Below, piece by piece: positions 1 to 64,000 of a DNA stretch of 64,000 nucleotides. The DNA lies in the NCBI RefSeq assembly GCF_000526375.1, contig NZ_JAFY01000007.1, positions 124,001 to 188,000 on the forward strand, written 5' to 3'. Each line of letters begins with the position of its first letter. Within the stretch, counting starts at the first letter, position 1. The position numbers and the translations under genes are program-made. Below the pieces are notes generated by a model that searched no databases, had not been told where the DNA came from, and saw nothing but the letters and a program-made list of their open reading frames with translations. The stretch is from Aminiphilus circumscriptus DSM 16581 (GTDB taxonomy: Bacteria; Synergistota; Synergistia; Synergistales; Aminiphilaceae).

Positions 1-2
1 AG

Positions 3-62
3 ACGCAGCGATACGTCCGGAATGTGCTGGCTCTTTACAGGAAACTGAAGGAGGAGGAATAG
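3..62 (+). CDS. C-terminal tail of an upstream gene, probably fliJ (partial)
   Basis: Frame 3 is open from the window edge and reads TQRYVRNVLALYRKLKEEE before a TAG at 60-62. The charged, helical tail and its position just before a MotE-like gene and fliK fit FliJ, the coiled-coil export chaperone, but only about 19 residues are visible. The run GGAGGAGGA inside its last codons is the ribosome binding site of the next gene, so the two are translationally linked. The identity is inferred from gene order. Confidence 0.45.
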   Translation, partial: TQRYVRNVLALYRKLKEEE

Positions 63-66
63 GTTC

Positions 67-762
67 ATGGCGGATCCGATGCGGGATTCCTCCGAAGAGA
101 GAATCGACGAACCGAGGCCCTCGCCGAAGGTTCCCAAGAGCGCCGGAGGGAGCTCCAAGGCGAAGAAAAAGTCCCGCGGACGCGGATGTGCCATGTTTCT
201 TCTGTCACTTCTTCTTCTGGGAGGAACCCTTTCCGGTCTGCATCTGGCCGGTGTGTGGGATGCGCGCACGGTCCTCTATCCGTTGCTTCCCCAGATTCCT
301 CTGGTCGGAGAACAGCTTTCGGATGCCTTCGGCGTGCCTCCCCGTTATGCCCTCACCGTCGCGGAACGTCGCGCCCTCGAAATCGAGGAGCGGGAGCAGC
401 TGCTCGCCCTGCGGGAGGCGGAACTCAACGCTCTCCGGACCGCGTCGGAAGCCATCTCCGCGGATCTCCTCGCCAGAGCGGAAGCGCTCGGAAGGCAGGA
501 GGCGCTTCTGGCGGAACAGTTGGCGCAGCAGCCGACACAGGATGGGCCGGACGCGGAGGAAAAGAACATCGAGGACCTTCTCCGAACCTACCAGGAAATG
601 TCTCCCCGCAACGCCGCCCAGATCATGCAGGATCTCCGGGAGGATCTGGCGGTGACGCTCCTCTCCCGCATGCCCCAGGATCAGGCGGCGGCAATCCTCG
701 CCAAGATGGACAGCCCGAAGGCGGCCCGCCTCACGGAGCGGCTGGCGACTCTCAAGCGGTAA
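67..762 (+). CDS. MotE/YlxF-like flagellar protein with MgtE-N-type C-terminal domain
   Basis: A 231-residue protein with a basic, Pro/Ser-rich cytoplasmic start (1-40), one membrane helix at about 41-64, a glutamate- and alanine-rich coiled coil at about 97-155 and a C-terminal domain at about 165-230 with the motifs MSPRNAAQIM, LLSRMPQDQAAAIL and AKMDSPKAARLTE. That C-terminal pattern is the MgtE-N/FliG-N-like domain of MotE, a periplasmic partner of stator components, and of the YlxF protein found between fliJ and fliK in Firmicutes. The start follows GGAGGAGGA by about 8 bases. It probably stabilises stator or export components on the periplasmic side; the family assignment is good, the exact role is inferred. 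Confidence 0.7.
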   Translation: MADPMRDSSEERIDEPRPSPKVPKSAGGSSKAKKKSRGRGCAMFLLSLLLLGGTLSGLHLAGVWDARTVLYPLLPQIPLVGEQLSDAFGVPPRYALTVAERRALEIEEREQLLALREAELNALRTASEAISADLLARAEALGRQEALLAEQLAQQPTQDGPDAEEKNIEDLLRTYQEMSPRNAAQIMQDLREDLAVTLLSRMPQDQAAAILAKMDSPKAARLTERLATLKR

Positions 763-1235
763 CCCTGCGGTTTCGAAGCATCCTTGTCTTTATGCCGCGT
801 GACGTGTTCGACCTGGAAGAACCGGAACCCCGCTTTTGTCGGACAACACCGGAGAGGGTGGATTTTTTTCTTGTGAAAGCGCTTTCCTCCGGGGTGTTTC
901 CTTTTGTTCCGTCGTCTCGGTTTGGTGCATATTCTGCATATTCAATCAAGTCTGCTCTTCCTCCGGGAGCAGTGTGTTGCTTTCGCCGGCGGGGTGATTT
1001 CGGCCTCGTCGCTTCGATTTTCCCCTTGTCCGGCTCCTCTTCCCTCCTCGCCTCGTTCTTCTGAAGCATTCCATGGGATAAAGTCCCGCTTCGAAATGCC
1101 GATACCAACTACGAGGCATTCGAAGAGTCAGTCCAATGTGTTTGTTCACGCGCAGTGCCTGCCACGGATGGTCGGGCTTTGAAACGGCAAGGGAATGCGG
1201 CTTGACCGACATGACAATCATCTCAGGAGGCCGCC
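763..1235. other. 473-bp intergenic region upstream of the first flgE paralogue
   Basis: No convincing gene is present; open frames here on both strands look like random GC-rich frames with odd composition. The stretch holds a short CACC/GGTG hairpin followed by seven T at about 848-870 (at best a weak terminator), a short direct repeat GCATATTC at about 926-942, and a sigma-28 promoter at 1079-1105. It is the longest non-coding gap in the motility block and appears to split it into separate transcription units. Confidence 0.6.
1079..1105 (+). promoter_or_regulatory. Sigma-28 (FliA) promoter ahead of flgE paralogue 1
   Basis: The sequence reads TAAAGTCC, then exactly 11 bases, then GCCGATAC. 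The FliA/SigD consensus is TAAAGTTT-N11-GCCGATAA, so 13 of 16 positions match with ideal spacing. Transcription would start near 1112, leaving a leader of about 124 bases before the ATG at 1236. The sigma factor that should read it is encoded at 26377-27132. Confidence 0.75.
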
Positions 1236-2603
1236 ATGATACGATCTCTGTGGACAGGCGTGAACGGCGTGGTTGGGCATCAGACCTATCTCGACGTGAT
1301 CGGCAATAACGTGGCCAACGTGAATACCGTTGGTTTTCGCAAATCCTCCCCGGTCTTCTCCGATCTCCTTTCGGACCTGATGCGTGGCGCCACCGGCCCC
1401 CAGGGCAATGTGGGCGGTGTGAGCCCCATGCAGGTCGGCTTGGGGTCTCTCGTTACCGCCATCGATGTGAGCCAGGCTGCCGGAACTCTTTCCCTCACCG
1501 ACAGTCCCACGGATATCGCCATCTCGGGGTCCGGCTTTTTTGTCGTCCAGAATGAACAGGGACAGTTTTACACCAGGGCGGGGAATTTCGTCGCCGATGG
1601 AGAAGGGTATCTCGTGCAGTCCGGGACGGGAAACTACCTGATGGGGACGAGAATCGGCGACGGAAGTGTTCCGGGAACTCCCGGCGGACTTGAACCGGTG
1701 AAAATTCCCGTGCCGTCCGAAACGGGAGATTCGGAGTACACCCTCCCTCCCAAAGCGACGGGGGGCATCCTTTACGCGTGCAATCTCGACGCGGGCATGG
1801 CTCTGGGCGATTCCCACGCCACGGAGACGACTGTCTACGACAATCTCGGCAATGTTCATCAAATCCGGGTGACCTGGTCCAAGGCCACGGAAATCGCTCC
1901 GGACGGGACGGAGACATGGAAACTGAACCGCTGGACCTGGAAGGCGGAACTGCTCGACGAGGATCCTCCTGTCGAGGTGGGGGCTGGCGAGATCGGATTT
2001 TCCGGCGCTTCCGATCCTGCGACGGGAATCGTGGCGGGCGACATCATCCGGGATGGATCGGAGATCGTCACCATCAACGTGCCCTACAGCCCTGTCCCTG
2101 ATCCCAACAATCCGGGACAGACCGTCACGCCCGAGGCCGGGGAGATCACCCTCGATTTCGGTGGCGGCGGAGATCCACTCGCGGGGATCACTCAATTCGG
2201 AAGCTCCAGCACGACCCGTTCCGTCAAGCAGGATGGCTATCCCATGGGATACCGACAGGGAGTGGTCGTCACCGCCGACGGTGTGCTGAACGTGGTGTAT
2301 TCAAACAACATGGTCAAATCCACCTACCGCATTCCCCTTGCGTTCTTTCGTAATCCCATGGGACTCAAGAGCGAAGGGGACGTCCTCTTTTCTGTAACCG
2401 CGAATTCCGGGGATCTGAACCTCCTCTTTCCCGGCGCGGAGAACACGGGAAAGCTTATGGGAGGTGCGCTTGAGGGGAGCAACGGCGATCTGGCCGACTC
2501 CTTCTCCGATCTCATCATTTCTCAGCGGAGCTTTCAGGCGAATGCTCGGGTTATCACCACCAGCGATGCTTTCCTGAAGGAAAGCATCGCCATGAAGAAA
2601 TAA
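1236..2603 (+). CDS. flgE: Flagellar hook protein FlgE paralogue 1
   Basis: A 455-residue axial protein. The N-terminal rod/hook helix carries YLDVIGNNVANVNTVGF (residues about 18-35), then SPMQVGLG and the D1 motif GSGFFVVQNEQGQFYTRAG, and the C-terminus carries SQRSFQANARVITTSD, all hallmarks of FlgE/F/G axial proteins; length and the DxxGN region fit hook protein. It starts behind AGGAGG. It lies immediately downstream of the sigma-28 promoter and upstream of fliK. A longer paralogue follows flgD at 4971, which is the usual place for the true hook gene. This copy may be a second hook protein or a specialised late-expressed variant. Confidence 0.85.
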   Translation: MIRSLWTGVNGVVGHQTYLDVIGNNVANVNTVGFRKSSPVFSDLLSDLMRGATGPQGNVGGVSPMQVGLGSLVTAIDVSQAAGTLSLTDSPTDIAISGSGFFVVQNEQGQFYTRAGNFVADGEGYLVQSGTGNYLMGTRIGDGSVPGTPGGLEPVKIPVPSETGDSEYTLPPKATGGILYACNLDAGMALGDSHATETTVYDNLGNVHQIRVTWSKATEIAPDGTETWKLNRWTWKAELLDEDPPVEVGAGEIGFSGASDPATGIVAGDIIRDGSEIVTINVPYSPVPDPNNPGQTVTPEAGEITLDFGGGGDPLAGITQFGSSSTTRSVKQDGYPMGYRQGVVVTADGVLNVVYSNNMVKSTYRIPLAFFRNPMGLKSEGDVLFSVTANSGDLNLLFPGAENTGKLMGGALEGSNGDLADSFSDLIISQRSFQANARVITTSDAFLKESIAMKK

Positions 2604-2638
2604 CGGGGCCGAACCGTGGCAGAAAGGAGCCCCTGAAC

Positions 2639-4366
2639 ATGTCCGTCAATTCCGTCCAGGCACTTTTTCCGGATCCCGCTTCGGCTTCGCCTGCGGGAAA
2701 GAGATCCGGCAAGACCCAAAGCGCCTCTTCCGGAGCGGTTTTCGAGACGTTCCTTTCCACTGCGGGGGAGAATCTTTCCCAAAGCGATACCGGGAAGGGG
2801 GCAGTTCTCGAAGGATCGCTTGCGGAATCCCATGCTGCTGTTTCGGGGGCTCTTTCGCCGGGGCTCGTCGAGCTGGCGTGGACGTTCTGGACTGGCGACG
2901 GAGACGAAGATCCGGCGAAAGAGGTGCTTGCCGATCCCTCGAAGGCGGAAGAGGAGGACGTGTCGTTCGAAGAGGAAACGGGTGCGGGTGCGCTTCGGGA
3001 TGGTGCGCCGGAGAGTTCGCTTTCCTGCTTGGCGGACGGCGTGGATATCGCCGAGATCGTCGCAGTGCCTGCAACGCCAGGCGGCGTTGAGGTCGCTGCG
3101 GAAAATTTGATTGAAGAGGGGAGTGCTGTCGTTCCGTCTCCCCCGGTGCCCGAAAATCAACCTGCGGTTTCGGTCGAAGAACGGCACCGTGATGGAATGG
3201 CGGCGGTTTTGGACGAAAACGTGGCCCGTTCGGAAGAAACGGTACTCTCGCAGGCGGGACTTCTCGACGAAGGCGATGACGCTGCGGACAAGGATGCCTC
3301 CGGGGTTGTTTTTCCCGAGGGGGGGGCTCGGAGGGCAGACGCAAAGAATGAAGGGAACACCGCTTCGTTGTTGAAAAAGGGAATGCCTCTTTCCAGAGAG
3401 AACGACGCTTCCGGAATGCTTCGTTCCGCTGCGGTGCCTGTCCGGGAGGAGGTTGTGAAAAACCTCCCCGAGGGCGCTCTCTCCGGAGGGGCCGAGAGCA
3501 AAGAATCTCCGGCGCCGGTTTCGGAATTATCGCTCGAAGATATCGCGAAAACGGTGACGGAGAAGGCAGTTGTGGAGGATGCGCTCCCCCGGAATGCGGC
3601 GATGACAGGACGTCCGCTCTTGCCGGACGGCTCCGTTCCGAATGAGGCTCGTCCTAAAAGCGATGAGGGGGCGGGCAAGAGCGTGTCTCAGGAATTGGGA
3701 CAGACCGCGGCTCGGGAGGTTCCGGAAGCGCATTCCGAAACGGAGCAGCGGAGTGGTGATGCATTTGCCGGAGGACATGAGGGGCAGGGCGCCAGGAACA
3801 CCGCGACGTCCTCGGCATCGCTCGGAAGGGAGACGGCTTTCGCCTCGCTCCTTGACGGGAGTGCATCCTCCGACATTTCCGGTCCGGCGCGGAGTGTTCC
3901 GGGCCCCCTTCCCGGAGAAGGTGCGTCCCTCCCGCTGCAGGGGCGCGGATTCGCGGCTCTGCCCGAGGGGATGACGGAAGTGGTGCGTGTGATTGCCACT
4001 GAAGAGGGGCATCGTGCCCGGATTATCGTGGATCCTCCCGCTCTGGGACGCGTGGACGTGACCGTCCAGACCACGGGAAACGGCATGGAGGCGGTGCTCC
4101 GGGTGGACAACGAGGCGTTGCGGCAGACCCTGTTGGGCCAGCTCGACCAGTTGCGGCAGGCCCTCGCACAGCAGGGAATCACCGTTGGGCAGCTCAGCGT
4201 CGATGTCCGGCAGCAGGAAGAGCAGCAGCACAACCAGAGCGATTCCGGAAAGAGCCGACGGACGAACAGGCTTTCCGGTATGGAAGACGGTGGTTCCGAC
4301 GAAGACGAGGAACGGAGAACCGTGCGGCTTGACCTCGAGCGGGGCTTGCTGCACTGGATAGCCTGA
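2639..4366 (+). CDS. fliK: Flagellar hook-length control protein FliK
   Basis: A 575-residue protein. Residues 1-440 are low-complexity, rich in Ala, Glu, Gly and Ser, as usual for the ruler part of FliK. The C-terminal Flg_hook domain (about 450-530) shows ARIIVDPPALGRVDVTVQ, VDNEALRQTLLGQLDQLRQAL and QGITVGQLSVDV, followed by a charged Gln-rich tail. FliK measures hook length and switches export specificity through FlhB. It sits just before flgD as in Bacillus and Thermotoga. A run of eight G lies at 3319-3326 within an intact reading frame. Confidence 0.88.
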   Translation: MSVNSVQALFPDPASASPAGKRSGKTQSASSGAVFETFLSTAGENLSQSDTGKGAVLEGSLAESHAAVSGALSPGLVELAWTFWTGDGDEDPAKEVLADPSKAEEEDVSFEEETGAGALRDGAPESSLSCLADGVDIAEIVAVPATPGGVEVAAENLIEEGSAVVPSPPVPENQPAVSVEERHRDGMAAVLDENVARSEETVLSQAGLLDEGDDAADKDASGVVFPEGGARRADAKNEGNTASLLKKGMPLSRENDASGMLRSAAVPVREEVVKNLPEGALSGGAESKESPAPVSELSLEDIAKTVTEKAVVEDALPRNAAMTGRPLLPDGSVPNEARPKSDEGAGKSVSQELGQTAAREVPEAHSETEQRSGDAFAGGHEGQGARNTATSSASLGRETAFASLLDGSASSDISGPARSVPGPLPGEGASLPLQGRGFAALPEGMTEVVRVIATEEGHRARIIVDPPALGRVDVTVQTTGNGMEAVLRVDNEALRQTLLGQLDQLRQALAQQGITVGQLSVDVRQQEEQQHNQSDSGKSRRTNRLSGMEDGGSDEDEERRTVRLDLERGLLHWIA

Positions 4367-4386
4367 ACGGAAAGGAGCGAACCGAC

Positions 4387-4809
4387 ATGTTTCAGACGGC
4401 GAGCGTTGCGGGAACGGGAAGTGCTTTCTCCACAAGCAGCGCCAGTTCGAGTGACATAACCAGAACGGTGAAGACCGAACTTGACAAGGACGATTTCCTG
4501 AAGCTTCTCATTACGCAGCTTACGCACCAGGATCCGCTGAACCCCATGGAGGACAAGGAGTTCATCGCCCAGATGGCACAGTTCAGCTCCCTTGAGCAGT
4601 TGACGAACCTCAACGCGGGGCTGGAGAGCATGACGAACTTCGCCATGACCAACGCGGTGAATTACATCGGAAGAACCGTCACCTTCTACAACAGCGACGG
4701 CGAGGAACTTTCCTACAAGGTAACCTCCGTGACCTTCAATCAGGGGGAAGTGACGCTCCATTACGACGGAGGCAGTGTTCCTCTCGAGAACGTCATCGGC
4801 GTTGCCTGA
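4387..4809 (+). CDS. flgD: Flagellar hook cap scaffolding protein FlgD (short form)
   Basis: A 140-residue protein with the conserved FlgD N-terminal block DFLKLLITQLTHQDPLNPME at about residues 37-56, followed by FIAQMAQFSSLEQL. FlgD caps the growing hook and is needed for FlgE polymerisation. The protein is shorter than the enterobacterial form (about 230 residues), keeping only a reduced C-terminal part, a common variant outside Proteobacteria. It starts 20 bases after fliK with an AAAGGAG site and precedes the second flgE. Confidence 0.9.
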   Translation: MFQTASVAGTGSAFSTSSASSSDITRTVKTELDKDDFLKLLITQLTHQDPLNPMEDKEFIAQMAQFSSLEQLTNLNAGLESMTNFAMTNAVNYIGRTVTFYNSDGEELSYKVTSVTFNQGEVTLHYDGGSVPLENVIGVA

Positions 4810-4970
4810 TGCAGGAGGAGGTTGCCAGGCAAGAAAGCCTGTCGTTCCGTGTTAACCGATTGAAGAGGGAGAGGGTTTTCCCGTGCGCGGCCAGGGAGGA
4901 GCAGCGCTCGCAACGGCAAGGGATTGCAGACGAAAACGAAAGAAAATGACTTCATGAGGAGGGTACCGCC

Positions 4971-6977
4971 ATGCTGCGATCTCTGATGGCCGGCGTTACG
5001 GGTATCAAGGCTCACACGACCTATCTCGACGTGATCGGCAACAACATCGCCAACGTGAACACCACGGGTTTCAAGAAATCTGTCACGACCTTCCAGGACC
5101 TGTTGTACCAGACGGCGAAGGGAGCCACCGCGCCCGACGCCGGAGCGGGACGGGGAGGCATCAACCCCATGCAGGTGGGGCTCGGTGTGAACGTGGCGGC
5201 CATCGAAACCATCCACACCCAGGGGAACGTGAGCTACACGGGAAACCGGACGGACTTTGCCATCCAGGGCGACGGGTACTTCGTCGTCAAGGATGGGGGA
5301 AATACGTATTATACTCGGGCGGGAGCCTATGTTCTCGATGCGGCGGGCAACGTGGTGAGTTCCGGAACGGGCTACATGCTCCAGGGATACGGCATGTCCC
5401 AGGATCCCACGGATCCCACCAAATATATCCAGGGGAGTACCCTCGGAGCCATCAACATTCCCATCGGTCAGAAGATCCCCGCCAAGGAGACCGAACTGGT
5501 GGGGTTCCGGTGCAACCTGAACAGCAGCGTTCCCACCTATCTCGCCTCGGGGTTCACCCCTGTGGGAACGCAGCAGAAAGTGACGCTCAACGGAACGCAG
5601 TACACCGTGACCTTTGCCGAGAGCGCCGGAAGTCCAACGGCCACGGCGACGGATTTTCTCCGCATCACCTTTGATGGTGCTGGCGGTCTAAATGGGACGC
5701 TCCAAATGCAGCTCGATGGTGTGGATGCAGAGGGAAACCCTGTTCTGTCCATCGGTGCCGGTTCGACACCAACTTTGGCGGCGGCCACAACATACGATCC
5801 GAATACGGGTCTCCTCACCGTGCAGGATGGCACTGATCGGTGGGAGATGAATCTCTGGGATAACCTTGATATGGAGTACGTTACCTTCAAGGACCCCACC
5901 AATCCGAACCTGACCTGGAAGGTTCTCACCGAGTTCGATCCTGCGGCGAATCGCATGAAGATCTGGTACCAGAGCGACAATGGTGCTGGTGGAGTGAGCC
6001 CTGTCCCCATGGCCGTGTTCGATACCCTGGCTTCGGGGGCGGGACCGATTCTTTTCAACGATGACGGGACCTTCCGGAGCTACGATTCCAATTCGGCCAA
6101 CCCCGGCATTGATCCCATCGCATTGGATGACGGTGCGGGCAACACGCTCGATATCTTTCTCGTGGCGAATCCCTCGGGGAGATCCTTCCTGATTCAGCCC
6201 TCCGATGGTGGTACGCCTCCCGCGGCGACGGGAGAGACCCTGAGCTCCCTGAACCAGCGCATCTCGAGCATTCACGAGACGAAGATCGACGTGTACGACT
6301 CCCTCGGAAACGCCCACACGCTGGAGGTGAGCTGGGAGAAGACCTTCAACAATGAGTGGCGCTGGCGGGCCTGGCTTCCCGACGAACCGGGCATCCCCAT
6401 CACGGGGAACGAGGGGCTCATCACCTTCGGGCCGGACGGTCGCATCACCGGAACGGGAACCGCCACGATCGATCTGGGCTTCGGCGCCGTCGGGGCCAAG
6501 GACACCACGGTGACGCTTGATTTCTCGGGAAAAACGTTTGAAAAGGACGACCTTGAGGGGGTCACCCAGTATGGGTCGGCCTTCACGACGAAGGGATACT
6601 ATCAGGACGGCTATGCCATGGGCGTTCTCGAGGATTTCGCCGTGGGTGCCGACGGGACCGTGACAGGGGTCTACAGCAACGGCAAGAATCAGCCTATCGC
6701 GCGGCTCGCCCTTGCCCTCTTCGCGAATCCCCAGGGCTTGCTCAAGATGGGGGAGACGGTGTTCATGGAGTCTCCCAATTCCGGCGTGGCCCAGATCGTC
6801 AATCCTCAGGAAGGCGGAGCCGGCAAGATCGCCGGAAGCTCCCTGGAGATGTCCAATGTGGACCTGGCGGAGGAGTTCGTGAGCCTCATCAAGGGGCAGC
6901 GCGGTTTTCAGGCCAACGCGAGGGTGGTCACCACGGGAGACCAGGTTCTCGAAGAACTCATCAACCTGAAACGCTAG
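4971..6977 (+). CDS. flgE: Flagellar hook protein FlgE paralogue 2
   Basis: A 668-residue hook protein. N-terminal signature YLDVIGNNIANVNTTGFKKS, NPMQVGLG, and GDGYFVVKDGGNTYYTRAG match FlgE, and the C-terminus ends with GQRGFQANARVVTTGDQVLEELINLKR. The middle region (about residues 180-440) is much expanded relative to paralogue 1, giving large surface D2/D3 domains. Its start follows GAGGAGG. Position fliK-flgD-flgE-flbD-motA is the standard hook gene location, so this is most likely the principal hook subunit. Confidence 0.9.
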   Translation: MLRSLMAGVTGIKAHTTYLDVIGNNIANVNTTGFKKSVTTFQDLLYQTAKGATAPDAGAGRGGINPMQVGLGVNVAAIETIHTQGNVSYTGNRTDFAIQGDGYFVVKDGGNTYYTRAGAYVLDAAGNVVSSGTGYMLQGYGMSQDPTDPTKYIQGSTLGAINIPIGQKIPAKETELVGFRCNLNSSVPTYLASGFTPVGTQQKVTLNGTQYTVTFAESAGSPTATATDFLRITFDGAGGLNGTLQMQLDGVDAEGNPVLSIGAGSTPTLAAATTYDPNTGLLTVQDGTDRWEMNLWDNLDMEYVTFKDPTNPNLTWKVLTEFDPAANRMKIWYQSDNGAGGVSPVPMAVFDTLASGAGPILFNDDGTFRSYDSNSANPGIDPIALDDGAGNTLDIFLVANPSGRSFLIQPSDGGTPPAATGETLSSLNQRISSIHETKIDVYDSLGNAHTLEVSWEKTFNNEWRWRAWLPDEPGIPITGNEGLITFGPDGRITGTGTATIDLGFGAVGAKDTTVTLDFSGKTFEKDDLEGVTQYGSAFTTKGYYQDGYAMGVLEDFAVGADGTVTGVYSNGKNQPIARLALALFANPQGLLKMGETVFMESPNSGVAQIVNPQEGGAGKIAGSSLEMSNVDLAEEFVSLIKGQRGFQANARVVTTGDQVLEELINLKR

Positions 6978-7102
6978 GTTTCTCCGCCATTGCCGCGTGT
7001 CCTCCGGGCTGGGTGTTGCCGGCGGGCAAGGCAGGCGCAGCCTCTCCGGGGGATGTTCATTGTGGTATGACGTTGCTCTGAAGAGGAATCATCGTTACGA
7101 TG

Positions 7103-7126
7103 GAGGGGGTGTTCGCCCCCTCTTTT
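7103..7126 (+). terminator. Rho-independent terminator between flgE and flbD
   Basis: A perfect 7-bp stem GAGGGGG/CCCCCTC with a TGTTCG loop is followed by TTTT. It lies in the 162-bp gap after flgE and ends only 14 bases before the flbD start. It could attenuate readthrough from the hook operon into the stator and switch genes, since no clear promoter is seen between it and flbD. Confidence 0.65.
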
Positions 7127-7139
7127 CCTGGAGGAGGCG

Positions 7140-7352
7140 ATGGAGCGCATGATCGAACTCACGCGGCTCAACGGAAGCATTTTTGTCCTCAACGCGGATC
7201 TCGTCGAGACAGTGGAGACCACGCCGGATACAGTGATCCTTCTCTCCAACGGACATCGCTACGTGGTACGGGAGTCCATGGAGGAGGTGACGAAACGGAT
7301 CCTTGCGTTTCGCCGTCGTGTCATCGATCATCGGGAATTTTCGTCGTCATAG
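7140..7352 (+). CDS. flbD: FlbD family flagellar protein
   Basis: A 70-residue protein with the compact FlbD pattern: IELTRLNGSIFVLNADLVE, then a T/P-containing TPDTVILLSNGHRYVVRES and a helical end. FlbD homologues are small proteins consistently encoded between flgE and motA in Firmicutes, Spirochaetes and Synergistota; the biochemical role is not settled. It starts behind GGAGGAGG. This is unrelated to the Caulobacter response regulator that shares the name. Confidence 0.85.
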   Translation: MERMIELTRLNGSIFVLNADLVETVETTPDTVILLSNGHRYVVRESMEEVTKRILAFRRRVIDHREFSSS

Positions 7353-7480
7353 CGTTCTGTTTGCAGAAAACGTTGTCGCAACGTGAAGTTTTTCCGATTC
7401 CTCCTTGAAGAGGGGTTGGAGGAAGACCGCCAGTGGATTTCGATGTACAATGAAAACGCAGCAGTTGGGGAGGTGGAGGC

Positions 7481-8276
7481 GTGGACCTCGCAACCGTAAT
7501 AGGGTTATCCTTGGCGCTCATTCTCGTCATCGGAGGCATCATCGCCGGCGGTGATCCCGGAGCCTTCGTGGATGTGACGTCGTTGCTCATTACGGGGGGG
7601 GGGGACGCTCGGAACGGTCATCATGAGCAACCCCATCGAACGCTTCAAGGATATGGGGAAAATAATCAAAAGAGCTTTCTTTTCCTCGAGCCCGGATTTG
7701 GTTGGCCTTGTGCAGACCATGGTGAGCTTCGCCGAGAAAGCCCGGCGGGAGGGGCTGCTCGCCCTGGAGGAGGATGCGAGCCAGTTGGAGGACGATTTTC
7801 TGCGCAAGTCCATTCAGCTCGTGGTGGACGGAACGGATCCGGAGCTGGTGAAGGCCATTTTGGACACGGAAATCGGACTTTTGGAGGAACGGCACTCCCA
7901 GAACAAGAAGATGTTCGACACCATGGCGGAACTCGCGCCCGCCTTCGGTATGCTGGGAACGCTCATCGGCCTCGTCCTGATGCTCAAGAACCTGGACGAT
8001 CCCAACGCGCTGGGGCCCGGCATGGCCGTGGCCCTCATCACCACGTTTTACGGTTCCTTCATCGCCAACGTCATCGCCCTTCCCATGTCCAAAAAGCTTA
8101 GTGTGCGCACCTCCCAGGAGGTGCTCTCCCGGGAACTCATGGTGGAAGGGGTCCTTTCGATCCAGGCCGGAGAAAATCCGCGCATCGTGGAGGAAAAGCT
8201 CAAGGTCTTCCTGCCGCCGGTGATGCGGTTGCTGCTGGAGGAGTCGAAAAAGAAGGACAAGAACGAGGCGGCGTGA
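7481..8276 (+). CDS. motA: Flagellar stator protein MotA, reading frame broken at a G11 tract
   Basis: Two overlapping frames together encode one MotA. The first, from a GTG at 7481 behind GGGAGGTGGAGG, gives the first transmembrane helix and AFVDVTSLLITGGG; the second resumes after the G run with TLGTVIMSNPIERF and carries on through the cytoplasmic loop and the helices around MAELAPAFGMLGTLIGLVLM to the stop at 8276. The frames join if the run of 11 G at 7594-7604 is read as 10, giving a normal MotA of about 264 residues. Unshifted, translation leaves the MotA frame and stops at 8101. The 3' part alone has an in-frame ATG at 7623. MotA forms the ion channel of the stator with MotB, encoded next. 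The cause may be sequencing error, slippage or phase variation. Confidence 0.85.
7594..7604. repeat. G11 homopolymer tract inside motA
   Basis: Eleven consecutive G follow TAC at 7591-7593. Ten would keep the MotA frame (Ile-Thr-Gly-Gly-Gly-Thr-Leu-Gly), eleven shift it. It is the longest mononucleotide tract I noticed in the window. Confidence 0.9.
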
Positions 8277-8320
8277 GAACGGTTCTTCCGCTTCCGGGTT
8301 CGGAAAGGGGATGACGGAGC

Positions 8321-9037
8321 ATGGCGAGAAAGAAGCGACAGGAGGAGACCATCAGCCAAGGTTGGCTTACGACCTATGGCGACATGGTGACGTTGCTCCT
8401 GACGTTCTTCGTGTTCCTCTTCGCCTTCTCTACACTGGATGTGCAGAAATTTCAGAAGCTCATTCTTTCCTTCCAGGGAGCCATCGGCGTGCTTCCCGGG
8501 GGTAAGACGACACAACCGGACGACCAGATTTTTCAGGCCCATGTTGGAGTGGACGCCGGGGAGGTCCGAAAACAAACTCAGGACATTCTCGATGTGGCGC
8601 GGCGGGTCCAGACACTCGTTCGGGAGGAGGGGCTGGAGGGCGAAGTGACCGTCCGGGTCGATCAGCGGGGAGTGACCATCTCCATGACGGAACAGGTGCT
8701 TTACGCCAGCGGAAGTGCGGAGATCCGTCCCGAAGGAAAGCGGCTGCTCGCGAAGATCGGCATGATTTTGAAGGATGTGCAGCCTCCCATCGCCGTGGAG
8801 GGGCATACGGATTCGGTGCCGTTGCGGGGAGGTGTCTTTGGTGACAACTGGGGGCTTTCCGCGGCGCGGGCGGCTGCGGTGGTCTCCTACTTCGTGGAGA
8901 ACGTGGGAATCGACCCGAAGCGCCTTCAGGCCGTCGGGTTCGGGCAGCACCGGCCGTTGGTTCCGAACGATACGGACGAGCATCGGGCGCTGAATCGGCG
9001 CGTGGACGTGGTGCTCCTCTCCCAATTCTCACAGTGA
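8321..9037 (+). CDS. motB: Flagellar stator protein MotB (OmpA-type peptidoglycan anchor)
   Basis: A 238-residue protein with the MotB N-terminal signature WLTTYGDMVTLLLTFFVFLF, in which the Asp (about residue 22) is the ion-binding residue of the single membrane helix, followed by a plug/linker and a C-terminal OmpA-like domain (about 115-235) with GHTDSVPLRG, NWGLSAARAAAVVSYF and NRRVDVVLLS. It binds peptidoglycan and pairs with MotA. The start follows a GGGGATGACGGAG leader 45 bases after motA. Whether the stator uses H+ or Na+ cannot be decided from sequence by eye. Confidence 0.93.
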   Translation: MARKKRQEETISQGWLTTYGDMVTLLLTFFVFLFAFSTLDVQKFQKLILSFQGAIGVLPGGKTTQPDDQIFQAHVGVDAGEVRKQTQDILDVARRVQTLVREEGLEGEVTVRVDQRGVTISMTEQVLYASGSAEIRPEGKRLLAKIGMILKDVQPPIAVEGHTDSVPLRGGVFGDNWGLSAARAAAVVSYFVENVGIDPKRLQAVGFGQHRPLVPNDTDEHRALNRRVDVVLLSQFSQ

Positions 9038-9068
9038 CGCCAATTTTCCCCCAAGGGGAGGTTTCTGC

Positions 9069-9515
9069 ATGAAACGGGTGATCGTCCTCATTGTTGTGGG
9101 TGTGGTGGTTCTTCTCGCAGGTATCGGCGGTGGCATCTTCGTGGGACTCAAGTTCTTCTCCCGGCCCGATGTCGTTCCCGGCAGCCAGGGGCTGCCTCCG
9201 GGACCGACGGTGCGCCTTGGGGAGTTTACCGTGAATCTCGCGGACAAGGAGCCTCATGTATTGCGCACGACCATCACGCTGGAGGTAACCTCCCAGGAGT
9301 CCCTCGCCCTCGTGGCGGATCCGGGATGGCTCAGCAGAATGCGCAACGAGGTCATCCTCGTCGGGAAGGATCGTCGCTACGACGATCTCCGTACCGCCGA
9401 AGGGGTTCTCGAGTTCGCTCAGGACGTGAAGCGCCGGCTCAACGCGCTCATGCCCCTCGTCAAGGGGCAGCCCGCGGTTTCGAGGGTGCTCTTCGACGAT
9501 TTTATCGTGCAGTGA
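9069..9515 (+). CDS. fliL: Flagellar basal body-associated protein FliL
   Basis: A 148-residue protein with an N-terminal membrane helix (residues 3-28, VIVLIVVGVVVLLAGIGGG), a short linker, then the FliL periplasmic domain beginning PTVRLGEFTVNLAD and including RTTITLEV and the C-terminal RVLFDDFIVQ. FliL surrounds the stator and assists its function. Located between motB and fliM as in Bacillus and Thermotoga, behind an AAGGGGAGG site. Confidence 0.88.
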   Translation: MKRVIVLIVVGVVVLLAGIGGGIFVGLKFFSRPDVVPGSQGLPPGPTVRLGEFTVNLADKEPHVLRTTITLEVTSQESLALVADPGWLSRMRNEVILVGKDRRYDDLRTAEGVLEFAQDVKRRLNALMPLVKGQPAVSRVLFDDFIVQ

Positions 9516-9541
9516 GCCGTTTCCCGAGGAGGTGAGGAGAC

Positions 9542-10543
9542 GTGGTGCCTGAAGTACTTTCCCAGAGCGAAATCGATGCGCTGCTCAGCGCACTGAGCAG
9601 TGGCAGTGTCGATCTGGAGGCCATATCCGAGAGTGCCCGGGAAGACAAGATCAAACTCTACGATTTCCGGCGTCCGGACAAGTTCAGCAAAGACCAGCTC
9701 CGGGCCATTCAAATGATTCACGAATCCTTCGCACGACAGGTCACCACGACTCTGTCCACCATGGTGCGCGCCATGGTCTCCGCCGAGGTGGTCTCGGTGG
9801 ATCAGCTCGCCTACGATGAATTCGTCCGTTCTCTCGTGCAGCCCACCACCATCGCCGTCCTGGAGATGTACCCCCTTACGGGAAACGCGGTGATGGAGCT
9901 CAATCCTCACCTGGTCTTCAGTATCATCGATCGCATGTTGGGCGGCAAGGGGGAACCTCTCCGGAAGGCCCGGGAACTGACGGACATCGAGCGGACCGTG
10001 GTCGAGAGGGTGCTTCTCCGCATGTTGGAACTGCTGGAAGAGAGCTGGAGCACCGTCGTGGACGTGCGTTTCCGTTTCGACAGCATGGAGAGCAACCCCT
10101 TTTTCGTGCAGATCTGCCCCGGGACGGACATGGTGCTTCTCGTGACACTCAAGGTTCAGGTAGGCGAGACGGAGGGGATGATCAACCTCTGCGTGCCCTA
10201 CATCGTCATGGAGCCCATGGTGGACAAGCTGAGTTCCCAACACTGGTTCGCCAGTACGGGACGGAAGGACATTCAGGGCGTTCGGGAGATCCTGAAGAAC
10301 CGGTTGAACGCCGTTGTGGTGCCCGTGGCGCTGGAACTCGGACATACCATTTTGAGCCTTCAGGATATCATGCAGCTTCAGGAGGGAGACGTGATCCGCC
10401 TGGATGGAACGAGGGGCGATCCTCTCGGGGTCCGGGTGGGCAATCGTGTCAAATTCTACGCTTCTCCGGGAACCGTCGACGGCGCCTACGCCGCGAAGAT
10501 CACAGAAGTGCTTTCCGGCGAGGCCCAGAGAGAGGAGGAGTAG
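9542..10543 (+). CDS. fliM: Flagellar motor switch protein FliM
   Basis: A 333-residue protein starting at GTG with the CheY-P-binding peptide LSQSEIDALLSAL at residues 5-17, followed by the CheC-like middle domain (SKDQLRAIQMIHESFARQ, MLGGKGEP) and a C-terminal SpoA/FliN-type domain with LQEGDVIRLDGTRGDPLGVRVGN split over residues about 275-310. FliM links phosphorylated CheY to the C-ring and sets rotation direction. A GAGGAGGTGAGG leader precedes the GTG. Confidence 0.93.
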   Translation: MVPEVLSQSEIDALLSALSSGSVDLEAISESAREDKIKLYDFRRPDKFSKDQLRAIQMIHESFARQVTTTLSTMVRAMVSAEVVSVDQLAYDEFVRSLVQPTTIAVLEMYPLTGNAVMELNPHLVFSIIDRMLGGKGEPLRKARELTDIERTVVERVLLRMLELLEESWSTVVDVRFRFDSMESNPFFVQICPGTDMVLLVTLKVQVGETEGMINLCVPYIVMEPMVDKLSSQHWFASTGRKDIQGVREILKNRLNAVVVPVALELGHTILSLQDIMQLQEGDVIRLDGTRGDPLGVRVGNRVKFYASPGTVDGAYAAKITEVLSGEAQREEE

Positions 10544-10546
10544 ACC

Positions 10547-11680
10547 GTGGTGGACGAACTCCTGAGTCAAGATGAAATCGATGCGTTGCTGAGCGGTGCC
10601 CCAGCTGTTTCCGCGGATGCTGCAGGCGGCGACCTCAGCCCAGAGGATCAGGACGTGCTCGGCGAGGTGGCGGGCATCTTCGCCAATGCGGCGGGTAACG
10701 TGGTTGGCATGCTCGCCGGTCGCGGCGTCGCGGCTTCCGTCGCGGGGATGGAAACGTTCCCGCAGCGGGAGATGCCGGAAAGAGTCGACGGAACGGGTCG
10801 CGTGTTTCTGTACACCCTCGCCTGCGACGGGTTGGAGAACGCTCCTGCGGCGATCGTGCTCTCCGAACGGGGGGCCATGTCCCTTGCGGATCTCATGATG
10901 GGAGGCGACGGAAAAGAACTTCCCGCCGAGGCGAACGATCTCTACCTGAGCGCGTCCCAGGAGGGACTCAGTCAGGTGATCGGCTCGGCCTTCACGAATG
11001 TGAGCGGCCTGTTGAAGGGGCAGCGCCTTGTTCCTTCCGGAGCCTCCGGCGTGCTGAAGGAAGGCAGTTGGCTTCCCTTTGAGGGAAGGGGCACAGAGGA
11101 AATGGTCTGGGGTGTCAAGACCGCTGTAGACGTGAGCGACGTCGGTGCCTTCGACCTGTGGTTGGTGCTTCCCGTTTCCGTGGCGCAGCTTCTGGCGAAA
11201 CGCATTCAGGAGGCGCTCGCGCCCCCCGCTCCGGAACCGTCGCGTACGGTTTCTCAGCCTCAGGCTGCAGCACCTCAGCCTTCGCGACCTGCGGCGACGG
11301 TTTCGTCGTCGCCGATCGGCGCACCTCTTCCTCCCCGCGGCATTCCCGTGACGCCCCAGGTGGATGTGCGTCCGGCGGAATTCATGCCTCTGCAGCAGGA
11401 TCTGGGGGCTGGGGTTCCTGGGAATCTGGAACTCATTCTTGACATTCCCGTTCGTGTTACCGTCGAATTGGGGAGAACGAGGAAAACGATCGGCGAAGTG
11501 CTCAACATGACTCCCGGATCCGTGGTAGAATTGGAAAAGATGGCCGGAGAGCCGGTGGATGTTCTCGTAAACGGAAAGTTGATGGCGAGAGGCGAAGTGG
11601 TCGTCATCGACGAGAGTTTCGGTATCCGCATTACCGAGATCGTCAGTCGTGCGGAACGCATCCGGTCCATGGGCATTTAG
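10547..11680 (+). CDS. fliY: Flagellar motor switch protein FliY/FliN with degenerate phosphatase motifs
   Basis: A 377-residue protein with three parts: an N-terminal CheY-binding peptide (LSQDEIDALLSG, residues 5-16) like that of FliM; a CheC/CheX-like central domain (about 35-215); a Pro/Ala/Ser linker (about 225-265); and a C-terminal FliN/SpoA domain (about 295-377) with IPVRVTVELGRTRKTIGEVL and GEPVDVLVNGKLMARGEVVV. In active FliY the central domain has two D/S-x3-E-x2-N phosphatase motifs; here the first reads DVLGEVAG, with Gly in place of Asn, and the second is not recognisable, so CheY-P hydrolysis may be lost. GTG start three bases after fliM. Confidence 0.88.
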   Translation: MVDELLSQDEIDALLSGAPAVSADAAGGDLSPEDQDVLGEVAGIFANAAGNVVGMLAGRGVAASVAGMETFPQREMPERVDGTGRVFLYTLACDGLENAPAAIVLSERGAMSLADLMMGGDGKELPAEANDLYLSASQEGLSQVIGSAFTNVSGLLKGQRLVPSGASGVLKEGSWLPFEGRGTEEMVWGVKTAVDVSDVGAFDLWLVLPVSVAQLLAKRIQEALAPPAPEPSRTVSQPQAAAPQPSRPAATVSSSPIGAPLPPRGIPVTPQVDVRPAEFMPLQQDLGAGVPGNLELILDIPVRVTVELGRTRKTIGEVLNMTPGSVVELEKMAGEPVDVLVNGKLMARGEVVVIDESFGIRITEIVSRAERIRSMGI

Positions 11681-11715
11681 TCTGCGGACTACCTTGCGGG
11701 GAGGGAGAATCGCCA

Positions 11716-12078
11716 ATGGGTGCGAAGGTATTGATTGTGGACGACGCGGCGTTCATGCGGATGATGCTCAAGGATATTCTCGTGAAGAACGGCTTCGAAG
11801 TCGTTGGAGAGGCCGAGAATGGAAAAGTCGCGGTGGAGAAGTTCAACGAAGTCAAGCCGGATGTGGTGACCATGGATATCACCATGCCCGAGATGGACGG
11901 AATCACGGCGGTGAAGGAGATCAAGAAGGCCCATCCCGGAGCGAAAGTCGTCATGGTCAGCGCCATGGGACAACAGGCGATGGTCATCGAGGCGATTCAG
12001 GCGGGAGCGGCGGACTTCATCGTCAAACCCTTTCAGCCGGACCGGGTTCTGGAGGCGTTGAGCAAGGCCATCTCCTGA
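11716..12078 (+). CDS. cheY: Chemotaxis response regulator CheY
   Basis: A single receiver domain of 120 residues: VLIVDDAAFMR at the start (acidic pair), the phospho-acceptor Asp in VTMDITMPEMDG, Ser in VMVSAMGQQ and Lys in FIVKPFQPD. Phosphorylated by CheA, it binds the EIDALL peptides of FliM and FliY. It sits between fliY and fliO as in Bacillus and Thermotoga. The start follows GGGGAGGGAGAA. Confidence 0.93.
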   Translation: MGAKVLIVDDAAFMRMMLKDILVKNGFEVVGEAENGKVAVEKFNEVKPDVVTMDITMPEMDGITAVKEIKKAHPGAKVVMVSAMGQQAMVIEAIQAGAADFIVKPFQPDRVLEALSKAIS

Positions 12079-12083
12079 GGAAC

Positions 12084-12485
12084 ATGTCCACTTTTTCCGG
12101 CATGCGAACACGGTGCGTGAAGCGAGGTCAGTCCCTTTCAAAAGGCCTCGCTGTTGTTTTTTTCCTGGCGACGCCGGTTTTTGCCGATGAGAGAGCCGAG
12201 GCCGACCTGACAGGGTATCTGCTCCGCATAGGTTTGGCGTTGGGACTGTTGGCCCTTTGCGGATATCTTCTTGTCCGTTTCGCGCCCAGGACAATTCTGC
12301 GAAAAACTGCGGGAATGGAAATTCTGGCCATATTGCCCCTGGGGCGGGATGTCGTCCGGGTGTTTGCCTGCGGTCCCGAGGTGATCGCCGTTCTCAGCTC
12401 GAAGAGCGGAAGTGTCGTCGTGGGCCGATGGAGCAGAGAGGAGTGGGAGAACTCGTGTGTCGGAAAGGATCAACTTCGACCCTGA
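12084..12485 (+). CDS. fliO: Flagellar export protein FliO/FliZ
   Basis: A 133-residue protein with an N-terminal hydrophobic signal-like segment (about residues 16-28) ending near VFADE, a membrane helix at about 40-60 (YLLRIGLALGLLALCGYLLV), and the FliO domain motif MEILAILPLGRDVVRVFACG. FliO helps assemble the FliP ring of the type III export gate. It starts six bases after cheY and its last 31 bases overlap fliP. Small size and low conservation are typical; gene order makes the call firm. Confidence 0.8.
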   Translation: MSTFSGMRTRCVKRGQSLSKGLAVVFFLATPVFADERAEADLTGYLLRIGLALGLLALCGYLLVRFAPRTILRKTAGMEILAILPLGRDVVRVFACGPEVIAVLSSKSGSVVVGRWSREEWENSCVGKDQLRP

Positions 12486-13243
12486 CCTGGAGGATGTTCG
12501 TGACGGGGGCATTTCTCCTCGTCCTTGCCGTGGGAGCGGCCTGGGCGGAGCCGCCTTTGCCGGACATGCCCATTCCCACGCTCCAGTTGGGCATTCGAGG
12601 TGCGGAATCACCCCAGGACGTGGTGCTCTCCCTGCAGATTCTCGCCCTTCTCACTGTTCTGAGCCTGGCTCCGGCCATTGTCCTCATGCTCACGAGCTTC
12701 ACGCGCATCCTTGTAGTGTTGGGGTTCGTGCGGAATGCCCTCGGCCTCCAGCAAATGCCGCCGAACCAGGTCATCGTCACGCTCGCGCTCTTTCTCACCC
12801 TTTTCACCATGTCGCCCGTGTGGCAACGCATCTTCGACACGTCGCTCTCTCCCTACATGGACGGACGCATGTCGGCGAGGGAGGCCATGCAGGGCGTCGT
12901 GACGCCTCTTCGGGATTTCATGCTCCGCCAGACGAGAGAGCAGGAGCTGTCCCTCATGGTTTCCATGGCGGAGTTGCCCCGCCCGAACAATGCCGATGAT
13001 GTTCCCCTCCGCGTCCTCATTCCCGCGTTCATTCTGAGTGAACTCAAGACGGCGTTTCAGATGGGAGTGGTCGTTTTCGTTCCCTTCGTCGTGGTGGACA
13101 TGATCGTGGCGAGCGTTCTCATGGCCATGGGGATGATCATGCTTCCCCCCATGCTCATATCACTTCCCTTCAAAGTACTTCTTTTCGTCCTCGCCGACGG
13201 GTGGAACCTGGTCATCGCGAGTCTCGTGACGAGTTTCCGCTGA
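12455..13243 (+). CDS. fliP: Flagellar type III export protein FliP
   Basis: A 262-residue export-gate protein with a signal-peptide-like start ending near AAWAEPP, then LSLQILALLTVLSLAPAI and FTRILVVLGFVRNALGLQQ, both classic FliP motifs, and a C-terminal block RVLIPAFILSELKTAFQMG. GTG 12455, behind GAGAGGAGTGGG and overlapping fliO, is preferred; an ATG at 12494 is the alternative but has almost no spacing from its GGAGG. FliP forms the core pentamer of the export gate with FliQ and FliR. Confidence 0.92.
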   Translation: MCRKGSTSTLTWRMFVTGAFLLVLAVGAAWAEPPLPDMPIPTLQLGIRGAESPQDVVLSLQILALLTVLSLAPAIVLMLTSFTRILVVLGFVRNALGLQQMPPNQVIVTLALFLTLFTMSPVWQRIFDTSLSPYMDGRMSAREAMQGVVTPLRDFMLRQTREQELSLMVSMAELPRPNNADDVPLRVLIPAFILSELKTAFQMGVVVFVPFVVVDMIVASVLMAMGMIMLPPMLISLPFKVLLFVLADGWNLVIASLVTSFR

Positions 13244-13263
13244 GACGGGAAAGGAGAAGGGCC

Positions 13264-13533
13264 GTGGAGATTCTCAACATGTACGATACGCTGCAGCAGG
13301 CGGTATGGGTGACGCTCACGTCGGCCCTTCCGATCCTTCTCGTCGCCATGGGGATCGGACTTGTGATCGGTATTCTCCAGACCGCCACATCCATTCAGGA
13401 GCAGACACTGGTCTTCATTCCCAAGATCATCGCGGTGCTCGTCAGCATTGTCTTCTTCGGTCCCCTGATCTTCGGAAAGGTGGGGGACATGGCGAAGTTC
13501 CTGCTGGGGAACCTGCATCGGTTCGTTCAATGA
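13264..13533 (+). CDS. fliQ: Flagellar type III export protein FliQ
   Basis: An 89-residue, two-helix membrane protein (helices about 16-39 and 50-72) with ALPILLVAMGIGLVIGILQ and TSIQEQTLVFIPKI, the invariant FliQ signature. The GTG at 13264 follows AAAGGAGAAGG and gives exactly the usual family length. It overlaps fliR by ATGA. Confidence 0.93.
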   Translation: MEILNMYDTLQQAVWVTLTSALPILLVAMGIGLVIGILQTATSIQEQTLVFIPKIIAVLVSIVFFGPLIFGKVGDMAKFLLGNLHRFVQ

Positions 13534-14312
13534 TCTTCGCGGAGCCGCAGCTTCTTCTGCTGGGACTGTATTTTTTCGTGAGCCTCCGCTTTCTGGGGGT
13601 TCTCACCGTGGCGCCTGCCTTCGCCGCGTCGGCCTTTCCCGTTCAGGTCCGGCTGTGGCTCGCCTTTCTGCTCGCGCTCTTCGCCCTTCCCGCCGCATTG
13701 GAACTCCCCTCCCCGGAGCCGATACTCACCATAGGCGGCCTTGTGACGGCCTCCACACGGGAATACCTTCTCGGTGCGGCGCTGGGCTTTTTCGGAAGCC
13801 TTCCGCTCTATGCGCTGCAGATGGCGGGGCGTATCGTGGGGATGCAGATGAGCTTCGGCATGGCGAACGTGCTGGACCCTTTTTCCGAGGTCCAGGTCTC
13901 CGTGGTGGAGCAGTTCAAGTTTCTCGCGGGGCTCTGGTTCTTCTTTCATTGGAACGGACACCTGCTGCTCGTGCGCGCCGCCGGAGAAAGCCTGCGCCTT
14001 GCTCCTCTCGGTGTCCCGTCCCTCGCGTTTCCGCTGGACCCTGGGCTAGGGCTCTGGATGCAGCAGGCGCTTGTTCTCGCCATGCGCATGGTTCTGCCCT
14101 TCTTCGGGGCACTGCTTCTGGCCGACGTGGGATTGGGCTTCGTGGCGAGGACCGTGCCGCAGATGAACATTTTCGTTCTCGGGCTGCCGCTGAAGGTGGC
14201 ACTCGGATTCTTTCTGCTCATGGTGGTGCTTCCCATGTCCATCGATCTCATCCACGGAGAGGTGGAGCGCGTGGTGGAGACCGCTCTGGGAATACTCCAG
14301 GTCTGGCGGTAG
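13530..14312 (+). CDS. fliR: Flagellar type III export protein FliR
   Basis: A 260-residue polytopic protein (six or so helices) with AAFAASAFPVQ-like N-terminus, EYLLGAALGFFGSLPLYALQ and GRIVGMQMSFGMANVLDP, the conserved FliR core, and PQMNIFVLGLPLKVALGF near the C-terminus. The ATG overlaps the fliQ stop (ATGA). FliR completes the FliPQR export gate. Confidence 0.92.
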   Translation: MIFAEPQLLLLGLYFFVSLRFLGVLTVAPAFAASAFPVQVRLWLAFLLALFALPAALELPSPEPILTIGGLVTASTREYLLGAALGFFGSLPLYALQMAGRIVGMQMSFGMANVLDPFSEVQVSVVEQFKFLAGLWFFFHWNGHLLLVRAAGESLRLAPLGVPSLAFPLDPGLGLWMQQALVLAMRMVLPFFGALLLADVGLGFVARTVPQMNIFVLGLPLKVALGFFLLMVVLPMSIDLIHGEVERVVETALGILQVWR

Positions 14313-14323
14313 GACCCCGGCGC

Positions 14324-15415
14324 ATGCGGACGTTTCGCCTGCAGCTTTTTGCCGAAGAGCGAACCGAGCCGGCGACGCCCAGAAAGCGGCAGAAGACCCG
14401 CGAAGAAGGGCAGGTCGCCCGCAGCCAGGATCTGGGTGCGGCGGTGGTCATCCTCGTGGGGCTTCTGGCGGTGTTCGCTTTCTCGCTCTGGTGGGTCACC
14501 TCCCTGAAAGGATTTTTCGTGGAGACCTGGCGGTTCATGTCGGGAGAGCAGATCGGCCGGGAAGGATGGGTACAGGCACTCGCCAGGGATTTCCTCAAGG
14601 TCTTTTTGCTCACGTGGTTGCCCTTCGGGTTGCTCTGCGGGCTTGCCGGGGCAGCCACGGCGATTTACCAGGTTGGGCTTTTTCTCTTTGTCAAACCGTT
14701 GATCCCGAAGCTGAGTCGCCTGAACCCCATCTCGGGCCTGAAGAAGATCGTCTCGCTCCGCTCTCTCGTGGAGCTTGCCAAGGGCATTCTCAAGGCGCTG
14801 CTCCTGGGGCTGGTGCTCTATCTCGCCCTGAGGAAGGAACTGGAGAGCATCGCTTTGGCGATGAAGTTCCCCTACCTTCAGGGACTGAATGTGGTGACGG
14901 AGAAGATCTGGTGGCTCGCGCTGCGCATGGCCCTTTTATTGTTTGTCATCGCCGCTTTTGACTACGCGTACCAGAAGTGGGACTTCGAGAAGTCCATCCG
15001 GATGAGCAAGAAGGAGATCAAGGACGAATACAAGCAGATGGAAGGGGATCCCAAGGTCAAGCAGCGTATACGCCAGAGACAACGGGAGCTGGCCCGGCGA
15101 CGTATGATGGCACAGGTTCCGAAGGCGGATGTGGTCATCACGAACCCAACGACGCTCGCCGTGGCCATCCAGTACGAGCGGCAGGTGATGGATGCGCCCT
15201 GTGTGGTCGCCAAGGGCAAAGGCGTTCTGGCGAGGCGTATTCGGGAAATTGCCCAGGAACACAGCATCCCTATCGTCGAAAACCGTGTTTTGGCACGTGC
15301 TCTTTTCGAAGCGACGGACGTTGGGGAGATCATTCCGGAAACTCTCTACAAGGGCGTTGCGGAAGTACTGGCCTTTGTTTATAAACTGAAGGCGAAAAAA
15401 GAAAGGAATCTCTGA
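14324..15415 (+). CDS. flhB: Flagellar type III export switch protein FlhB, atypical NPTT cleavage motif
   Basis: A 363-residue protein opening with LQLFAEERTEPATPRKRQ, four membrane helices between about 35 and 215, and a cytoplasmic domain (FEKSIRMSKKEIKDEYKQ). The autocleavage site, nearly always NPTH, reads NPTT (VVITNPTTLAVAIQYE). FlhB self-cleavage between Asn and Pro is part of the FliK-dependent export switch, so the His to Thr change is notable. The last codons (Arg-Asn-Leu-stop) lie inside the MITE-like element that begins at 15405, so an insertion has set the present C-terminus. Confidence 0.9.
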   Translation: MRTFRLQLFAEERTEPATPRKRQKTREEGQVARSQDLGAAVVILVGLLAVFAFSLWWVTSLKGFFVETWRFMSGEQIGREGWVQALARDFLKVFLLTWLPFGLLCGLAGAATAIYQVGLFLFVKPLIPKLSRLNPISGLKKIVSLRSLVELAKGILKALLLGLVLYLALRKELESIALAMKFPYLQGLNVVTEKIWWLALRMALLLFVIAAFDYAYQKWDFEKSIRMSKKEIKDEYKQMEGDPKVKQRIRQRQRELARRRMMAQVPKADVVITNPTTLAVAIQYERQVMDAPCVVAKGKGVLARRIREIAQEHSIPIVENRVLARALFEATDVGEIIPETLYKGVAEVLAFVYKLKAKKERNL

Positions 15416-15504
15416 ATAAGGCTGTGTCAGCCCCGCAGGGCGCCCCGCAGAGCCTGATGCGACCCGAGTCAAGGGAAAGCGAAAGGTCTTTATTCAGAGC
15501 TTCC
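15405..15504. mobile_element. MITE-like element, copy A (100 bp)
   Basis: The ends form terminal inverted repeats of 15 bases with one mismatch: GGAATCTCTGAATAA on the left and the complement of GGAAGCTCTGAATAA on the right. It is flanked by the 4-bp direct repeat GAAA (15401-15404 and 15505-15508). Roughly 95% identical to copy B at 32527-32625. It has no coding capacity and supplies the flhB stop codon. The 189 bases after it, up to flhA, contain another TIR-like GGAAACTCTGAA at about 15509 but no gene. Confidence 0.8.
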
Positions 15505-15693
15505 GAAAGGAAACTCTGAAAAAGAAGAGACAATCCCCTGGATGAAGCTGTCAGCAGTGCTCCTGTTTCCGCACTCTCCGAAAAAGTGCCGTAAGGAATC
15601 CACGGGAGACTGGCGAAAACAGAAAGGAGAACGAATAGCGGGGCACGGATACAGAAGAGGCGATACCAATCCGACAAACGGGAGTTGCGGGCC

Positions 15694-17811
15694 ATGGCGA
15701 ATGTTTCCGAACAGGAAGCGGGACTCAAGACGATGCTGAAATACGCGGATATAGGAATGGCGCTCCTCGTCGTGCTCATTGTGGGCATGATGATCATTCC
15801 GCTTCCGACGGCGCTGCTGGACATCCTTCTTTCCATGAACATCACCTTCGGTGTGGTGATTCTTCTCACCACGTTCTACGTCAAGAGGGCGCTGGAGATC
15901 GCCGCCTTTCCCACCATTCTTCTCATGGCGACCCTCTTCCGTCTCGCGCTGAACGTGTCCACCACGCGGCTCATCCTTCTCCAGGGCTACGCGGGGGAAG
16001 TGATCTCCGCCTTCGGAAACTTCGTGGTGGGGGGCAACTATGTTGTGGGCGGCGTCGTTTTTCTCATCCTCGTCATCATCCAGTTCATCGTCATCACCAA
16101 GGGCGCGGAACGGGTGGCCGAGGTGGCGGCGCGTTTCACCCTGGACGCCATGCCGGGCAAGCAGATGGCCATCGATGCAGATCTCAACGCAGGGCTCATC
16201 GAGGAGGGAGAGGCCCGGAAGCGCCGGGCGGAGATCCAGCGTGAAGCCGATTTCTACGGGGCGATGGATGGTGCCTCCAAGTTCGTGAAAGGAGACGCCA
16301 TCGCGGGACTCATCATCACCGTGATCAACATCCTCGGCGGGTTGGGCATCGGCGTCTTCCAACGGGGAATGGACACGGCGCAGGCTCTCGGCACCTACAG
16401 CCTCCTTACCGTCGGAGACGGACTGGTCGCCCAGATTCCTTCGCTTTTGCTCTCCACCGCCACGGGCATCATTGTCACCCGGGCCGCGGGAGAATCCAAT
16501 CTCGGCCAGGATATTGTAGCCACGCTCACCCGCTACCACCGCCCCCTCTGGATCGGTTCCGCCATGCTGCTCGGACTTGCCGTCATCCCCGGGCTCCCCA
16601 CGATTCCCTTCGCGTTTCTGGGAATCGCTTTGGCGTTTCTGGGGTACCGGATTTACCGGGAGGATCTGGTGCAGGCCGAAACAGCGGGAAAACCCTCTCC
16701 CCGCAGAGGAGGGCGAGGGGCTCCGGGGGGACCCGCCCCTGAGGGGAGCGAAAAGGCGGGACCCGCTCCGGGACCCGAGAACGTTCTGCCTCTGCTGACG
16801 GTGGACCCCATGGAAGTGGAGATAGGCTACGCCCTGATCCCTCTGGTGGATCCCGCTCAGGGCGGCGACATGCTGGAGCGGATCGGCACGATTCGGCGGC
16901 AGATGGCCATGGATCTGGGGCTCGTGGTGCCCCCCATCCGCATACGGGACAACATCCAGCTTAAACCCACGGAATACCTCATTCTCGTCAAGGGGGGCGA
17001 GGTTGGGCGGGGTGAACTGCTTCCCGATCACTACCTCGCCATGAATACCGGAGGCAGCGAAGAGACGCTCGTGGGTGTTCCTACCACGGAACCCGCCTTC
17101 GGTCTTCCCGCCGTGTGGATCACGCCGGAGCTGCGGGATCAGGCGGAGATGGCGGGATACACGGTGGTTGACGCGCCTTCCGTGTTGGCCACCCACATTT
17201 CCGAGAGCATCAAGCGCTTCGGGGCGGATCTGCTCACACGACAGGAAGTGCAGAAGCTCGTCGATCTCGTCAAAGGATCCCATCCCGCCGCGGTGGAGGA
17301 GCTTTTGGGTGCCCTCGGGCTGGGCGAGATTCAAAAAGTGTTGCAGAACCTCATCCGGGAACAGATCCCCATTCGAGACCTGGTGAGCATTTTCGAAGCT
17401 CTTGCGGATTTCGGAAGAATCTCCCGGAGCGTGGATTTCCTCACCGAGAGGGTCCGGGAGTCCCTTGCCCGGGTCATTACCCTCAGGCTCCAGGACCGGG
17501 AGGGAACGCTCACGGTGGGGACTCTTTCTCCCCGGTGGGAAAAGCGGGTGAAGGAGTCCATTCACGGGGACCTCGTGCAGGGATGGAACCTTGCCATGAA
17601 TCCTCAGGAAATGCAGCAGCTCATCACCGCCGTTTCCCGTTTCGCGGAACAGCAGGCTCTTTCCGGGCACGTTCCGGTGTTGCTCGTGCATCCCGAAGTA
17701 CGGCTTGTGGTTCGGAGAATTCTTGAGGGAACCTTATCGCAGGTAGCTGTGGTATCCTATAATGAAGTGGCTCAGGGGGTGCAATTGAAATCCGTGGGGA
17801 TGGTGGAGTAG
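15694..17811 (+). CDS. flhA: Flagellar type III export protein FlhA
   Basis: A 705-residue export-gate protein. Eight membrane helices fill residues 15-330 with the FHIPEP signature region (RFTLDAMPGKQMAIDADLNA, EEARKRRAEIQREADFYGAMD split). A Gly/Pro/Arg-rich linker at about 330-365 leads into the cytoplasmic domain (ENVLPLLTVDPMEVEIGYAL onward). An ATG at 15694, nine bases after GGAG, is preferred over TTG 15685. FlhA docks chaperone-substrate complexes and uses the proton gradient. It is separated from flhB by the MITE-like insertion, unlike most neighbours that touch. Confidence 0.93.
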   Translation: MANVSEQEAGLKTMLKYADIGMALLVVLIVGMMIIPLPTALLDILLSMNITFGVVILLTTFYVKRALEIAAFPTILLMATLFRLALNVSTTRLILLQGYAGEVISAFGNFVVGGNYVVGGVVFLILVIIQFIVITKGAERVAEVAARFTLDAMPGKQMAIDADLNAGLIEEGEARKRRAEIQREADFYGAMDGASKFVKGDAIAGLIITVINILGGLGIGVFQRGMDTAQALGTYSLLTVGDGLVAQIPSLLLSTATGIIVTRAAGESNLGQDIVATLTRYHRPLWIGSAMLLGLAVIPGLPTIPFAFLGIALAFLGYRIYREDLVQAETAGKPSPRRGGRGAPGGPAPEGSEKAGPAPGPENVLPLLTVDPMEVEIGYALIPLVDPAQGGDMLERIGTIRRQMAMDLGLVVPPIRIRDNIQLKPTEYLILVKGGEVGRGELLPDHYLAMNTGGSEETLVGVPTTEPAFGLPAVWITPELRDQAEMAGYTVVDAPSVLATHISESIKRFGADLLTRQEVQKLVDLVKGSHPAAVEELLGALGLGEIQKVLQNLIREQIPIRDLVSIFEALADFGRISRSVDFLTERVRESLARVITLRLQDREGTLTVGTLSPRWEKRVKESIHGDLVQGWNLAMNPQEMQQLITAVSRFAEQQALSGHVPVLLVHPEVRLVVRRILEGTLSQVAVVSYNEVAQGVQLKSVGMVE

Positions 17812-19173
17812 GTGCGCTTGATACGGCAAATCGTCTATGATGCCAAGGATGATGCGGAAGCCCTCGCCATCGCACGCGAACGGCTCGGACGGGATGCGGT
17901 CATCCTTTCCACCCGTACCGTGAAGCGGGGAGGTTTCCTCGGGCTCTTCCGAAAGAAGATGCTCTCGGTCACCGCCGGCCTCTTCGAGGACGAGCGGACG
18001 GACCCCTCCGCGTCGGAGGACGCCAAGGAGCGGATCTTGGCTTTCCAGCGACTTCTCGAAGTGAAACAGGCCGTGAAGGGAACGCTCGCCAGGGAATCCC
18101 AGGGAAATGTGGCTTCCGCTCCGGCGGATCCCTTTGTGCCCTCCGAGGTGACGCACTTTGCAGGCGTTGCGAACGAAAATGTTCGCCTGGACCTGTCTGC
18201 CCAGGCAAGGACGCTTGCCGCCGCTACCTATGGCCCGGCCTCCAGGGGAGCGGAGCCTCTTGTGCGCCCCCCCATGTCCCCGGAGGCGGTTCCTTCCGAG
18301 GATCCCGATCTCCGAAGACAGGTGGAGGCGATCCACGCGTCCCTGCAGACGGTGCTGTCCCGACTTGAAGAGCGGCGCGAAAGCCGTGCACCCCTCCCGG
18401 GCGGCGAAGAGGAGGGAGACGAGAATGCCCGGCTCCTCGCGAATATGGATGTGGATATCCAACATGCCCGGACGCTCGCCCGGACCTTCAGAAAAGAAGG
18501 AGCCGGCAAGTCCTTCGCGGCGTGGCTGGAGAAACGGATTCCCGTGGTAGGGTCGGATCCTCTCACGGCCATGTTGGGAAAGAAGGTCATGTTCATCGGT
18601 CCTACGGGGGTGGGAAAGACGACCTCCATCGCCAAGCTCGCCGCCATCCATTCCCTCTGGGAGAAAAAGCGTGTGCTTCTTCTGACGGCGGATACCTACC
18701 GCATCGCGGCGGTGGAGCAATTGCGCACCTACGCCCGCATTCTCGGTATTCCCATAGAGGTTGTCTACGAACCGGAGGAAATTCCGTCGCTGTTGCAGAA
18801 ACATGAAGAGATGGATCTCATCCTCATGGACACGGCGGGGCGAAGTCAGCGGGATGGCAAGCGTCTCGATGAACTCTGCGGCCTTTACGAATCCTATCGT
18901 CCCGAGGCGGTACACCTCGTCATGTCCGCGAACATGAAGTACGGAGATATGCTGGACGTGATCGACCGGATGGGTGTGGTTCCCGTTTCCTGCCTCCTCT
19001 TCACGAAACTCGACGAAACGCTGACCTACGGAAATCTGATGAATGCCGTTCTCGACTTCGACCGCCCCATTTCTTTCGTCACCACGGGACAGAATGTACC
19101 CAACGACATCGAGGTCGCGCAACCGGAGCGGATCGCAAGGCTCCTCGTCGGAGGTGATCGTGTTGGTCGCTAA
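17812..19173 (+). CDS. flhF: Flagellar SRP-type GTPase FlhF
   Basis: A 453-residue SRP-family GTPase. The N-terminal basic segment (RQIVYDAKDDAEALAIARER) and a variable middle region precede the NG domain at about 230-453 with P-loop GPTGVGKTTSIAKLA, TADTYRIAAVEQLRTYA, DTAGRSQRD and TKLDETLTYGN. FlhF sets flagellar number and position at the pole together with FlhG. The GTG start immediately follows the flhA stop, so the two are coupled. Confidence 0.92.
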   Translation: MRLIRQIVYDAKDDAEALAIARERLGRDAVILSTRTVKRGGFLGLFRKKMLSVTAGLFEDERTDPSASEDAKERILAFQRLLEVKQAVKGTLARESQGNVASAPADPFVPSEVTHFAGVANENVRLDLSAQARTLAAATYGPASRGAEPLVRPPMSPEAVPSEDPDLRRQVEAIHASLQTVLSRLEERRESRAPLPGGEEEGDENARLLANMDVDIQHARTLARTFRKEGAGKSFAAWLEKRIPVVGSDPLTAMLGKKVMFIGPTGVGKTTSIAKLAAIHSLWEKKRVLLLTADTYRIAAVEQLRTYARILGIPIEVVYEPEEIPSLLQKHEEMDLILMDTAGRSQRDGKRLDELCGLYESYRPEAVHLVMSANMKYGDMLDVIDRMGVVPVSCLLFTKLDETLTYGNLMNAVLDFDRPISFVTTGQNVPNDIEVAQPERIARLLVGGDRVGR

Positions 19174-20191
19174 ACAGATGCCGCCTCTTTCGGGAGGTTC
19201 CCCCCGCATGGAACAGGTACGACGGGAAACGGCGGGAGGTCTTCTCCTTCAGGAGGGGGCGAGCGGAAATCCGCCTCTCCGGGGAGAGCTTCTCGATCAG
19301 GCGACGGAATTACGTTCTCTCGTCTCCGGCCAGTTGAACGGCGCATCCCGAGGCAGGGGAATGCGCACCATCGCCGTCCTCAGCGGCAAGGGAGGCGTCG
19401 GAAAAACCAATATTTCCGTGAACCTCGCGCTTGCCATGAACAGCATGGGGATTCGGGTGGCCATTCTCGACGCGGATCTCGGTCTCGCCAATGTGGACAT
19501 TCTCTTCGGCATGATGCCCAAGTATAATCTCAGTCATGTCATCAGGGGGATGCGGGAGCTGGAGGATGTCATCGTCACCGTGAAGGACGACGTGCTCATC
19601 ATTCCCGGAGGTGCCGGCGTGCAGGAGCTCGCCGACCTCGATCAGACGCGGCAGTTGGCGCTCATCGACAAACTGAACGGCCTGGAGGGGCGTGTCGATG
19701 TTCTTCTCGTGGATACCAGCGCGGGCATTCACCGGAACATTCTCTCCTTCGCCCTCGCGTCGGACACGACGGTGCTTTTGACCACGCCCGAGCCGACGGC
19801 GATCCGGGATGCCTACGGTGTCCTCAAATCCCTGGCACTGAACGCCGCCGGCAGCCTCGACGTGAATCTCCTCGTGAACATGGCCATGTCCGAGGAAGAG
19901 GCGGCCGCCGTGGCGGAACGCATCCAGATGGCGGCCAATCAGTTCCTGAGTATCCCCATTCCCTATGTGGGTTATATTCCCTGGGACAAGAAAGTGCGGG
20001 AGGCGGTACAGTTGAGACAACCTTTCTTCGAAGCGTTTCCGACCTGCAAGGCTTCCCTGTCCCTGGCGGGAATCGCGGGGCGCCTCGCACGTGTCGAAAC
20101 GGCTGTCCGAGATTCCGAAGAAGGACGCCAGGGGCGCGGTGTCAAGGCATTTCTCTTCCGTTTGACCCGTCGCCTCGGATTGAGAGAGTAG
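19160..20191 (+). CDS. flhG: MinD-like ATPase FlhG (YlxH)
   Basis: A 343-residue ParA/MinD-type ATPase. The N-terminus has the FlhG-specific LLDQATELRSLV segment; the deviant Walker A reads SGKGGVGKTNISVNLA, followed by DADLGLANVDILFG and DTSAGIHRNILSF. FlhG regulates flagellar number with FlhF and C-ring proteins. GTG 19160, five bases after GGAGG and overlapping flhF by 14 bases, is chosen; GTG 19154 is possible. Confidence 0.9.
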   Translation: MLVAKQMPPLSGGSPRMEQVRRETAGGLLLQEGASGNPPLRGELLDQATELRSLVSGQLNGASRGRGMRTIAVLSGKGGVGKTNISVNLALAMNSMGIRVAILDADLGLANVDILFGMMPKYNLSHVIRGMRELEDVIVTVKDDVLIIPGGAGVQELADLDQTRQLALIDKLNGLEGRVDVLLVDTSAGIHRNILSFALASDTTVLLTTPEPTAIRDAYGVLKSLALNAAGSLDVNLLVNMAMSEEEAAAVAERIQMAANQFLSIPIPYVGYIPWDKKVREAVQLRQPFFEAFPTCKASLSLAGIAGRLARVETAVRDSEEGRQGRGVKAFLFRLTRRLGLRE

Positions 20192-20192
20192 C

Positions 20193-20876
20193 GTGAGCGA
20201 TGCGGGAAACGGTCTGGCGGAACTCCTTGCACTGCTGAAAAGCCGTGTTGGGTGCAGAGCGGACATCCGGATCGGTGCGGGGCTCTACAAGGGACATTAC
20301 GCGTCGCTTCTCGAACATGTGGAAGAGGACGGCTCGATAGGCCTCGCCCACCCTCTCCGAAAAGGAGGGTTGTTGCCGGTTTATCGGGATCTTGTCTTCT
20401 CCGTCTACTTCGAACACGAGCGCGCTCCTCTCCTTGTCAGGGCCGTTGCGTTGCGGAGCGATTTGAGCCAATCGTTGCCGATTCTCTGGGCACGGTGTTT
20501 CGGGGATTTCGAAAGGGTGCAGCGACGGCGGTTCCTGCGCGTTTCCTGTCTCCTGAGGACGTCCTTTTTCAACCTCGACAGGGAGGAAGCGTCTCCTCTG
20601 CGGGAAATATGGCGGCAGGGCAAGATCCTTGACGTGAGTCTCGGCGGTGCGAGGTTGCAGTACGTCGGAGAACATGCTATCACAAAAGATGAACATTGTG
20701 TCTTCATGCTTCCTCTTCCGGAGGGAATGTTCCACATGATCGGGAAGGTCGTGTGGCTGCCTCCGTCCAAGGAGCCTGGGCAGCACGAAATGGGTGTCGA
20801 ATTCGATTTCCTGCCACGCCTGGTGGAGAAGCATCTGCGGGAGTTCATTCGTCAGCAGGAGTTGGTCAAACGGTGA
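20193..20876 (+). CDS. PilZ-domain c-di-GMP-binding protein, YcgR-like
   Basis: A 227-residue protein. The C-terminal half shows the PilZ c-di-GMP motifs: RRRFLRV (RxxxR) at about 110-116 and DVSLGGARL (DxSxxG) about 35 residues later, with EMGVEFDF near the end. The N-terminal part looks like the YcgR-N/FlgB-interacting flagellar brake domain. It probably couples c-di-GMP to motor output. It starts with GTG one base after flhG and is followed by cheB, matching the location of PilZ genes in Thermotoga and Clostridia flagellar operons. Confidence 0.82.
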   Translation: MSDAGNGLAELLALLKSRVGCRADIRIGAGLYKGHYASLLEHVEEDGSIGLAHPLRKGGLLPVYRDLVFSVYFEHERAPLLVRAVALRSDLSQSLPILWARCFGDFERVQRRRFLRVSCLLRTSFFNLDREEASPLREIWRQGKILDVSLGGARLQYVGEHAITKDEHCVFMLPLPEGMFHMIGKVVWLPPSKEPGQHEMGVEFDFLPRLVEKHLREFIRQQELVKR

Positions 20877-20883
20877 AAAAAAC

Positions 20884-21948
20884 ATGAGCGAACGGCGGAT
20901 ACGCGTACTTGTCGTCGATGATTCGGCTTTCATGCGCAAGGTGATCGGAGACCTTCTCGCGGCGGATTCCCGCATCGAGGTAGTGGGGCGTGCCAGGGAC
21001 GGAAGGGATGCCCTCGAGCAGGTCCGGAAACTCACGCCACACGTCGTCACTCTCGATGTGGAGATGCCCCGCATGGATGGCCTGCAATTTCTCGAGGAAC
21101 TCATGCGCATGCGTCCGACTCCTGTGGTGATGGTGAGCAGCCTCACGCAACAGGGCGCCGATGTGACCATGAGGGCGTTGTCCGCGGGAGCGGTGGATTT
21201 CGTCACGAAACCCTCGGGAACGATCTCGTTGGATATGCACAAAGTGGCGGCGGAACTCTGTCAAAAGGTTATCGGGGCGAGCGAGGCGAATCTGGGTACG
21301 CTTGTTCGAAAAACGCCGGTCGTTTCCAGAAGGGAGAAGGAGATTTTTCAGGAACCCATCTCTTCCCGGTCTCGGTCGCCTCAGATCGTGGCCGTCGCTT
21401 CCTCGACGGGAGGCCCCAGGGCGATTCAGGAAATTCTTCCGCAACTTCCGGCGACATTTCCGATCCCCCTGGTGATTGTGCAGCACATGCCGGAGGGATT
21501 TACCGCCTCGTTCGCGCAAAGGCTCAACGACCTGAGTCCTCTTCGGGTCATGGAAGCATACGATGGCCTTCGTCTCGAAGGAGGGTGCGCCGTCATCGCT
21601 CCCGGAGGAAAGCACTTGTTGTTGGAGGGAGCGCCGGGTCAGGCGGTGTGTCGGCTCTCCGACGGACCTCCGGTGAAATCCGTGAAGCCTGCGGCGGATC
21701 TGTTGTTCCTGAGCGTTGCGGATGTTTTCGGCGGAGCGTCTATCGGAGTCGTGCTCACGGGAATGGGACGGGACGGATCGGATGGTGCCAGGGCGATGTA
21801 CGGCAAGGGAGCGACGATTCTGGCCGAATCCCCGGAAACGTGTGTTGTCTACGGAATGCCTCGTGCGGTGGCTGAAGCGGGCATCGTCCACCGGCAATTG
21901 CCACTCTATCAAATTGCCGGTGCGCTGAAGGAAATGGTGAGGGAATGA
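20884..21948 (+). CDS. cheB: Chemotaxis protein-glutamate methylesterase CheB
   Basis: A 354-residue protein with an N-terminal receiver domain (VLVVDDSAFMRKV; Asp in VTLDVEMPRMDG; Lys in FVTKPSG) and a C-terminal methylesterase with the catalytic triad visible as Ser in ASSTGGPRA, His in VQHMPEGFTASFA and Asp in TGMGRDGSDGA. It demethylates and deamidates receptors when phosphorylated by CheA. No cheR is encoded in the window. Confidence 0.94.
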   Translation: MSERRIRVLVVDDSAFMRKVIGDLLAADSRIEVVGRARDGRDALEQVRKLTPHVVTLDVEMPRMDGLQFLEELMRMRPTPVVMVSSLTQQGADVTMRALSAGAVDFVTKPSGTISLDMHKVAAELCQKVIGASEANLGTLVRKTPVVSRREKEIFQEPISSRSRSPQIVAVASSTGGPRAIQEILPQLPATFPIPLVIVQHMPEGFTASFAQRLNDLSPLRVMEAYDGLRLEGGCAVIAPGGKHLLLEGAPGQAVCRLSDGPPVKSVKPAADLLFLSVADVFGGASIGVVLTGMGRDGSDGARAMYGKGATILAESPETCVVYGMPRAVAEAGIVHRQLPLYQIAGALKEMVRE

Positions 21949-21976
21949 TCCGCAAATTCTTTCCGGGTGGAGGACG

Positions 21977-24022
21977 ATGGCGATGACGAACATGGACATG
22001 AGTCAGTATCTGGGGGCCTTTCTCGACGAATCGACGGAGAATCTCCAGAATCTCAACGACCTTCTTCTTTCGCTGGAAAAATCACGCAGCGACGATGGGT
22101 GTGTGAACGAGATATTCCGGATCGCGCATACGCTCAAGGGCATGTCCTCCACCATGGGGTTCGAGGTCATGGCTCATCTGACGCATGCCATGGAGGACAT
22201 GCTCGATTTGGTCCGGAAGGGGCAATTCGCGCTGCGCGACGAGGATATTTCCATCCTCTTCAAATGTCTGGACGCCCTCACCGCCATGGTGGAGGCCATT
22301 CGTGGAGGAGGTGACGACCACACCCCCGAGGGCGAATCTCTTCCCAAGGCTCTTCACGCCAGGATTTCCGCTGCACAAGCAAGCGGGAAAGCCGCACGGG
22401 GAAGGGAAGAGGAGAAGCGTGCCGTTATGAGCGACCAGGAGCGGGAATGGATTCTCGAGGCCAAGGAGCAGGGAATGGATGTTTTCGAAATCCGGGTTGC
22501 ACTGGATCCCTCGTGCATGCTCAAGGCGGCCAGGGCTTACATGGTTGTCTCCCGGGCCGGTGAACTCGGCGAGATCATCAGAACGGTTCCTCCCGTGGAG
22601 GAGTTGGAGAAGGAGGCTTTCGACGAGGCGTTCATTCTCTGCATGGCCACGCATGAACTTCCTGACAAAGTGCAGCAGGCCCTCTCGAACATCAGCGAGG
22701 TGAGGACGGTGGAGATGACCAGGCTGGAAGGGCACCAGGCGTTGGAAACCGCGTCGGATTCTCGAAACCTCCTGGAGCCGGTGCGGAGCGAGGATGCGGA
22801 GGGCGGGCCGGAAGAGCGCGATCCCGTGGCGGAAACGGCGAGGGCTCAGGCGACGGAGGCGGTGAAGAGGACGGGGAGAACTGTTCGGGTGGATATCGGA
22901 CGTCTCGACAAGCTCATGAACCTGGTGGGGGAGCTTGTCATCGGTCGTGCCCGCATCGAGCGCCTGGCCATGGAGGCGAAACTCAAGGCCTTCGAGGAAC
23001 CGCTTTCGCAATTGGGGCGCATTTCCGGGGAGATTCAGGAACTGGTGACCAAACTGCGCATGGTCCCCGTTTCCTTCGTCTTCGATCGCTTTCCCCGGCT
23101 CGTGCGGGATCTGTCAAAAAACATGGGCAAGGAAGTGCGTCTCACCATAGAAGGCAAGGAGACCGAACTCGACCGGACGGTTATTGACGAGATCGGCGAT
23201 CCCATGGTGCACCTCATCCGAAACTGTTTGGACCACGGCATTGAGCGTCCCGAGGACCGGAAGCGCATGGGTAAGCCTCGGGAGGGCGAAATCTACATCG
23301 CCGCTTATCAGGAAGGCAACGGAGTCATCATTGAGGTCCGTGACGACGGGAAGGGTATCGACCCGGCGAAGATCCGCGCCAAGGCCCTCGAAAAAGGAAT
23401 CATCAACCGCGACGAAGCCCAGAGCATGACCGACGAGGAGCTTATCCGCCTCGTGCTTCTGCCGGGTTTCAGCACCGCCGAGGAAGTGACGGACCTTTCC
23501 GGTCGCGGTGTCGGCATGGATGCGGTGAAGAGCAAGGTGGAGTCCCTTGGGGGGCAGTTCCAGATCGAGAGCAAGGTCGGAGAGGGAACGAGGGTTCTCA
23601 TCCGCCTTCCTCTTACTCTGGCCATCGTTCTCGCCCTGTTGATCCGCGTCGGGAACGAAACCTACGCCATCTCCCTGGAAAACGTGGAGGAGACGCTTCT
23701 GGTGAACAAGGACGACATCAAGTACGTGCACGGAACTCCCGTGACCAACGTGCGGGGTGAGATCCTTTCACTGAAGGATCTCGCGGGTATCCTCGGAACG
23801 GAAGTGAACCGCGAGGCCATCGAGGAACATCCCGTGGTGGTGGTCCGGTCTGGGCGGACCCGGATCGGTTTCATCGTGGACGAACTCGTGGGGCAGCAGG
23901 AAATCGTCATCAAGCCCCTCGGAAAGCTCCTGGCAAAGGTACGGGGAATGGCCGGAGCGACGATCCTGGGCGACGGCAACGTGGCTCTCATCCTCGACGT
24001 GGCATCCCTGCACGGTCGTTGA
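21977..24022 (+). CDS. cheA: Chemotaxis histidine kinase CheA
   Basis: A 681-residue kinase: HPt domain (phospho-His in FRIAHTLKGMSSTMGF, about residue 48), a P2-like region, dimerisation domain (VDIGRLDKLMNLVGELVIGR), ATPase domain with N-box HLIRNCLDHGIERPED, G1 DDGKGID and G2 GRGVGMDAVKSK, and a C-terminal CheW-like domain (SLENVEETLLV to the end). It phosphorylates CheY and CheB. The gene usually following, cheW, is not present here. Confidence 0.95.
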   Translation: MAMTNMDMSQYLGAFLDESTENLQNLNDLLLSLEKSRSDDGCVNEIFRIAHTLKGMSSTMGFEVMAHLTHAMEDMLDLVRKGQFALRDEDISILFKCLDALTAMVEAIRGGGDDHTPEGESLPKALHARISAAQASGKAARGREEEKRAVMSDQEREWILEAKEQGMDVFEIRVALDPSCMLKAARAYMVVSRAGELGEIIRTVPPVEELEKEAFDEAFILCMATHELPDKVQQALSNISEVRTVEMTRLEGHQALETASDSRNLLEPVRSEDAEGGPEERDPVAETARAQATEAVKRTGRTVRVDIGRLDKLMNLVGELVIGRARIERLAMEAKLKAFEEPLSQLGRISGEIQELVTKLRMVPVSFVFDRFPRLVRDLSKNMGKEVRLTIEGKETELDRTVIDEIGDPMVHLIRNCLDHGIERPEDRKRMGKPREGEIYIAAYQEGNGVIIEVRDDGKGIDPAKIRAKALEKGIINRDEAQSMTDEELIRLVLLPGFSTAEEVTDLSGRGVGMDAVKSKVESLGGQFQIESKVGEGTRVLIRLPLTLAIVLALLIRVGNETYAISLENVEETLLVNKDDIKYVHGTPVTNVRGEILSLKDLAGILGTEVNREAIEEHPVVVVRSGRTRIGFIVDELVGQQEIVIKPLGKLLAKVRGMAGATILGDGNVALILDVASLHGR

Positions 24023-24036
24023 GCGGGAGAATCCCC

Positions 24037-24666
24037 ATGGAGTGGGAAGAACTCGAACTCTCCACACTGCAGCTCGACGCGATTCGGGAGGTGGGGAACA
24101 TCGGAGCGGGGAACGCCGCCACCGCGCTTTCCCAGCTCCTGGGGAGAACGGTGGACATGGAGGTACCCGTGGCGGACCTCGTGTCGATTTACGATATTCC
24201 CTTCCGGTACGGGTCTCCGGAATCCCAGGTCTGTGCGATACTCATCCGGGCGGAGGGGGATTTCTCCTGCAATCTGATCTTCGTCATGGAAGAGGCGGAA
24301 GCACAGGGACTTGCGGACCTGTTGCTCTCCATGGACATCAGCGGCATGGATCCTGACGTGCAGATACAGATGCGGGACAGCGCCCTCTCCGAGGTAGGAA
24401 ATATCATTCTCGGTGCTTTTCTGAACGCCATTTCCATGATGACCGGCTACGTCCTTCCGGCCTCGGTGCCTTCGGTGGCGCACGACATGCTCGGGGCCAT
24501 CATGGATGTGGTGGCTTCCATCTTCGGTGTCATGGGAGAGACTGCCGTCATCGTGAAGACGACGCTTCAAGTGATGGATGTGCAGCAGGAAATCCGAGGT
24601 AACGTCATCATGGTGCCGGATCCGGGAGCGCTCGCCGTGCTCCTGGAGAAGCTGGGGGTGTATTGA
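24037..24666 (+). CDS. cheC: CheY-P phosphatase CheC
   Basis: A 209-residue protein with both CheC phosphatase motifs: DAIREVGNIGAGNAATAL near the start (D-x3-E-x2-N) and SALSEVGNIILGAFLNA in the middle (S-x3-E-x2-N). It hydrolyses CheY-P and is stimulated by CheD, the next gene. The ATG at 24037 follows GCGGGAGAA, 15 bases after cheA. With FliY apparently degenerate, this may be the main phosphatase of the system. Confidence 0.92.
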   Translation: MEWEELELSTLQLDAIREVGNIGAGNAATALSQLLGRTVDMEVPVADLVSIYDIPFRYGSPESQVCAILIRAEGDFSCNLIFVMEEAEAQGLADLLLSMDISGMDPDVQIQMRDSALSEVGNIILGAFLNAISMMTGYVLPASVPSVAHDMLGAIMDVVASIFGVMGETAVIVKTTLQVMDVQQEIRGNVIMVPDPGALAVLLEKLGVY

Positions 24667-24668
24667 GA

Positions 24669-25157
24669 ATGGCTCAGACCATTCACGTCGGTATGGCGGA
24701 CCTTGTCGCCGTCAAACATCCCTCTGTGCTCGTGACGTTGGGACTTGGATCCTGCATCGGTCTCGTCATCTTCGACTCGAAGAACAAGGTGGCGGGAATG
24801 GCGCACATCATGCTTCCCGACAGCAGGGAGAGTAAAAGCGTTCCGAAGCCGGGCAAGTTCGCCGATACGGCGGTCCCGAAACTGCTGCAGGAATTGCTTT
24901 CCCTCGGCGCTCTCCCGACGAATCTTCAGGCGAAGATCGCCGGAGGGGCTCAGATGTTCTCCGTTCCAGGAAAGGAATCGGGACTTCTTGCCGTGGGTGC
25001 GCGAAACATTGAGGCAACGAAAAAATGCCTTGAACAGCACAGGATCCCTCTCATTGCCGAGGACACTGGAGGAAACAAGGGACGCAGCATCGAGTTCGCG
25101 GTACCTCAATGGACATTGACCGTCAAGGTTCTCGGCACCGGCACGAAAGAAATCTGA
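24669..25157 (+). CDS. cheD: Chemoreceptor glutamine deamidase CheD
   Basis: A 162-residue protein with the CheD active-site set: Cys in TLGLGSCIGLVIFD, His in GMAHIMLPDS, and a Thr in KFADTAVPKLL, plus AKIAGGAQMF and NIEATKKCL. It deamidates receptor glutamines and modulates CheC. ATG 24669 lies two bases after the cheC stop at 24666; a TTG at 24663 is an alternative start. Confidence 0.93.
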   Translation: MAQTIHVGMADLVAVKHPSVLVTLGLGSCIGLVIFDSKNKVAGMAHIMLPDSRESKSVPKPGKFADTAVPKLLQELLSLGALPTNLQAKIAGGAQMFSVPGKESGLLAVGARNIEATKKCLEQHRIPLIAEDTGGNKGRSIEFAVPQWTLTVKVLGTGTKEI

Positions 25158-25200
25158 ATGAAATCGACGATTCGAGGCGATAGCCAGGAGGACCCGTGGT

Positions 25201-26364
25201 ATGGTCGATGCGGAAAGAAACATCACGCCCGCCCACAACAGCGAAGACGCAGCTGCCGCTGCCGCATTTTCACCGGTTGATACGGAGGCAGAGGGCGCTT
25301 TCCCCGCAGAGAGCCCTATGGTCGCCCCGGGTTCGAACGCCCGGGAAGGAGGAAGCATCTCTTTCGAGGAACTGGCGCGTCTGCTGCACTGTTCTCCCGA
25401 GGACGTCCAGGCGACTGCGGCCACATTGGACAAAGATCCGGACAAGGCGAGGGAGATGCTCAAGTCCCTCGCGCCAGCCTACCTCGCCGTCAAGGGGCGT
25501 TTCGAGGCGAGGCGTCGTGGCGAGGTGAACGGCGGTTTTTGCATCGTCGCGGACGGGCATTCGGGAACGCTTGTGGACAGCGTCGTCTGGGTGGGAACCT
25601 ATGAACTTCCTCAGGGATTTACCGCCAGGGCGAGTTGGGAGTCGGTCCGGGCGGCCCTCACCGGCATTTCCGCATTTCCTGATCGCCTGATGTACCGCAA
25701 GATCCAGTCCATTCTCGAGCCACTTCTCACTCCTACGGCGATGAACGTTCTCTTTCAGTCCTCCGATGCCATGGCGACCTTTGTCACGAGGCTGAAAGAA
25801 TCCTTGAGCGACCAGTTTCGGATGGAATTCATCGTGGACGTTCACATGGAGCGTTTCAATCGGCTTCGCCTCGACATGTCTTCTCTGGGAAAAAAACAGG
25901 AAGAACGGAAAGAGGAACCGAAGGAGAGTTCACCACCCAAAGAAAGCCGATCCGGCATTGAAGAGATCAAGATCTTCTGTGCTCCCGTTCTCGATCCGGT
26001 GCGAGGCAAGCCCGTCTCGGCGCTTCGCGTCGGAGATGTGGTGGAAGTCTCTTTCGAACAGGCCCAGGGATTGGGGCGTTTCATCGGGCGCCTCATCTCC
26101 CGGAGTGGTCTCGTTCCTGCGTTCGCCGTGGAGGAAGTACGTCCTCTTCCCACGGGAGACATCTCGGTTCGTCTGAGCATCTCCGAGGGAATCGTGGGAG
26201 CCATGAAACTCTCCCCCACGTATCGCATACGTCTTCACAGTTCGAAGTACAATGTCTTTCGTCGTTCCATCCTCTCGTTAAAGCTCTTCATCCAAGTGGG
26301 ACTCTTCATCGCCGCGGTGCTTCTTCTGCTCTTCGGCGTGTATTGGTTTTTCTTCCTGGAATAG
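25201..26364 (+). CDS. Unknown C-terminally membrane-anchored protein of the chemotaxis operon
   Basis: A 387-residue protein I do not recognise. The N-terminal 45 residues are Ala/Pro-rich. Residues about 53-90 (SFEELARLLHCSPEDVQ and following) look like a small helical UBA-like or helix-turn-helix fold. The middle part (about 100-225) seems globular, followed by a Lys/Glu-rich hinge and a beta-rich domain (about 255-350). A single hydrophobic helix at about 363-384 ends the protein. This fits a tail-anchored cytoplasmic protein. It lies between cheD and fliA, 12 bases before the fliA ATG, suggesting a motility role. Confidence 0.75.
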   Translation: MVDAERNITPAHNSEDAAAAAAFSPVDTEAEGAFPAESPMVAPGSNAREGGSISFEELARLLHCSPEDVQATAATLDKDPDKAREMLKSLAPAYLAVKGRFEARRRGEVNGGFCIVADGHSGTLVDSVVWVGTYELPQGFTARASWESVRAALTGISAFPDRLMYRKIQSILEPLLTPTAMNVLFQSSDAMATFVTRLKESLSDQFRMEFIVDVHMERFNRLRLDMSSLGKKQEERKEEPKESSPPKESRSGIEEIKIFCAPVLDPVRGKPVSALRVGDVVEVSFEQAQGLGRFIGRLISRSGLVPAFAVEEVRPLPTGDISVRLSISEGIVGAMKLSPTYRIRLHSSKYNVFRRSILSLKLFIQVGLFIAAVLLLLFGVYWFFFLE

Positions 26365-26376
26365 GTGGCTTTTTTC

Positions 26377-27132
26377 ATGACACAGGAACAACAGCGGACT
26401 GACGCGCATCTTTGGAAAGAATACAGGGAGACGCCGACACCTTCCTTGCGGGAGGCCATCGTCGCAAGATATCTTCCCTTGGTGCGTTTTGTCGCGGGAC
26501 GCATGGCGGTGACGCCGCCGCCAGGGCTTGACTACGAGGATATCTACAGTTTCGGAATCCTTGGGCTTCTCGACGCCATCGACCGATTCGATCTGTCGAG
26601 AGGATTTTCTTTCCAAACCTTTGCCGTTCCGAGAATTCGCGGCGCCATTCTGGACGAACTGCGGAAATACGACTGGATCTCCAGGACGGGACGCGAAAAG
26701 CTCCAGAAGCTCGAAAGGGCGACGGAAAAACTTCTCCAGGCGCATGGTCGTGCGGAGGATCGTCTTCTCATGAGAGAACTTGGCATGGATGATGCGGCGT
26801 ACAGGGAACTCCTGGATGTGGCGAGCAGGAGTTATGTGGTCTCCCTTGACGAAGTCGTTCCCATGGAGGATGGTGATGTGGAAAGAGGAGCCTCTCTTCC
26901 CGATGACTCCTTGTCCGCACAGACATTGCTGGAACAGGCGGACGAACTCCAAATGGTGGTGGGTGCCCTGGAAAAACTTCCCGAACGGGAGCGTCTGCTT
27001 CTGTCGTTGTATTATGGGGATGGTTTGACTCTCAAGGAGATCGGGGCTGTTCTGGGGGTGACGGAGTCCAGGGTTTCCCAGCTTCACGGCAAGGCGCTGG
27101 CGTATCTTCGCGGCATTCTCGCGACATTCTGA
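26377..27132 (+). CDS. fliA: Flagellar sigma factor FliA/SigD (sigma-28)
   Basis: A 251-residue sigma factor of the FliA/WhiG type. Region 2 runs VARYLPLVRFVAGRM, DYEDIYSFGILGLLDAIDRF and FQTFAVPRIRGAILDELRK, region 3 follows with the typical GREKLQKLERA, and region 4 ends with LTLKEIGAVLGVTESRVSQL. ATG 26377, eight bases after AGGTGG, is preferred to GTG 26365. It should direct late motility transcription, for example from the promoter at 1079-1105. No FlgM anti-sigma factor is visible in this window. Confidence 0.92.
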   Translation: MTQEQQRTDAHLWKEYRETPTPSLREAIVARYLPLVRFVAGRMAVTPPPGLDYEDIYSFGILGLLDAIDRFDLSRGFSFQTFAVPRIRGAILDELRKYDWISRTGREKLQKLERATEKLLQAHGRAEDRLLMRELGMDDAAYRELLDVASRSYVVSLDEVVPMEDGDVERGASLPDDSLSAQTLLEQADELQMVVGALEKLPERERLLLSLYYGDGLTLKEIGAVLGVTESRVSQLHGKALAYLRGILATF

Positions 27133-27138
27133 GGAGGG

Positions 27139-28731
27139 ATGAACGTGGAAACACGTCCATATCGATTGAAAATGGCTTCCGACGGAGTGTACCTTCTGAT
27201 TGAACCGTCGGCGGAAGTTGCGCTTGCGGACGTGATCGCGTTCATTCGTTCCAGGGAGATCGAGGAGTACGACGGCGATGCAATTTTGCGCGCCGTGAAT
27301 GAAAAATCCGGTGAACCGGTCCGCATTGCCGACCGGCGCCCGGAACTGGACAAGGCGGCACAAGTGGGAGTGCGCATCTCCGAAGATGCCCTCACGGCGG
27401 AGATCAGAATCCTTCCGCCTCTGGGCAAGCCTTGGCCTACGGTGGAGGAGCTGAAGGCGACGCTCAAGGAGTACGGCGTCGTTCACGGAATCAGGGAAGA
27501 TGTTTTGCAACGCCTCGTTTCCTCCAGAATCGACGGCAAGTGGACCGAAGTCGCCACGGGTACCGCGCCGGTGGAGGGAAAGGATGCGGAGTTCGTCTAC
27601 AAGGTGGAGCTGCACGGTGCGAAGCCCAAAGAGATCGACGACAATCGGGTGGACATGAAGGAACTTGGCACGGTGGTCAACGTGGTGAAGGGGCAGGAGC
27701 TTCTCGAGAAGATTTCTCCCGTCCCCCAGAAGGACGGGCAGAGTGTTCTGGGGAAACTCATCAAGGCCCGCCAAGTGAAGGACAAGAACATCCCTTCGGG
27801 GACGAACACGTATCTTTCCGAGGACGGCCTGCATCTTTTTGCTGGAATCGACGGACATGTGACGATACGGGACAACAAGTTCACCGTGCTTCCTGTTTTT
27901 GAGGTTCACGGTGATGTGGATTACAGCACGGGGAACATTCAATTTGTCGGAGATGTATACGTGAAGGGCACCGTTCGGGAAGGATTCGAGGTGACCGCGG
28001 GAGGCAATATTGTCGTGGGCGGCGTTGTGGAAGGAGCCTTTCTCACCGCCGAGGGAAACATCACCATCCGGGGCGGTGTGCGGGGCATGAACCGTGGCAA
28101 GATTCAGGCGAAGGGGAATATCGAAGCCGGATATATCGATCAGAGCTGGATTCGCAGCGCTCAGGACATCAGCGTGAATGAGGCCATCATGCACAGCGAT
28201 GTGGGAGCCCGGGGTGTCGTGGATGTCATGGGAGGCAAGAAGGGGCTCATCGTAGGCGGCAAGATCCAGGCGGGGCAGGAAGTACGATGTGAAATCCTCG
28301 GCAGCGAGATGGGGACCCGAACGGAAGTCGTGGTGGGGCTTCCCCCGGAAATGCTTGAGGAGAGAACGCTTCTTCAGGGAAGCGTGAAGGAATTGGATGC
28401 CAAACTCCAGGAGATCCTTTCCAACGTGTCCTATCTCAAGAAGGTCGAATCCCTGGGCAAGCTGGATGACGCGAAGCGACAGATCCTTCTGAAGCTTACG
28501 AGAGCTCAGTTTCAACTCCAGGCCCAATTCAAGATCGCCAAGGAAAAACTGGCCGCCCTGGAATCCCAGATGGACAAGACCAAGGCGGAAGGGCGTGTCC
28601 TTGTACATAAAATCGTTTATCCCGGTGTTTCCGTGACAATCCGGGGATTGACCTATCTGGTACGGGAGACCATGCAGTTCATCGCCTTCTCCTTCATTGA
28701 CGGAGAGGTGAAGGCGCGCCCCTACAACTGA
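27139..28731 (+). CDS. FapA/DUF342 family polymer-forming protein
   Basis: A 530-residue protein of the DUF342 (FapA) family: an N-terminal domain, then a right-handed beta-helix at about 240-420 with repeats such as GDVDYSTGNIQFVGDVYVKG, VTAGGNIVVGGVVEGA and AEGNITIRGGVRG, and a C-terminal coiled coil (KELDAKLQEIL to KEKLAALESQMD). Members commonly sit beside fliA in motility operons of Firmicutes and Thermotogae. Its role is not defined; it may act at the cell pole or envelope. The start is six bases after fliA behind GGAGGG. Confidence 0.85.
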   Translation: MNVETRPYRLKMASDGVYLLIEPSAEVALADVIAFIRSREIEEYDGDAILRAVNEKSGEPVRIADRRPELDKAAQVGVRISEDALTAEIRILPPLGKPWPTVEELKATLKEYGVVHGIREDVLQRLVSSRIDGKWTEVATGTAPVEGKDAEFVYKVELHGAKPKEIDDNRVDMKELGTVVNVVKGQELLEKISPVPQKDGQSVLGKLIKARQVKDKNIPSGTNTYLSEDGLHLFAGIDGHVTIRDNKFTVLPVFEVHGDVDYSTGNIQFVGDVYVKGTVREGFEVTAGGNIVVGGVVEGAFLTAEGNITIRGGVRGMNRGKIQAKGNIEAGYIDQSWIRSAQDISVNEAIMHSDVGARGVVDVMGGKKGLIVGGKIQAGQEVRCEILGSEMGTRTEVVVGLPPEMLEERTLLQGSVKELDAKLQEILSNVSYLKKVESLGKLDDAKRQILLKLTRAQFQLQAQFKIAKEKLAALESQMDKTKAEGRVLVHKIVYPGVSVTIRGLTYLVRETMQFIAFSFIDGEVKARPYN

Positions 28732-28760
28732 CGTGACGAAAGGTAGGGGGTGAAGACCGG

Positions 28761-29072
28761 ATGATTCGACCTCTCGATGCGGTGTCGTCCATCTGGAAGA
28801 CGGAACAACAGGCGCAAAGCGCCAAAGATCCCGGGTCTGCGCCCTTGCAGAACCAGCAGAAAGCGGAGATCGTCTCCGAAGCCGAGGCCAGGGATAACCA
28901 GGTGATGGAGAGCGACGAAAGCGGTACGGATGACAAAGTGAAGTCCCGCAAGGAAGGACGGAGCGGTGGGGGATCCGGAAAAAAGGGCGGAAATCCCCGA
29001 AATTCCCGGAGTGGAGCAGAAGAGGAGGAGACGCCTCGAGGAGGGCGGGACGGTCTCGACTTCTACGCATGA
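28761..29072 (+). CDS. Small hydrophilic unknown protein
   Basis: A 103-residue, strongly charged, probably disordered protein (long stretches of Gln, Glu, Lys, Gly) ending in GLDFYA. I see no known domain. The start follows AGGTAGGGGG and the gene is 29 bases from fapA, consistent with cotranscription. The next gene could be read as overlapping it, but a later start for that gene removes the overlap. Short, polar proteins of this kind often end flagellar operons; function unknown. Confidence 0.5.
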   Translation: MIRPLDAVSSIWKTEQQAQSAKDPGSAPLQNQQKAEIVSEAEARDNQVMESDESGTDDKVKSRKEGRSGGGSGKKGGNPRNSRSGAEEEETPRGGRDGLDFYA

Positions 29073-29121
29073 GGTCTTGACGACGGATCGAGGCACCGGG
29101 AAATCGAAAGGGGATGTGCTT

Positions 29122-29682
29122 GTGGCGAAGCCCGTGGATGTCGTTCTGGGATATGTGCTTGTCGAAGAGGATGGCGGTAGTTTCCGCGGTGCCGTGCTGC
29201 TTACCGACCACCGAGGCATTCCGAGGGATTTCCGCTACACGGATCCCATTTCCCCTTCTCGAGTGGAGAAAGTACTGTACGGAGGTGCTCTCGACGTCTA
29301 TCTCAAAGAGGAAGTGATCCTTGGAAGCCTCCTCGGTGCAGTGGAGCTTCGTCCGGCCCTGTGGTTCTGTCGTGACCGGGAGCTGTTGCGCTCTTTCCGC
29401 AGCAGAGTTTCCTCACCCGTTCTCGTTCTCCAGGAAAGCCCCCACGCGCCTCTGGATCATGTGGGTGAGGTGCTTCCCCAGGGAGAGGGATCAGTTTTTC
29501 TCGTGCAGGCGTCACCGCTTGCCGCGCCTCTTCGGGTGGAGCTGCTCAAGGAGGATGGGGCGAGGATACAGGATATGGCGTTGACTCTCCAGCAGATCAC
29601 GGAGACGATGGATCCTCTGGAACCTTTCTCCCGGATGAGAAAGGCCCTTCAGATCGTTGGAGAAGGACAGGAAGACGCGTGA
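29122..29682 (+). CDS. Unknown protein downstream of fapA
   Basis: A 186-residue protein with a well-formed start AKPVDVVLGYVLVEEDGG and RGAVLLTDHRGIPRDFRYTD; the first half looks beta-rich, with hydrophobic patches but no membrane helix. No family is recognised. GTG 29122, eight bases after AAAGGGG, is chosen because the upstream extension (to 28966) overlaps the preceding gene and has poor composition. It overlaps the next gene by GTGA. Confidence 0.6.
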   Translation: MAKPVDVVLGYVLVEEDGGSFRGAVLLTDHRGIPRDFRYTDPISPSRVEKVLYGGALDVYLKEEVILGSLLGAVELRPALWFCRDRELLRSFRSRVSSPVLVLQESPHAPLDHVGEVLPQGEGSVFLVQASPLAAPLRVELLKEDGARIQDMALTLQQITETMDPLEPFSRMRKALQIVGEGQEDA

Positions 29683-30308
29683 ACCAGGGAGAGAGAGGGT
29701 ATCTTCTCGAAACGCTGAAACGCCTTTTCATGGGACGGATTGCCGTGCGCCGCTTCCCTGTCTCTTCGGGGCGCTCTCCGGAGATCCGAAACATCTTGAG
29801 GATGCCTGCGTTGCGGGGTGGAATTCCCGCCGACAGGGTCGTGATCTCCCAGTGTTTTCGCTGGAGAAACAAGGCTGTCAAGACTCCGCACGGAGTCGTT
29901 TTTTCTGGACGGCCAGAAATCAGGGCGATTCCATTTTCGGCCCTCAATGCCGACGTTCGGATCGTGCCTATGACCGGTCTGACTGTTTCAACCCGGAACG
30001 GCGATGCTTTACTCGGTTCGATTCCCCACTACAGAGCGAACCAACTCGCGTTTTTTCGAGAGAAGCCCGTCTTCGAGGGCGCTAGCGTGCTTGCCCTGTT
30101 TACGCCTATAATCAAGGAAGGTGTAGTGCGGAGTGCCCTCGACAAAGGATCGGGGTGCCTCTGTGTCTGGATGAACCCGAGGACGAACGCGGAACAGCCA
30201 TTTCACCTTCTTCTTGTACGGCGCCTTTCAGGGCCGCCATCCGTATCCTGGGTGTGGCTTCCTGTCTCTCGCCGGGAGAACTCTGGGGGTGGTTCTTCGA
30301 TATCCTGA
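29679..30308 (+). CDS. Unknown protein, end of motility gene run
   Basis: A 209-residue basic protein with no recognised domain; GERGYLLETLKRLFMGRI at the start and mixed hydrophobic strands follow. The GTG start overlaps the preceding stop (GTGA), which supports a real coupled gene. The C-terminus (SRRENSGGGSSIS) is low-complexity. It is the last gene before the 105-bp gap ahead of the S1-domain gene. Confidence 0.5.
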   Translation: MNQGERGYLLETLKRLFMGRIAVRRFPVSSGRSPEIRNILRMPALRGGIPADRVVISQCFRWRNKAVKTPHGVVFSGRPEIRAIPFSALNADVRIVPMTGLTVSTRNGDALLGSIPHYRANQLAFFREKPVFEGASVLALFTPIIKEGVVRSALDKGSGCLCVWMNPRTNAEQPFHLLLVRRLSGPPSVSWVWLPVSRRENSGGGSSIS

Positions 30309-30413
30309 GATAGGTGGCGATACGAAGAATTCGTATATGGTGGCTTCGCGCCTGGGGAAGCCGGAAGAGTTTGTGACATTCTCAATCGAGGATACGGAGG
30401 GGCAGGAACGCGC

Positions 30414-30818
30414 ATGGCAGAGGAAAAGAGCACCGATGTCGTCGCTGTGAACGTAGGCGATGAAGTGGCGGGCGCCGTGGAGCACATCGCTCCCTATGGC
30501 GCTTTCGTCAGACTGGGAACGGGACAGAAGGCGATGATTCATATTTCGGAACTCTCCCACGGCTTTGTGAAGAAAGTGGAGGATGTTCTGGAACTTGGGC
30601 AGAACATTCGGGCCAAGGTTATCAAGATCGACGAGCGGGGGCGTATCGATCTCTCCCTCAAGGCGATGCAGCCGAAAGAGGCTCGCCCACAGCCCAAGAC
30701 GGAGGATTTCGAGAAACGCCTTTCTCAGTTCCTCAAGCAGAGCGACGAAAAAATCGCAGATCTCAACAGCAAGATGAAAAACCCGAAAGGTACCAAGAAA
30801 CGGGTTGGGAAAAAATGA
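30414..30818 (+). CDS. S1 RNA-binding domain protein (YabR/YugI-like)
   Basis: A 134-residue protein with one S1 domain at about 12-83: VGDEVAGAVEHIAPYGAFVRL, AMIHISELSHGFV, VKKVEDVLELGQNIRAKVIKI split, and GRIDLSLKAM, then a Lys-rich tail. Similar small S1 proteins associate with ribosomes and stress responses. Its stop overlaps an in-frame ATG of the next open frame, but a strong terminator follows immediately. Confidence 0.85.
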   Translation: MAEEKSTDVVAVNVGDEVAGAVEHIAPYGAFVRLGTGQKAMIHISELSHGFVKKVEDVLELGQNIRAKVIKIDERGRIDLSLKAMQPKEARPQPKTEDFEKRLSQFLKQSDEKIADLNSKMKNPKGTKKRVGKK

Positions 30819-30854
30819 GTCCATCACTGGCAGTAACCGGAGGCGGGTTTTTGA

Positions 30855-30885
30855 GAGTGGGGGGCGGTTGCCCCCCTCTTTTTTT
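30855..30885 (+). terminator. Strong intrinsic terminator after the S1-domain gene
   Basis: GGGGGGC (30859-30865), loop GGTT, GCCCCCC (30870-30876), then TC and seven T to 30885. This is the cleanest terminator in the first half of the window and closes the transcription unit that ends with the S1 gene. Confidence 0.85.
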
Positions 30886-30907
30886 CGAAAGGCTTCTTCC
30901 CGGGGAT

Positions 30908-31444
30908 GTGGAGTGTTTGCGAAGGCAGATGCAGGACCGTCGTTTCAATGTCGAGACGGTGTTCGCACTCTCGCGGCGCTGCGCCTGGGGGGCGCCTCTG
31001 GTGGCGCTCTGTCTTCCTTTTCGGGGTGCCGCTCCCTTTCCCACAACCTTCTGGCTTACCTGTCCCTCTTTGCGCGATCGCTGTTCCCGGGAGGAATCAC
31101 GCCAGGGTGTCCCCGCCCTTGAGGCTTTTCTCCGCAGACGGTATCCCCGGTGGGTTGCCTACCATCTCCGTTCCTCCCTGATTCGATTGGCGTTCCTTTC
31201 CGAAGGGGCGCGCCGTTTTGCCTCGATCCATAGACGTGCTGCCTTGGCTTCTCTCCGGAAAGGGGGCGTAGGCGGAACGCGCCTGGGAAGCGCTCCAACG
31301 GTGAAATGCCTGCATCTCCAGGTGGCTTCGTGGCTCGGTCTCGGTGAGCATCCGGGAGAGGCGTGGCTCCGCGAGCGTTTTTCCCCCGTGAGCTGCCTCT
31401 TCCCCGCTCGTTTCTCCTGCCTGGGTGAAAAACATTATGGATGA
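30908..31444 (+). CDS. DUF501 family protein
   Basis: About 178 residues with the DUF501 signature: ALSRRCAWGAPLVAL, then PFPTTFWLTCPSLRDRCSRE, a motif characteristic of this family of small proteins often encoded next to Ppx/GppA phosphatases. GTG 30908 is chosen because the longer frame from ATG 30815 would run the coding sequence through the terminator hairpin and its translated start is unlike the family. The ribosome binding site is weak. The 3' end overlaps the ppx gene by eight bases. Confidence 0.75.
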   Translation: MECLRRQMQDRRFNVETVFALSRRCAWGAPLVALCLPFRGAAPFPTTFWLTCPSLRDRCSREESRQGVPALEAFLRRRYPRWVAYHLRSSLIRLAFLSEGARRFASIHRRAALASLRKGGVGGTRLGSAPTVKCLHLQVASWLGLGEHPGEAWLRERFSPVSCLFPARFSCLGEKHYG

Positions 31445-32366
31445 TATGGAACGCTTCGCCGCAGTGGATGTGGGATCCAATTCCGTCCGGTCCCTCGTCG
31501 TCGATGTGCGCCACGAGCGTATGGTCCGTGTGGACTCCAGCACACACATTACCCGTCTTGCCGAAGGACTTCGGGGCGAGAAGGCGGTTGTTTCTCCGGA
31601 GGTGCTCGAACGGACGCTCCGGGAGGTTCGAACGCTGAAAAAACGTCTCGATGCAATGGACGTTTCCAGGTCGCGGCGTTTTTTCTTTGCCACCGAAGGA
31701 TTGCGTGCCGCCACCAATGCGGGAGAAATTCGGGAGCGGCTCGAAGACAGCTTCGACGTACCGCTGCGCATCCTCTCAGGTGCGGAAGAAGGACGGTACA
31801 GTTTTCTCGGGGCGAAGACCGCTTTCCCGGATGCCTCACTCGTGTTCGACCTTGGAGGTGGAAGTCTGGAGATCGCCGATTCCCGGAAGGCACTTTCCCT
31901 TCCTCTCGGTGTGGTGCGCCTCACCAATCAATTCGGGGAGAATCACTCTCGAATGAAGGCTCACGTGTGGAGTGCTCTCGATATTCTTGATTCCATCTCT
32001 GGTTTCTCAAGGATTTCCTGTCCGGCAGGCATCGGCGGGACCTCCTCCACGCTGTGCATGATTCTCCGGAAGATCCCCGTTGCCGCCTATGCTCCGAAAA
32101 TGCTTCACGGTCATCGTGTTCCCTTTGGGGATGTCGTTGCCCTGCGGAAACACTACGCGAACATGAGCCAGGAAGAGCGACGGGCCATGATCGGGATGGA
32201 TCCCGGACGGGCGCCGGTTTTTGCTGCGGGACTTCTTGTGCTCGAGACGCTCCTGGAACGGTGGAGGCAGCCCGCCTACGTGCACAGCGAGGGGGATCTG
32301 CTCTGGGGCATTCTCGTCGAAGTCTCGAGAGCCGCCGGATACGCCGCTCGGGTGGTTGTTTTCTAG
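31437..32366 (+). CDS. ppx: Exopolyphosphatase/guanosine pentaphosphatase (Ppx/GppA)
   Basis: A 309-residue actin/Hsp70-fold phosphatase: phosphate-1 loop AAVDVGSNSVRSLVVDV, RFFFATEGLRAATN, ILSGAEEGRYSFLG, phosphate-2 loop VFDLGGGSLEIAD and the adenosine-type GIGGTSSTL. Short Ppx of this size degrades polyphosphate or pppGpp. Start choice is uncertain (GTG 31425 and ATG 31446 are alternatives). The DUF501-ppx pair is a familiar arrangement. Confidence 0.88.
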   Translation: MDDMERFAAVDVGSNSVRSLVVDVRHERMVRVDSSTHITRLAEGLRGEKAVVSPEVLERTLREVRTLKKRLDAMDVSRSRRFFFATEGLRAATNAGEIRERLEDSFDVPLRILSGAEEGRYSFLGAKTAFPDASLVFDLGGGSLEIADSRKALSLPLGVVRLTNQFGENHSRMKAHVWSALDILDSISGFSRISCPAGIGGTSSTLCMILRKIPVAAYAPKMLHGHRVPFGDVVALRKHYANMSQEERRAMIGMDPGRAPVFAAGLLVLETLLERWRQPAYVHSEGDLLWGILVEVSRAAGYAARVVVF

Positions 32367-32526
32367 ATTTGGCGATGTCCCGGAGTAGGTGGACGTGCGA
32401 AAGGACATGCGTATAGTCGCTGATCGTCCGAGGAGAAATGCCGTTGAGCCGCTTTTCCGTCAGAAGCAGTTCCAGAAGCCAAGGCACAGACAATTCCTGC
32501 TTTTTCGAGGCGAAGAACCGTCGTAA

Positions 32527-32625
32527 GGAATCTCTGAATAAGGCTGCGTCAGCCCCGCAGGGCGCCTCGCAGAGGCTGATGCGACCCGAGTCAAGGGAAA
32601 GGAAAGGCCTTTATTCAGAGCTTCC
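32527..32625. mobile_element. MITE-like element, copy B (99 bp)
   Basis: Near-identical to copy A at 15405-15504 (about five differences, one of them a 1-base gap). Terminal inverted repeats GGAATCTCTGAATAA and the complement of GGAAGCTCTGAATAA; flanked by the 4-bp direct repeat GTAA (32523-32526 and 32626-32629). The different flanking tetranucleotides at the two copies argue for separate insertions, each with its own target duplication. Confidence 0.8.
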
Positions 32626-32675
32626 GTAAGTCTTCCCGATTCCCTCCTTTTCCCGGAGAGGCGAAAAGTGCGCCC

Positions 32676-32692
32676 TCCGACAGCCTGTCGGA
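32676..32692. other. Perfect hairpin TCCGACA/TGTCGGA
   Basis: A 7-bp stem with a three-base GCC loop, followed at a few bases by TCTTTT. It could be a weak terminator for ppx but the T tract is interrupted. Confidence 0.35.
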
Positions 32693-32907
32693 CTTCATCT
32701 TTTGCCTCTTGCCACGTTGCCGGGGCTCTTTGTGAAATGTGCGCGATGCTTGCAGTTTTCAAGGTCTCGCCTCCTTGAAATGTCAATGTTCCCGAAGACG
32801 GAAACCGCCGAGTTTTGAGCATCGGACCAGCTTGTAGAGTAAACCGCGGATGTCGGTTGGCGGTGAAGTGCTTCTTTTCCCCGGAAAAGCTTGCAATACC
32901 TGATCTC

Positions 32908-32936
32908 TTGACACTTTTCCGAATCCCGTGTATGAT
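32908..32936 (+). promoter_or_regulatory. Near-consensus sigma-70 promoter of the tRNA operon
   Basis: TTGACA at 32908-32913, a 17-base spacer, and TATGAT at 32931-32936: perfect -35, one mismatch in -10, ideal spacing. Transcription would start near 32943, 13 bases before tRNA-Lys. Confidence 0.9.
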
Positions 32937-32955
32937 GCTCCCCGCCGTGTATCGC

Positions 32956-33031
32956 GAGTCGTTAGCTCAGCAGGTAGAGCACCGGACTTTTAATCCGGGT
33001 GTCGTGGGTTCGACTCCCACACGACTCACCA
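32956..33031 (+). tRNA. tRNA-Lys (anticodon TTT)
   Basis: Full cloverleaf: acceptor GAGTCGT pairs with ACGACTC, anticodon stem CCGGA/TCCGG around loop CTTTTAA, T-loop TTCGACT, encoded CCA end at 33029-33031. First gene of a three-tRNA operon. Confidence 0.96.
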
Positions 33032-33036
33032 GGAGA

Positions 33037-33112
33037 GGTCCCATCGTCTAGTGGCCTAGGACACAGCCCTTTCAAGGCTGCGACACGGGTTCGAATCCCG
33101 TTGGGACCGCCA
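33037..33112 (+). tRNA. tRNA-Glu (anticodon TTC)
   Basis: Acceptor GGTCCCA pairs with TGGGACC, anticodon stem CAGCC/GGCTG around loop CTTTCAA, T-loop TTCGAAT, discriminator G and encoded CCA. It begins five bases after tRNA-Lys. Confidence 0.96.
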
Positions 33113-33115
33113 TTC

Positions 33116-33191
33116 GCCGGTGTAGCTCAGTAGGTAGAGCAGCGCACTCGTAATGCGCAGGTCGGCGGTTCGAGTCCGCCCGCCGGCTCCA
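33116..33191 (+). tRNA. tRNA-Thr (anticodon CGT)
   Basis: Acceptor GCCGGTG pairs with CGCCGGC with one G-T wobble, anticodon stem GCGCA/TGCGC around loop CTCGTAA, T-loop TTCGAGT, encoded CCA at 33189-33191. It begins three bases after tRNA-Glu. Confidence 0.96.
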
Positions 33192-33270
33192 TTTTCAGGT
33201 CGTTCATTGCGGCGGAAGATACCGGAGAATTCTGGCAGATGTGTGGCGGTGTATCGTGAGCACATGAAGA

Positions 33271-33295
33271 AACCCCTCCTTTCCGGAGGGGTTTT
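33271..33295 (+). terminator. Intrinsic terminator after the tRNA operon
   Basis: Nine-bp stem AACCCCTCC/GGAGGGGTT with loop TTTCC, continuing into TTTT. It closes the tRNA operon; the rest of the 299-bp gap to the next gene (33192-33490) shows nothing else. Confidence 0.88.
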
Positions 33296-33490
33296 CGTGT
33301 TGACGGAGTCGGTGTCCATTGCTGGATTCGCTCTTGCGCGGAAGGCCTTTTTGAAGCCCCTCTGCCTACGGTCGGATCTAGGGGAAAGGGTGTGTCGCCA
33401 CAATGGGGCGTGCGCGCTCGCGGCAATGCTTCGCCGGCGCACTCCCGGCCTGGAGGACGTAACACGACGTGAGGGAAAGGATTTGACGCC

Positions 33491-34147
33491 ATGACCGAAT
33501 CGCGCCAGAAACGACTGCTTTTCGCCCGTCACGGGGAGACGGAATGGAACAATTCGTTTCGTTATCAGGGAAGAAGCGACATCCCGCTCAACGAGACAGG
33601 GAGGGAACAGGCACGTCGCCTGGCGCGCCGGATCGCTGCCTGGAAGCCGGAAGTAATCGTCGCGAGTCCTCTCGACAGAGCGCTGACGACGGCGCGCCTT
33701 CTTCAGGAGGCGTGTGGGGACAACGTGACGCTTCTGGTCCGGGATGGACTTGCGGAAATTCATTTCGGCGAGTGGGAGGGGTTGTCCGTCTTTGAGGTGC
33801 GGGAACTCTATGGCTCGCTCTATCGTCAGTGGAGGGACGATCCCGTCGGAGTGGTTCCTCCCGGTGGAGAACCCTTTGAGGATGTTTTGCGGCGAGTCGG
33901 TGACGTGATGCATGAGTTTTTGGAGAGCCCCTTTTCCCGCATCTGTTTTGTCTGTCACGGAGGAAGCATCAGGGCTGCCGTCACCGCGCTCCTCAAGCTT
34001 CCATCGTCCTTTGCCTGGCGCATGCGTCTCGACAACTGCGGTCTGGTCGGTCTCGATGTGTGGGGAGACCACGTGATGCTCGGCTTCCTGAACGATGCGC
34101 TGCACGTGCGGACCGGGGATGAGATCCTCCTCCCCATTCCGGAATGA
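33491..34147 (+). CDS. Histidine phosphatase (phosphoglycerate mutase family)
   Basis: A 218-residue protein with the phosphatase signature LLFARHGETEWN (catalytic His about residue 14), a second ASPLDRALTTARLL motif, a Glu in EIHFGEWEGLSVFEV and the distal His in FVCHGGSIRAAV. The family includes GpmB, CobC and broad-specificity phosphatases; nothing here decides among them. Stands alone after the tRNA terminator. Confidence 0.85.
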   Translation: MTESRQKRLLFARHGETEWNNSFRYQGRSDIPLNETGREQARRLARRIAAWKPEVIVASPLDRALTTARLLQEACGDNVTLLVRDGLAEIHFGEWEGLSVFEVRELYGSLYRQWRDDPVGVVPPGGEPFEDVLRRVGDVMHEFLESPFSRICFVCHGGSIRAAVTALLKLPSSFAWRMRLDNCGLVGLDVWGDHVMLGFLNDALHVRTGDEILLPIPE

Positions 34148-34171
34148 CTGATGGCGCTTCGCGCGTTCTCC

Positions 34172-34180
34172 TGCTACAAT
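34172..34180 (+). promoter_or_regulatory. Extended -10 promoter candidate for the sigma factor gene
   Basis: TGCTACAAT matches the extended -10 TGnTAnAAT. The best-placed -35 (TGGCGC at 34152-34157) is poor, as often with extended -10 promoters. It would start transcription near 34187, 43 bases before the ATG at 34230. Confidence 0.45.
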
Positions 34181-34229
34181 CTCCGGGAGACGACGCTGTT
34201 TTTCGGCGCTTCGAGAAGGAAGTGACGGA

Positions 34230-34850
34230 ATGGACGACGAAGTGTATCGGAGAGATGGCGCAATCCCCGACGAGGCGGTGCTTCGGCTCCCCCGTGACGA
34301 GGAAGCTCGATTGTGGGCCCTTGCAAAGTCGGGGAACGACGAGGCACGGGAACGTTTGATTCTCACCTATCGCTCGTTGGTATTCTGGTTGGCGAAAAAA
34401 TTTCACGTGTCCAGGGCGTCTTTCCCGGATATGATCCAAGAGGGCATGCTGGCGTTGATTGATGCGGTGGACCGTTTCGAGCCCGAAAGAGGCTTTCGTT
34501 TTGCCACCTTCGCGTACTACCGCATTCGGGGGAAAATGGTGAACTTCCTGCAGCGGGTGGAGGCCAGAGCACCGATCCCGGTAGACGAGGACGAACATGT
34601 CCAGGTCGAGGAAGCGGACCAGGATCGACTGGATTGGGCGATTTCCCTGGAGGAGGGATTGGCACAGCTTCGGGGGCGCGAAGCCGAAGTGGTGCAGGCG
34701 CTTCTCGTGGAGGGGGAAAAGGCGCGGACCTATGCCAGGGATCAGGGAGTGGACGTGAGTCACATTTACAGGATCCAACGAAAAGCGATGGCGAAATTGC
34801 GCGTCCTTCTGGGTATTGACGAACCACAAACGGACTCTCGCAGGGGATAA
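34230..34850 (+). CDS. Stand-alone sigma-70 family RNA polymerase sigma factor
   Basis: A 206-residue sigma factor with region 2 (ERLILTYRSLVFWLAKKF, FPDMIQEGMLALIDAVDRF, FRFATFAYYRIRGKMVNFL) and region 4 (LAQLRGREAEVVQALL, DVSHIYRIQRKAMAKL). There is little room for region 3, so it lies between FliA-like and ECF types. It directly precedes a membrane protein gene and bamA. No FliA-type operon context, so its regulon may involve the envelope; that is inference. Confidence 0.85.
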   Translation: MDDEVYRRDGAIPDEAVLRLPRDEEARLWALAKSGNDEARERLILTYRSLVFWLAKKFHVSRASFPDMIQEGMLALIDAVDRFEPERGFRFATFAYYRIRGKMVNFLQRVEARAPIPVDEDEHVQVEEADQDRLDWAISLEEGLAQLRGREAEVVQALLVEGEKARTYARDQGVDVSHIYRIQRKAMAKLRVLLGIDEPQTDSRRG

Positions 34851-34905
34851 ACTCAGAGCAGGATATACTTCCTGACTTCCCTGAACGAACGAGAGAGTGG
34901 TGGCC

Positions 34906-35571
34906 ATGGAACGAAACGTGCGCCGGATTTCCAAATGGATCGAGCGGTGCGCTCTCGCGTGCAAACTCAAGAAATGGCCCGAAGCGCTGTTGGAGATCGA
35001 ATGTGCCAGGGCGGAACTCGAGACGGTCAGAAGCGATTTATGGGAGCGCGCCGAGGAAGCGTCTGTGGGAAGAGTGCGTGTTTCTCGGCGGGGGTGGGTG
35101 TTCCCCTTTCGGGTTGCCCTGGTGGGGGGTGTGTTGCTTCTGTGTGCGGCCCTTCCCCTTTCCACGGAGGATTCTGGACTTTCCGCGTATTCCGTTGCAG
35201 GGCATTCCGCGACGGTGCTGGAATTTGTAACGCCCGACGAAAGAGAACTTCTTCGGGCAATGCGTTCTTCCCTGAGCGAGTGGGCGGAGCGGAGCGGAAG
35301 CTCGAACGAGACCGATGTGCCTCTTCGTGCGGAGACGGTGAGTTCCGTGGTGCCGCAAGAGGTGGAGCAGCCCTCTTCGGCCCGTCGGAAGACGACGCCG
35401 GTTTTTCTGCCGTCCGAGCCTCTTGCCGTGCGAGAGCGCGCCGAGGAGAAGGAAAAGAGAGGGACCGTTCCTCTGGAAGAAGTCATGGCTCTGGTGCAGA
35501 AAGGGGAACGGGCACTTCGAGAGACGGCGGTGCCGGTGGTGGAAGAGGACGGAGAGGTGTCGATGCCTTGA
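34906..35571 (+). CDS. Single-pass membrane protein of unknown function
   Basis: About 221 residues: an N-terminal cytoplasmic helical region (about 1-65, ISKWIERCALACKLKKW and EIECARAELETVRSDLWERA), one membrane helix at about 69-88 (FRVALVGGVLLLCAALPL), and an extracytoplasmic, low-complexity Glu/Pro/Ser region. No family is recognised and no zinc anti-sigma motif is seen. Position right after a sigma factor gene and topology both resemble anti-sigma factors, which is a hypothesis only. ATG 34906 is preferred to GTG 34897. Confidence 0.65.
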   Translation: MERNVRRISKWIERCALACKLKKWPEALLEIECARAELETVRSDLWERAEEASVGRVRVSRRGWVFPFRVALVGGVLLLCAALPLSTEDSGLSAYSVAGHSATVLEFVTPDERELLRAMRSSLSEWAERSGSSNETDVPLRAETVSSVVPQEVEQPSSARRKTTPVFLPSEPLAVRERAEEKEKRGTVPLEEVMALVQKGERALRETAVPVVEEDGEVSMP

Positions 35572-35657
35572 GATCGGGATCTGTGAGGAGTTTTTCGAAG
35601 GCGTGCTCCGTCGTTCGGAATAAATAAGGGAATTTTTCTGGGGGGAGTGGATTTCGG

Positions 35658-37400
35658 GTGCGACGAAGAACGCCTTGCGTCTTTCTGTTGGCAGTGCTGC
35701 TGCTTTTGAAGGTTTGCGCGGTGTGGGCGGCGGAGCCTATCGTTACGGGCCTTTCCGTCGAGGGAAATCAACAGGTGGTTTCCCAGCATATTCTTGCCAC
35801 GGTGAGTACCAGGATCGGCGAACCGCTGGATCGCGAGCAGCTCCGGAAGGACGTGGAGGCCATCTATGGATTGGGCTTTTTCGCCGTGGTGGACGTTCGA
35901 CTCGTTCCTCAGGCCGATGGTGTTCTGGTGGTGTACGTGGTCAGGGAAAATCCCATGGTGAAGGACATCCGTTTCTCGGGGAACACGGTCTATTCGTCGG
36001 AGCAGCTTCTTAGTGTCGTCTTCACCGCTCCGGGAACCATCTTCAACCGGGTTTTCTTCCAGAATGACCTGCAACGCATCCGGGAAAAATACCAGAAGGA
36101 CGGTTATGTTCTCGTACGGGTAGAGGATGTCCAGATCGAGGATGGAATCATCAAGGTCCGCATCCTTGAGCCGCGCGTGGGGGATATCATCATCCAGGGC
36201 AACAAGAGGACCAAGACCTACGTCATCGAACGGGAGATCAAGCTGAAAAAAGGTGATCTCTTCAACTCCACGATACTCCGGCATTCCCTCAACAAACTTC
36301 AGGGGATGGGCTACTTCGAGGATGTGAACGTCGGCTTCGAGCCCTCGGAAACGCCTGACGAGGTGACGCTCGTTCTCACCGTGGAAGAGCAGAAGACCGG
36401 ACGGGTCACCTTCTCCATCGGCCACGGCTCCCAGAGCGGCTGGAGCGGAGGTCTCGGCTACGAGGACAACAACTGGCAGGGATTGGGGCACCGGGCCTCG
36501 GTGGGTTTCGAGACGGGAGACCGGGAGCAGTACTGGCTCAGCTACGAGGAGCCTTACATGGACGAGTCCCACTACGCCTGGCGTGCGGGCATCTACAAGC
36601 GCAAATGGATCGATCAGGATCGGTTCAACGATGACGGTTCCTTCAAGGTGCGCTACGACCAGGAGAAGCAGGGAATCTACTTCGGAACGGGCAAGAAGTT
36701 CGCCCGTGATTCCAAGTTGAGCTGGTATGTCACGGCGGATTGGCACGAGAACGAGATCCTCGTCATCTCCGGAGATTTCGATGACACGGACTACATCCGG
36801 GGGCATCTCCTCGCGGGGAAGAACTTCTCCATCACGGGAACGCTTCAGCGGAACAACGTCGATTCCTACCTGTCCTATCCCAAGGGAGACATCGAGTCCC
36901 TCAACGTGGAGCACTCCATGGAGGCGCTCGGCGGCGATTTCAGCTACACCAAATATTGGATCGAAGGCAAGTACTACACACCCGTGAAGGGTTTCGAGAA
37001 GTATATCGACACCTTCGGCGCCATCACGGAGGACAATCCGGTGATCTTTGCGGCTCGTGTCCGGGCTGGATTTTCCTCCGGGGAGATTCCTTGGGCGGAA
37101 CAGTATTTTCTCGGAGGGGCCAATACTCTGCGAGGTTTTGATGACGACGAACTCGAGGGATCGGAGATGTTTTTGGCGAATCTCGAACTGCGGATTCCCA
37201 TGGAAAAGGCCTTTGCCCTCGCGGTTTTCTACGATACGGGGAATGCCTGGAAGGACGACAAGAGTTTCAGTTTTTCCGATCTGAAGGATGCATGGGGAGT
37301 GGGTGTTCGTGTTCGAACTCCCTTGGGAAACATACGTCTCGACATCGCCGAAGGACCGGAGGAGACACAAACACATTTCGGATTCGGAGAACTTTTTTAG
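35658..37400 (+). CDS. bamA: Outer membrane protein assembly factor BamA (three POTRA domains)
   Basis: A 580-residue Omp85 protein. A signal peptide covers residues 1-24 (ends AVWAAEP). Three POTRA repeats follow: about 25-95 (VTGLSVEGNQQV), 96-172 (VKDIRFSGNTVY) and 173-250 (DIIIQGNKRTKTYV), then a 16-strand-type barrel with LGYEDNNWQGLGHRASVGFE and the substrate-interacting loop motif GGANTLRGFDDDELEG. It ends in Phe as expected. E. coli BamA has five POTRAs. It inserts beta-barrels into the outer membrane and heads the lipid A cluster. Start GTG 35658. Confidence 0.93.
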   Translation: MRRRTPCVFLLAVLLLLKVCAVWAAEPIVTGLSVEGNQQVVSQHILATVSTRIGEPLDREQLRKDVEAIYGLGFFAVVDVRLVPQADGVLVVYVVRENPMVKDIRFSGNTVYSSEQLLSVVFTAPGTIFNRVFFQNDLQRIREKYQKDGYVLVRVEDVQIEDGIIKVRILEPRVGDIIIQGNKRTKTYVIEREIKLKKGDLFNSTILRHSLNKLQGMGYFEDVNVGFEPSETPDEVTLVLTVEEQKTGRVTFSIGHGSQSGWSGGLGYEDNNWQGLGHRASVGFETGDREQYWLSYEEPYMDESHYAWRAGIYKRKWIDQDRFNDDGSFKVRYDQEKQGIYFGTGKKFARDSKLSWYVTADWHENEILVISGDFDDTDYIRGHLLAGKNFSITGTLQRNNVDSYLSYPKGDIESLNVEHSMEALGGDFSYTKYWIEGKYYTPVKGFEKYIDTFGAITEDNPVIFAARVRAGFSSGEIPWAEQYFLGGANTLRGFDDDELEGSEMFLANLELRIPMEKAFALAVFYDTGNAWKDDKSFSFSDLKDAWGVGVRVRTPLGNIRLDIAEGPEETQTHFGFGELF

Positions 37401-37423
37401 GTCGTTCCGGGACGACGGTGCCG

Positions 37424-38719
37424 ATGAGCGTCGTTTCTTTCTCGGGAGCCTCGAACGATTCCTTCGCGGCGAACAACAGAAGGGCTGCGGCTGCGATTGG
37501 GCTCGCGGCCCTTCTGTTGTTCGCCTTGTCCGGAAAGCCCGCCTTCTGCGATGTGATCGTGGAGGGATTTCCGGAATGGCTGGAACGGGTTGCCCTCCGG
37601 AGTCTTTCGGCAGTGTGGGACGAAGTGGCCCCTCGTCAGGTAGACGGGGAGGAGAAGGAGAGAGTCCTCTCCCTTGTCGCCTCCCGTCTGTTGCAGGGGT
37701 ACATCGTCCAGAGCGTCAGTGTTCGTGGAGACGAGGCTCGGTTCGTATTTCGGGCGGCGGGGGCCCCTTTCCCCTGGAGCGTGGTTCTCACCTACGGAAA
37801 TCTTCCGCCACCTCCCGCGGAATGGCTCGAGAAGGACACGGCCGCTTTTGTTCCAGCCATTGAAAGCGCTTTGGAAGGGATTCCTCTTGAGGCGCTTTCC
37901 TGGGGGGACGAGGCCTTTCGGGAATTTGTCCGGGACCTTGCCCGGGAGGCGTTGCCGGGATGGGACGCCGTTCCTCTCGTCCGCCTGCGTGAGCGCGGTG
38001 CACAGCTTCAGATCCAGCTCGTTCCTCGTCCTCCGTTAGTGCTCGCGCTCGTTCCACGGCTTCGTTCGACGACGTTGCCGCTCATGTTGCGGAAAGATCT
38101 CCACGAGGGGTTATTGGCGGATCTTTCACCCCTTGCGGGCCTGCCCGTTCCGTGGGTAAAGCGCCATCGCGAAGAGGTGGAGGCATGGGCCGGACGCGTT
38201 CTCTCCGAAAGAAATACCGTGCGGAATTCCCGGGCGAGAGTGGAGGTGACCTTTGTTCCCGAAACGCTCGCGCCTCTCGACGTTCGCGTTGAGAGCCGAA
38301 AATACACCATTTCCGCCTGGGCGGCGGCATATGCGGGAACAGACGACCGTTACGGTGAGATCGGTCTCCATCTCGGAAGAAAGGCGCAGCCCTGGTCCGG
38401 TTGGGAAGTCGAGCTGTATGGAGAGTGGGTCGCCGCGCTGAACGATTTTGCGGTGGAAAGCCGTTGGGGAATCCGCTGGTCTCCCTGGGGCGAGGCGTGG
38501 CTTGGGGCTGAGATGGCTTACCCCGGAGAGACCTTGTGGTGGCGGCTCTGGGTGGACGGAGCGAAGCCGGGTCGTCCCTACCTCTGGTGGCGATGGAGCG
38601 AGGACTATGGAAACAACGGTGGATTGGGGTGGCGGCTCACGGAACATCTCTCCCTTGAGCTTCATTACGACGAACGCGACAAAGACGAGGTGAGCCTTCG
38701 TGCAGTGGGAAACCTGTAG
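37424..38719 (+). CDS. Putative outer membrane or periplasmic beta-rich protein
   Basis: A 431-residue protein with a hydrophobic segment at about residues 23-38 ending near KPAFCDV, probably a signal peptide with a long n-region. The middle (about 40-290) is mixed; the C-terminal 150 residues show alternating aromatic strands ([53 protein letters not shown]) typical of a small outer-membrane barrel. It occupies the place where many bacteria have skp/ompH between bamA and lpxD, but does not look like Skp. Its final 20 bases overlap lpxD. Function unknown. Confidence 0.6.
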
Positions 38720-39851
38720 CCCTCCAGCGCGGTGCGCCGCGTACACGCTTGGGGAATTGGCGGAACGCGTTGATGGGACTGTATGGGGGAATGGCATGCT
38801 TTCCGTTCGTGGGCTCTGCACTCCCCAGGAACCTCGGGAGGGGCATCTTGCCGTGGTGTGGCGTCGGGAGTTTCTCGAAGGGCTCCCCGAGGACACGCCC
38901 GTTCTTGTTTCCAAGGGATGGCTTTCCTCTTCGGGCACGACGCGGAGCGGCATCGAGGTGACGGATCCCCGTCGGGCCATGATTACCCTAGTTCCCTGCT
39001 TTTTCCCAGTCGTACATCGGCATCCCGGCGTGCATCCCACAGCGGTGGTGCACTCTGCGGCAAGCGTCGCTCCCACGGCTTTCGTCGGTCCCTGTTGCGT
39101 GGTGGAGTCCGGAGCACGTATCGGGGAACATGTCGTGCTCGAGGCACAGGATTACGTGGGGGAGAGTGCGGTGATCGGCGATGGCACGCGAGTCGCCCCT
39201 CTTGTTTCGATCTGTCGCGAAGTTCGCGTCGGAAAGAACTGCAGGCTCCATTCGGGGGTCGTTCTGGGAGCGGACGGTTTCGGTTTCATCCAGAACGAGC
39301 AGGGGGAGCAGATTAAAATTCCCCAGGTGGGTTCTGTGGAAATTGGCGACGACGTGGAGATCGGGGCCTGTTCCACCGTGGATCGGGGTACTCTTGGAAA
39401 CACCGTCGTTGGATCTGGAACTAAAATGGACGATCACGTCCATGTGGGGCACAATGTCTCGGTGGGGAAAAATTGCATTCTCGTGGCCTTCACAGGAGTT
39501 GCTGGAAGCGCGGTTCTTGGCGATGGAGTGATTCTGGCCGCCCGAAGCGGCGTGGCAGAACACGTTCGAGTGGGAGAGAAAGCCATCCTCGCAGCCAATG
39601 CAGGAGCGACCAAGGATGTTGCCGCAGGAGCGCTCGTCTCGGGATTTCCCGCCTGGGAACATAAAAGTGAACTGCGAACGCAAAGTGTTCTGAGACATCT
39701 TCCTGAAATGATGGAACGCCTGCGTGCCCTGGAGAGGGAAGTCAAGGCCACATCGGAACAGATACAGGCCCTGTCCGCCCGGGAAGGTTGGGCCGGGGTC
39801 TCGTTCTCGGATTCCAAGGGCACGGAGAAGTCCGGAGGCGATGTCTCGTGA
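38700..39851 (+). CDS. lpxD: UDP-3-O-acylglucosamine N-acyltransferase LpxD
   Basis: A 383-residue left-handed beta-helix enzyme. The N-terminal uridine-binding domain ([12 protein letters not shown]) precedes hexapeptide repeats from about residue 105 ([19 protein letters not shown]) with GADGFGF and the catalytic His region [14 protein letters not shown], and a C-terminal helical extension. It adds the second acyl chain to UDP-glucosamine in lipid A synthesis. GTG start at 38700; overlaps lpxC by GTGA. Confidence 0.94.
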
Positions 39852-40714
39852 GTTTCGGAGGATCTCTGCGCCATGCCGTGGAATTTTCCGGAACGGGGCT
39901 CCATTCCGGAGAATCCGTTCGGGTTCGGATCGTGCCGAACGGAGGGAAGGGGCTTCGCATTGGTTCCGGAGGGCGTTTTTTCCCTCTGGAACAGGGAATC
40001 CCCAGCGGTGACGGTCGGGGAAGCCGCGTCGTTTTTCCTGGTGAACCGCCCTTTCAGGTGTGCACGGTGGAACATCTTTTTGCGGCGGTGGCCGGTCTCG
40101 GCATCGGAGACATCGACATGGACGTGGATGGTGGGGAGATCCCCGTTCTCGACGGAAGCGCCCTTCCTTTCGCCGAGATGCTTTACGAGGCGCGAGAGAT
40201 GTCTCCGGCGGGTTTCGGCAGTTCCGAAAGAGCCTGCTTGCGTCTTTTCGCACCCATCGTCGTGACGGAGTCGAAGGGGGATCGCCTCATCGCGGCATCT
40301 CCCGCGGCAACGGCGAGGATTACCTATGTGCTCGACTATGCTCATCCTCTCGTGGGAACCAGTACCTTTTCCTTCACGCTCGGCGACGCCGAATCGTTTC
40401 TTGCGGAAGTGGCCGGGGCGAGGACCTTCGCGCTCCTGTCGGAGGTGGAGGGACTGCGCTCCCGGGGACTCGCCAAAGGAGGATCCCTGGAGAACGCTGT
40501 GGTGGTGGGGGATGAGGGGCTCCTCAATCCCGAGGGATTGCGTTTTCCCGACGAATACGTGCGCCACAAGGTCGTCGATCTTTTGGGAGATCTTCTTTTG
40601 CTTGGAATGCCTCTCCATGCGCATGTCGTGGCCCTTCGGGCGGGTCACGCCCTGCATCTCGAATTCGTACGCCGCCTGCGCCGTCTGGCCGCAACGGCTC
40701 ACGTCGGGGGATAA
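39848..40714 (+). CDS. lpxC: UDP-3-O-acyl-N-acetylglucosamine deacetylase LpxC
   Basis: A 288-residue zinc deacetylase: [16 protein letters not shown] at the start, zinc-binding His in [27 protein letters not shown], then [37 protein letters not shown] with the second His/Asp pair, and [12 protein letters not shown] with the catalytic His. It commits UDP-GlcNAc derivatives to lipid A. GTG start overlapping lpxD. Confidence 0.94.
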
Positions 40715-40794
40715 AGAAAACGGAGGGTTTGCTCCGCTCGTGATATCGGGAGCGTGAGGAGAGCCAGTCTTGTGTTGTCGGGAGGTCGAAGACC

Positions 40795-41244
40795 GTGGAT
40801 ATCGGAGAGATCATGCAACGCCTTCCCCATCGCTATCCTTTCCTGCTGGTGGACCGTATTTTGGAATGCGACGAAAACCATGTTGTCGGGCTGAAGAATT
40901 TCACCATGAACGAGCTTTTTTTCCAGGGGCATTTCCCCGGCGAGCCCGTCGTGCCGGGAGTCCTTTTGCTGGAAGCCATGGGACAGGTCGCCTCCATGCT
41001 CGTGAGAAACCTTCCCGGAGCGGATGCTCTCGTGGCCTATCTCACCAGCGTTGACGAGGCGAAATTCCGTAGACCCGTCTGTCCCGGAGATCAATTGATC
41101 ACCGAGGCGAAGATCGTCAAGGTGAGAGGACGGCTCGGCAAGGTCTCCACCGTCGCAAGGGTGAACGGTGCTCCCGTGGCCGAGGCCGTGTTGGGGTTCG
41201 TGCTTTCCAGAAGCCTCCAGCAGAAGGGGCAGGGTGACGAATGA
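40795..41244 (+). CDS. fabZ: 3-hydroxyacyl-ACP dehydratase FabZ
   Basis: A 149-residue hot-dog dehydratase with LPHRYPFLLVDRILE and the catalytic motif GHFPGEPVVPGVLLLEAMGQ (His and Glu present). FabZ competes with LpxA for 3-hydroxyacyl-ACP, and the lpxC-fabZ-lpxA order is classical. GTG start behind GGGAGG; overlaps lpxA by ATGA. Confidence 0.94.
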   Translation: MDIGEIMQRLPHRYPFLLVDRILECDENHVVGLKNFTMNELFFQGHFPGEPVVPGVLLLEAMGQVASMLVRNLPGADALVAYLTSVDEAKFRRPVCPGDQLITEAKIVKVRGRLGKVSTVARVNGAPVAEAVLGFVLSRSLQQKGQGDE

Positions 41245-42068
41245 GTGTCTCCGTGCATCCGACGGCGATCGTATCGGCAGAGGCCGAACTCGGGGAAAAC
41301 GTGTCTGTGGGTCCCTACTGCATTGTGGACGGTAAGGTTCGCATCGGTGCGGGAACGGTTCTGAACGCGTTTGTCCGGATTCGGAACTTCGTGGAAATCG
41401 GCGAAGGGTGTCACCTGGAGGAGCGTGTGGCGCTCGGCGGCGAACCTCAGGACTTCGGTTTCAAGGGCGAGGAAACCTGGGTCCGCATCGGATCCGGTGT
41501 GGTGTTCCGCGAGAACGTGACGGTGCATCGTGCCACGGGAGAGGGCAACTGTACCGTCGTGGGAGACCGGGCCTACCTCATGGAAGGATCTCACGTGGGG
41601 CACAACGCCAGGGTCGGAAACGACGTGGTGCTCGCGAACAAGGTAGGGCTTGCGGGATATGTCACCGTGGGGGATCGTGCCGTGCTCGGCGGCATGGCGG
41701 GAGTGCACCAGTTCGTCCACATCGGGCGGTTCTGCATGATCGGCGGTCTTTCCAAGATCGTCAAGGACGTTCCTCCCTTCACCATGGCCGACGGTCGTCC
41801 GGCGCGCCTCTTCGGACTCAACAAGGTCGGGCTGCGGCGGAACGGTTTCGATGCCGCCGCGAGAGGACATCTTCTCTCCCTGTACAAGGAGCTGTATCAA
41901 TCGGGTCTCCCCTTCCGCAAAGCCTGTGCTCTTCTGGCGGAGAAGGCCGCGGGGGATCCCTTCGTGGAGGAGCTTGCCGCCTTCGTCGCCGCCTCCAAGC
42001 GAGGGCTCACGTCTTGGACCTCTTTGGGGCGCCATTCCGGCGCGGGAGAAAGAAATCTCGATGATTAG
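41241..42068 (+). CDS. lpxA: UDP-N-acetylglucosamine acyltransferase LpxA
   Basis: A 275-residue beta-helix acyltransferase with hexapeptide repeats from VHPTAIVSAEAELGENVSVG, catalytic His in RENVTVHRAT, GSHVGHNARVGNDVVLANK and VHQFVHIGRFCMIGG, and a C-terminal helical domain from FGLNKVGLRRNGF. It catalyses the first step of lipid A synthesis. Its stop overlaps the kdsC start. Confidence 0.94.
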   Translation: MSVSVHPTAIVSAEAELGENVSVGPYCIVDGKVRIGAGTVLNAFVRIRNFVEIGEGCHLEERVALGGEPQDFGFKGEETWVRIGSGVVFRENVTVHRATGEGNCTVVGDRAYLMEGSHVGHNARVGNDVVLANKVGLAGYVTVGDRAVLGGMAGVHQFVHIGRFCMIGGLSKIVKDVPPFTMADGRPARLFGLNKVGLRRNGFDAAARGHLLSLYKELYQSGLPFRKACALLAEKAAGDPFVEELAAFVAASKRGLTSWTSLGRHSGAGERNLDD

Positions 42069-42597
42069 GCTCTTTGCCCTCGACGTGGACGGAACGCTCA
42101 CCGACGGCGGGGTCTGGATGGACGGGTGCGGCAACGAGTGGAAGCGCTTCGACATTCAGGACGGCATGGGTATTGTGCGGCTCCGGACCGCCGGTGTGGA
42201 GATCGCCTTCCTCAGCGGTCGCCATTCCGCCGCGACGGCCCAGCGCGCCGCCGATCTCGGCGTGGAGCGGTGCGTCAACGGAGTCCTGGAGAAGCTCCCC
42301 GTCCTGTGCCGGATCGCGGACGAGCTGGGCCTTGTGCCTGAAGAAGTGGCGTTCGTTGGAGACGATGTGAACGACATCCCCTGTCTTCGCTGGTCCGGTT
42401 TGGGTATCGCCGTGGCGAATGCCCGTCCCGAGGTCAAGCGGAACGTCCGTTTTGTCACGAGTGCGGCGGGTGGATTCGGGGCGGTGCGAGAGGCGGCGGA
42501 GCATGTCCTTTTTTTGAATGCAAGGGAGAAGGCCGCAGCGGATTCCTCGGATGGAATCCGCTGCGGCTTCACCCTGGAGGAAACGGAGGAACGGTGA
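42061..42597 (+). CDS. kdsC: 3-deoxy-D-manno-octulosonate 8-phosphate phosphatase KdsC
   Basis: A 178-residue HAD phosphatase without cap domain: DVDGTLTDGGVWMDG, IAFLSGRHS, and GDDVNDIPCLRWSG. It releases Kdo from Kdo-8-phosphate. The ATG at 42061 overlaps lpxA by eight bases, and the 3' end overlaps lptF/G by GTGA. Other kds genes lie about 9 kb downstream in the same cluster. Confidence 0.9.
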   Translation: MIRLFALDVDGTLTDGGVWMDGCGNEWKRFDIQDGMGIVRLRTAGVEIAFLSGRHSAATAQRAADLGVERCVNGVLEKLPVLCRIADELGLVPEEVAFVGDDVNDIPCLRWSGLGIAVANARPEVKRNVRFVTSAAGGFGAVREAAEHVLFLNAREKAAADSSDGIRCGFTLEETEER

Positions 42598-43706
42598 ACA
42601 TCCTGCGCTGGGGAAGACGGCGGATTCTGGATCGTTATGTCGTTTCGGAGATGCAGAGTGCCTTCGTTTTCGGCATCCTCATCTTTACCGTTCTCTTTGT
42701 CGCCGGGGGTGTGCTCTTCGAAATCGCGGACCTCATCATCGAGAGGGGTGTCTCTCTGTGGGTGGTGGTGCGGCTGTTTCTCTACAGGCTTCCCTCGGTG
42801 GTGGTGGTGGTCATTCCGCTTGCGTCCCTCCTGGCCACGCTGCTTACCTTCGGGCGGCTCTCCGCATCGAGCGAACTCGTGGCCCTGAAGGCGGCGGGGG
42901 TCTCCTTCCAGCGCATCCTCCGACCGGTATCCTTCGCCGCCGTTCTGGTGGCGCTGGGAACGCAGCTTTTCAACGAGACACTGGTGCCGTTGAGCAACCT
43001 CGCGGGAGAGCATCTCATGCGCTTCGAGGTGCTGCAGCAGCGTCCCTCGCTCGTCAAGGAGCGGATCTTTCTCCGGGAGGAGGAAGCGGGGGAATTGAAG
43101 CGTGTGGTGTACATCACGAAGCTGAAACCTCGGGCCGGGACGATGGAACAGGTTCTCGTCCAGGAGTTCGGCAAGGGACGACTCGAGCGGATTCTCTCTG
43201 CCGAAAAGGGATTTTGGCAGGATGGTGTCTGGGTTCTCGAGGACGGAAAGATCTTCGAGGTCGCTCCAAGCGGTTCCGTGGCGTTGCTTCTCACCTTCGA
43301 GCGACAGATCGTCCCGCTCCGTCTCTCTCCGGAGGAGATGGAGCGGAGCAGCAGGGATCCCGACAACATGGGACTCACGGAGATCCTGGAACAGCTCCGC
43401 ATCGTCACGGCCCAGGGAGGCGATGTCCGTCCTTTTTGGGTTTCCTTTCACATGCGTCTTGCCTTTCCCTGGGCATGCGTCGTGCTCGCCATCGTCGGTG
43501 CCGCTCTGGGGGTACGCCCTCACCGAAGCGGTACGAGCGTCGGCGTGGGGATGAGCATTCTCGTGGCCTTCGCCTTTTATGTGGTCATGTCCTTTTCCAG
43601 GGCGTTCGCCCAGGCGGGGCATCTCCCCGTGGCGCTTGGCGCCTGGATTCCGAATGTCCTCTTCCTCTTTCTGGGAGGACTGCTCGCCGCCCGGGCGAAT
43701 CGATGA
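42594..43706 (+). CDS. LPS export permease of the LptF/LptG (YjgP/YjgQ) family
   Basis: A 370-residue permease with two N-terminal and several C-terminal membrane helices around a periplasmic beta-jellyroll: DRYVVSEMQSAFVFGILIFT, RLPSVVVVVIPLASLLATLL, FGRLSASSELVALKAAGVS are typical of the family. It would pair with LptB for LPS transport. Only one copy is visible here, so its partner must lie elsewhere or it acts as homodimer. GTG start coupled to kdsC. Confidence 0.87.
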   Translation: MNILRWGRRRILDRYVVSEMQSAFVFGILIFTVLFVAGGVLFEIADLIIERGVSLWVVVRLFLYRLPSVVVVVIPLASLLATLLTFGRLSASSELVALKAAGVSFQRILRPVSFAAVLVALGTQLFNETLVPLSNLAGEHLMRFEVLQQRPSLVKERIFLREEEAGELKRVVYITKLKPRAGTMEQVLVQEFGKGRLERILSAEKGFWQDGVWVLEDGKIFEVAPSGSVALLLTFERQIVPLRLSPEEMERSSRDPDNMGLTEILEQLRIVTAQGGDVRPFWVSFHMRLAFPWACVVLAIVGAALGVRPHRSGTSVGVGMSILVAFAFYVVMSFSRAFAQAGHLPVALGAWIPNVLFLFLGGLLAARANR

Positions 43707-43720
43707 CGGAGAGGTGTGAC

Positions 43721-44563
43721 ATGGATCAGGTTGTCGCCATGATTGCCGGAGAAGGGCTTCTTCCCGTGGAGATCGCCCGGCGGCTCACGGAAGAGGAGTG
43801 CCCGCCTGTGGTCTATTCTCTGCGGGAACAGGTGGGAGCACTGTCGAAATATGCCCTCGACATCGTTCCCGTCAGCAAGATCGCTCTTGCGGATGTCCTG
43901 GAGGACATGCTTCGGCGCGGCGTCCGGCAGGTCATGCTCGCCGGGGCCGTGCCCAAGACCGTCATGTACAAATCCGCCATGATGGACAGGGCGACGAAAG
44001 CCCTTCTCGAAACGCTCTCCGTCAGGGATGACCACACCCTTCTCGCCGCCGTGGTGGCTCACCTGGAGCGGCAGAGTATCGCCGTCGTCAGCTATCGGCA
44101 TCTCATCAGGGATCTTCTCGCTCCCGAGGGACATGTGGCGGGAAGGGCGCCCACTTCTCGGGAGACGACCGATGCGGAGTACGGCAGGAAAGTGGCGGCC
44201 CGGATCGTTCCCCTTTCCTTCGGGCAGACCCTGGTCACCTCCATGGGGGCGGTGGTCGCCGTGGAGGCCATGGAAGGGACGGACGCGACGCTGCTTCGTG
44301 CGGGAAGCCTCTGCCGGGGAGGAACAGTGGTGAAAATGATGCGCCCCGACCAGGACGAGCGGTACGATCTTCCCACAGTGGGCGTACGGACGTTGCGAAC
44401 CATGGCGAGGGCGGGGCTCGGCTGTCTCGCCATCGAGGCGGAGCGCACCATCATTCTCGAACGGGAATCCTTTGTCGAGATAGCTCGTGAAGAAGGAGTT
44501 GCTGTGATTGGAATCCGTCACGATCCCTTGCCTTCGGAGAATGTGGCGTGTCCGTTTTCCTGA
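43721..44563 (+). CDS. lpxI: UDP-2,3-diacylglucosamine pyrophosphatase LpxI
   Basis: A 280-residue DUF1009 protein: VAMIAGEGLLPVEIAR at the start, QVMLAGAVPKTVMYK, and MARAGLGCLAIEAERTIILE near the C-terminus. LpxI replaces LpxH in many bacteria, converting UDP-diacylglucosamine to lipid X. ATG 43721 behind GGAGAGG gives the usual N-terminus; ATG 43703 overlapping the previous stop is the alternative. Confidence 0.9.
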   Translation: MDQVVAMIAGEGLLPVEIARRLTEEECPPVVYSLREQVGALSKYALDIVPVSKIALADVLEDMLRRGVRQVMLAGAVPKTVMYKSAMMDRATKALLETLSVRDDHTLLAAVVAHLERQSIAVVSYRHLIRDLLAPEGHVAGRAPTSRETTDAEYGRKVAARIVPLSFGQTLVTSMGAVVAVEAMEGTDATLLRAGSLCRGGTVVKMMRPDQDERYDLPTVGVRTLRTMARAGLGCLAIEAERTIILERESFVEIAREEGVAVIGIRHDPLPSENVACPFS

Positions 44564-45750
44564 GTTGTGGCGAAGCCTCGGGAGACCTTCTGGCCGCGGC
44601 CTGCATCCGGGGGTTTGCCGAAGAGGGATGTGAGGGACCCTTTTGGGGTATGCTCGGTCCCGAGAGTCGCCGTGCCGGAGGAGTTGCCTGCGCCGACTAC
44701 GGAGCATTGCACGTTCTGGGCATTTCCGAGGCGATTCGTGCCGTTCCACGGCTGTTGCGGTTGAGGGACATCCTCGTCAAGACCATTCTCCGGGAGCGCC
44801 CCGCAGTGGTGGTTCTCGTGGACAGCCCGGATTTCCATCTTCCCCTGGCGAAGCGCCTTTCGGAAAAAGGATACAGGGGACACGTTCACTACATTGCGCC
44901 CCCGACGGTCTGGGCGTGGCGACGGGGTCGGACGGGACTGCTCCGGCGCTACGTGCACCGCTGTTTTCCCCTCTTCGCCTTCGAGAACGCTTTTCTGAAC
45001 GCCCAGGGTGTGCGCAGTTCCTTTCTCGGCCATCCCCTCCTCGACGAAAAGTGGACCTCCCGGCGGGCCTCCGCGCCTCTGCGAAAGGTGGTGCTGCTTC
45101 CGGGGAGCAGAAAGAGCGAGGTGGAACGTCTTCTCCCCGTGCTGCTCCAGGTGGCGGAAGGACTTCGGATAAAGGGTGCGGAACCCCTCGTCTCCGTGGC
45201 ACCGGCTCTTTCGGGAGTGGTTCGCCGTCGTCTCGCCGACGCCTGCCGGAACATCGGCTTGTCCGGCACGCTTTCCCGGGAGGGAGAGCCCGCGGTGTTC
45301 CGGCTCGCGTCCGACTCGTCCGCCGTGCCCGGAGATCCTTCCCGGGAAAGCGCCCGGGCGTTGTTGGCCGAGGCGGACGCGGCGGTGGGCGCCTGTGGGA
45401 CTGTTGCGGTGGAGGCGTTACTGCAGCGGCGTTTCATGGTGGTCCTCTACAGGGGGTCCTGGATTTCGAACCTGGTGTACCGTACGTGCGTCCGTACTCC
45501 CTTTGTGGCCGTGCCGAATCTCCTCTGCGGAAGGGCGGTCTATCCCGAATTGCTTCAGGACGAAGTACGCTCCAAAAGAATTCTCGAGGTGCTCGATCAG
45601 TGGAACTCCAGGGCGGACGTGCGGAGGACCGTGAATTCGCTGCTGGAGCGGGGCCGTGCCGCCCTGGGATCTCCCGGTGTGGCACGCTTCTGGGCCAGGA
45701 CGATGCTGGAGGATCGCCGCGCATGTTCCGCAGCGCGCTTCTCCTCGTAA
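44548..45750 (+). CDS. lpxB: Lipid-A-disaccharide synthase LpxB
   Basis: A 400-residue GT19 enzyme with FLSCGEASGDLLAAA, GISEAIRAVPRLLRL, VVLVDSPDFHLPLAKRL, YIAPPTVWAWRRGR, SSFLGHPLLDE and LLPGSRKSEVERLLPVLL. It condenses UDP-diacylglucosamine and lipid X. A GTG start overlaps lpxI by 16 bases and it overlaps the next gene by 28 bases. Confidence 0.93.
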   Translation: MSVFLSCGEASGDLLAAACIRGFAEEGCEGPFWGMLGPESRRAGGVACADYGALHVLGISEAIRAVPRLLRLRDILVKTILRERPAVVVLVDSPDFHLPLAKRLSEKGYRGHVHYIAPPTVWAWRRGRTGLLRRYVHRCFPLFAFENAFLNAQGVRSSFLGHPLLDEKWTSRRASAPLRKVVLLPGSRKSEVERLLPVLLQVAEGLRIKGAEPLVSVAPALSGVVRRRLADACRNIGLSGTLSREGEPAVFRLASDSSAVPGDPSRESARALLAEADAAVGACGTVAVEALLQRRFMVVLYRGSWISNLVYRTCVRTPFVAVPNLLCGRAVYPELLQDEVRSKRILEVLDQWNSRADVRRTVNSLLERGRAALGSPGVARFWARTMLEDRRACSAARFSS

Positions 45751-46916
45751 ACGGCCCGGGAGAACTCTGGGGATGGGCGAGACCGCTCCTCGTCGAGCTG
45801 CAGCGACGGAAGGTGCACGTGGCGGTTCGCCTGCTTCCCTGCCAGTTCTCCTCGGGAAGGGAGCGCGCCGCGCTGGGGAGCTTTTCCGGTCTCCATGTCG
45901 TCGGCCCCGGAGGAGCCCTTGCCACGCTGCTCGCCAGAGAAGAGCGCACCGCCGTCTCCGAGGGAGTCCCTCCTCCGGAGGTTCTGTACCAGATGGGAGG
46001 AGATCTCTGGATGGGGCGTTCACTGGCGAAGCGCTTTCGCGTTCCTCTGGTGACGTACTCCTATGCCCCCAAGAAGGGCATGCGAGATCGTGCGCTGGTC
46101 TCCACGGCCTTTGCGGAGATGCTGCCGGCGTTCCATCGGGCGGGAATTTCTCCGCATCTCGTGGGAGATCTTGTGAAGGATGCACTTCGGCTGGATGAGA
46201 AGCAGGGGAACGTTTCTCCCTGGAGGAGGAAGGGTGCCTTCCGGATCGTCCTTTTTCCGGGGAGTCGTCCCGCCATTCGGAACGCCGCCAGGGCGTTTCT
46301 CCGAAGAACCGTGGAACATCTGGAAAGACGTGCCGGGCCGCTGGATGTGGTGACGCTCCTCTCGCCTTTCGCGGAGGCGGAGGAATTCACGGCTTGGGAG
46401 AACGAAGGACTCTCTCCCGTCGCCGAAGGCGCAGGGGCTGTGCTTCCTGGGGCGCATCTCGCCCTTACACAGCCGGGGACCAACACAATGGAGCTCCTCC
46501 ATACAGGAACGCCGGCGCTTGTGGTCGTTCCGGAGGAGTTTTTCTCCGTAGTTCCTCTCGCGGGGGTTGCGGGATTGCTCGGACGTATGCCTCTCGTGGG
46601 GAAGATGCTCCGGAGACACGCTCTTTCGCGACTGGCGACAGCCTTGCCTCGTCTCTCCTGGCCGAACCGTCTCGCCGGCAGAGAGATCCTTCCGGAGTTC
46701 GTCGGAGCGGTGACGCCGGAACGTCTTGGAGAGGTCGCGGCGTCACTCCTGGAGGACCGGGCGCGCCTCGGGGCGATCAGAGAGGAACTGCGCGCCCTGG
46801 AAGGGCGCTGTGATGTCCCGGGGGAACACGGTGCCGCCGTGCGCCTGGTCGATCTGACGGAAGAGCTTCTTTCCCGGGGGGCATTGCGGGAAAGAACGGC
46901 GGATCTTCCGCGATGA
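45723..46916 (+). CDS. LpxB-related GT-B glycosyltransferase, second paralogue
   Basis: A 397-residue GT-B protein distantly like LpxB. It begins LLVNGPGELWGWARPLLVEL, has LLPCQFSSGRERAAL, PEVLYQMGGDLWMGRSLAKR, LFPGSRPAIRNAARAF and a nucleotide-sugar region ALTQPGTNTMELLHTGTPAL. Proteins starting NGPGEL with a VxPCxFASG-type motif are known to me mainly from cyanobacteria, annotated lipid-A-disaccharide synthase-related. Role unknown; it may act on lipid A precursors or another lipid-linked sugar. Overlaps lpxB. Confidence 0.75.
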   Translation: MFRSALLLVNGPGELWGWARPLLVELQRRKVHVAVRLLPCQFSSGRERAALGSFSGLHVVGPGGALATLLAREERTAVSEGVPPPEVLYQMGGDLWMGRSLAKRFRVPLVTYSYAPKKGMRDRALVSTAFAEMLPAFHRAGISPHLVGDLVKDALRLDEKQGNVSPWRRKGAFRIVLFPGSRPAIRNAARAFLRRTVEHLERRAGPLDVVTLLSPFAEAEEFTAWENEGLSPVAEGAGAVLPGAHLALTQPGTNTMELLHTGTPALVVVPEEFFSVVPLAGVAGLLGRMPLVGKMLRRHALSRLATALPRLSWPNRLAGREILPEFVGAVTPERLGEVAASLLEDRARLGAIREELRALEGRCDVPGEHGAAVRLVDLTEELLSRGALRERTADLPR

Positions 46917-47056
46917 CTGGAATGGCCTCTTGGAGCAAGCGGGTCTGAAAAGATACCTTTTGGGGCTTCTCCCGGAGTGATGTTTCGATATGCCCGTACG
47001 CGGCCTCCGGACGATTTTCGTAAAAATTAAAGAAGTGTAAAAATAAAGGAGATTTC

Positions 47057-48811
47057 ATGAAGAACACCACCAGGTCGCTCTACCTTCGACTTCTCGCCTA
47101 TGCAAGGCCCTATGGACGGCGTATCGGCGCCGCCGTGGCGTGCATGGTTCTTGCCTCTCTCTTCGGCGTGGTGCCGCCCTGGCTTCTCAAGAATGTGGTG
47201 GACGACGTGCTCATCGGGCGCCACACGGGGACGCTCAATCTCCTCAGCGTGGGTATCGTTCTGCTCTATTTCGGGAAGGCCGTGTTTGCCTATGGACAGC
47301 GTTATCTCATGACCTGGGTGGGGCAGCGGGTCATTCTGGATATTCGAGTGCTCCTCTACGACCACATTCAGCGCATGTCCCTCTCCTACATTCACGGAAA
47401 ACGAGTGGGAGAGCTGCTCTCACGCATCACCAACGACGTGAATGTGCTCCAGGACATGGTCACCTCCGTGGTGGTGGATCTCGTTGTCCAGGGGGTCACC
47501 TTTCTGGGTATGCTCGGTTTTCTCCTCTATATCAACTGGCGATTGACCCTGGTGGCCTTCGCGATTCTTCCCGTGGCGGCCCTTGTGATCGAACGGACAT
47601 CGAAATATCTGCGCAAAGTGGGGCACGAGGTGCAGGAGCAGCTTGCCCGGGTGGCTGCCATCGCCCAGGAAGCGCTCTCCAGCCTGCGCATCGTCCATTC
47701 CTTCGTTACCGAGGAGGAGGAGCTGCGACGGTTCCGCCTGCAGAATCAGGCGAATTTCAGCGCTCTCATGCGGGGAACCCAGGTCTTTGCCGTACTCGAC
47801 GGTGCCGTGGAGGTCGTGCTCGTGACGGCCCTGGCGTTCATCCTCTGGCTTGGAGGGCGGGATGTCATCTCCGGCGAACTCACCCCGGGAGAACTCATCG
47901 CTTTTCTCGGTTATCTCGGATTCATGGTGCAGCCCATCCGCATTCTCACCCGGTTGGTGAGTCGCATTCAGCAGGCTCTCGCCGCGACGGAGCGCATCTT
48001 CGAGATTCTGGACAAGCCGGCGGAGATCGCCTCTCCGCCGGGAGCGATCGTTCCGGAGCGTCTCCGGGGCGAGGTGCGCTTCGAGAACGTCCATTTCGCC
48101 TACGAGTCGGGGCAGTGGATTCTACGGGGCATCGATTTCCATGTGAACCCCGGGGAGATGATCGCCCTGGTGGGACCGACCGGGGGCGGCAAGACAACCC
48201 TGTCGGATCTGATCCCCCGTTTCTACGATCCCCAAAGGGGGCGCGTGCTTGTGGACGGCGAGGACGTGCGACGACTGCATCTTCCGTCCCTGCGGAGACA
48301 GATCGGCATCGTCCCCCAGGATCCGGTGTTGCTGAAGGGAAGCATCGCCTTCAACATCGGCTACGGCTGTCCCGAGGCGGATTCAGAGCGTCTCTGCGCC
48401 GCCGCCCGCATCGCGGGCATCCACGAGTTCATCGTCTCCCTTCCGCAGGGATACGACACGGAGGTGGGCGAACGGGGGGTCCTTCTCAGCGGAGGACAGC
48501 GCCAGCGCATCGCCATCGCCCGGGCCGTCGTTCGGGACCCGCGCATCCTCATTCTGGACGAGGCCACCTCCTCTCTGGACTCGGAGGTGGAACATCTCAT
48601 TCAGGAAGCGCTCTCCGGGGCGATGAAAGGGCGTACGTCCCTGGTCATCGCGCACCGCCTTTCCACGGTGGTGCGCGCCGACAGGATCCTCGTCCTCGTG
48701 GACGGACGCATCGTGGAGGAAGGTTCTCACGAGACGCTGCTGCGGCGGGACGGGGCCTACGCGAAGCTCTTTGCGCTTCAGTTCGGAGGAGGCAATGGGT
48801 CGGCTTCTTGA
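47057..48811 (+). CDS. msbA: ABC transporter, MsbA-like lipid A flippase
   Basis: A 584-residue half-transporter: six membrane helices (about 20-300) then an ATPase with Walker A GPTGGGKTTLSDLIPRF, Q-loop IVPQDPVLLKGSIAFNI, signature LLSGGQRQRIAIARA, Walker B RILILDEATSSLD and H-loop IAHRLSTV. Location between lpxB-type genes and lpxK indicates the MsbA role. The AT-rich leader (about 47018-47056, including AAAGGAG) stands out in this GC-rich region. Overlaps lpxK by 17 bases. Confidence 0.9.
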   Translation: MKNTTRSLYLRLLAYARPYGRRIGAAVACMVLASLFGVVPPWLLKNVVDDVLIGRHTGTLNLLSVGIVLLYFGKAVFAYGQRYLMTWVGQRVILDIRVLLYDHIQRMSLSYIHGKRVGELLSRITNDVNVLQDMVTSVVVDLVVQGVTFLGMLGFLLYINWRLTLVAFAILPVAALVIERTSKYLRKVGHEVQEQLARVAAIAQEALSSLRIVHSFVTEEEELRRFRLQNQANFSALMRGTQVFAVLDGAVEVVLVTALAFILWLGGRDVISGELTPGELIAFLGYLGFMVQPIRILTRLVSRIQQALAATERIFEILDKPAEIASPPGAIVPERLRGEVRFENVHFAYESGQWILRGIDFHVNPGEMIALVGPTGGGKTTLSDLIPRFYDPQRGRVLVDGEDVRRLHLPSLRRQIGIVPQDPVLLKGSIAFNIGYGCPEADSERLCAAARIAGIHEFIVSLPQGYDTEVGERGVLLSGGQRQRIAIARAVVRDPRILILDEATSSLDSEVEHLIQEALSGAMKGRTSLVIAHRLSTVVRADRILVLVDGRIVEEGSHETLLRRDGAYAKLFALQFGGGNGSAS

Positions 48812-51164
48812 GAGCTTTCTCACCTTCGCCAGAGGTGAGCGTCCAGGAGGATTGTGGACTCTCCTCGCCCCCCTCGGAGGCATTGCCTCCATGGGAACGT
48901 GGTGCCGTAACTTCTGCTACGACCACGGCCTCTTCGCCCAATGGGAGATGCCACTCCCGGTGATCAGCGTGGGAAATCTCACCCTGGGCGGAACGAACAA
49001 AACGCCCTTCGTGGCGGCCATCACGGAAACACTCCTCGCGGCGGAACTCGCGCCGGGCATCGTGAGCCGGGGATACGGCGGATCCGCCCGGGGTGTCGTG
49101 CTGGTTCAGGGCGGGAAGGGGGAGCGGAGTGAGGTGGGGGACGAACCGCTGCTCCTCTCGAAAATGCTCCCCACCGTTCCGGTGGCGGTGGCCACCGATA
49201 AGATTCGGGGTGTGACCGCCCTTCGCGAGCGGGGATGCCGCATCGTCGTCGCGGATGACGCTTTTCAGCACCGGCGCATGGGAAGGGATGCGGACATCGT
49301 CCTCATCGATGCCACCTGTCCCTTCGGCAACGGAAGGCATTTTCCTGCGGGGATCCTTCGGGAACATCTGCAGGCTCTGGAGCGGGCCTCCCTCGTGGTC
49401 ATCACCAAGGCGGATCAGATTTCGCAAGAAATTCTGGAACCCCTCGAAGAGGGGCTGGAAAAGGTTGTTCCGCGGAAACGGCTCTTTCGGTCCAGCATCG
49501 TCCTTAAGGAATGGTTTCGCTTCGACGAGGGAGAGTGGCGGCGTTCCTCCGAGCCTCCGTGCCGACGACGCGCCTTTGCCTTTTCCGCCATAGGCAGCCC
49601 CAGAAGCTTCATCCACGTTCTCGAAGAACTCGGGATAAAACTTGTAGGGACGTGCTCGTTTCGGGATCATCACCATTACACGGCGGAGGATCTGGCGGCG
49701 GTGGAGGCGAGGACGGGTGAGCGTGGCGCGGAGATTCTCATCTGTACCGAGAAGGACACGTACAATCTTCCCGCAGGGTACGTTCCATCTCTGCCGCTCT
49801 GGTATCCCCGGGTGGGGACCGTGATCGAGAATCCCCTCCGCTTCTGGCAGGCATTGAAGGAGATTCTTCGCCCCAAAATCATCGTCGCCTCCAACGGCTA
49901 CGGTGAGGATGCCATTGGGGCATTGCTGGCCGCACGGCTTCGGGAACGTTTCCCCGGAGCGGCGGTGTCCGCTTTCGCCCTTGTGGGACACGGCGCCGCG
50001 TACCTGAAACAGGACATTCCCGTGTGTTCGCCTCCGGTGGAGACGCCGAGCGGCGGCATTGTCAAGTACAGCTGGAGGGAGTTCGCGAGGGACCTCCGCG
50101 GGGGTCTCCTCACCCATATTGGAAGACAACTTCGGAGATGGGGACATCTGCGGGGACGTATCCGCTCCGTTCTCTGCGTCGGCGATGTCTATCTTCTTCT
50201 GCAGGTTCTTGCCGGGCAGGGACAGGTTCCTCTCCTCCTCGCCACGGCCAAGAGCGTTCATCTCGGGGGGCACTGGAGAATCGAGAGATTCCTTCTCCGT
50301 TATCGCGCCCGGAGAGTCTGGACCAGAGACGAGGCGACACTGGAGCAGCTCCTCCGCTCCCGCGTCGCCGCCACCTACGGCGGAAATCCCATCATGGATC
50401 TCGTCGAGGAGAACATCCTCGGAGAACAGAACGGGACGCGCTTTTTCCCAAAGGCGAAGGATGACGGGGTCTCCGCGGCGAAACCCCATCTCCTGGAAGG
50501 GGCGTCGCAATGGATTCTTCTACTTCCCGGGAGTCGTCTTCGGGCCTACGAGGACGTGGCGTTGCTCCTGGCCACGGCGGAATGTCTCGGAGAGCGCTGT
50601 GTTGCAAAAAGAGACACCGCCGTGCCCCGGTTTCTTCTCGTCGTGGCGCCCACACTGGAATCTCCCCGTCTGGTTGCCGAGGCGACGCGGCGGGGATGGG
50701 CCGAACGGAGAATTTTCCGGCGCGGAAGAAACGTCCTCGTCTTGGAGAAGGAAAAGTCCTGGGGTAGGCTTTCGGTGGAGCTTTCCGACGAGTCCGTGGC
50801 GAAGGTTGCCTCCGGAGCCCGTCTCGTCATCGGTCTCGGCGGCACGGCGAACCAGATCTGCGCGGGGCTCGGCGTCCCCGTCGTCTCCATTCTGGAGAAG
50901 GGGAAGCTCGTTCAGAAGAAACTGCTTCGGGACGCGGAAGTTCTTGTCCCCCCCTCACCGGAGGATCTTTCGGAGGCGGCGGAGCGCATCCTCGAGGACG
51001 CAACGCTTCATGCCGCCATGAGTGACGCGGGAAGACGGGCCATGGGGCGCCCCGGAGCACTTGGCGATGTGGAGACCTATGCGGCGGAGTGTCTCGGCTG
51101 GGCTCTCCGACACGATGTCTACAAAGAGCTGTGCGCGTTTCTCGCGAAGGAGGAACTGAAGTGA
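48795..51164 (+). CDS. lpxK: Tetraacyldisaccharide 4'-kinase LpxK fused to an LpxB-related domain
   Basis: A 789-residue protein. Residues 1-355 are LpxK: GTWCRNFCYDHGLF, the P-loop region ISVGNLTLGGTNKTPFV, GIVSRGYGG, DEPLLLSKMLP, VVADDAFQHRRMGRD and ICTEKDTYNL. The usual GGxGKT reads GGTNKT, with Asn for Gly before Lys. Residues 356-789 are a second enzyme-like domain starting KIIVASNGYGEDAIGALLA, with FALVGHGAAYL, VLCVGDVYLLL, ATYGGNPIMD, LLLPGSRLRAYED and LVIGLGGTANQICAGLG, which resembles the lipid-A-disaccharide synthase-related family of cyanobacteria and Deinococcus (TIGR03492 as I recall). One frame with no stop joins both. Confidence 0.88.
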   Translation: MGRLLESFLTFARGERPGGLWTLLAPLGGIASMGTWCRNFCYDHGLFAQWEMPLPVISVGNLTLGGTNKTPFVAAITETLLAAELAPGIVSRGYGGSARGVVLVQGGKGERSEVGDEPLLLSKMLPTVPVAVATDKIRGVTALRERGCRIVVADDAFQHRRMGRDADIVLIDATCPFGNGRHFPAGILREHLQALERASLVVITKADQISQEILEPLEEGLEKVVPRKRLFRSSIVLKEWFRFDEGEWRRSSEPPCRRRAFAFSAIGSPRSFIHVLEELGIKLVGTCSFRDHHHYTAEDLAAVEARTGERGAEILICTEKDTYNLPAGYVPSLPLWYPRVGTVIENPLRFWQALKEILRPKIIVASNGYGEDAIGALLAARLRERFPGAAVSAFALVGHGAAYLKQDIPVCSPPVETPSGGIVKYSWREFARDLRGGLLTHIGRQLRRWGHLRGRIRSVLCVGDVYLLLQVLAGQGQVPLLLATAKSVHLGGHWRIERFLLRYRARRVWTRDEATLEQLLRSRVAATYGGNPIMDLVEENILGEQNGTRFFPKAKDDGVSAAKPHLLEGASQWILLLPGSRLRAYEDVALLLATAECLGERCVAKRDTAVPRFLLVVAPTLESPRLVAEATRRGWAERRIFRRGRNVLVLEKEKSWGRLSVELSDESVAKVASGARLVIGLGGTANQICAGLGVPVVSILEKGKLVQKKLLRDAEVLVPPSPEDLSEAAERILEDATLHAAMSDAGRRAMGRPGALGDVETYAAECLGWALRHDVYKELCAFLAKEELK

Positions 51165-51967
51165 AGACACTGGCTGTCATTCCCGCCCGGTACGCGAGTA
51201 CTCGTCTTCCGGGCAAACCTCTCGTCGTGGTGGGAGGAATTCCTCTCGTCGTGCGTGTTTTTCGGGGGCTCGCCTCCTGTCGTCGGGTGGATCGGGTCGT
51301 CGTCGCCGTGGACGACGACCGTGTCGCCAAGGTGGTCCGTGACGCCGGGGGCGAGGCTGTCTTTACCCCCCCGGACCTGCCCAGCGGCGGTGACCGGGTG
51401 GCCTACGTGGCGGAGCGGGAACCCTCCTTCGATCTGGTGGTGAACGTCCAGGTGGATGATCCCCTCGTGGGCCCGGATATGGTGGATCCTCTCGTGGACA
51501 TTCTCTCGGAGGACCCTTCCTGCGATGTGGCCTTGTTGGTTCGAGCCATCGAGGACCGAAAAGAGGTGAACGATCCGGGCGTGGTGAAGGTGGTGCTCGA
51601 CCTTCAGGGGCGTCCCCTCTATTTCAGCCGTTCTCCCATTCCCTATCCGAGAAACGAGGGAGGGCGCTGGTTCAAGCATATCGGTCCCTACGCCTACCGC
51701 AGGGATTTCCTGCTGGCCTTCGCCGGATGGGAACCCACTCCCCTGGAGAGGACGGAGAGTCTGGAAATGCTCCGCATGCTCGAGCGCGGGCACAAGATTC
51801 GCGCCGTCGCCGCTCCCAGGGATACCGTGGAGATCGACACCCCCGAGGACGTGGCGGCCTGCGAGACCTGGTTCGACCGTTTCGGTGACGTCCCGTGGGA
51901 AACCCCGTGGAACAAGGGAAAGAGCGATGGCTCCTCCGGCTACGCATGCGGCGGATGTTCGAACTAG
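51161..51967 (+). CDS. kdsB: 3-deoxy-manno-octulosonate cytidylyltransferase KdsB (possibly 8-amino-Kdo type)
   Basis: A 268-residue nucleotidyltransferase with [16 protein letters not shown], the core [17 protein letters not shown] (usual form NVQGDEP), [24 protein letters not shown] and [10 protein letters not shown]. It activates Kdo as CMP-Kdo. The altered acidic motif (GDE to VDD) and the nearby dehydrogenase/aminotransferase pair suggest it may accept Kdo8N. GTG start coupled to lpxK (GTGA). The C-terminus has an unusual Gly/Cys/Ser-rich tail. Confidence 0.9.
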
Positions 51968-51987
51968 ACGGAGAGGAGCGGAAACAC

Positions 51988-52857
51988 ATGGTACGTACAG
52001 TACGCGTCGGTTCCGTCGAGATCGGTTCGGGGAAGCTCGCGATCCTCGCAGGTCCCTGCGTCCTCGAGAGTTACAATCTCGCCCTTTCCGTGGCGGAGAC
52101 GGTCCGGGACATCTGTGCTCGTCTTGACCTGGGCTATATCTTCAAGGCCTCCTTCGACAAGGCGAACCGGACGTCTGGCGCAGGATTTCGTGGCCCCGGC
52201 ATCGAGGAGGGGCTTGCCATGCTCGGCAAAATCCGGGAGATGGCGGGTGTTCCCGTGTTGACGGACATCCACGAGCCTTGGCACGCAGCAATCGCCGCGG
52301 AAACGGTGGATCTGCTCCAGATCCCCGCCTTTCTCTGCAGACAGACCGATCTCGTGATGGCCGCCGCGAGGACGGGAAAACCCGTGAACATCAAGAAAGC
52401 CCAGTTTCTCGCCCCGGAGGACATGGCCGCCGTGGTGGGCAAGTGCGCCGAAACGGGCAACGAAAACCTGCTTCTCTGCGAACGGGGAACCACCTTCGGC
52501 TATCGCAATCTCGTGGTGGACATGCGCTCGCTTGCGGTGATGCGAACCCTCGGCTATCCTCTCGTCTTCGATGCGACCCACAGCGTGCAGATGCCGGGAG
52601 GACAGGGTACCTCCAGCGGCGGCGACCGGCGTTTCGTGCTTCCCCTTGCCCGGGCGGCGGCGGCGGTAGGAATCGATGCCCTCTTTCTGGAGACGCACCC
52701 CGACCCGGACAAAGCACTGAGCGACGGTCCCAACATGATCGCCCTGGCGGACCTAGAGGCGCTTCTCCGACAGGTCAAGGCGGTGTTCGACACGAGCCGG
52801 CAGCTCGGTTTCGTGGGACTTCCGTCTGCGGGAACGCCCTTCGGGGGGCGTGAATGA
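51988..52857 (+). CDS. kdsA: 3-deoxy-D-manno-octulosonic acid 8-phosphate synthase KdsA
   Basis: A 289-residue TIM-barrel aldolase: [81 protein letters not shown] and [12 protein letters not shown]. It condenses arabinose 5-phosphate and phosphoenolpyruvate. Cys at AGPCVLE marks the metal-dependent form. ATG 51988 follows GGAGAGGAG; coupled to kdsD by ATGA. Confidence 0.95.
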
Positions 52858-53897
52858 TGCGGGAAGCGGAGACCAGGGTGCAGGAGGAGGCGTGCACGTT
52901 GCCGAGGGAACGGCGTGGTCCGGACCTCTCCGGAGAGGAGCTTCTCGCCGTGGGGCGTGGCGTGCTGCGCCGCGAGGCGGAGGAGCTGCTGCGTGCGAGC
53001 GAGCGCGTGAGTGAAGAACTTGTCCGTGCGGCCCGCCTCATTCATGCCTGCACGGGGCGGCTCGTCGTGACGGGACTGGGCAAATCGGGACTGGTGGGAC
53101 GAAAGATCGCCTCCACCTTTGCCTCTCTAGGAACGCCCGCTCTCTTTCTCCATGCCGCCGAGGGAGCCCACGGGGATCTCGGCATGGTCTGCCGGGACGA
53201 CGTGGGGCTTTTCTTGAGCAACAGCGGCGAAACCCGGGAAGTGCTCGAACTGCTCCCCTATTTCCGGCGCCTCGGCGCTCCCGTGATCGCCATGACCGGA
53301 GTCGCCTCGTCCAGATTGGGAGAGGGTGCGGACATCCGGATCGATTCGGGGGTTCTCCGCGAGGCGGACCCCCTTGGACTGGCTCCCACGAGCAGCACGA
53401 CGCTCCAGCTGGCCCTGGGGGATGCCCTTGCGGGCATGGTGACGGAACTGCGTGGTCTCAGACAGGAGGATTTCGCCCTCTTTCATCCCGGCGGAAGCTT
53501 GGGAAAGCGGCTTCTGCTCCGGGTGTGCGATGTCATGGCGGGAGGCGACAAACTGCCCGTCGTGTCCGAGGACACGCCCGTTCGGGAGGCCCTTTTCGAG
53601 ATCACGAGCAAAGGCTATGGTGCTACCTGCGTGGTTTCCTCCCGGAAAACCCTTTCGGGCATCTTCACCGACGGAGATCTCCGCCGGCTTGTGGAGCGGC
53701 GGGGGCTTCAGGCGATGGAGCTTCCCATCGGCGCGGTCATGACGAAATCGCCCCGGACGATCTCTCCCCAGAAACTCGCCGCCGAAGCAGTGTTGCTCAT
53801 GGAGCGGAGCGAGGTCTCCGTTCTCGTGGTCGTCTCCGAGGAGTGTCCCGTGGGCGTGGTGCACCTTCACGACCTGCTCAAGGCGGGCATTGCCTGA
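52854..53897 (+). CDS. kdsD: Arabinose-5-phosphate isomerase KdsD (KpsF/GutQ family)
   Basis: A 347-residue protein with an N-terminal SIS domain ([60 protein letters not shown]) and two C-terminal CBS domains (about 215-345; [11 protein letters not shown]). It supplies arabinose 5-phosphate to KdsA, encoded just upstream. Confidence 0.93.
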
Positions 53898-53904
53898 AAC
53901 GGAC

Positions 53905-55236
53905 ATGGCGCGTCGGGAGGAGCGGATTGCCGCGACGGGAGGAGAATGGAAAAATCGGGCGTTGCTCGCTGCGTACCGAGGATGTCTTTCCCTGGCGTAT
54001 GCGGCGGGATTTCCCTATCTTGCGCGGCGGTACCGCGAGGGGCTTGCGGAGCGCCGGGGCTTTCTCCCCGAACCGCTGTGTCGTCTGGGAACGGAGCGTC
54101 CTCTCTGGATTCATGCCGTTTCCGTCGGAGAGGTGCAGGCTGCGTCCCCTTTCATCGCGGCAGCGCGAGAGAGCGGTTTTTCCGCGCCTCTCGTGCTTTC
54201 CACAACGACTCCCACGGGGAGAACCATGGCGGAACGTCTTGTCGGCCCTGCGGCGGACGCACTCTTCTACTATCCCTGGGATGTGCCGCGCATTGTCCGG
54301 CGTGCTGTGTCCGCGCTGCGACCGAGGGGTTATGTGGCCATGGAAACGGAGGTGTGGCCGGAACTGCTTGGACAGCTCGACGAAAGGGGGATTCCGCTCT
54401 TTCTCGTGAACGGACGTCTTTCGGAACGCACCTTCCGAAAGGCCTTGCGGTGGCGTTCGTTTTGGAGTATGTTGCTCAACCGGTTCACGCTGCTGCTCTT
54501 TCGGGAGGAGGAGGACGGAGAGAAGGCGCGTTTCCTGGGAGTGGATCCCGAACGGATTCATGTTGTGGGCGATGCCAAGGTGGAAGCGCTCCTTCGGAGA
54601 CGGGACAAAGGGCCCTTCTCCCTTCCCTCCGCGCCGCCGCCGGGAGGTCCCGTTTTTGTCGCGGGAAGTACTCACGAAGGCGAAGAGGAGATTGTGCTCG
54701 ACGCGTTTCGCCGGGTGCGGAGGATTCTGTCCGATGCCAGGCTCGTGCTCGTGCCTCGCCATCCCGAGAGAGCGGAGGCGATCCTGACGCTTCTGAGGAC
54801 CCGAAACGAAGAGAGAGGAGAGGCGCTGAAAAGCGAGCGTCTTTCCCAATGTGACCTTTCCGCTTCCTGGACTATACTGGTGGTGGATCGCGTGGGTGTT
54901 CTTTTCGAGGTCTACCGCTGGGGGCGAAGTGCCTTCGTGGGAGGGAGTCTTGTGCCCAGGGGAGGACAGAACCTGCTGGAACCCGCCGCATGGGGCGTTC
55001 CGGTGCAGCACGGCCCCTTTGTGGAGGATTTTGCCGCCGCAGCGGAAAAGCTTGGGCGGCTGGGGATGGCGCAGACGGTCCGGAACGCGGAGGAACTCGC
55101 CGCGGCGTGGACAGGGTGTGGTGGACCCGGGGCGGAAAAGCGACGGAGCGACTTGTGCCGCGCTTTTTTCGACGAGGAAGGGCACGCCGCGTCGAGGGCG
55201 TGGAAACTTGTCTCGGAGCGGCTCGTGTCGGAATGA
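53905..55236 (+). CDS. waaA: Kdo transferase WaaA (KdtA)
   Basis: A 443-residue GT30 transferase: PLWIHAVSVGEVQAASPFI, STTTPTGRTMAERL, YYPWDVPRIVRRAV, YVAMETEVWPELLGQL, LVNGRLSERTFRK, VFVAGSTHEGEEEIVLDAF and FVGGSLVPRGGQNLLEPAAWG. It transfers Kdo (or Kdo8N) to lipid A precursors. ATG 53905 is chosen over TTG 53890, which overlaps kdsD. Confidence 0.92.
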   Translation: MARREERIAATGGEWKNRALLAAYRGCLSLAYAAGFPYLARRYREGLAERRGFLPEPLCRLGTERPLWIHAVSVGEVQAASPFIAAARESGFSAPLVLSTTTPTGRTMAERLVGPAADALFYYPWDVPRIVRRAVSALRPRGYVAMETEVWPELLGQLDERGIPLFLVNGRLSERTFRKALRWRSFWSMLLNRFTLLLFREEEDGEKARFLGVDPERIHVVGDAKVEALLRRRDKGPFSLPSAPPPGGPVFVAGSTHEGEEEIVLDAFRRVRRILSDARLVLVPRHPERAEAILTLLRTRNEERGEALKSERLSQCDLSASWTILVVDRVGVLFEVYRWGRSAFVGGSLVPRGGQNLLEPAAWGVPVQHGPFVEDFAAAAEKLGRLGMAQTVRNAEELAAAWTGCGGPGAEKRRSDLCRAFFDEEGHAASRAWKLVSERLVSE

Positions 55237-55297
55237 AACGGAACGAAGAAGTGTTTTGCGTCTGTGGCAACGACGAGGACGATTCAGGAGGGGCACG

Positions 55298-56518
55298 GTG
55301 GTCGAAGGTGTTCCCTCTCATGACGAGGTGATGGAAGTGCAGTGTGGAGGGGCAACAAAGAGTTTTGCCATGTCTCTGGCGGGAAAGGCCCAATTCGGGC
55401 CGGGCGTTTCGAGGAATGTGGGAGAGATCGCGCGAAAACTGGGTGTTTCAAGTGCCGTGCTGGTGACGGATGCCACGATGGAACAGCTCGGCATGGCGGA
55501 GCGTATTTCCGGATATCTCCACGATGCCGGGGTGGAATGCTGTATTTTTGCCGGGGTCGAACCCGAACCCTCGGTGGAAACCACCGATGCCGTGGCAGAA
55601 CTGGCCAGGGAGCACGACTGTCGTCTCGTGGTCGGACTTGGCGGAGGAAGCTGTATGGATGTGGCCAAGGCGGTGAGCGTGCTCATCACCAACATGGGAT
55701 CTGCGGCACAGTACCAGGGGCTCGGACTCGTGCCCAACAAGGGCGTTCCCAAGATCATGATTCCCACCACGGCAGGGACGGGATCGGAGGTCACCTTCAC
55801 GGCGGTGCTCATCCGCAAGAGCGATGGTGTCAAGGGAGGCATCAACGACGAGAAACTTTTTCCCGACTTCAGTCTTCTCGATCCCGAGCTGACGCTTTCC
55901 ATGCCTCCCTGCGTGACCGCCACCACGGGAATGGATGCCCTGACGCATGCGCTTGAGGCCTATACCGGACGAAACGCCTCACCGTTCAGCGATCTCCTGG
56001 CCGAGGCGGCCCTTGCCCGCATCGGCAGATTCCTCCGGGTGGCCACGTGGAACGGCCATGACCTGGAGGCCCGGAGCGAAATGCTCCTTGCTTCCTATTA
56101 TGCGGGAGGGGCTCTCGCGAACGCTGGCGTTGGCGCCTGTCACGCCCTGGCCTATCCTCTGGGGGGCATGTTCGGCGTGGGGCACGGCATGGCGAACGCA
56201 CTGCTCATTCCCTACGTCGCCCGGTACAACGCGCTCTCCCGTCCCGAAAAATACGCGGCTGCGGCGGCCTTCCTCGATGCTGGGGCGGAGGAGCTGCCTC
56301 TGCGGGACCAGGCCCTTGCCTGCGCGGACGTTCTGGACGAATTCGTGGCCGATCTCGAATTACCGAGCACCCTCAAGGCACTGAAGGCGGGCATCACGGC
56401 GGAACACTTCCCCGAAATGGCCGAAAAGGCCATGGGCGTGGCCCGTCCGATGGAGAACAACCCGCGGCCCATGACCAAGGAGAGCTGCGTGGCACTGTAC
56501 AAGGAGGCGATGGAGTAA
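55298..56518 (+). CDS. kdnB: Iron-type dehydrogenase, probable Kdo 8-dehydrogenase KdnB
   Basis: A 406-residue group III alcohol dehydrogenase. The NAD site appears as VVGLGGGSCMDVAKAVSVLI; IPTTAGTGSEVTFTAVL follows; metal ligands are Asp and His in GMDALTHALEAYTG, His in GACHALAYPLGGMFG and His in GVGHGMANALLIPYV, all present. GTG 55298, after AGGAGGGG, is chosen. Many substrates are possible for this family, but the gene lies right after kdsBAD-waaA and overlaps an aminotransferase like KdnA, as in Shewanella, where KdnB oxidises Kdo at C8 before amination. The function is therefore inferred from context. Confidence 0.78.
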   Translation: MVEGVPSHDEVMEVQCGGATKSFAMSLAGKAQFGPGVSRNVGEIARKLGVSSAVLVTDATMEQLGMAERISGYLHDAGVECCIFAGVEPEPSVETTDAVAELAREHDCRLVVGLGGGSCMDVAKAVSVLITNMGSAAQYQGLGLVPNKGVPKIMIPTTAGTGSEVTFTAVLIRKSDGVKGGINDEKLFPDFSLLDPELTLSMPPCVTATTGMDALTHALEAYTGRNASPFSDLLAEAALARIGRFLRVATWNGHDLEARSEMLLASYYAGGALANAGVGACHALAYPLGGMFGVGHGMANALLIPYVARYNALSRPEKYAAAAAFLDAGAEELPLRDQALACADVLDEFVADLELPSTLKALKAGITAEHFPEMAEKAMGVARPMENNPRPMTKESCVALYKEAME

Positions 56519-57726
56519 TGCCTGGCTTCGAACTGTTCGACCAGAGAGAGATCGACGCCGTCGCGGACGTGATCAACCGCAAGATGGTGCACCGCTATTC
56601 GTTCGTGAACTGCCGGGACGAGATCTACAAGGTGGAGGAATTCGAGAACGCCGTGGCGGAGAAGGTGGGGGCGAAACATTGCCTTGCCGTGTCCAACGGC
56701 ACCGCCTCCCTCTATGTGGCCCTCAAGGCCTGCGGAATCAATCCCGGGGACGAGATCATCACCACGCCCTTCACCTTCATCGCCAGTGTCGAGGCCATTC
56801 TCGAGTGCGGCGCAGTGCCTGTCCTCGCCGAGATCGACGAGAGCCTCAACCTCGACCCCACCGTGGTGGAGGAGTTCATCACCGACCGGACCCGGGCCAT
56901 CATGCCCGTGCACATGTTCGGCGGTGCCGCGGACATGGAGGCCTTCAGGACCATCACCCGGGAAAACGGACTCGCCCTCTTCGAGGACAGTTGCCAGGCC
57001 ATGGGCGCCACCTACGGGGGCAGGTGGTGCGGAACCTGCGGCAGCACGTGGGGAACCTACAGCCTCGACCCCTACAAGGTGCTCACCGTGGGTGAGGGCG
57101 GCCTCATCGTCACCGACGACGAGGACCTCTATCGGAAGATGGAATACTACCACGACCACGGTCACAAACATGACAAGACCATCGATCGGGGCGCGGAGAA
57201 GAAGGCCTGTCTGGGGTTCAACTTCCGCATGAGCGAAATACAGGGCGCCCTCGGCCTCGTGCAGCTCTCGAAGCTCGATGGCGCTGTCGAGGCGTTGCGG
57301 AAAAACCGGACTCGCGTGCTCGACGCGGTGGGAAACGTGCACGGTCTGGCGGTACGGCGCAGTGCAGATCCCGAGGGTGAACTCGCCACGCAGCTCGTGT
57401 TCCTGCTGCCCACTCCCCAGACGGCCCGCCGTTTCCAGAAGGCCGCGAAAGAGGCTGGCATGGGATGCGGCATTCTCGAGGACAACACGTGGCACTATGC
57501 CCGCCACTGGGACACGTTGCGGGACGGTGCGACCTACAGCCGCATCCGTTGTCCCTACGACTGCCCTCTCACGGAAAGCATGCCCCTCTATCGCCCCAAC
57601 GAATGGCCCCAGACCCAGGAAATTCTCAGCCGGGCCGCGGTCTTCGGCATCGACATCGTCATGTCCGACGAGAAGATCGAGAGCATGGCCAAGGCTATCG
57701 CCGCCGGAGCCCGGGCGGCCCTGTAG
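56518..57726 (+). CDS. kdnA: DegT/DnrJ/EryC1-type aminotransferase, probable 8-amino-Kdo synthase KdnA
   Basis: A 402-residue PLP enzyme beginning MPGFELFDQREIDAVADVI, with AVSNGTASLYVALKACGI, TPFTFIASVEAILECGAVP, EDSCQAMGATYGG and the PLP-lysine motif YSLDPYKVLTVGEGGLIV, then GFNFRMSEIQGALGLVQLSK. The start and layout closely resemble Shewanella KdnA as I remember it, which makes 8-amino-3,8-dideoxy-manno-octulosonate. It overlaps kdnB by one base. Alternative: another sugar aminotransferase of the family. Confidence 0.8.
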   Translation: MPGFELFDQREIDAVADVINRKMVHRYSFVNCRDEIYKVEEFENAVAEKVGAKHCLAVSNGTASLYVALKACGINPGDEIITTPFTFIASVEAILECGAVPVLAEIDESLNLDPTVVEEFITDRTRAIMPVHMFGGAADMEAFRTITRENGLALFEDSCQAMGATYGGRWCGTCGSTWGTYSLDPYKVLTVGEGGLIVTDDEDLYRKMEYYHDHGHKHDKTIDRGAEKKACLGFNFRMSEIQGALGLVQLSKLDGAVEALRKNRTRVLDAVGNVHGLAVRRSADPEGELATQLVFLLPTPQTARRFQKAAKEAGMGCGILEDNTWHYARHWDTLRDGATYSRIRCPYDCPLTESMPLYRPNEWPQTQEILSRAAVFGIDIVMSDEKIESMAKAIAAGARAAL

Positions 57727-57811
57727 CGAATCGGTCCGCACGGAGTGGGGCCCCCTGCCGTTTCATGTCCCTGTCCTTCGGGGGTTCCACCTTCCGGCGG
57801 AATGCGACGTC

Positions 57812-59332
57812 ATGAGACACGCCCTCGATGCGATCGTCCTCCTCAGCGACGGCATACGCGGACACCTTCACCAGAGCCGGGGTGTCGCCCACTGGCTTTC
57901 CGGTGCGGCGGGAGTTCCCGTCTTCGAGATGGAAGTCCCTCGTTTTTCAGGGGTGCGTCGCCTCTGGATCCTCAAGATAGCCCCGCACTTTTTCGCATGG
58001 AGGCGAACGCCCGAGGCTCGGAGGAAGAGCGCCTGCGCCTGGCTTCATCTCGCCGGCCGTTTTGCGGAAAGAGACCTCTTTCCCGCGGAACTTCTGGAGG
58101 CGGTTCGCCGCCACCTGAAAGAAGGCGGTGGAGAGTCCTTTTTGGGGGCAATCGCGCCGAACGAAGACGAAAACAAAATGGACGTGAAAGACGGCGACGG
58201 AGTTGTGACATCCCTGCCGCCCCCGGCGGAACGACCGGTGAAGCGCATTCTCTTCCTTTCCGCCGGAAGCGCCGCGGCGCCTTTTTGCCTTGCCCTGGCC
58301 CGGAGCTGTGAGGGCTTTTTCCCCGGTGTTGAGGGAGTGTCCTGTACGCTCATGACGCCCTCGGGGCTTGGTATTGCCCCCTTCGATGCGGCTCTCGTCC
58401 CCGAACACGATCTTTCGGGTGTCCCCACCCGATTCGGTGCACGCGGAAACGCCCCGGAGGGAAAGCACGGCCCCTTTCTTTGCGTCACCCTCGGCGCTCC
58501 CAACGCGATCGTCCCGGAAAACCTGGAGACGGCGTCGGAGGAGCTTCTGCGCCGTTTTCCGCCGAGCGTTCCGGAATCGCCACGCTGGGGGATCCTTCTT
58601 GGCGGTGACGACGGCAACTACAGGGTGTCCGCCTCATGGGTTCGAGATACCCTGGGCGCTCTTTTCGAACGTGCCCGCCGGGAGAACGCGACGCTGTACG
58701 TCACCACCTCCCGCCGCACCTCCCCCGAAGCGGAGAATGCGCTGACCCAGCTTGCGGAAGCATACGCGCCAACGGTCTCCATGCTCCTCCTCGCGTCGAA
58801 AGATCCCTGGAACCCCGTTCCGGGCATGCTCGGCGCGGCGCAGCGCGTCTTCTGCACGGAGGATTCGGTCTCCATGGTCTCCGAAGCGGTCACGGCGGGG
58901 CATCGGGTCGTTCTTCTCCGGGTGGAGCGACGGAAGAGCCTCGTCGCCTTTCTGAACGGACTCCGAAATCTCCTGGCCCGGGCCGGTTGGGGCGTCTCTT
59001 TGGCGGGGCCAGCCCGATTCGATGCGTTGTTTCGGCGCATGGAGGAAGCAAAGCTGCTCATGGTCTTTCCCTCCGCGACGGATGCCCGGGAGGCTTTTTG
59101 GCGGGCAGACACTTCCGAAGGCCGGCTTCGAACGACTTTTTGCCCGGAGTGCAAGGAGTTCACCTCGAAGGAAGAACGAAGCGGGGACTTCAACGAGGCC
59201 CGTCGTGCGGCGGAGCTTCTGCTCGCGTACCTCGCGGGAAAGGAAGAAAAACGACGGCTCCTGAGCTGCGATGCCTCCAGGGGTGTGCACACTGCGTTTT
59301 CGTCCGCGTTTCGGAGGAGGTCCGATCTTTGA
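57812..59332 (+). CDS. ELM1-like GT-B family protein
   Basis: A 506-residue protein resembling the bacterial mitochondrial fission ELM1 family (PF06258): start VLLSDGIRGHLHQSRGVAHW, then VTLGAPNAIVPENL, WGILLGGDDGNYRVSASWV, LYVTTSRRTSPEAE and FCTEDSVSMVSEAVTAGHRV. The fold is GT-B-like and members often sit in LPS loci, presumably as glycosyltransferases; activity is not established. The ATG at 57812 has only a weak ribosome binding site. Confidence 0.7.
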   Translation: MRHALDAIVLLSDGIRGHLHQSRGVAHWLSGAAGVPVFEMEVPRFSGVRRLWILKIAPHFFAWRRTPEARRKSACAWLHLAGRFAERDLFPAELLEAVRRHLKEGGGESFLGAIAPNEDENKMDVKDGDGVVTSLPPPAERPVKRILFLSAGSAAAPFCLALARSCEGFFPGVEGVSCTLMTPSGLGIAPFDAALVPEHDLSGVPTRFGARGNAPEGKHGPFLCVTLGAPNAIVPENLETASEELLRRFPPSVPESPRWGILLGGDDGNYRVSASWVRDTLGALFERARRENATLYVTTSRRTSPEAENALTQLAEAYAPTVSMLLLASKDPWNPVPGMLGAAQRVFCTEDSVSMVSEAVTAGHRVVLLRVERRKSLVAFLNGLRNLLARAGWGVSLAGPARFDALFRRMEEAKLLMVFPSATDAREAFWRADTSEGRLRTTFCPECKEFTSKEERSGDFNEARRAAELLLAYLAGKEEKRRLLSCDASRGVHTAFSSAFRRRSDL

Positions 59333-59378
59333 GAAAACCGGGTTCGAAAACGCTCTTCAGGAGAGGAGGGAAGCCCTC

Positions 59379-60491
59379 ATGCGCATTCTTTTCTGTTCCG
59401 ACGCGTTGATCGTCGATGGAGTCACCTCTTTTGTGCTCCATCTGGCGGTGACGCTCCGAAAAGGTGGGCACCGGGTCGCGGTGCTGGGCCGCTGGGCCGG
59501 AAAGGGCTTTCAATCGCGGCTTCGGGAGCACGGTGTGGAGATTATCCAGTGTCTTTCTCCGACGGTGGGCAACGCATGGTTCGACCGAAAGGCCGCGGCG
59601 TTTGCCCCTGAGGTGATCGTCACCGACTCGCGGAGATCCTTTCCGTTGGCGGTGCGGCTCAAGCGTGTCACGGGCGCCAAGGTCTTCACGTTTTTTCTCG
59701 ACCATCTGGAGAAAACGGACAGGAAAGGGCGGGATGTCCCTTCGCTCATTGCGGGAAGCGATGCCTGGCTCTCGGCGGAGCCTCCCATTCTGGAGCGCCT
59801 TGAGGAAATTCCTACCCCCTTTCCCAAGTTTCTGCTCCGGCGGCCTCTTGTCCATATGGTGACGCCGACTCCGCTTCGAGCGAGGGAACCGTTCCGGGTT
59901 CTCTGCTTCGGTCGGTTGAGCGGCTATAAATCCGCGGGGCCTTGGGCGCTCATGAATGACGCGCTGGCGTTGAAAAAAGAGATTCCCTCGCTGCAACTCG
60001 TTTTTGTCGGCGGAGGATGGAGGAGTGCGCTCTTCCGTTTCGCCGCCTTCCGAGCGAACCTGGATGCGGGCGAACGCTTTATTCGTGTGGCGGGAACGCA
60101 GACGGATCCGAATCCCTGGTTCGAAGAGGCCACACTTGTCTGTGCCGGATCGACTTCCGCAGTGGAAGCCGCGTTGGCCTTCCGCCCGGTGGTCGTCTTC
60201 ACGGGATTCTGGATCGGCCTGTTGACGCCGGAAAAGCTCGATGCCGCGTTCGCCTCCTATTTCGGTGAACGGAGTGGAACCATTTCAGTGCGGCAACATC
60301 CCGAGCTGCTTTCGGCGGAGATCCGAAAAGTTTACGGGGAGTGGGAACAGGGAAGAATGGAAGAGATGGTGCGAATCGTGCGACAGCAGGTCATGCCCTC
60401 TTTCGACGATGCCTCGACTGTTGAGGAATTCGAGAGAATCTGTCGGATCGTGACGGACGGAGCGGGAGCTTCGGGGAGCATGGCGTCGTGA
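59379..60491 (+). CDS. Probable GT-B glycosyltransferase
   Basis: A 370-residue protein opening MRILFCSDALIVDGVTSFVL, typical of GT4-like enzymes, with a mid-protein FRVLCFGRLSGYKSAGPWAL and a C-terminal GSTSAVEAALAFRPVVVF nucleotide-sugar region. The ATG follows GAGAGGAGG. Precise donor and acceptor unknown; the context is LPS core or O-antigen assembly. Coupled to the next gene by GTGA. Confidence 0.72.
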   Translation: MRILFCSDALIVDGVTSFVLHLAVTLRKGGHRVAVLGRWAGKGFQSRLREHGVEIIQCLSPTVGNAWFDRKAAAFAPEVIVTDSRRSFPLAVRLKRVTGAKVFTFFLDHLEKTDRKGRDVPSLIAGSDAWLSAEPPILERLEEIPTPFPKFLLRRPLVHMVTPTPLRAREPFRVLCFGRLSGYKSAGPWALMNDALALKKEIPSLQLVFVGGGWRSALFRFAAFRANLDAGERFIRVAGTQTDPNPWFEEATLVCAGSTSAVEAALAFRPVVVFTGFWIGLLTPEKLDAAFASYFGERSGTISVRQHPELLSAEIRKVYGEWEQGRMEEMVRIVRQQVMPSFDDASTVEEFERICRIVTDGAGASGSMAS

Positions 60492-61576
60492 ACGTGGCCT
60501 TGCTTCTTCCGGAATTCGAGGAGGGGGGCGTGGAGCGTCACGTCCTTTGGCTCGCTCAGGGATTGTCCGGGCGCGGTCTCGGCGTGACCGTGATCTCCCG
60601 GGGGGGCAAGCTGGTGGGGGAACTCCCCGAAAAGGTGCCTCATGTCGGTCTGCCCGTACACGCGAAGAACCCCGTCACAGCCGTTACGGCAGCGCTGCGG
60701 ATCGCCCGTATGGCCCGAAGGGGAGAGTGCCATCTTCTTCACGCCCATTCCCGCGTGCCCGCCTTCGTCGCCTGGTGGGCATCGGCCTTTTCCGGAATTC
60801 CCTGGATCATGACCTGCCACGCCCGGTATTCGAAAAATGCAGGACTTCTTCCACTCCGTCGGGCGGATGGCGCAATTTGTGTGAGCGAGACCGTTCGGAA
60901 CCATCTCCAGGAATTTCTGCCGGAAAGAACGACCGTCATTCCGGGAGGCATTCCCCTGTCCCGCGGAGAAGGGCCTTTCTCCGGGGAGGTCGATGCGGAA
61001 GGACCGAATCCGGGTCGTCGCGGAGATGTTCCACGCAGGTGCCGCCTGCTTTTCGTTGGACGCCTGACCCGGGTCAAGGGAATCGCCTTTCTTCTGGATC
61101 TCCTTGCACGAGACGATCTCTCCGGAAGAGCCTGGTCGTTGGACATCGTCGGGGATGGTCCTCTCCGGAACGAGTTGTTCCGCCTCGTTTCCGAAAAGGG
61201 GATGGCGAATCGGGTGACCTTTCACGGCTTTCGGGAGGATGTGGAAAGCTTCCTCGTCCGGTGCGACTGCCTGCTGTTTCCTTCCCTGGACGAGGGCATG
61301 GGACTCGTCCTCGCCCAAGCGTTGGCTGCCGGAATTCCCGTCCTGGCATCGGACCTCCCTGCCGTGAGGGAGCTCGTCGCCGACGTGGATTTTCTTGTCC
61401 CGGCGGGAGATGCCGATGCGTGGAGTTCCCGTCTGCGCACGGGACTTGACGGAGGAGTTTTTCCCGTCCTGGCTGCACGAAGAACGTTTTCTCTGGACGA
61501 GATGTGCGACCGCACGGTGACCTTTTATGACACGGTTCTCTCGCCTGGGGCGAAAAAAGGAATCCGCACGGAATAA
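60488..61576 (+). CDS. Family 4 glycosyltransferase
   Basis: A 362-residue GT4 enzyme: LLPEFEEGGVERHVLWLAQGL at the start with one extra residue range, LLHAHSRVPAFVAWWAS, CRLLFVGRLTRVKGIAFLL, LDIVGDGPLRNELFRL, VTFHGFREDVESFL and the E-x7-E region PSLDEGMGLVLAQALAAG. Retaining transferase for LPS sugars, specificity unknown. An insertion sequence remnant follows it. Confidence 0.85.
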   Translation: MNVALLLPEFEEGGVERHVLWLAQGLSGRGLGVTVISRGGKLVGELPEKVPHVGLPVHAKNPVTAVTAALRIARMARRGECHLLHAHSRVPAFVAWWASAFSGIPWIMTCHARYSKNAGLLPLRRADGAICVSETVRNHLQEFLPERTTVIPGGIPLSRGEGPFSGEVDAEGPNPGRRGDVPRRCRLLFVGRLTRVKGIAFLLDLLARDDLSGRAWSLDIVGDGPLRNELFRLVSEKGMANRVTFHGFREDVESFLVRCDCLLFPSLDEGMGLVLAQALAAGIPVLASDLPAVRELVADVDFLVPAGDADAWSSRLRTGLDGGVFPVLAARRTFSLDEMCDRTVTFYDTVLSPGAKKGIRTE

Positions 61577-61597
61577 AACGGAACTTGGATTGTCGAG

Positions 61598-61700
61598 TCA
61601 AACGCAACGGAGGTGGAGCCAGCTCCCGATAGACCTCCGCCGGAGTGCGCCATCCGAGGCACTTTCGTGGCCTGTTGTTGAGGAGCGATATGGCGGTACA
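61598..61700 (-). pseudogene. IS30-family transposase C-terminal remnant
   Basis: The minus strand encodes AISLLNNRPRKCLGWRTPAE, then VYRELAP; NNRPRKCLGxRTPxEV is the characteristic end of IS30-family transposases. An upstream FPK tripeptide may be the remains of the usual FFPKGT motif, with the intervening 20 or so residues lost. No start, no DDE core and no clear inverted repeats are visible, so only a decayed 3' fragment survives in the 197-bp gap between two glycosyltransferase genes. Confidence 0.75.
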
Positions 61701-61773
61701 CATGACCTTCGGGAATGGGAGCGGAACAGCTCCGGTTCGCGTACCGGTTTTTGTCGCGGAAAGGGATGGAAGC

Positions 61774-62745
61774 ATGGATGTCAAGGTGAGCACGGTCAGT
61801 CCCCGCTGGGACCACACGTGGCAGTTTCCCGGCAGGAGCGGTCGGTGGGGAGATGTGCGCTTCTTCATCGACGACGATCGCTCCGTTTGCGATGCCTGGG
61901 TCGTCTACGAAGATCTTGCGGAGATACAGACAGCTCTCTGCCCTCCGGATCGGATTCTCCTGGTCACGGGAGAGCCTCCTTCCGTCCGGTCCTATCCGGC
62001 GGCGTTTCTGCGGCAGTTCTCCAGGATTGTGACATGCCATGAGCATCTGCCTCACCGGGAGGTGGTCCTGGCCCAGCAGGGACTTCCCTGGCATATCGGA
62101 CGCGTCGCGGGCGAAGTGGATTCGTTCTGCGAAGGATACGACTCCCTGGCGGCCGCGTCTCCGAGAAAGGAGCGGCTTATTTCCATCATCAGCTCCGACA
62201 AGCAGTCCACGGAGGGGCATCGGAGACGATGGCGTTTCGTCCAGGCTTTCATGAAGAAATTCGGAGACGTGGCGGATGTCTTTGGGAGGGGATTTGCCCC
62301 CGTGGCCTGCAAAAAAGACGCTCTTTTCCCCTACAAATACCACATCGCCATCGAAAATAGCCGGACGCCCCACTACTGGACGGAAAAACTCGCCGACGCC
62401 TATTTGGCTGAGGCGTTCCCCATCTACGACGGCTGCCCCAACATCGGCGACTACTTTCCGCCGGAAAGTTTTTGCGCCATCGACGTGGAGGATATTCCGG
62501 GTTCCTGCGCTGTGATCGAGCGCCTTCTCGCGGAGGACCCCTACGAAAAACGGCGGGAAGTGGTGCGACACTGCAAGGAGCTTGTCCTGAACAGGTATAA
62601 CCTTTTTCCCACGCTGGTGGAACATCTTCGCCCCTGGTCCGGACCGGAAACGGTCGAATCCCGGCCTGTGACGCTCCGTCCCCAGCGTGAGTTCAAGATC
62701 AAAGGGAGGGCGCTGCGTGTGTTGCGAAGCCTCTTTGCCCGATGA
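61774..62745 (+). CDS. Glycosyltransferase family 10 (fucosyltransferase-like) protein
   Basis: A 323-residue protein whose C-terminal part has the GT10 signature: YKYHIAIENSRTPHYWTEKL, AYLAEAFPIYDGCPNIGDYF, near the alpha-1,3-fucosyltransferase consensus. Upstream, LLVTGEPPSVRSYP and LISIISSDKQSTEGHRRR fit. ATG 61774, behind AAGGGA, is used; a longer frame to 61645 would include the IS30 remnant. GDP-sugar donor is expected from the family; acceptor unknown. Confidence 0.78.
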   Translation: MDVKVSTVSPRWDHTWQFPGRSGRWGDVRFFIDDDRSVCDAWVVYEDLAEIQTALCPPDRILLVTGEPPSVRSYPAAFLRQFSRIVTCHEHLPHREVVLAQQGLPWHIGRVAGEVDSFCEGYDSLAAASPRKERLISIISSDKQSTEGHRRRWRFVQAFMKKFGDVADVFGRGFAPVACKKDALFPYKYHIAIENSRTPHYWTEKLADAYLAEAFPIYDGCPNIGDYFPPESFCAIDVEDIPGSCAVIERLLAEDPYEKRREVVRHCKELVLNRYNLFPTLVEHLRPWSGPETVESRPVTLRPQREFKIKGRALRVLRSLFAR

Positions 62746-62770
62746 CGGTTGCTTTGGAAAGGCAGGAGAG

Positions 62771-63622
62771 ATGAAAACGCCAGACAGGGTGGACGGAAGC
62801 GATATCACGGTCTGCGTGTTGTCCTATAATCGAAGTGCCTTTCTTGAAGAGGCGCTTGCCTCTCTGTGTGCTCAGACCTGCGTTCCCGGAGAGATCGTCG
62901 TCTTGGACAACGGGAGTGCTCCGGATGTCCGGGAGCGAGTCGAGCCCTTTCTCCGGAAGGGGGTTCGGTGGGAGGGGGTGGACATGCCGCAGACGCCTCT
63001 GTGGAACTTTCGCAGGGCTTTTGCCCGGACGGAGCGACCGTTTCTCTATGTCATGCACGACGACGACCGTCTGCTCCCCATGTTCCTCGAGCGACAGCGG
63101 GCGTTTCTTCTCGCCCACCCCGAGGTCATCGCCGTGGCGTGTAATGCCCACGAGATCGACGATGCGGGGGTACGAACGGGAAAAACGCTGCATAACCCGG
63201 GGCGGCGACGGGAGGTGGAACTCTTTCCCTCCCGGAGTCGGATGGTCGAGTTGTACACGCGCACATATCTTGCGTTTCCGTCCGTTCTCTACCGGACGCC
63301 CTTTCCCGCGAAGGTGCCGATGCAGGAGGAATACGGGCAGGTGGCGGACGTGGTGTTTCTTTGCGAGCTTGCCCGCTTCGGTGTGTTGGCGTATGTGAAT
63401 GAGGTCTTGTGGGAATATCGTGTCCACCATGGACAGGATTCGAGCCGGTTCAAGCAGGAGTTCCTACAACGTCTGGACGGCTATTTCCGAGCCGTGGGTG
63501 AGGAAGATCCGACGATCCGCCAGCAGGTTCGGGCTTACCTTCTGCGTCGCATGCTGTCGCGAAAATGGAAATCTTTGCGGAATGCTCTGGGTGCGCTTTT
63601 TTCGGATGTGAACAGGAAATGA
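62771..63622 (+). CDS. Family 2 glycosyltransferase
   Basis: A 283-residue GT2 enzyme: [37 protein letters not shown] and the DxD-type metal motif [12 protein letters not shown]. The ATG at 62771 follows AGGAGAG. It probably adds a sugar in the outer core or O-antigen; donor unknown. Confidence 0.82.
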
Positions 63623-63692
63623 CCGGGAACCTCGTTTCCGTAAACGGACGAATCCGAGGCGAAGAGCGAAACTGTGGAAGGTGAGGATACGG

Positions 63693-64000
63693 ATGAAGGT
63701 CGTCATTCTCGCGGGTGGTTTCGGCACTCGCATCAGTGAAGAATCCCATCTCCGCCCGAAACCGATGATCGAGATAGGAGAACATCCCATCCTGTGGCAT
63801 ATCATGAAAATCTATTCGTGGTACGGTTTTTCCGATTTCGTGATCTGTCTCGGGTACAAGGGAGAGATGATCAAAGAATACTTTGCGCATTATCTGCTGC
63901 GCACATCCGACGTGACCTTTGATTTTTCCGTGGGTGACCAGCCTGTGATTCATTCCCACAGCGCGGAACCCTGGAAGGTGACTCTCGTCAACACAGGGTT
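63693..64000 (+). CDS. rfbF: Glucose-1-phosphate cytidylyltransferase, N-terminal part (runs off the window)
   Basis: The first 102 residues are visible: [58 protein letters not shown] and [18 protein letters not shown]. This is the RfbF family, making CDP-glucose for 3,6-dideoxyhexose synthesis. The frame is open to the window end. It suggests that CDP-sugar genes continue downstream. Confidence 0.88.

Follow-up and report, generated by a model that had tools for sequence, protein, structure and literature searches.

The window is the whole stretch of 64,000 nucleotides of Aminiphilus circumscriptus DSM 16581 that was analysed here. It contains a run of genes for the synthesis and transfer of Kdo, followed by an iron-type dehydrogenase and a DegT-family aminotransferase:

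48798..51164, + strand: lpxK carrying a fused lipid-A-disaccharide-synthase-related domain; first gene of the conserved block
51161..51967, + strand: kdsB, CMP-Kdo synthetase (TIGR00466)
51961..52857 (start approximate), + strand: kdsA, Kdo-8-phosphate synthase (PF00793 only; the KdsA name comes from context)
52854..53897, + strand: kdsD, arabinose 5-phosphate isomerase type (SIS + CBS)
53890..55236, + strand: waaA, Kdo transferase (PF04413)
55286..55291, + strand: Shine-Dalgarno sequence AGGAGG of the dehydrogenase gene, read directly from the sequence
55298..56518, + strand: iron-type alcohol dehydrogenase predicted to fill the KdnB role as a Kdo 8-dehydrogenase; not a KdnB ortholog
56518..57726, + strand: DegT/PLP aminotransferase of the KdnA family, predicted to convert 8-oxo-Kdo to Kdo8N (402 aa, PF01041)
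57812-59332, directly after KdnA: ELM1-family protein (PF06258)

The dehydrogenase frame begins 61 bp after the end of waaA with a GTG start at 55298, preceded by a good Shine-Dalgarno sequence, and stops at 56518; its N- and C-terminal Pfam Fe-ADH domains are both complete, and its stop overlaps the KdnA start by one base (TAATG). An earlier note on this DNA had described a complete iron-type dehydrogenase overlapping a DegT aminotransferase, the two lying directly behind kdsB-kdsA-kdsD-waaA, and the frames, domains, overlap and gene order all agree with that description. Glycosyltransferases are also found downstream of KdnA, together with the ELM1-family protein. The C-terminal domain of the lpxK fusion scores 182 bits against TIGR03492, under the cut-off of 219, and other Synergistota lpxK frames give high-scoring matches to it. 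The gene order itself is not a product of chance: lpxK-kdsB-kdsA-kdsD-waaA-FeADH-KdnA, or a short kdsB-FeADH-KdnA version, is seen again in almost every other Synergistota genome that has the same type of KdnA (type A, below), the exceptions being contig ends and one genome (G105) in which KdnA has no adjacent dehydrogenase.

The aminotransferase is the more readily placed member of the pair. Among solved structures, it matches Shewanella oneidensis KdnA (5k8b, 8-amino-3,8-dideoxy-D-manno-octulosonate transaminase) end to end at 302 bits, the next family reaching 176. A Foldseek search with its predicted model (mean pLDDT 80) also returns 5k8b first, at 1.3e-37, with the next entry about nine orders of magnitude behind (8.8e-29). 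In a tree of 72 rows the KdnA family forms one group (support 99, starred) apart from other DegT enzymes, and the window's aminotransferase falls in this group with the Shewanella enzyme, in agreement with the earlier note. The catalytic Lys187 is retained, and five residues (E92, D184, H216, H218 and N323) occur in 53/53 members of the family and are mostly missing outside it. By sequence, predicted fold, family-specific residues and phylogeny the aminotransferase is thus a KdnA, with a predicted activity to match. The Shewanella and A. circumscriptus proteins also share kdsB as a neighbour; they differ in that they are only about 40% identical and that the latter is part of a distinct lineage within Synergistota, comprising types A and B.

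Could the pair instead act on, say, a Kdo derivative and yield another 8-amino or otherwise modified ulosonic acid, or an amino sugar? The breadth of the DegT and iron dehydrogenase families allows for this, as does the modest identity to Shewanella KdnA. Set against it are the linkage to kdsB, kdsA, kdsD and waaA, rather than to nucleotide-sugar genes, and the retention of the KdnA-specific residues, and we consider a different product unlikely.

The dehydrogenase has a less direct relationship to its Shewanella counterpart. Shewanella KdnB (PDB 5k8c; 3rf7) is a Kdo 8-oxidase of the FeADH3 / cd08184 group (PMC5125639). It resembles the window's enzyme in superfamily, metal ligands, active-site set (EDTGN[LI]VY) and adjoining KdnA and kds genes, but the two are only about 30% identical and belong to different clades. 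The window's enzyme scores 266 bits against methanol dehydrogenase and 118 bits, over partial length, against KdnB. Methanol dehydrogenase likewise ranks first in a fold search with the predicted model (mean pLDDT 92), and the 50 best fold matches do not include 5k8c. A tree of 76 rows unites KdnB with the KdnB-type enzymes of Synergistota in a clade (support 100, starred) that has a long branch and leaves out the window's dehydrogenase. The KdnB assignment implied by the earlier note therefore fails, and orthology is rejected: the enzyme is nearer to methanol and 1,3-propanediol dehydrogenases in both sequence and predicted fold. These relatives, Bacillus methanolicus methanol dehydrogenase (8zrl) and the 1,3-propanediol dehydrogenase DhaT (3bfj), are NAD-dependent enzymes that share its metal site but differ at all eight of the signature positions described below (NAFAVFLH and NRHVVFLH).

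It could still be argued that the locus encodes an ordinary Shewanella-type KdnA-KdnB pair, with the dehydrogenase a highly divergent KdnB ortholog that retains KdnB cofactor chemistry. In the same tree a single branch (support 94, not starred) separates all KdnA-partner dehydrogenases from 31 others, and one active-site set is common to all of these partners. However, the starred KdnB clade leaves out the window group, the sequence and fold rankings point elsewhere, and one genome (G123) has a window-type pair and, away from KdnA, a separate KdnB-type gene (L228:8477-9757) about 43% identical to Shewanella KdnB. These observations make a divergent ortholog rather unlikely, and favor a distinct dehydrogenase lineage in the KdnB role.

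The active site indicates what the two lineages have in common. With the Met codon at 55331 taken as residue 1, the metal ligands D202, H206, H271 and H285 (a group III site of Asp and three His) and the GGGS dinucleotide motif are intact in the window's dehydrogenase. Eight further positions, E79, D86, T157, G170, N172, L262, V267 and Y275, correspond to N71, K78, N151, V164, V166, F254, L259 and H267 of FucO (published numbering). The set reads EDTGNLVY in A. circumscriptus, EDTGNIVY in Shewanella KdnB and EDIGN(S/T)VY in the Synergistota KdnB-type enzymes, one row of which has N in second place. Four of the eight positions lie in the known active site of FucO and the other four were found by contrasting partners with non-partners; of the former, 259 and 267 also surfaced in the contrast and 151 and 254 come from the literature alone. 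A full match occurs in 0/43 other iron dehydrogenases, a count that is partly circular since several positions were chosen for discriminating partners; an Fe-ADH from a Priestia plasmid shares 5/8. Four genes (L290, L291, L292 and L294) from genomes outside the selection set match the signature as well.

In FucO, N151 and L259 govern the width of the pocket and the ring of F254 touches a bulky ligand (PMC10324492); these three positions were chosen on the strength of that work. At FucO positions 151, 254, 259 and 267 the window's enzyme has Thr, Leu, Val and Tyr, and KdnB has Thr, Ile or Leu, Val and Tyr; Phe254 and His267 predominate in generic iron dehydrogenases, where Leu259 is also frequent. 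The pocket residues of methanol and 1,3-propanediol dehydrogenases (Phe 254, Leu 259, His 267) are thus absent from the window's enzyme, with L, V and Y in their place. As judged from its residues, the dehydrogenase has a KdnB-type active site. Tyr275 was considered as a diagnostic on its own, being present in 45/45 partners and 0/13 other enzymes at first; wider sampling found it in 5/43 non-partner enzymes, and the diagnosis therefore relies on the eight positions in combination.

Across the phylum, KdnA is found in 93/188 Synergistota genomes. It occurs with a partner dehydrogenase in 86 genomes and alone in 7, the partner occurs alone in 4, and 91 have neither (Fisher p 2e-39, a value that takes no account of shared ancestry). 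Several of the seven genomes in which no partner was detected at the thresholds used are incomplete or break off where a contig ends. Four types of KdnA can be defined by sequence and neighbours. Type A (35 genomes) includes A. circumscriptus and is paired with the window-type dehydrogenase of its lineage; type B (26 genomes) usually occurs as kdsB-KdnB-type-KdnA; type C (27 genomes) usually occurs as kdsB-KdnA, the KdnB-type enzyme being encoded either alongside or at another site; and type D (5 genomes) lies outside the order of A. circumscriptus, its dehydrogenases about 44% identical to the one in the window. The window-type and KdnB-type sets, each defined by its own search, do not overlap.

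The nearest characterised relatives of the window-type enzyme, methanol and 1,3-propanediol dehydrogenases, would be consistent with an alcohol dehydrogenase of general fermentation whose position beside KdnA is incidental. This reading is highly improbable: the enzyme tracks KdnA across Synergistota, has the KdnB-type active-site set, and sits in the slot that KdnB-type enzymes occupy in sister lineages. A genome from the same family as A. circumscriptus (G019) also argues against it. Here the kds-waaA-dehydrogenase order is kept and no match to KdnA was recovered. The dehydrogenase next to waaA (L227:9443-10693, 49% identical) lacks metal ligands: GMDALTH has changed to GMSALAN, and the second motif is missing its first His.

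A further indication that the window-type enzyme acts in the same pathway as KdnB comes from the exchange of partners. A single KdnA clade (support 100, starred) comprises types A and B, yet A is accompanied by the window-type dehydrogenase, and B, like C, by the KdnB type. Grouping type B with type C is rejected (p 9e-47), as is grouping all KdnB-partnered KdnAs (p 0.012). Type B emerged from within type A in the initial KdnA tree. An AU test leaves a single A clade unrejected (p 0.64), so that the claim is limited to A and B together forming a clade. A second case is found in Desulfobacterota and relatives, where one KdnA clade (support 100, starred) has window-type partners in three genomes (G188-G190) and KdnB in a fourth (G191, Desulfobulbus alkaliphilus). 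Because the two dehydrogenases stand in for each other next to the same kind of aminotransferase and the kds genes, they most likely carry out the same step.

Together, these results make it very probable that the two genes form a Kdo8N branch, in which a non-KdnB dehydrogenase and KdnA are predicted to convert Kdo to its 8-amino form. We infer the substrate, the cofactor, the order of steps and the presence of Kdo8N in the LPS. Free Kdo would be oxidized at its C8 alcohol by the iron-type dehydrogenase, most likely with NAD+ as cofactor, and KdnA would convert the resulting 8-aldehyde to 8-amino-3,8-dideoxy-octulosonate, probably with glutamate as donor. KdsB would then form CMP-Kdo8N and WaaA would transfer Kdo8N to lipid A. 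The kdsB product is the only protein of the genome above the TIGR00466 cut-off, so it is KdsB that would have to activate Kdo8N. The earlier note had proposed the same branch with KdnB itself as the oxidizing enzyme; the identity of KdnA, the kds/waaA linkage, the KdnB active-site set and the exchange with KdnB-type enzymes uphold the branch, and the KdnB orthology has to be given up.

Why should one oxidation be served by two dehydrogenases? The distinct lineage to which the window's enzyme belongs is probably NAD-dependent, as its relatives and intact dinucleotide motif imply. KdnB has been reported (Gattis 2013) to work independently of NAD(P) and to use oxygen; if this holds, the window type would be the form suited to strict anaerobes. 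KdnB-type enzymes are also found in Synergistota, so oxygen is not the whole explanation. A broader model, in which Kdo8N synthesis is widespread in the anaerobic Synergistota and several other phyla, two separate iron dehydrogenase lineages are interchangeable through one shared active-site solution, and the A. circumscriptus lineage is NAD-linked and frees the pathway from oxygen, has in our view about an even chance of being correct.

Kdo8N has been named a hallmark of Shewanella (PMC6357163), and no report of it outside that genus was found in the open-access literature, which likewise yielded no biochemistry or LPS analysis for A. circumscriptus. KdnA-KdnB pairs occur in Bacteroidota, Desulfobacterota and Sulfurivirga (L084, L086-L089, L092, L102, L104, L110 and L112), some of them with kdsA, kdsB or waaA, and the predicted Kdo8N genes are therefore not confined to Shewanella. 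The pathway is already known; what is new is its distribution and the alternative dehydrogenase. If the predictions are correct, an amino-Kdo inner core would be common in a whole anaerobic phylum and present in Bacteroidota and Desulfobacterota as well, altering the net charge of the inner core in these bacteria. The pathway would also offer a clean test case of one sugar oxidation served by two dehydrogenase lineages, with candidate residues already named.

A search of plasmids recovered KdnA-like aminotransferases of up to 38% identity only, the best of which has no Kdo genes nearby. On a Roseibium plasmid, a KdnA-like aminotransferase (L240:4989-6212, 38%) lies among phytanoyl-CoA dioxygenase and radical SAM genes, which suggests an unrelated biosynthetic cluster.
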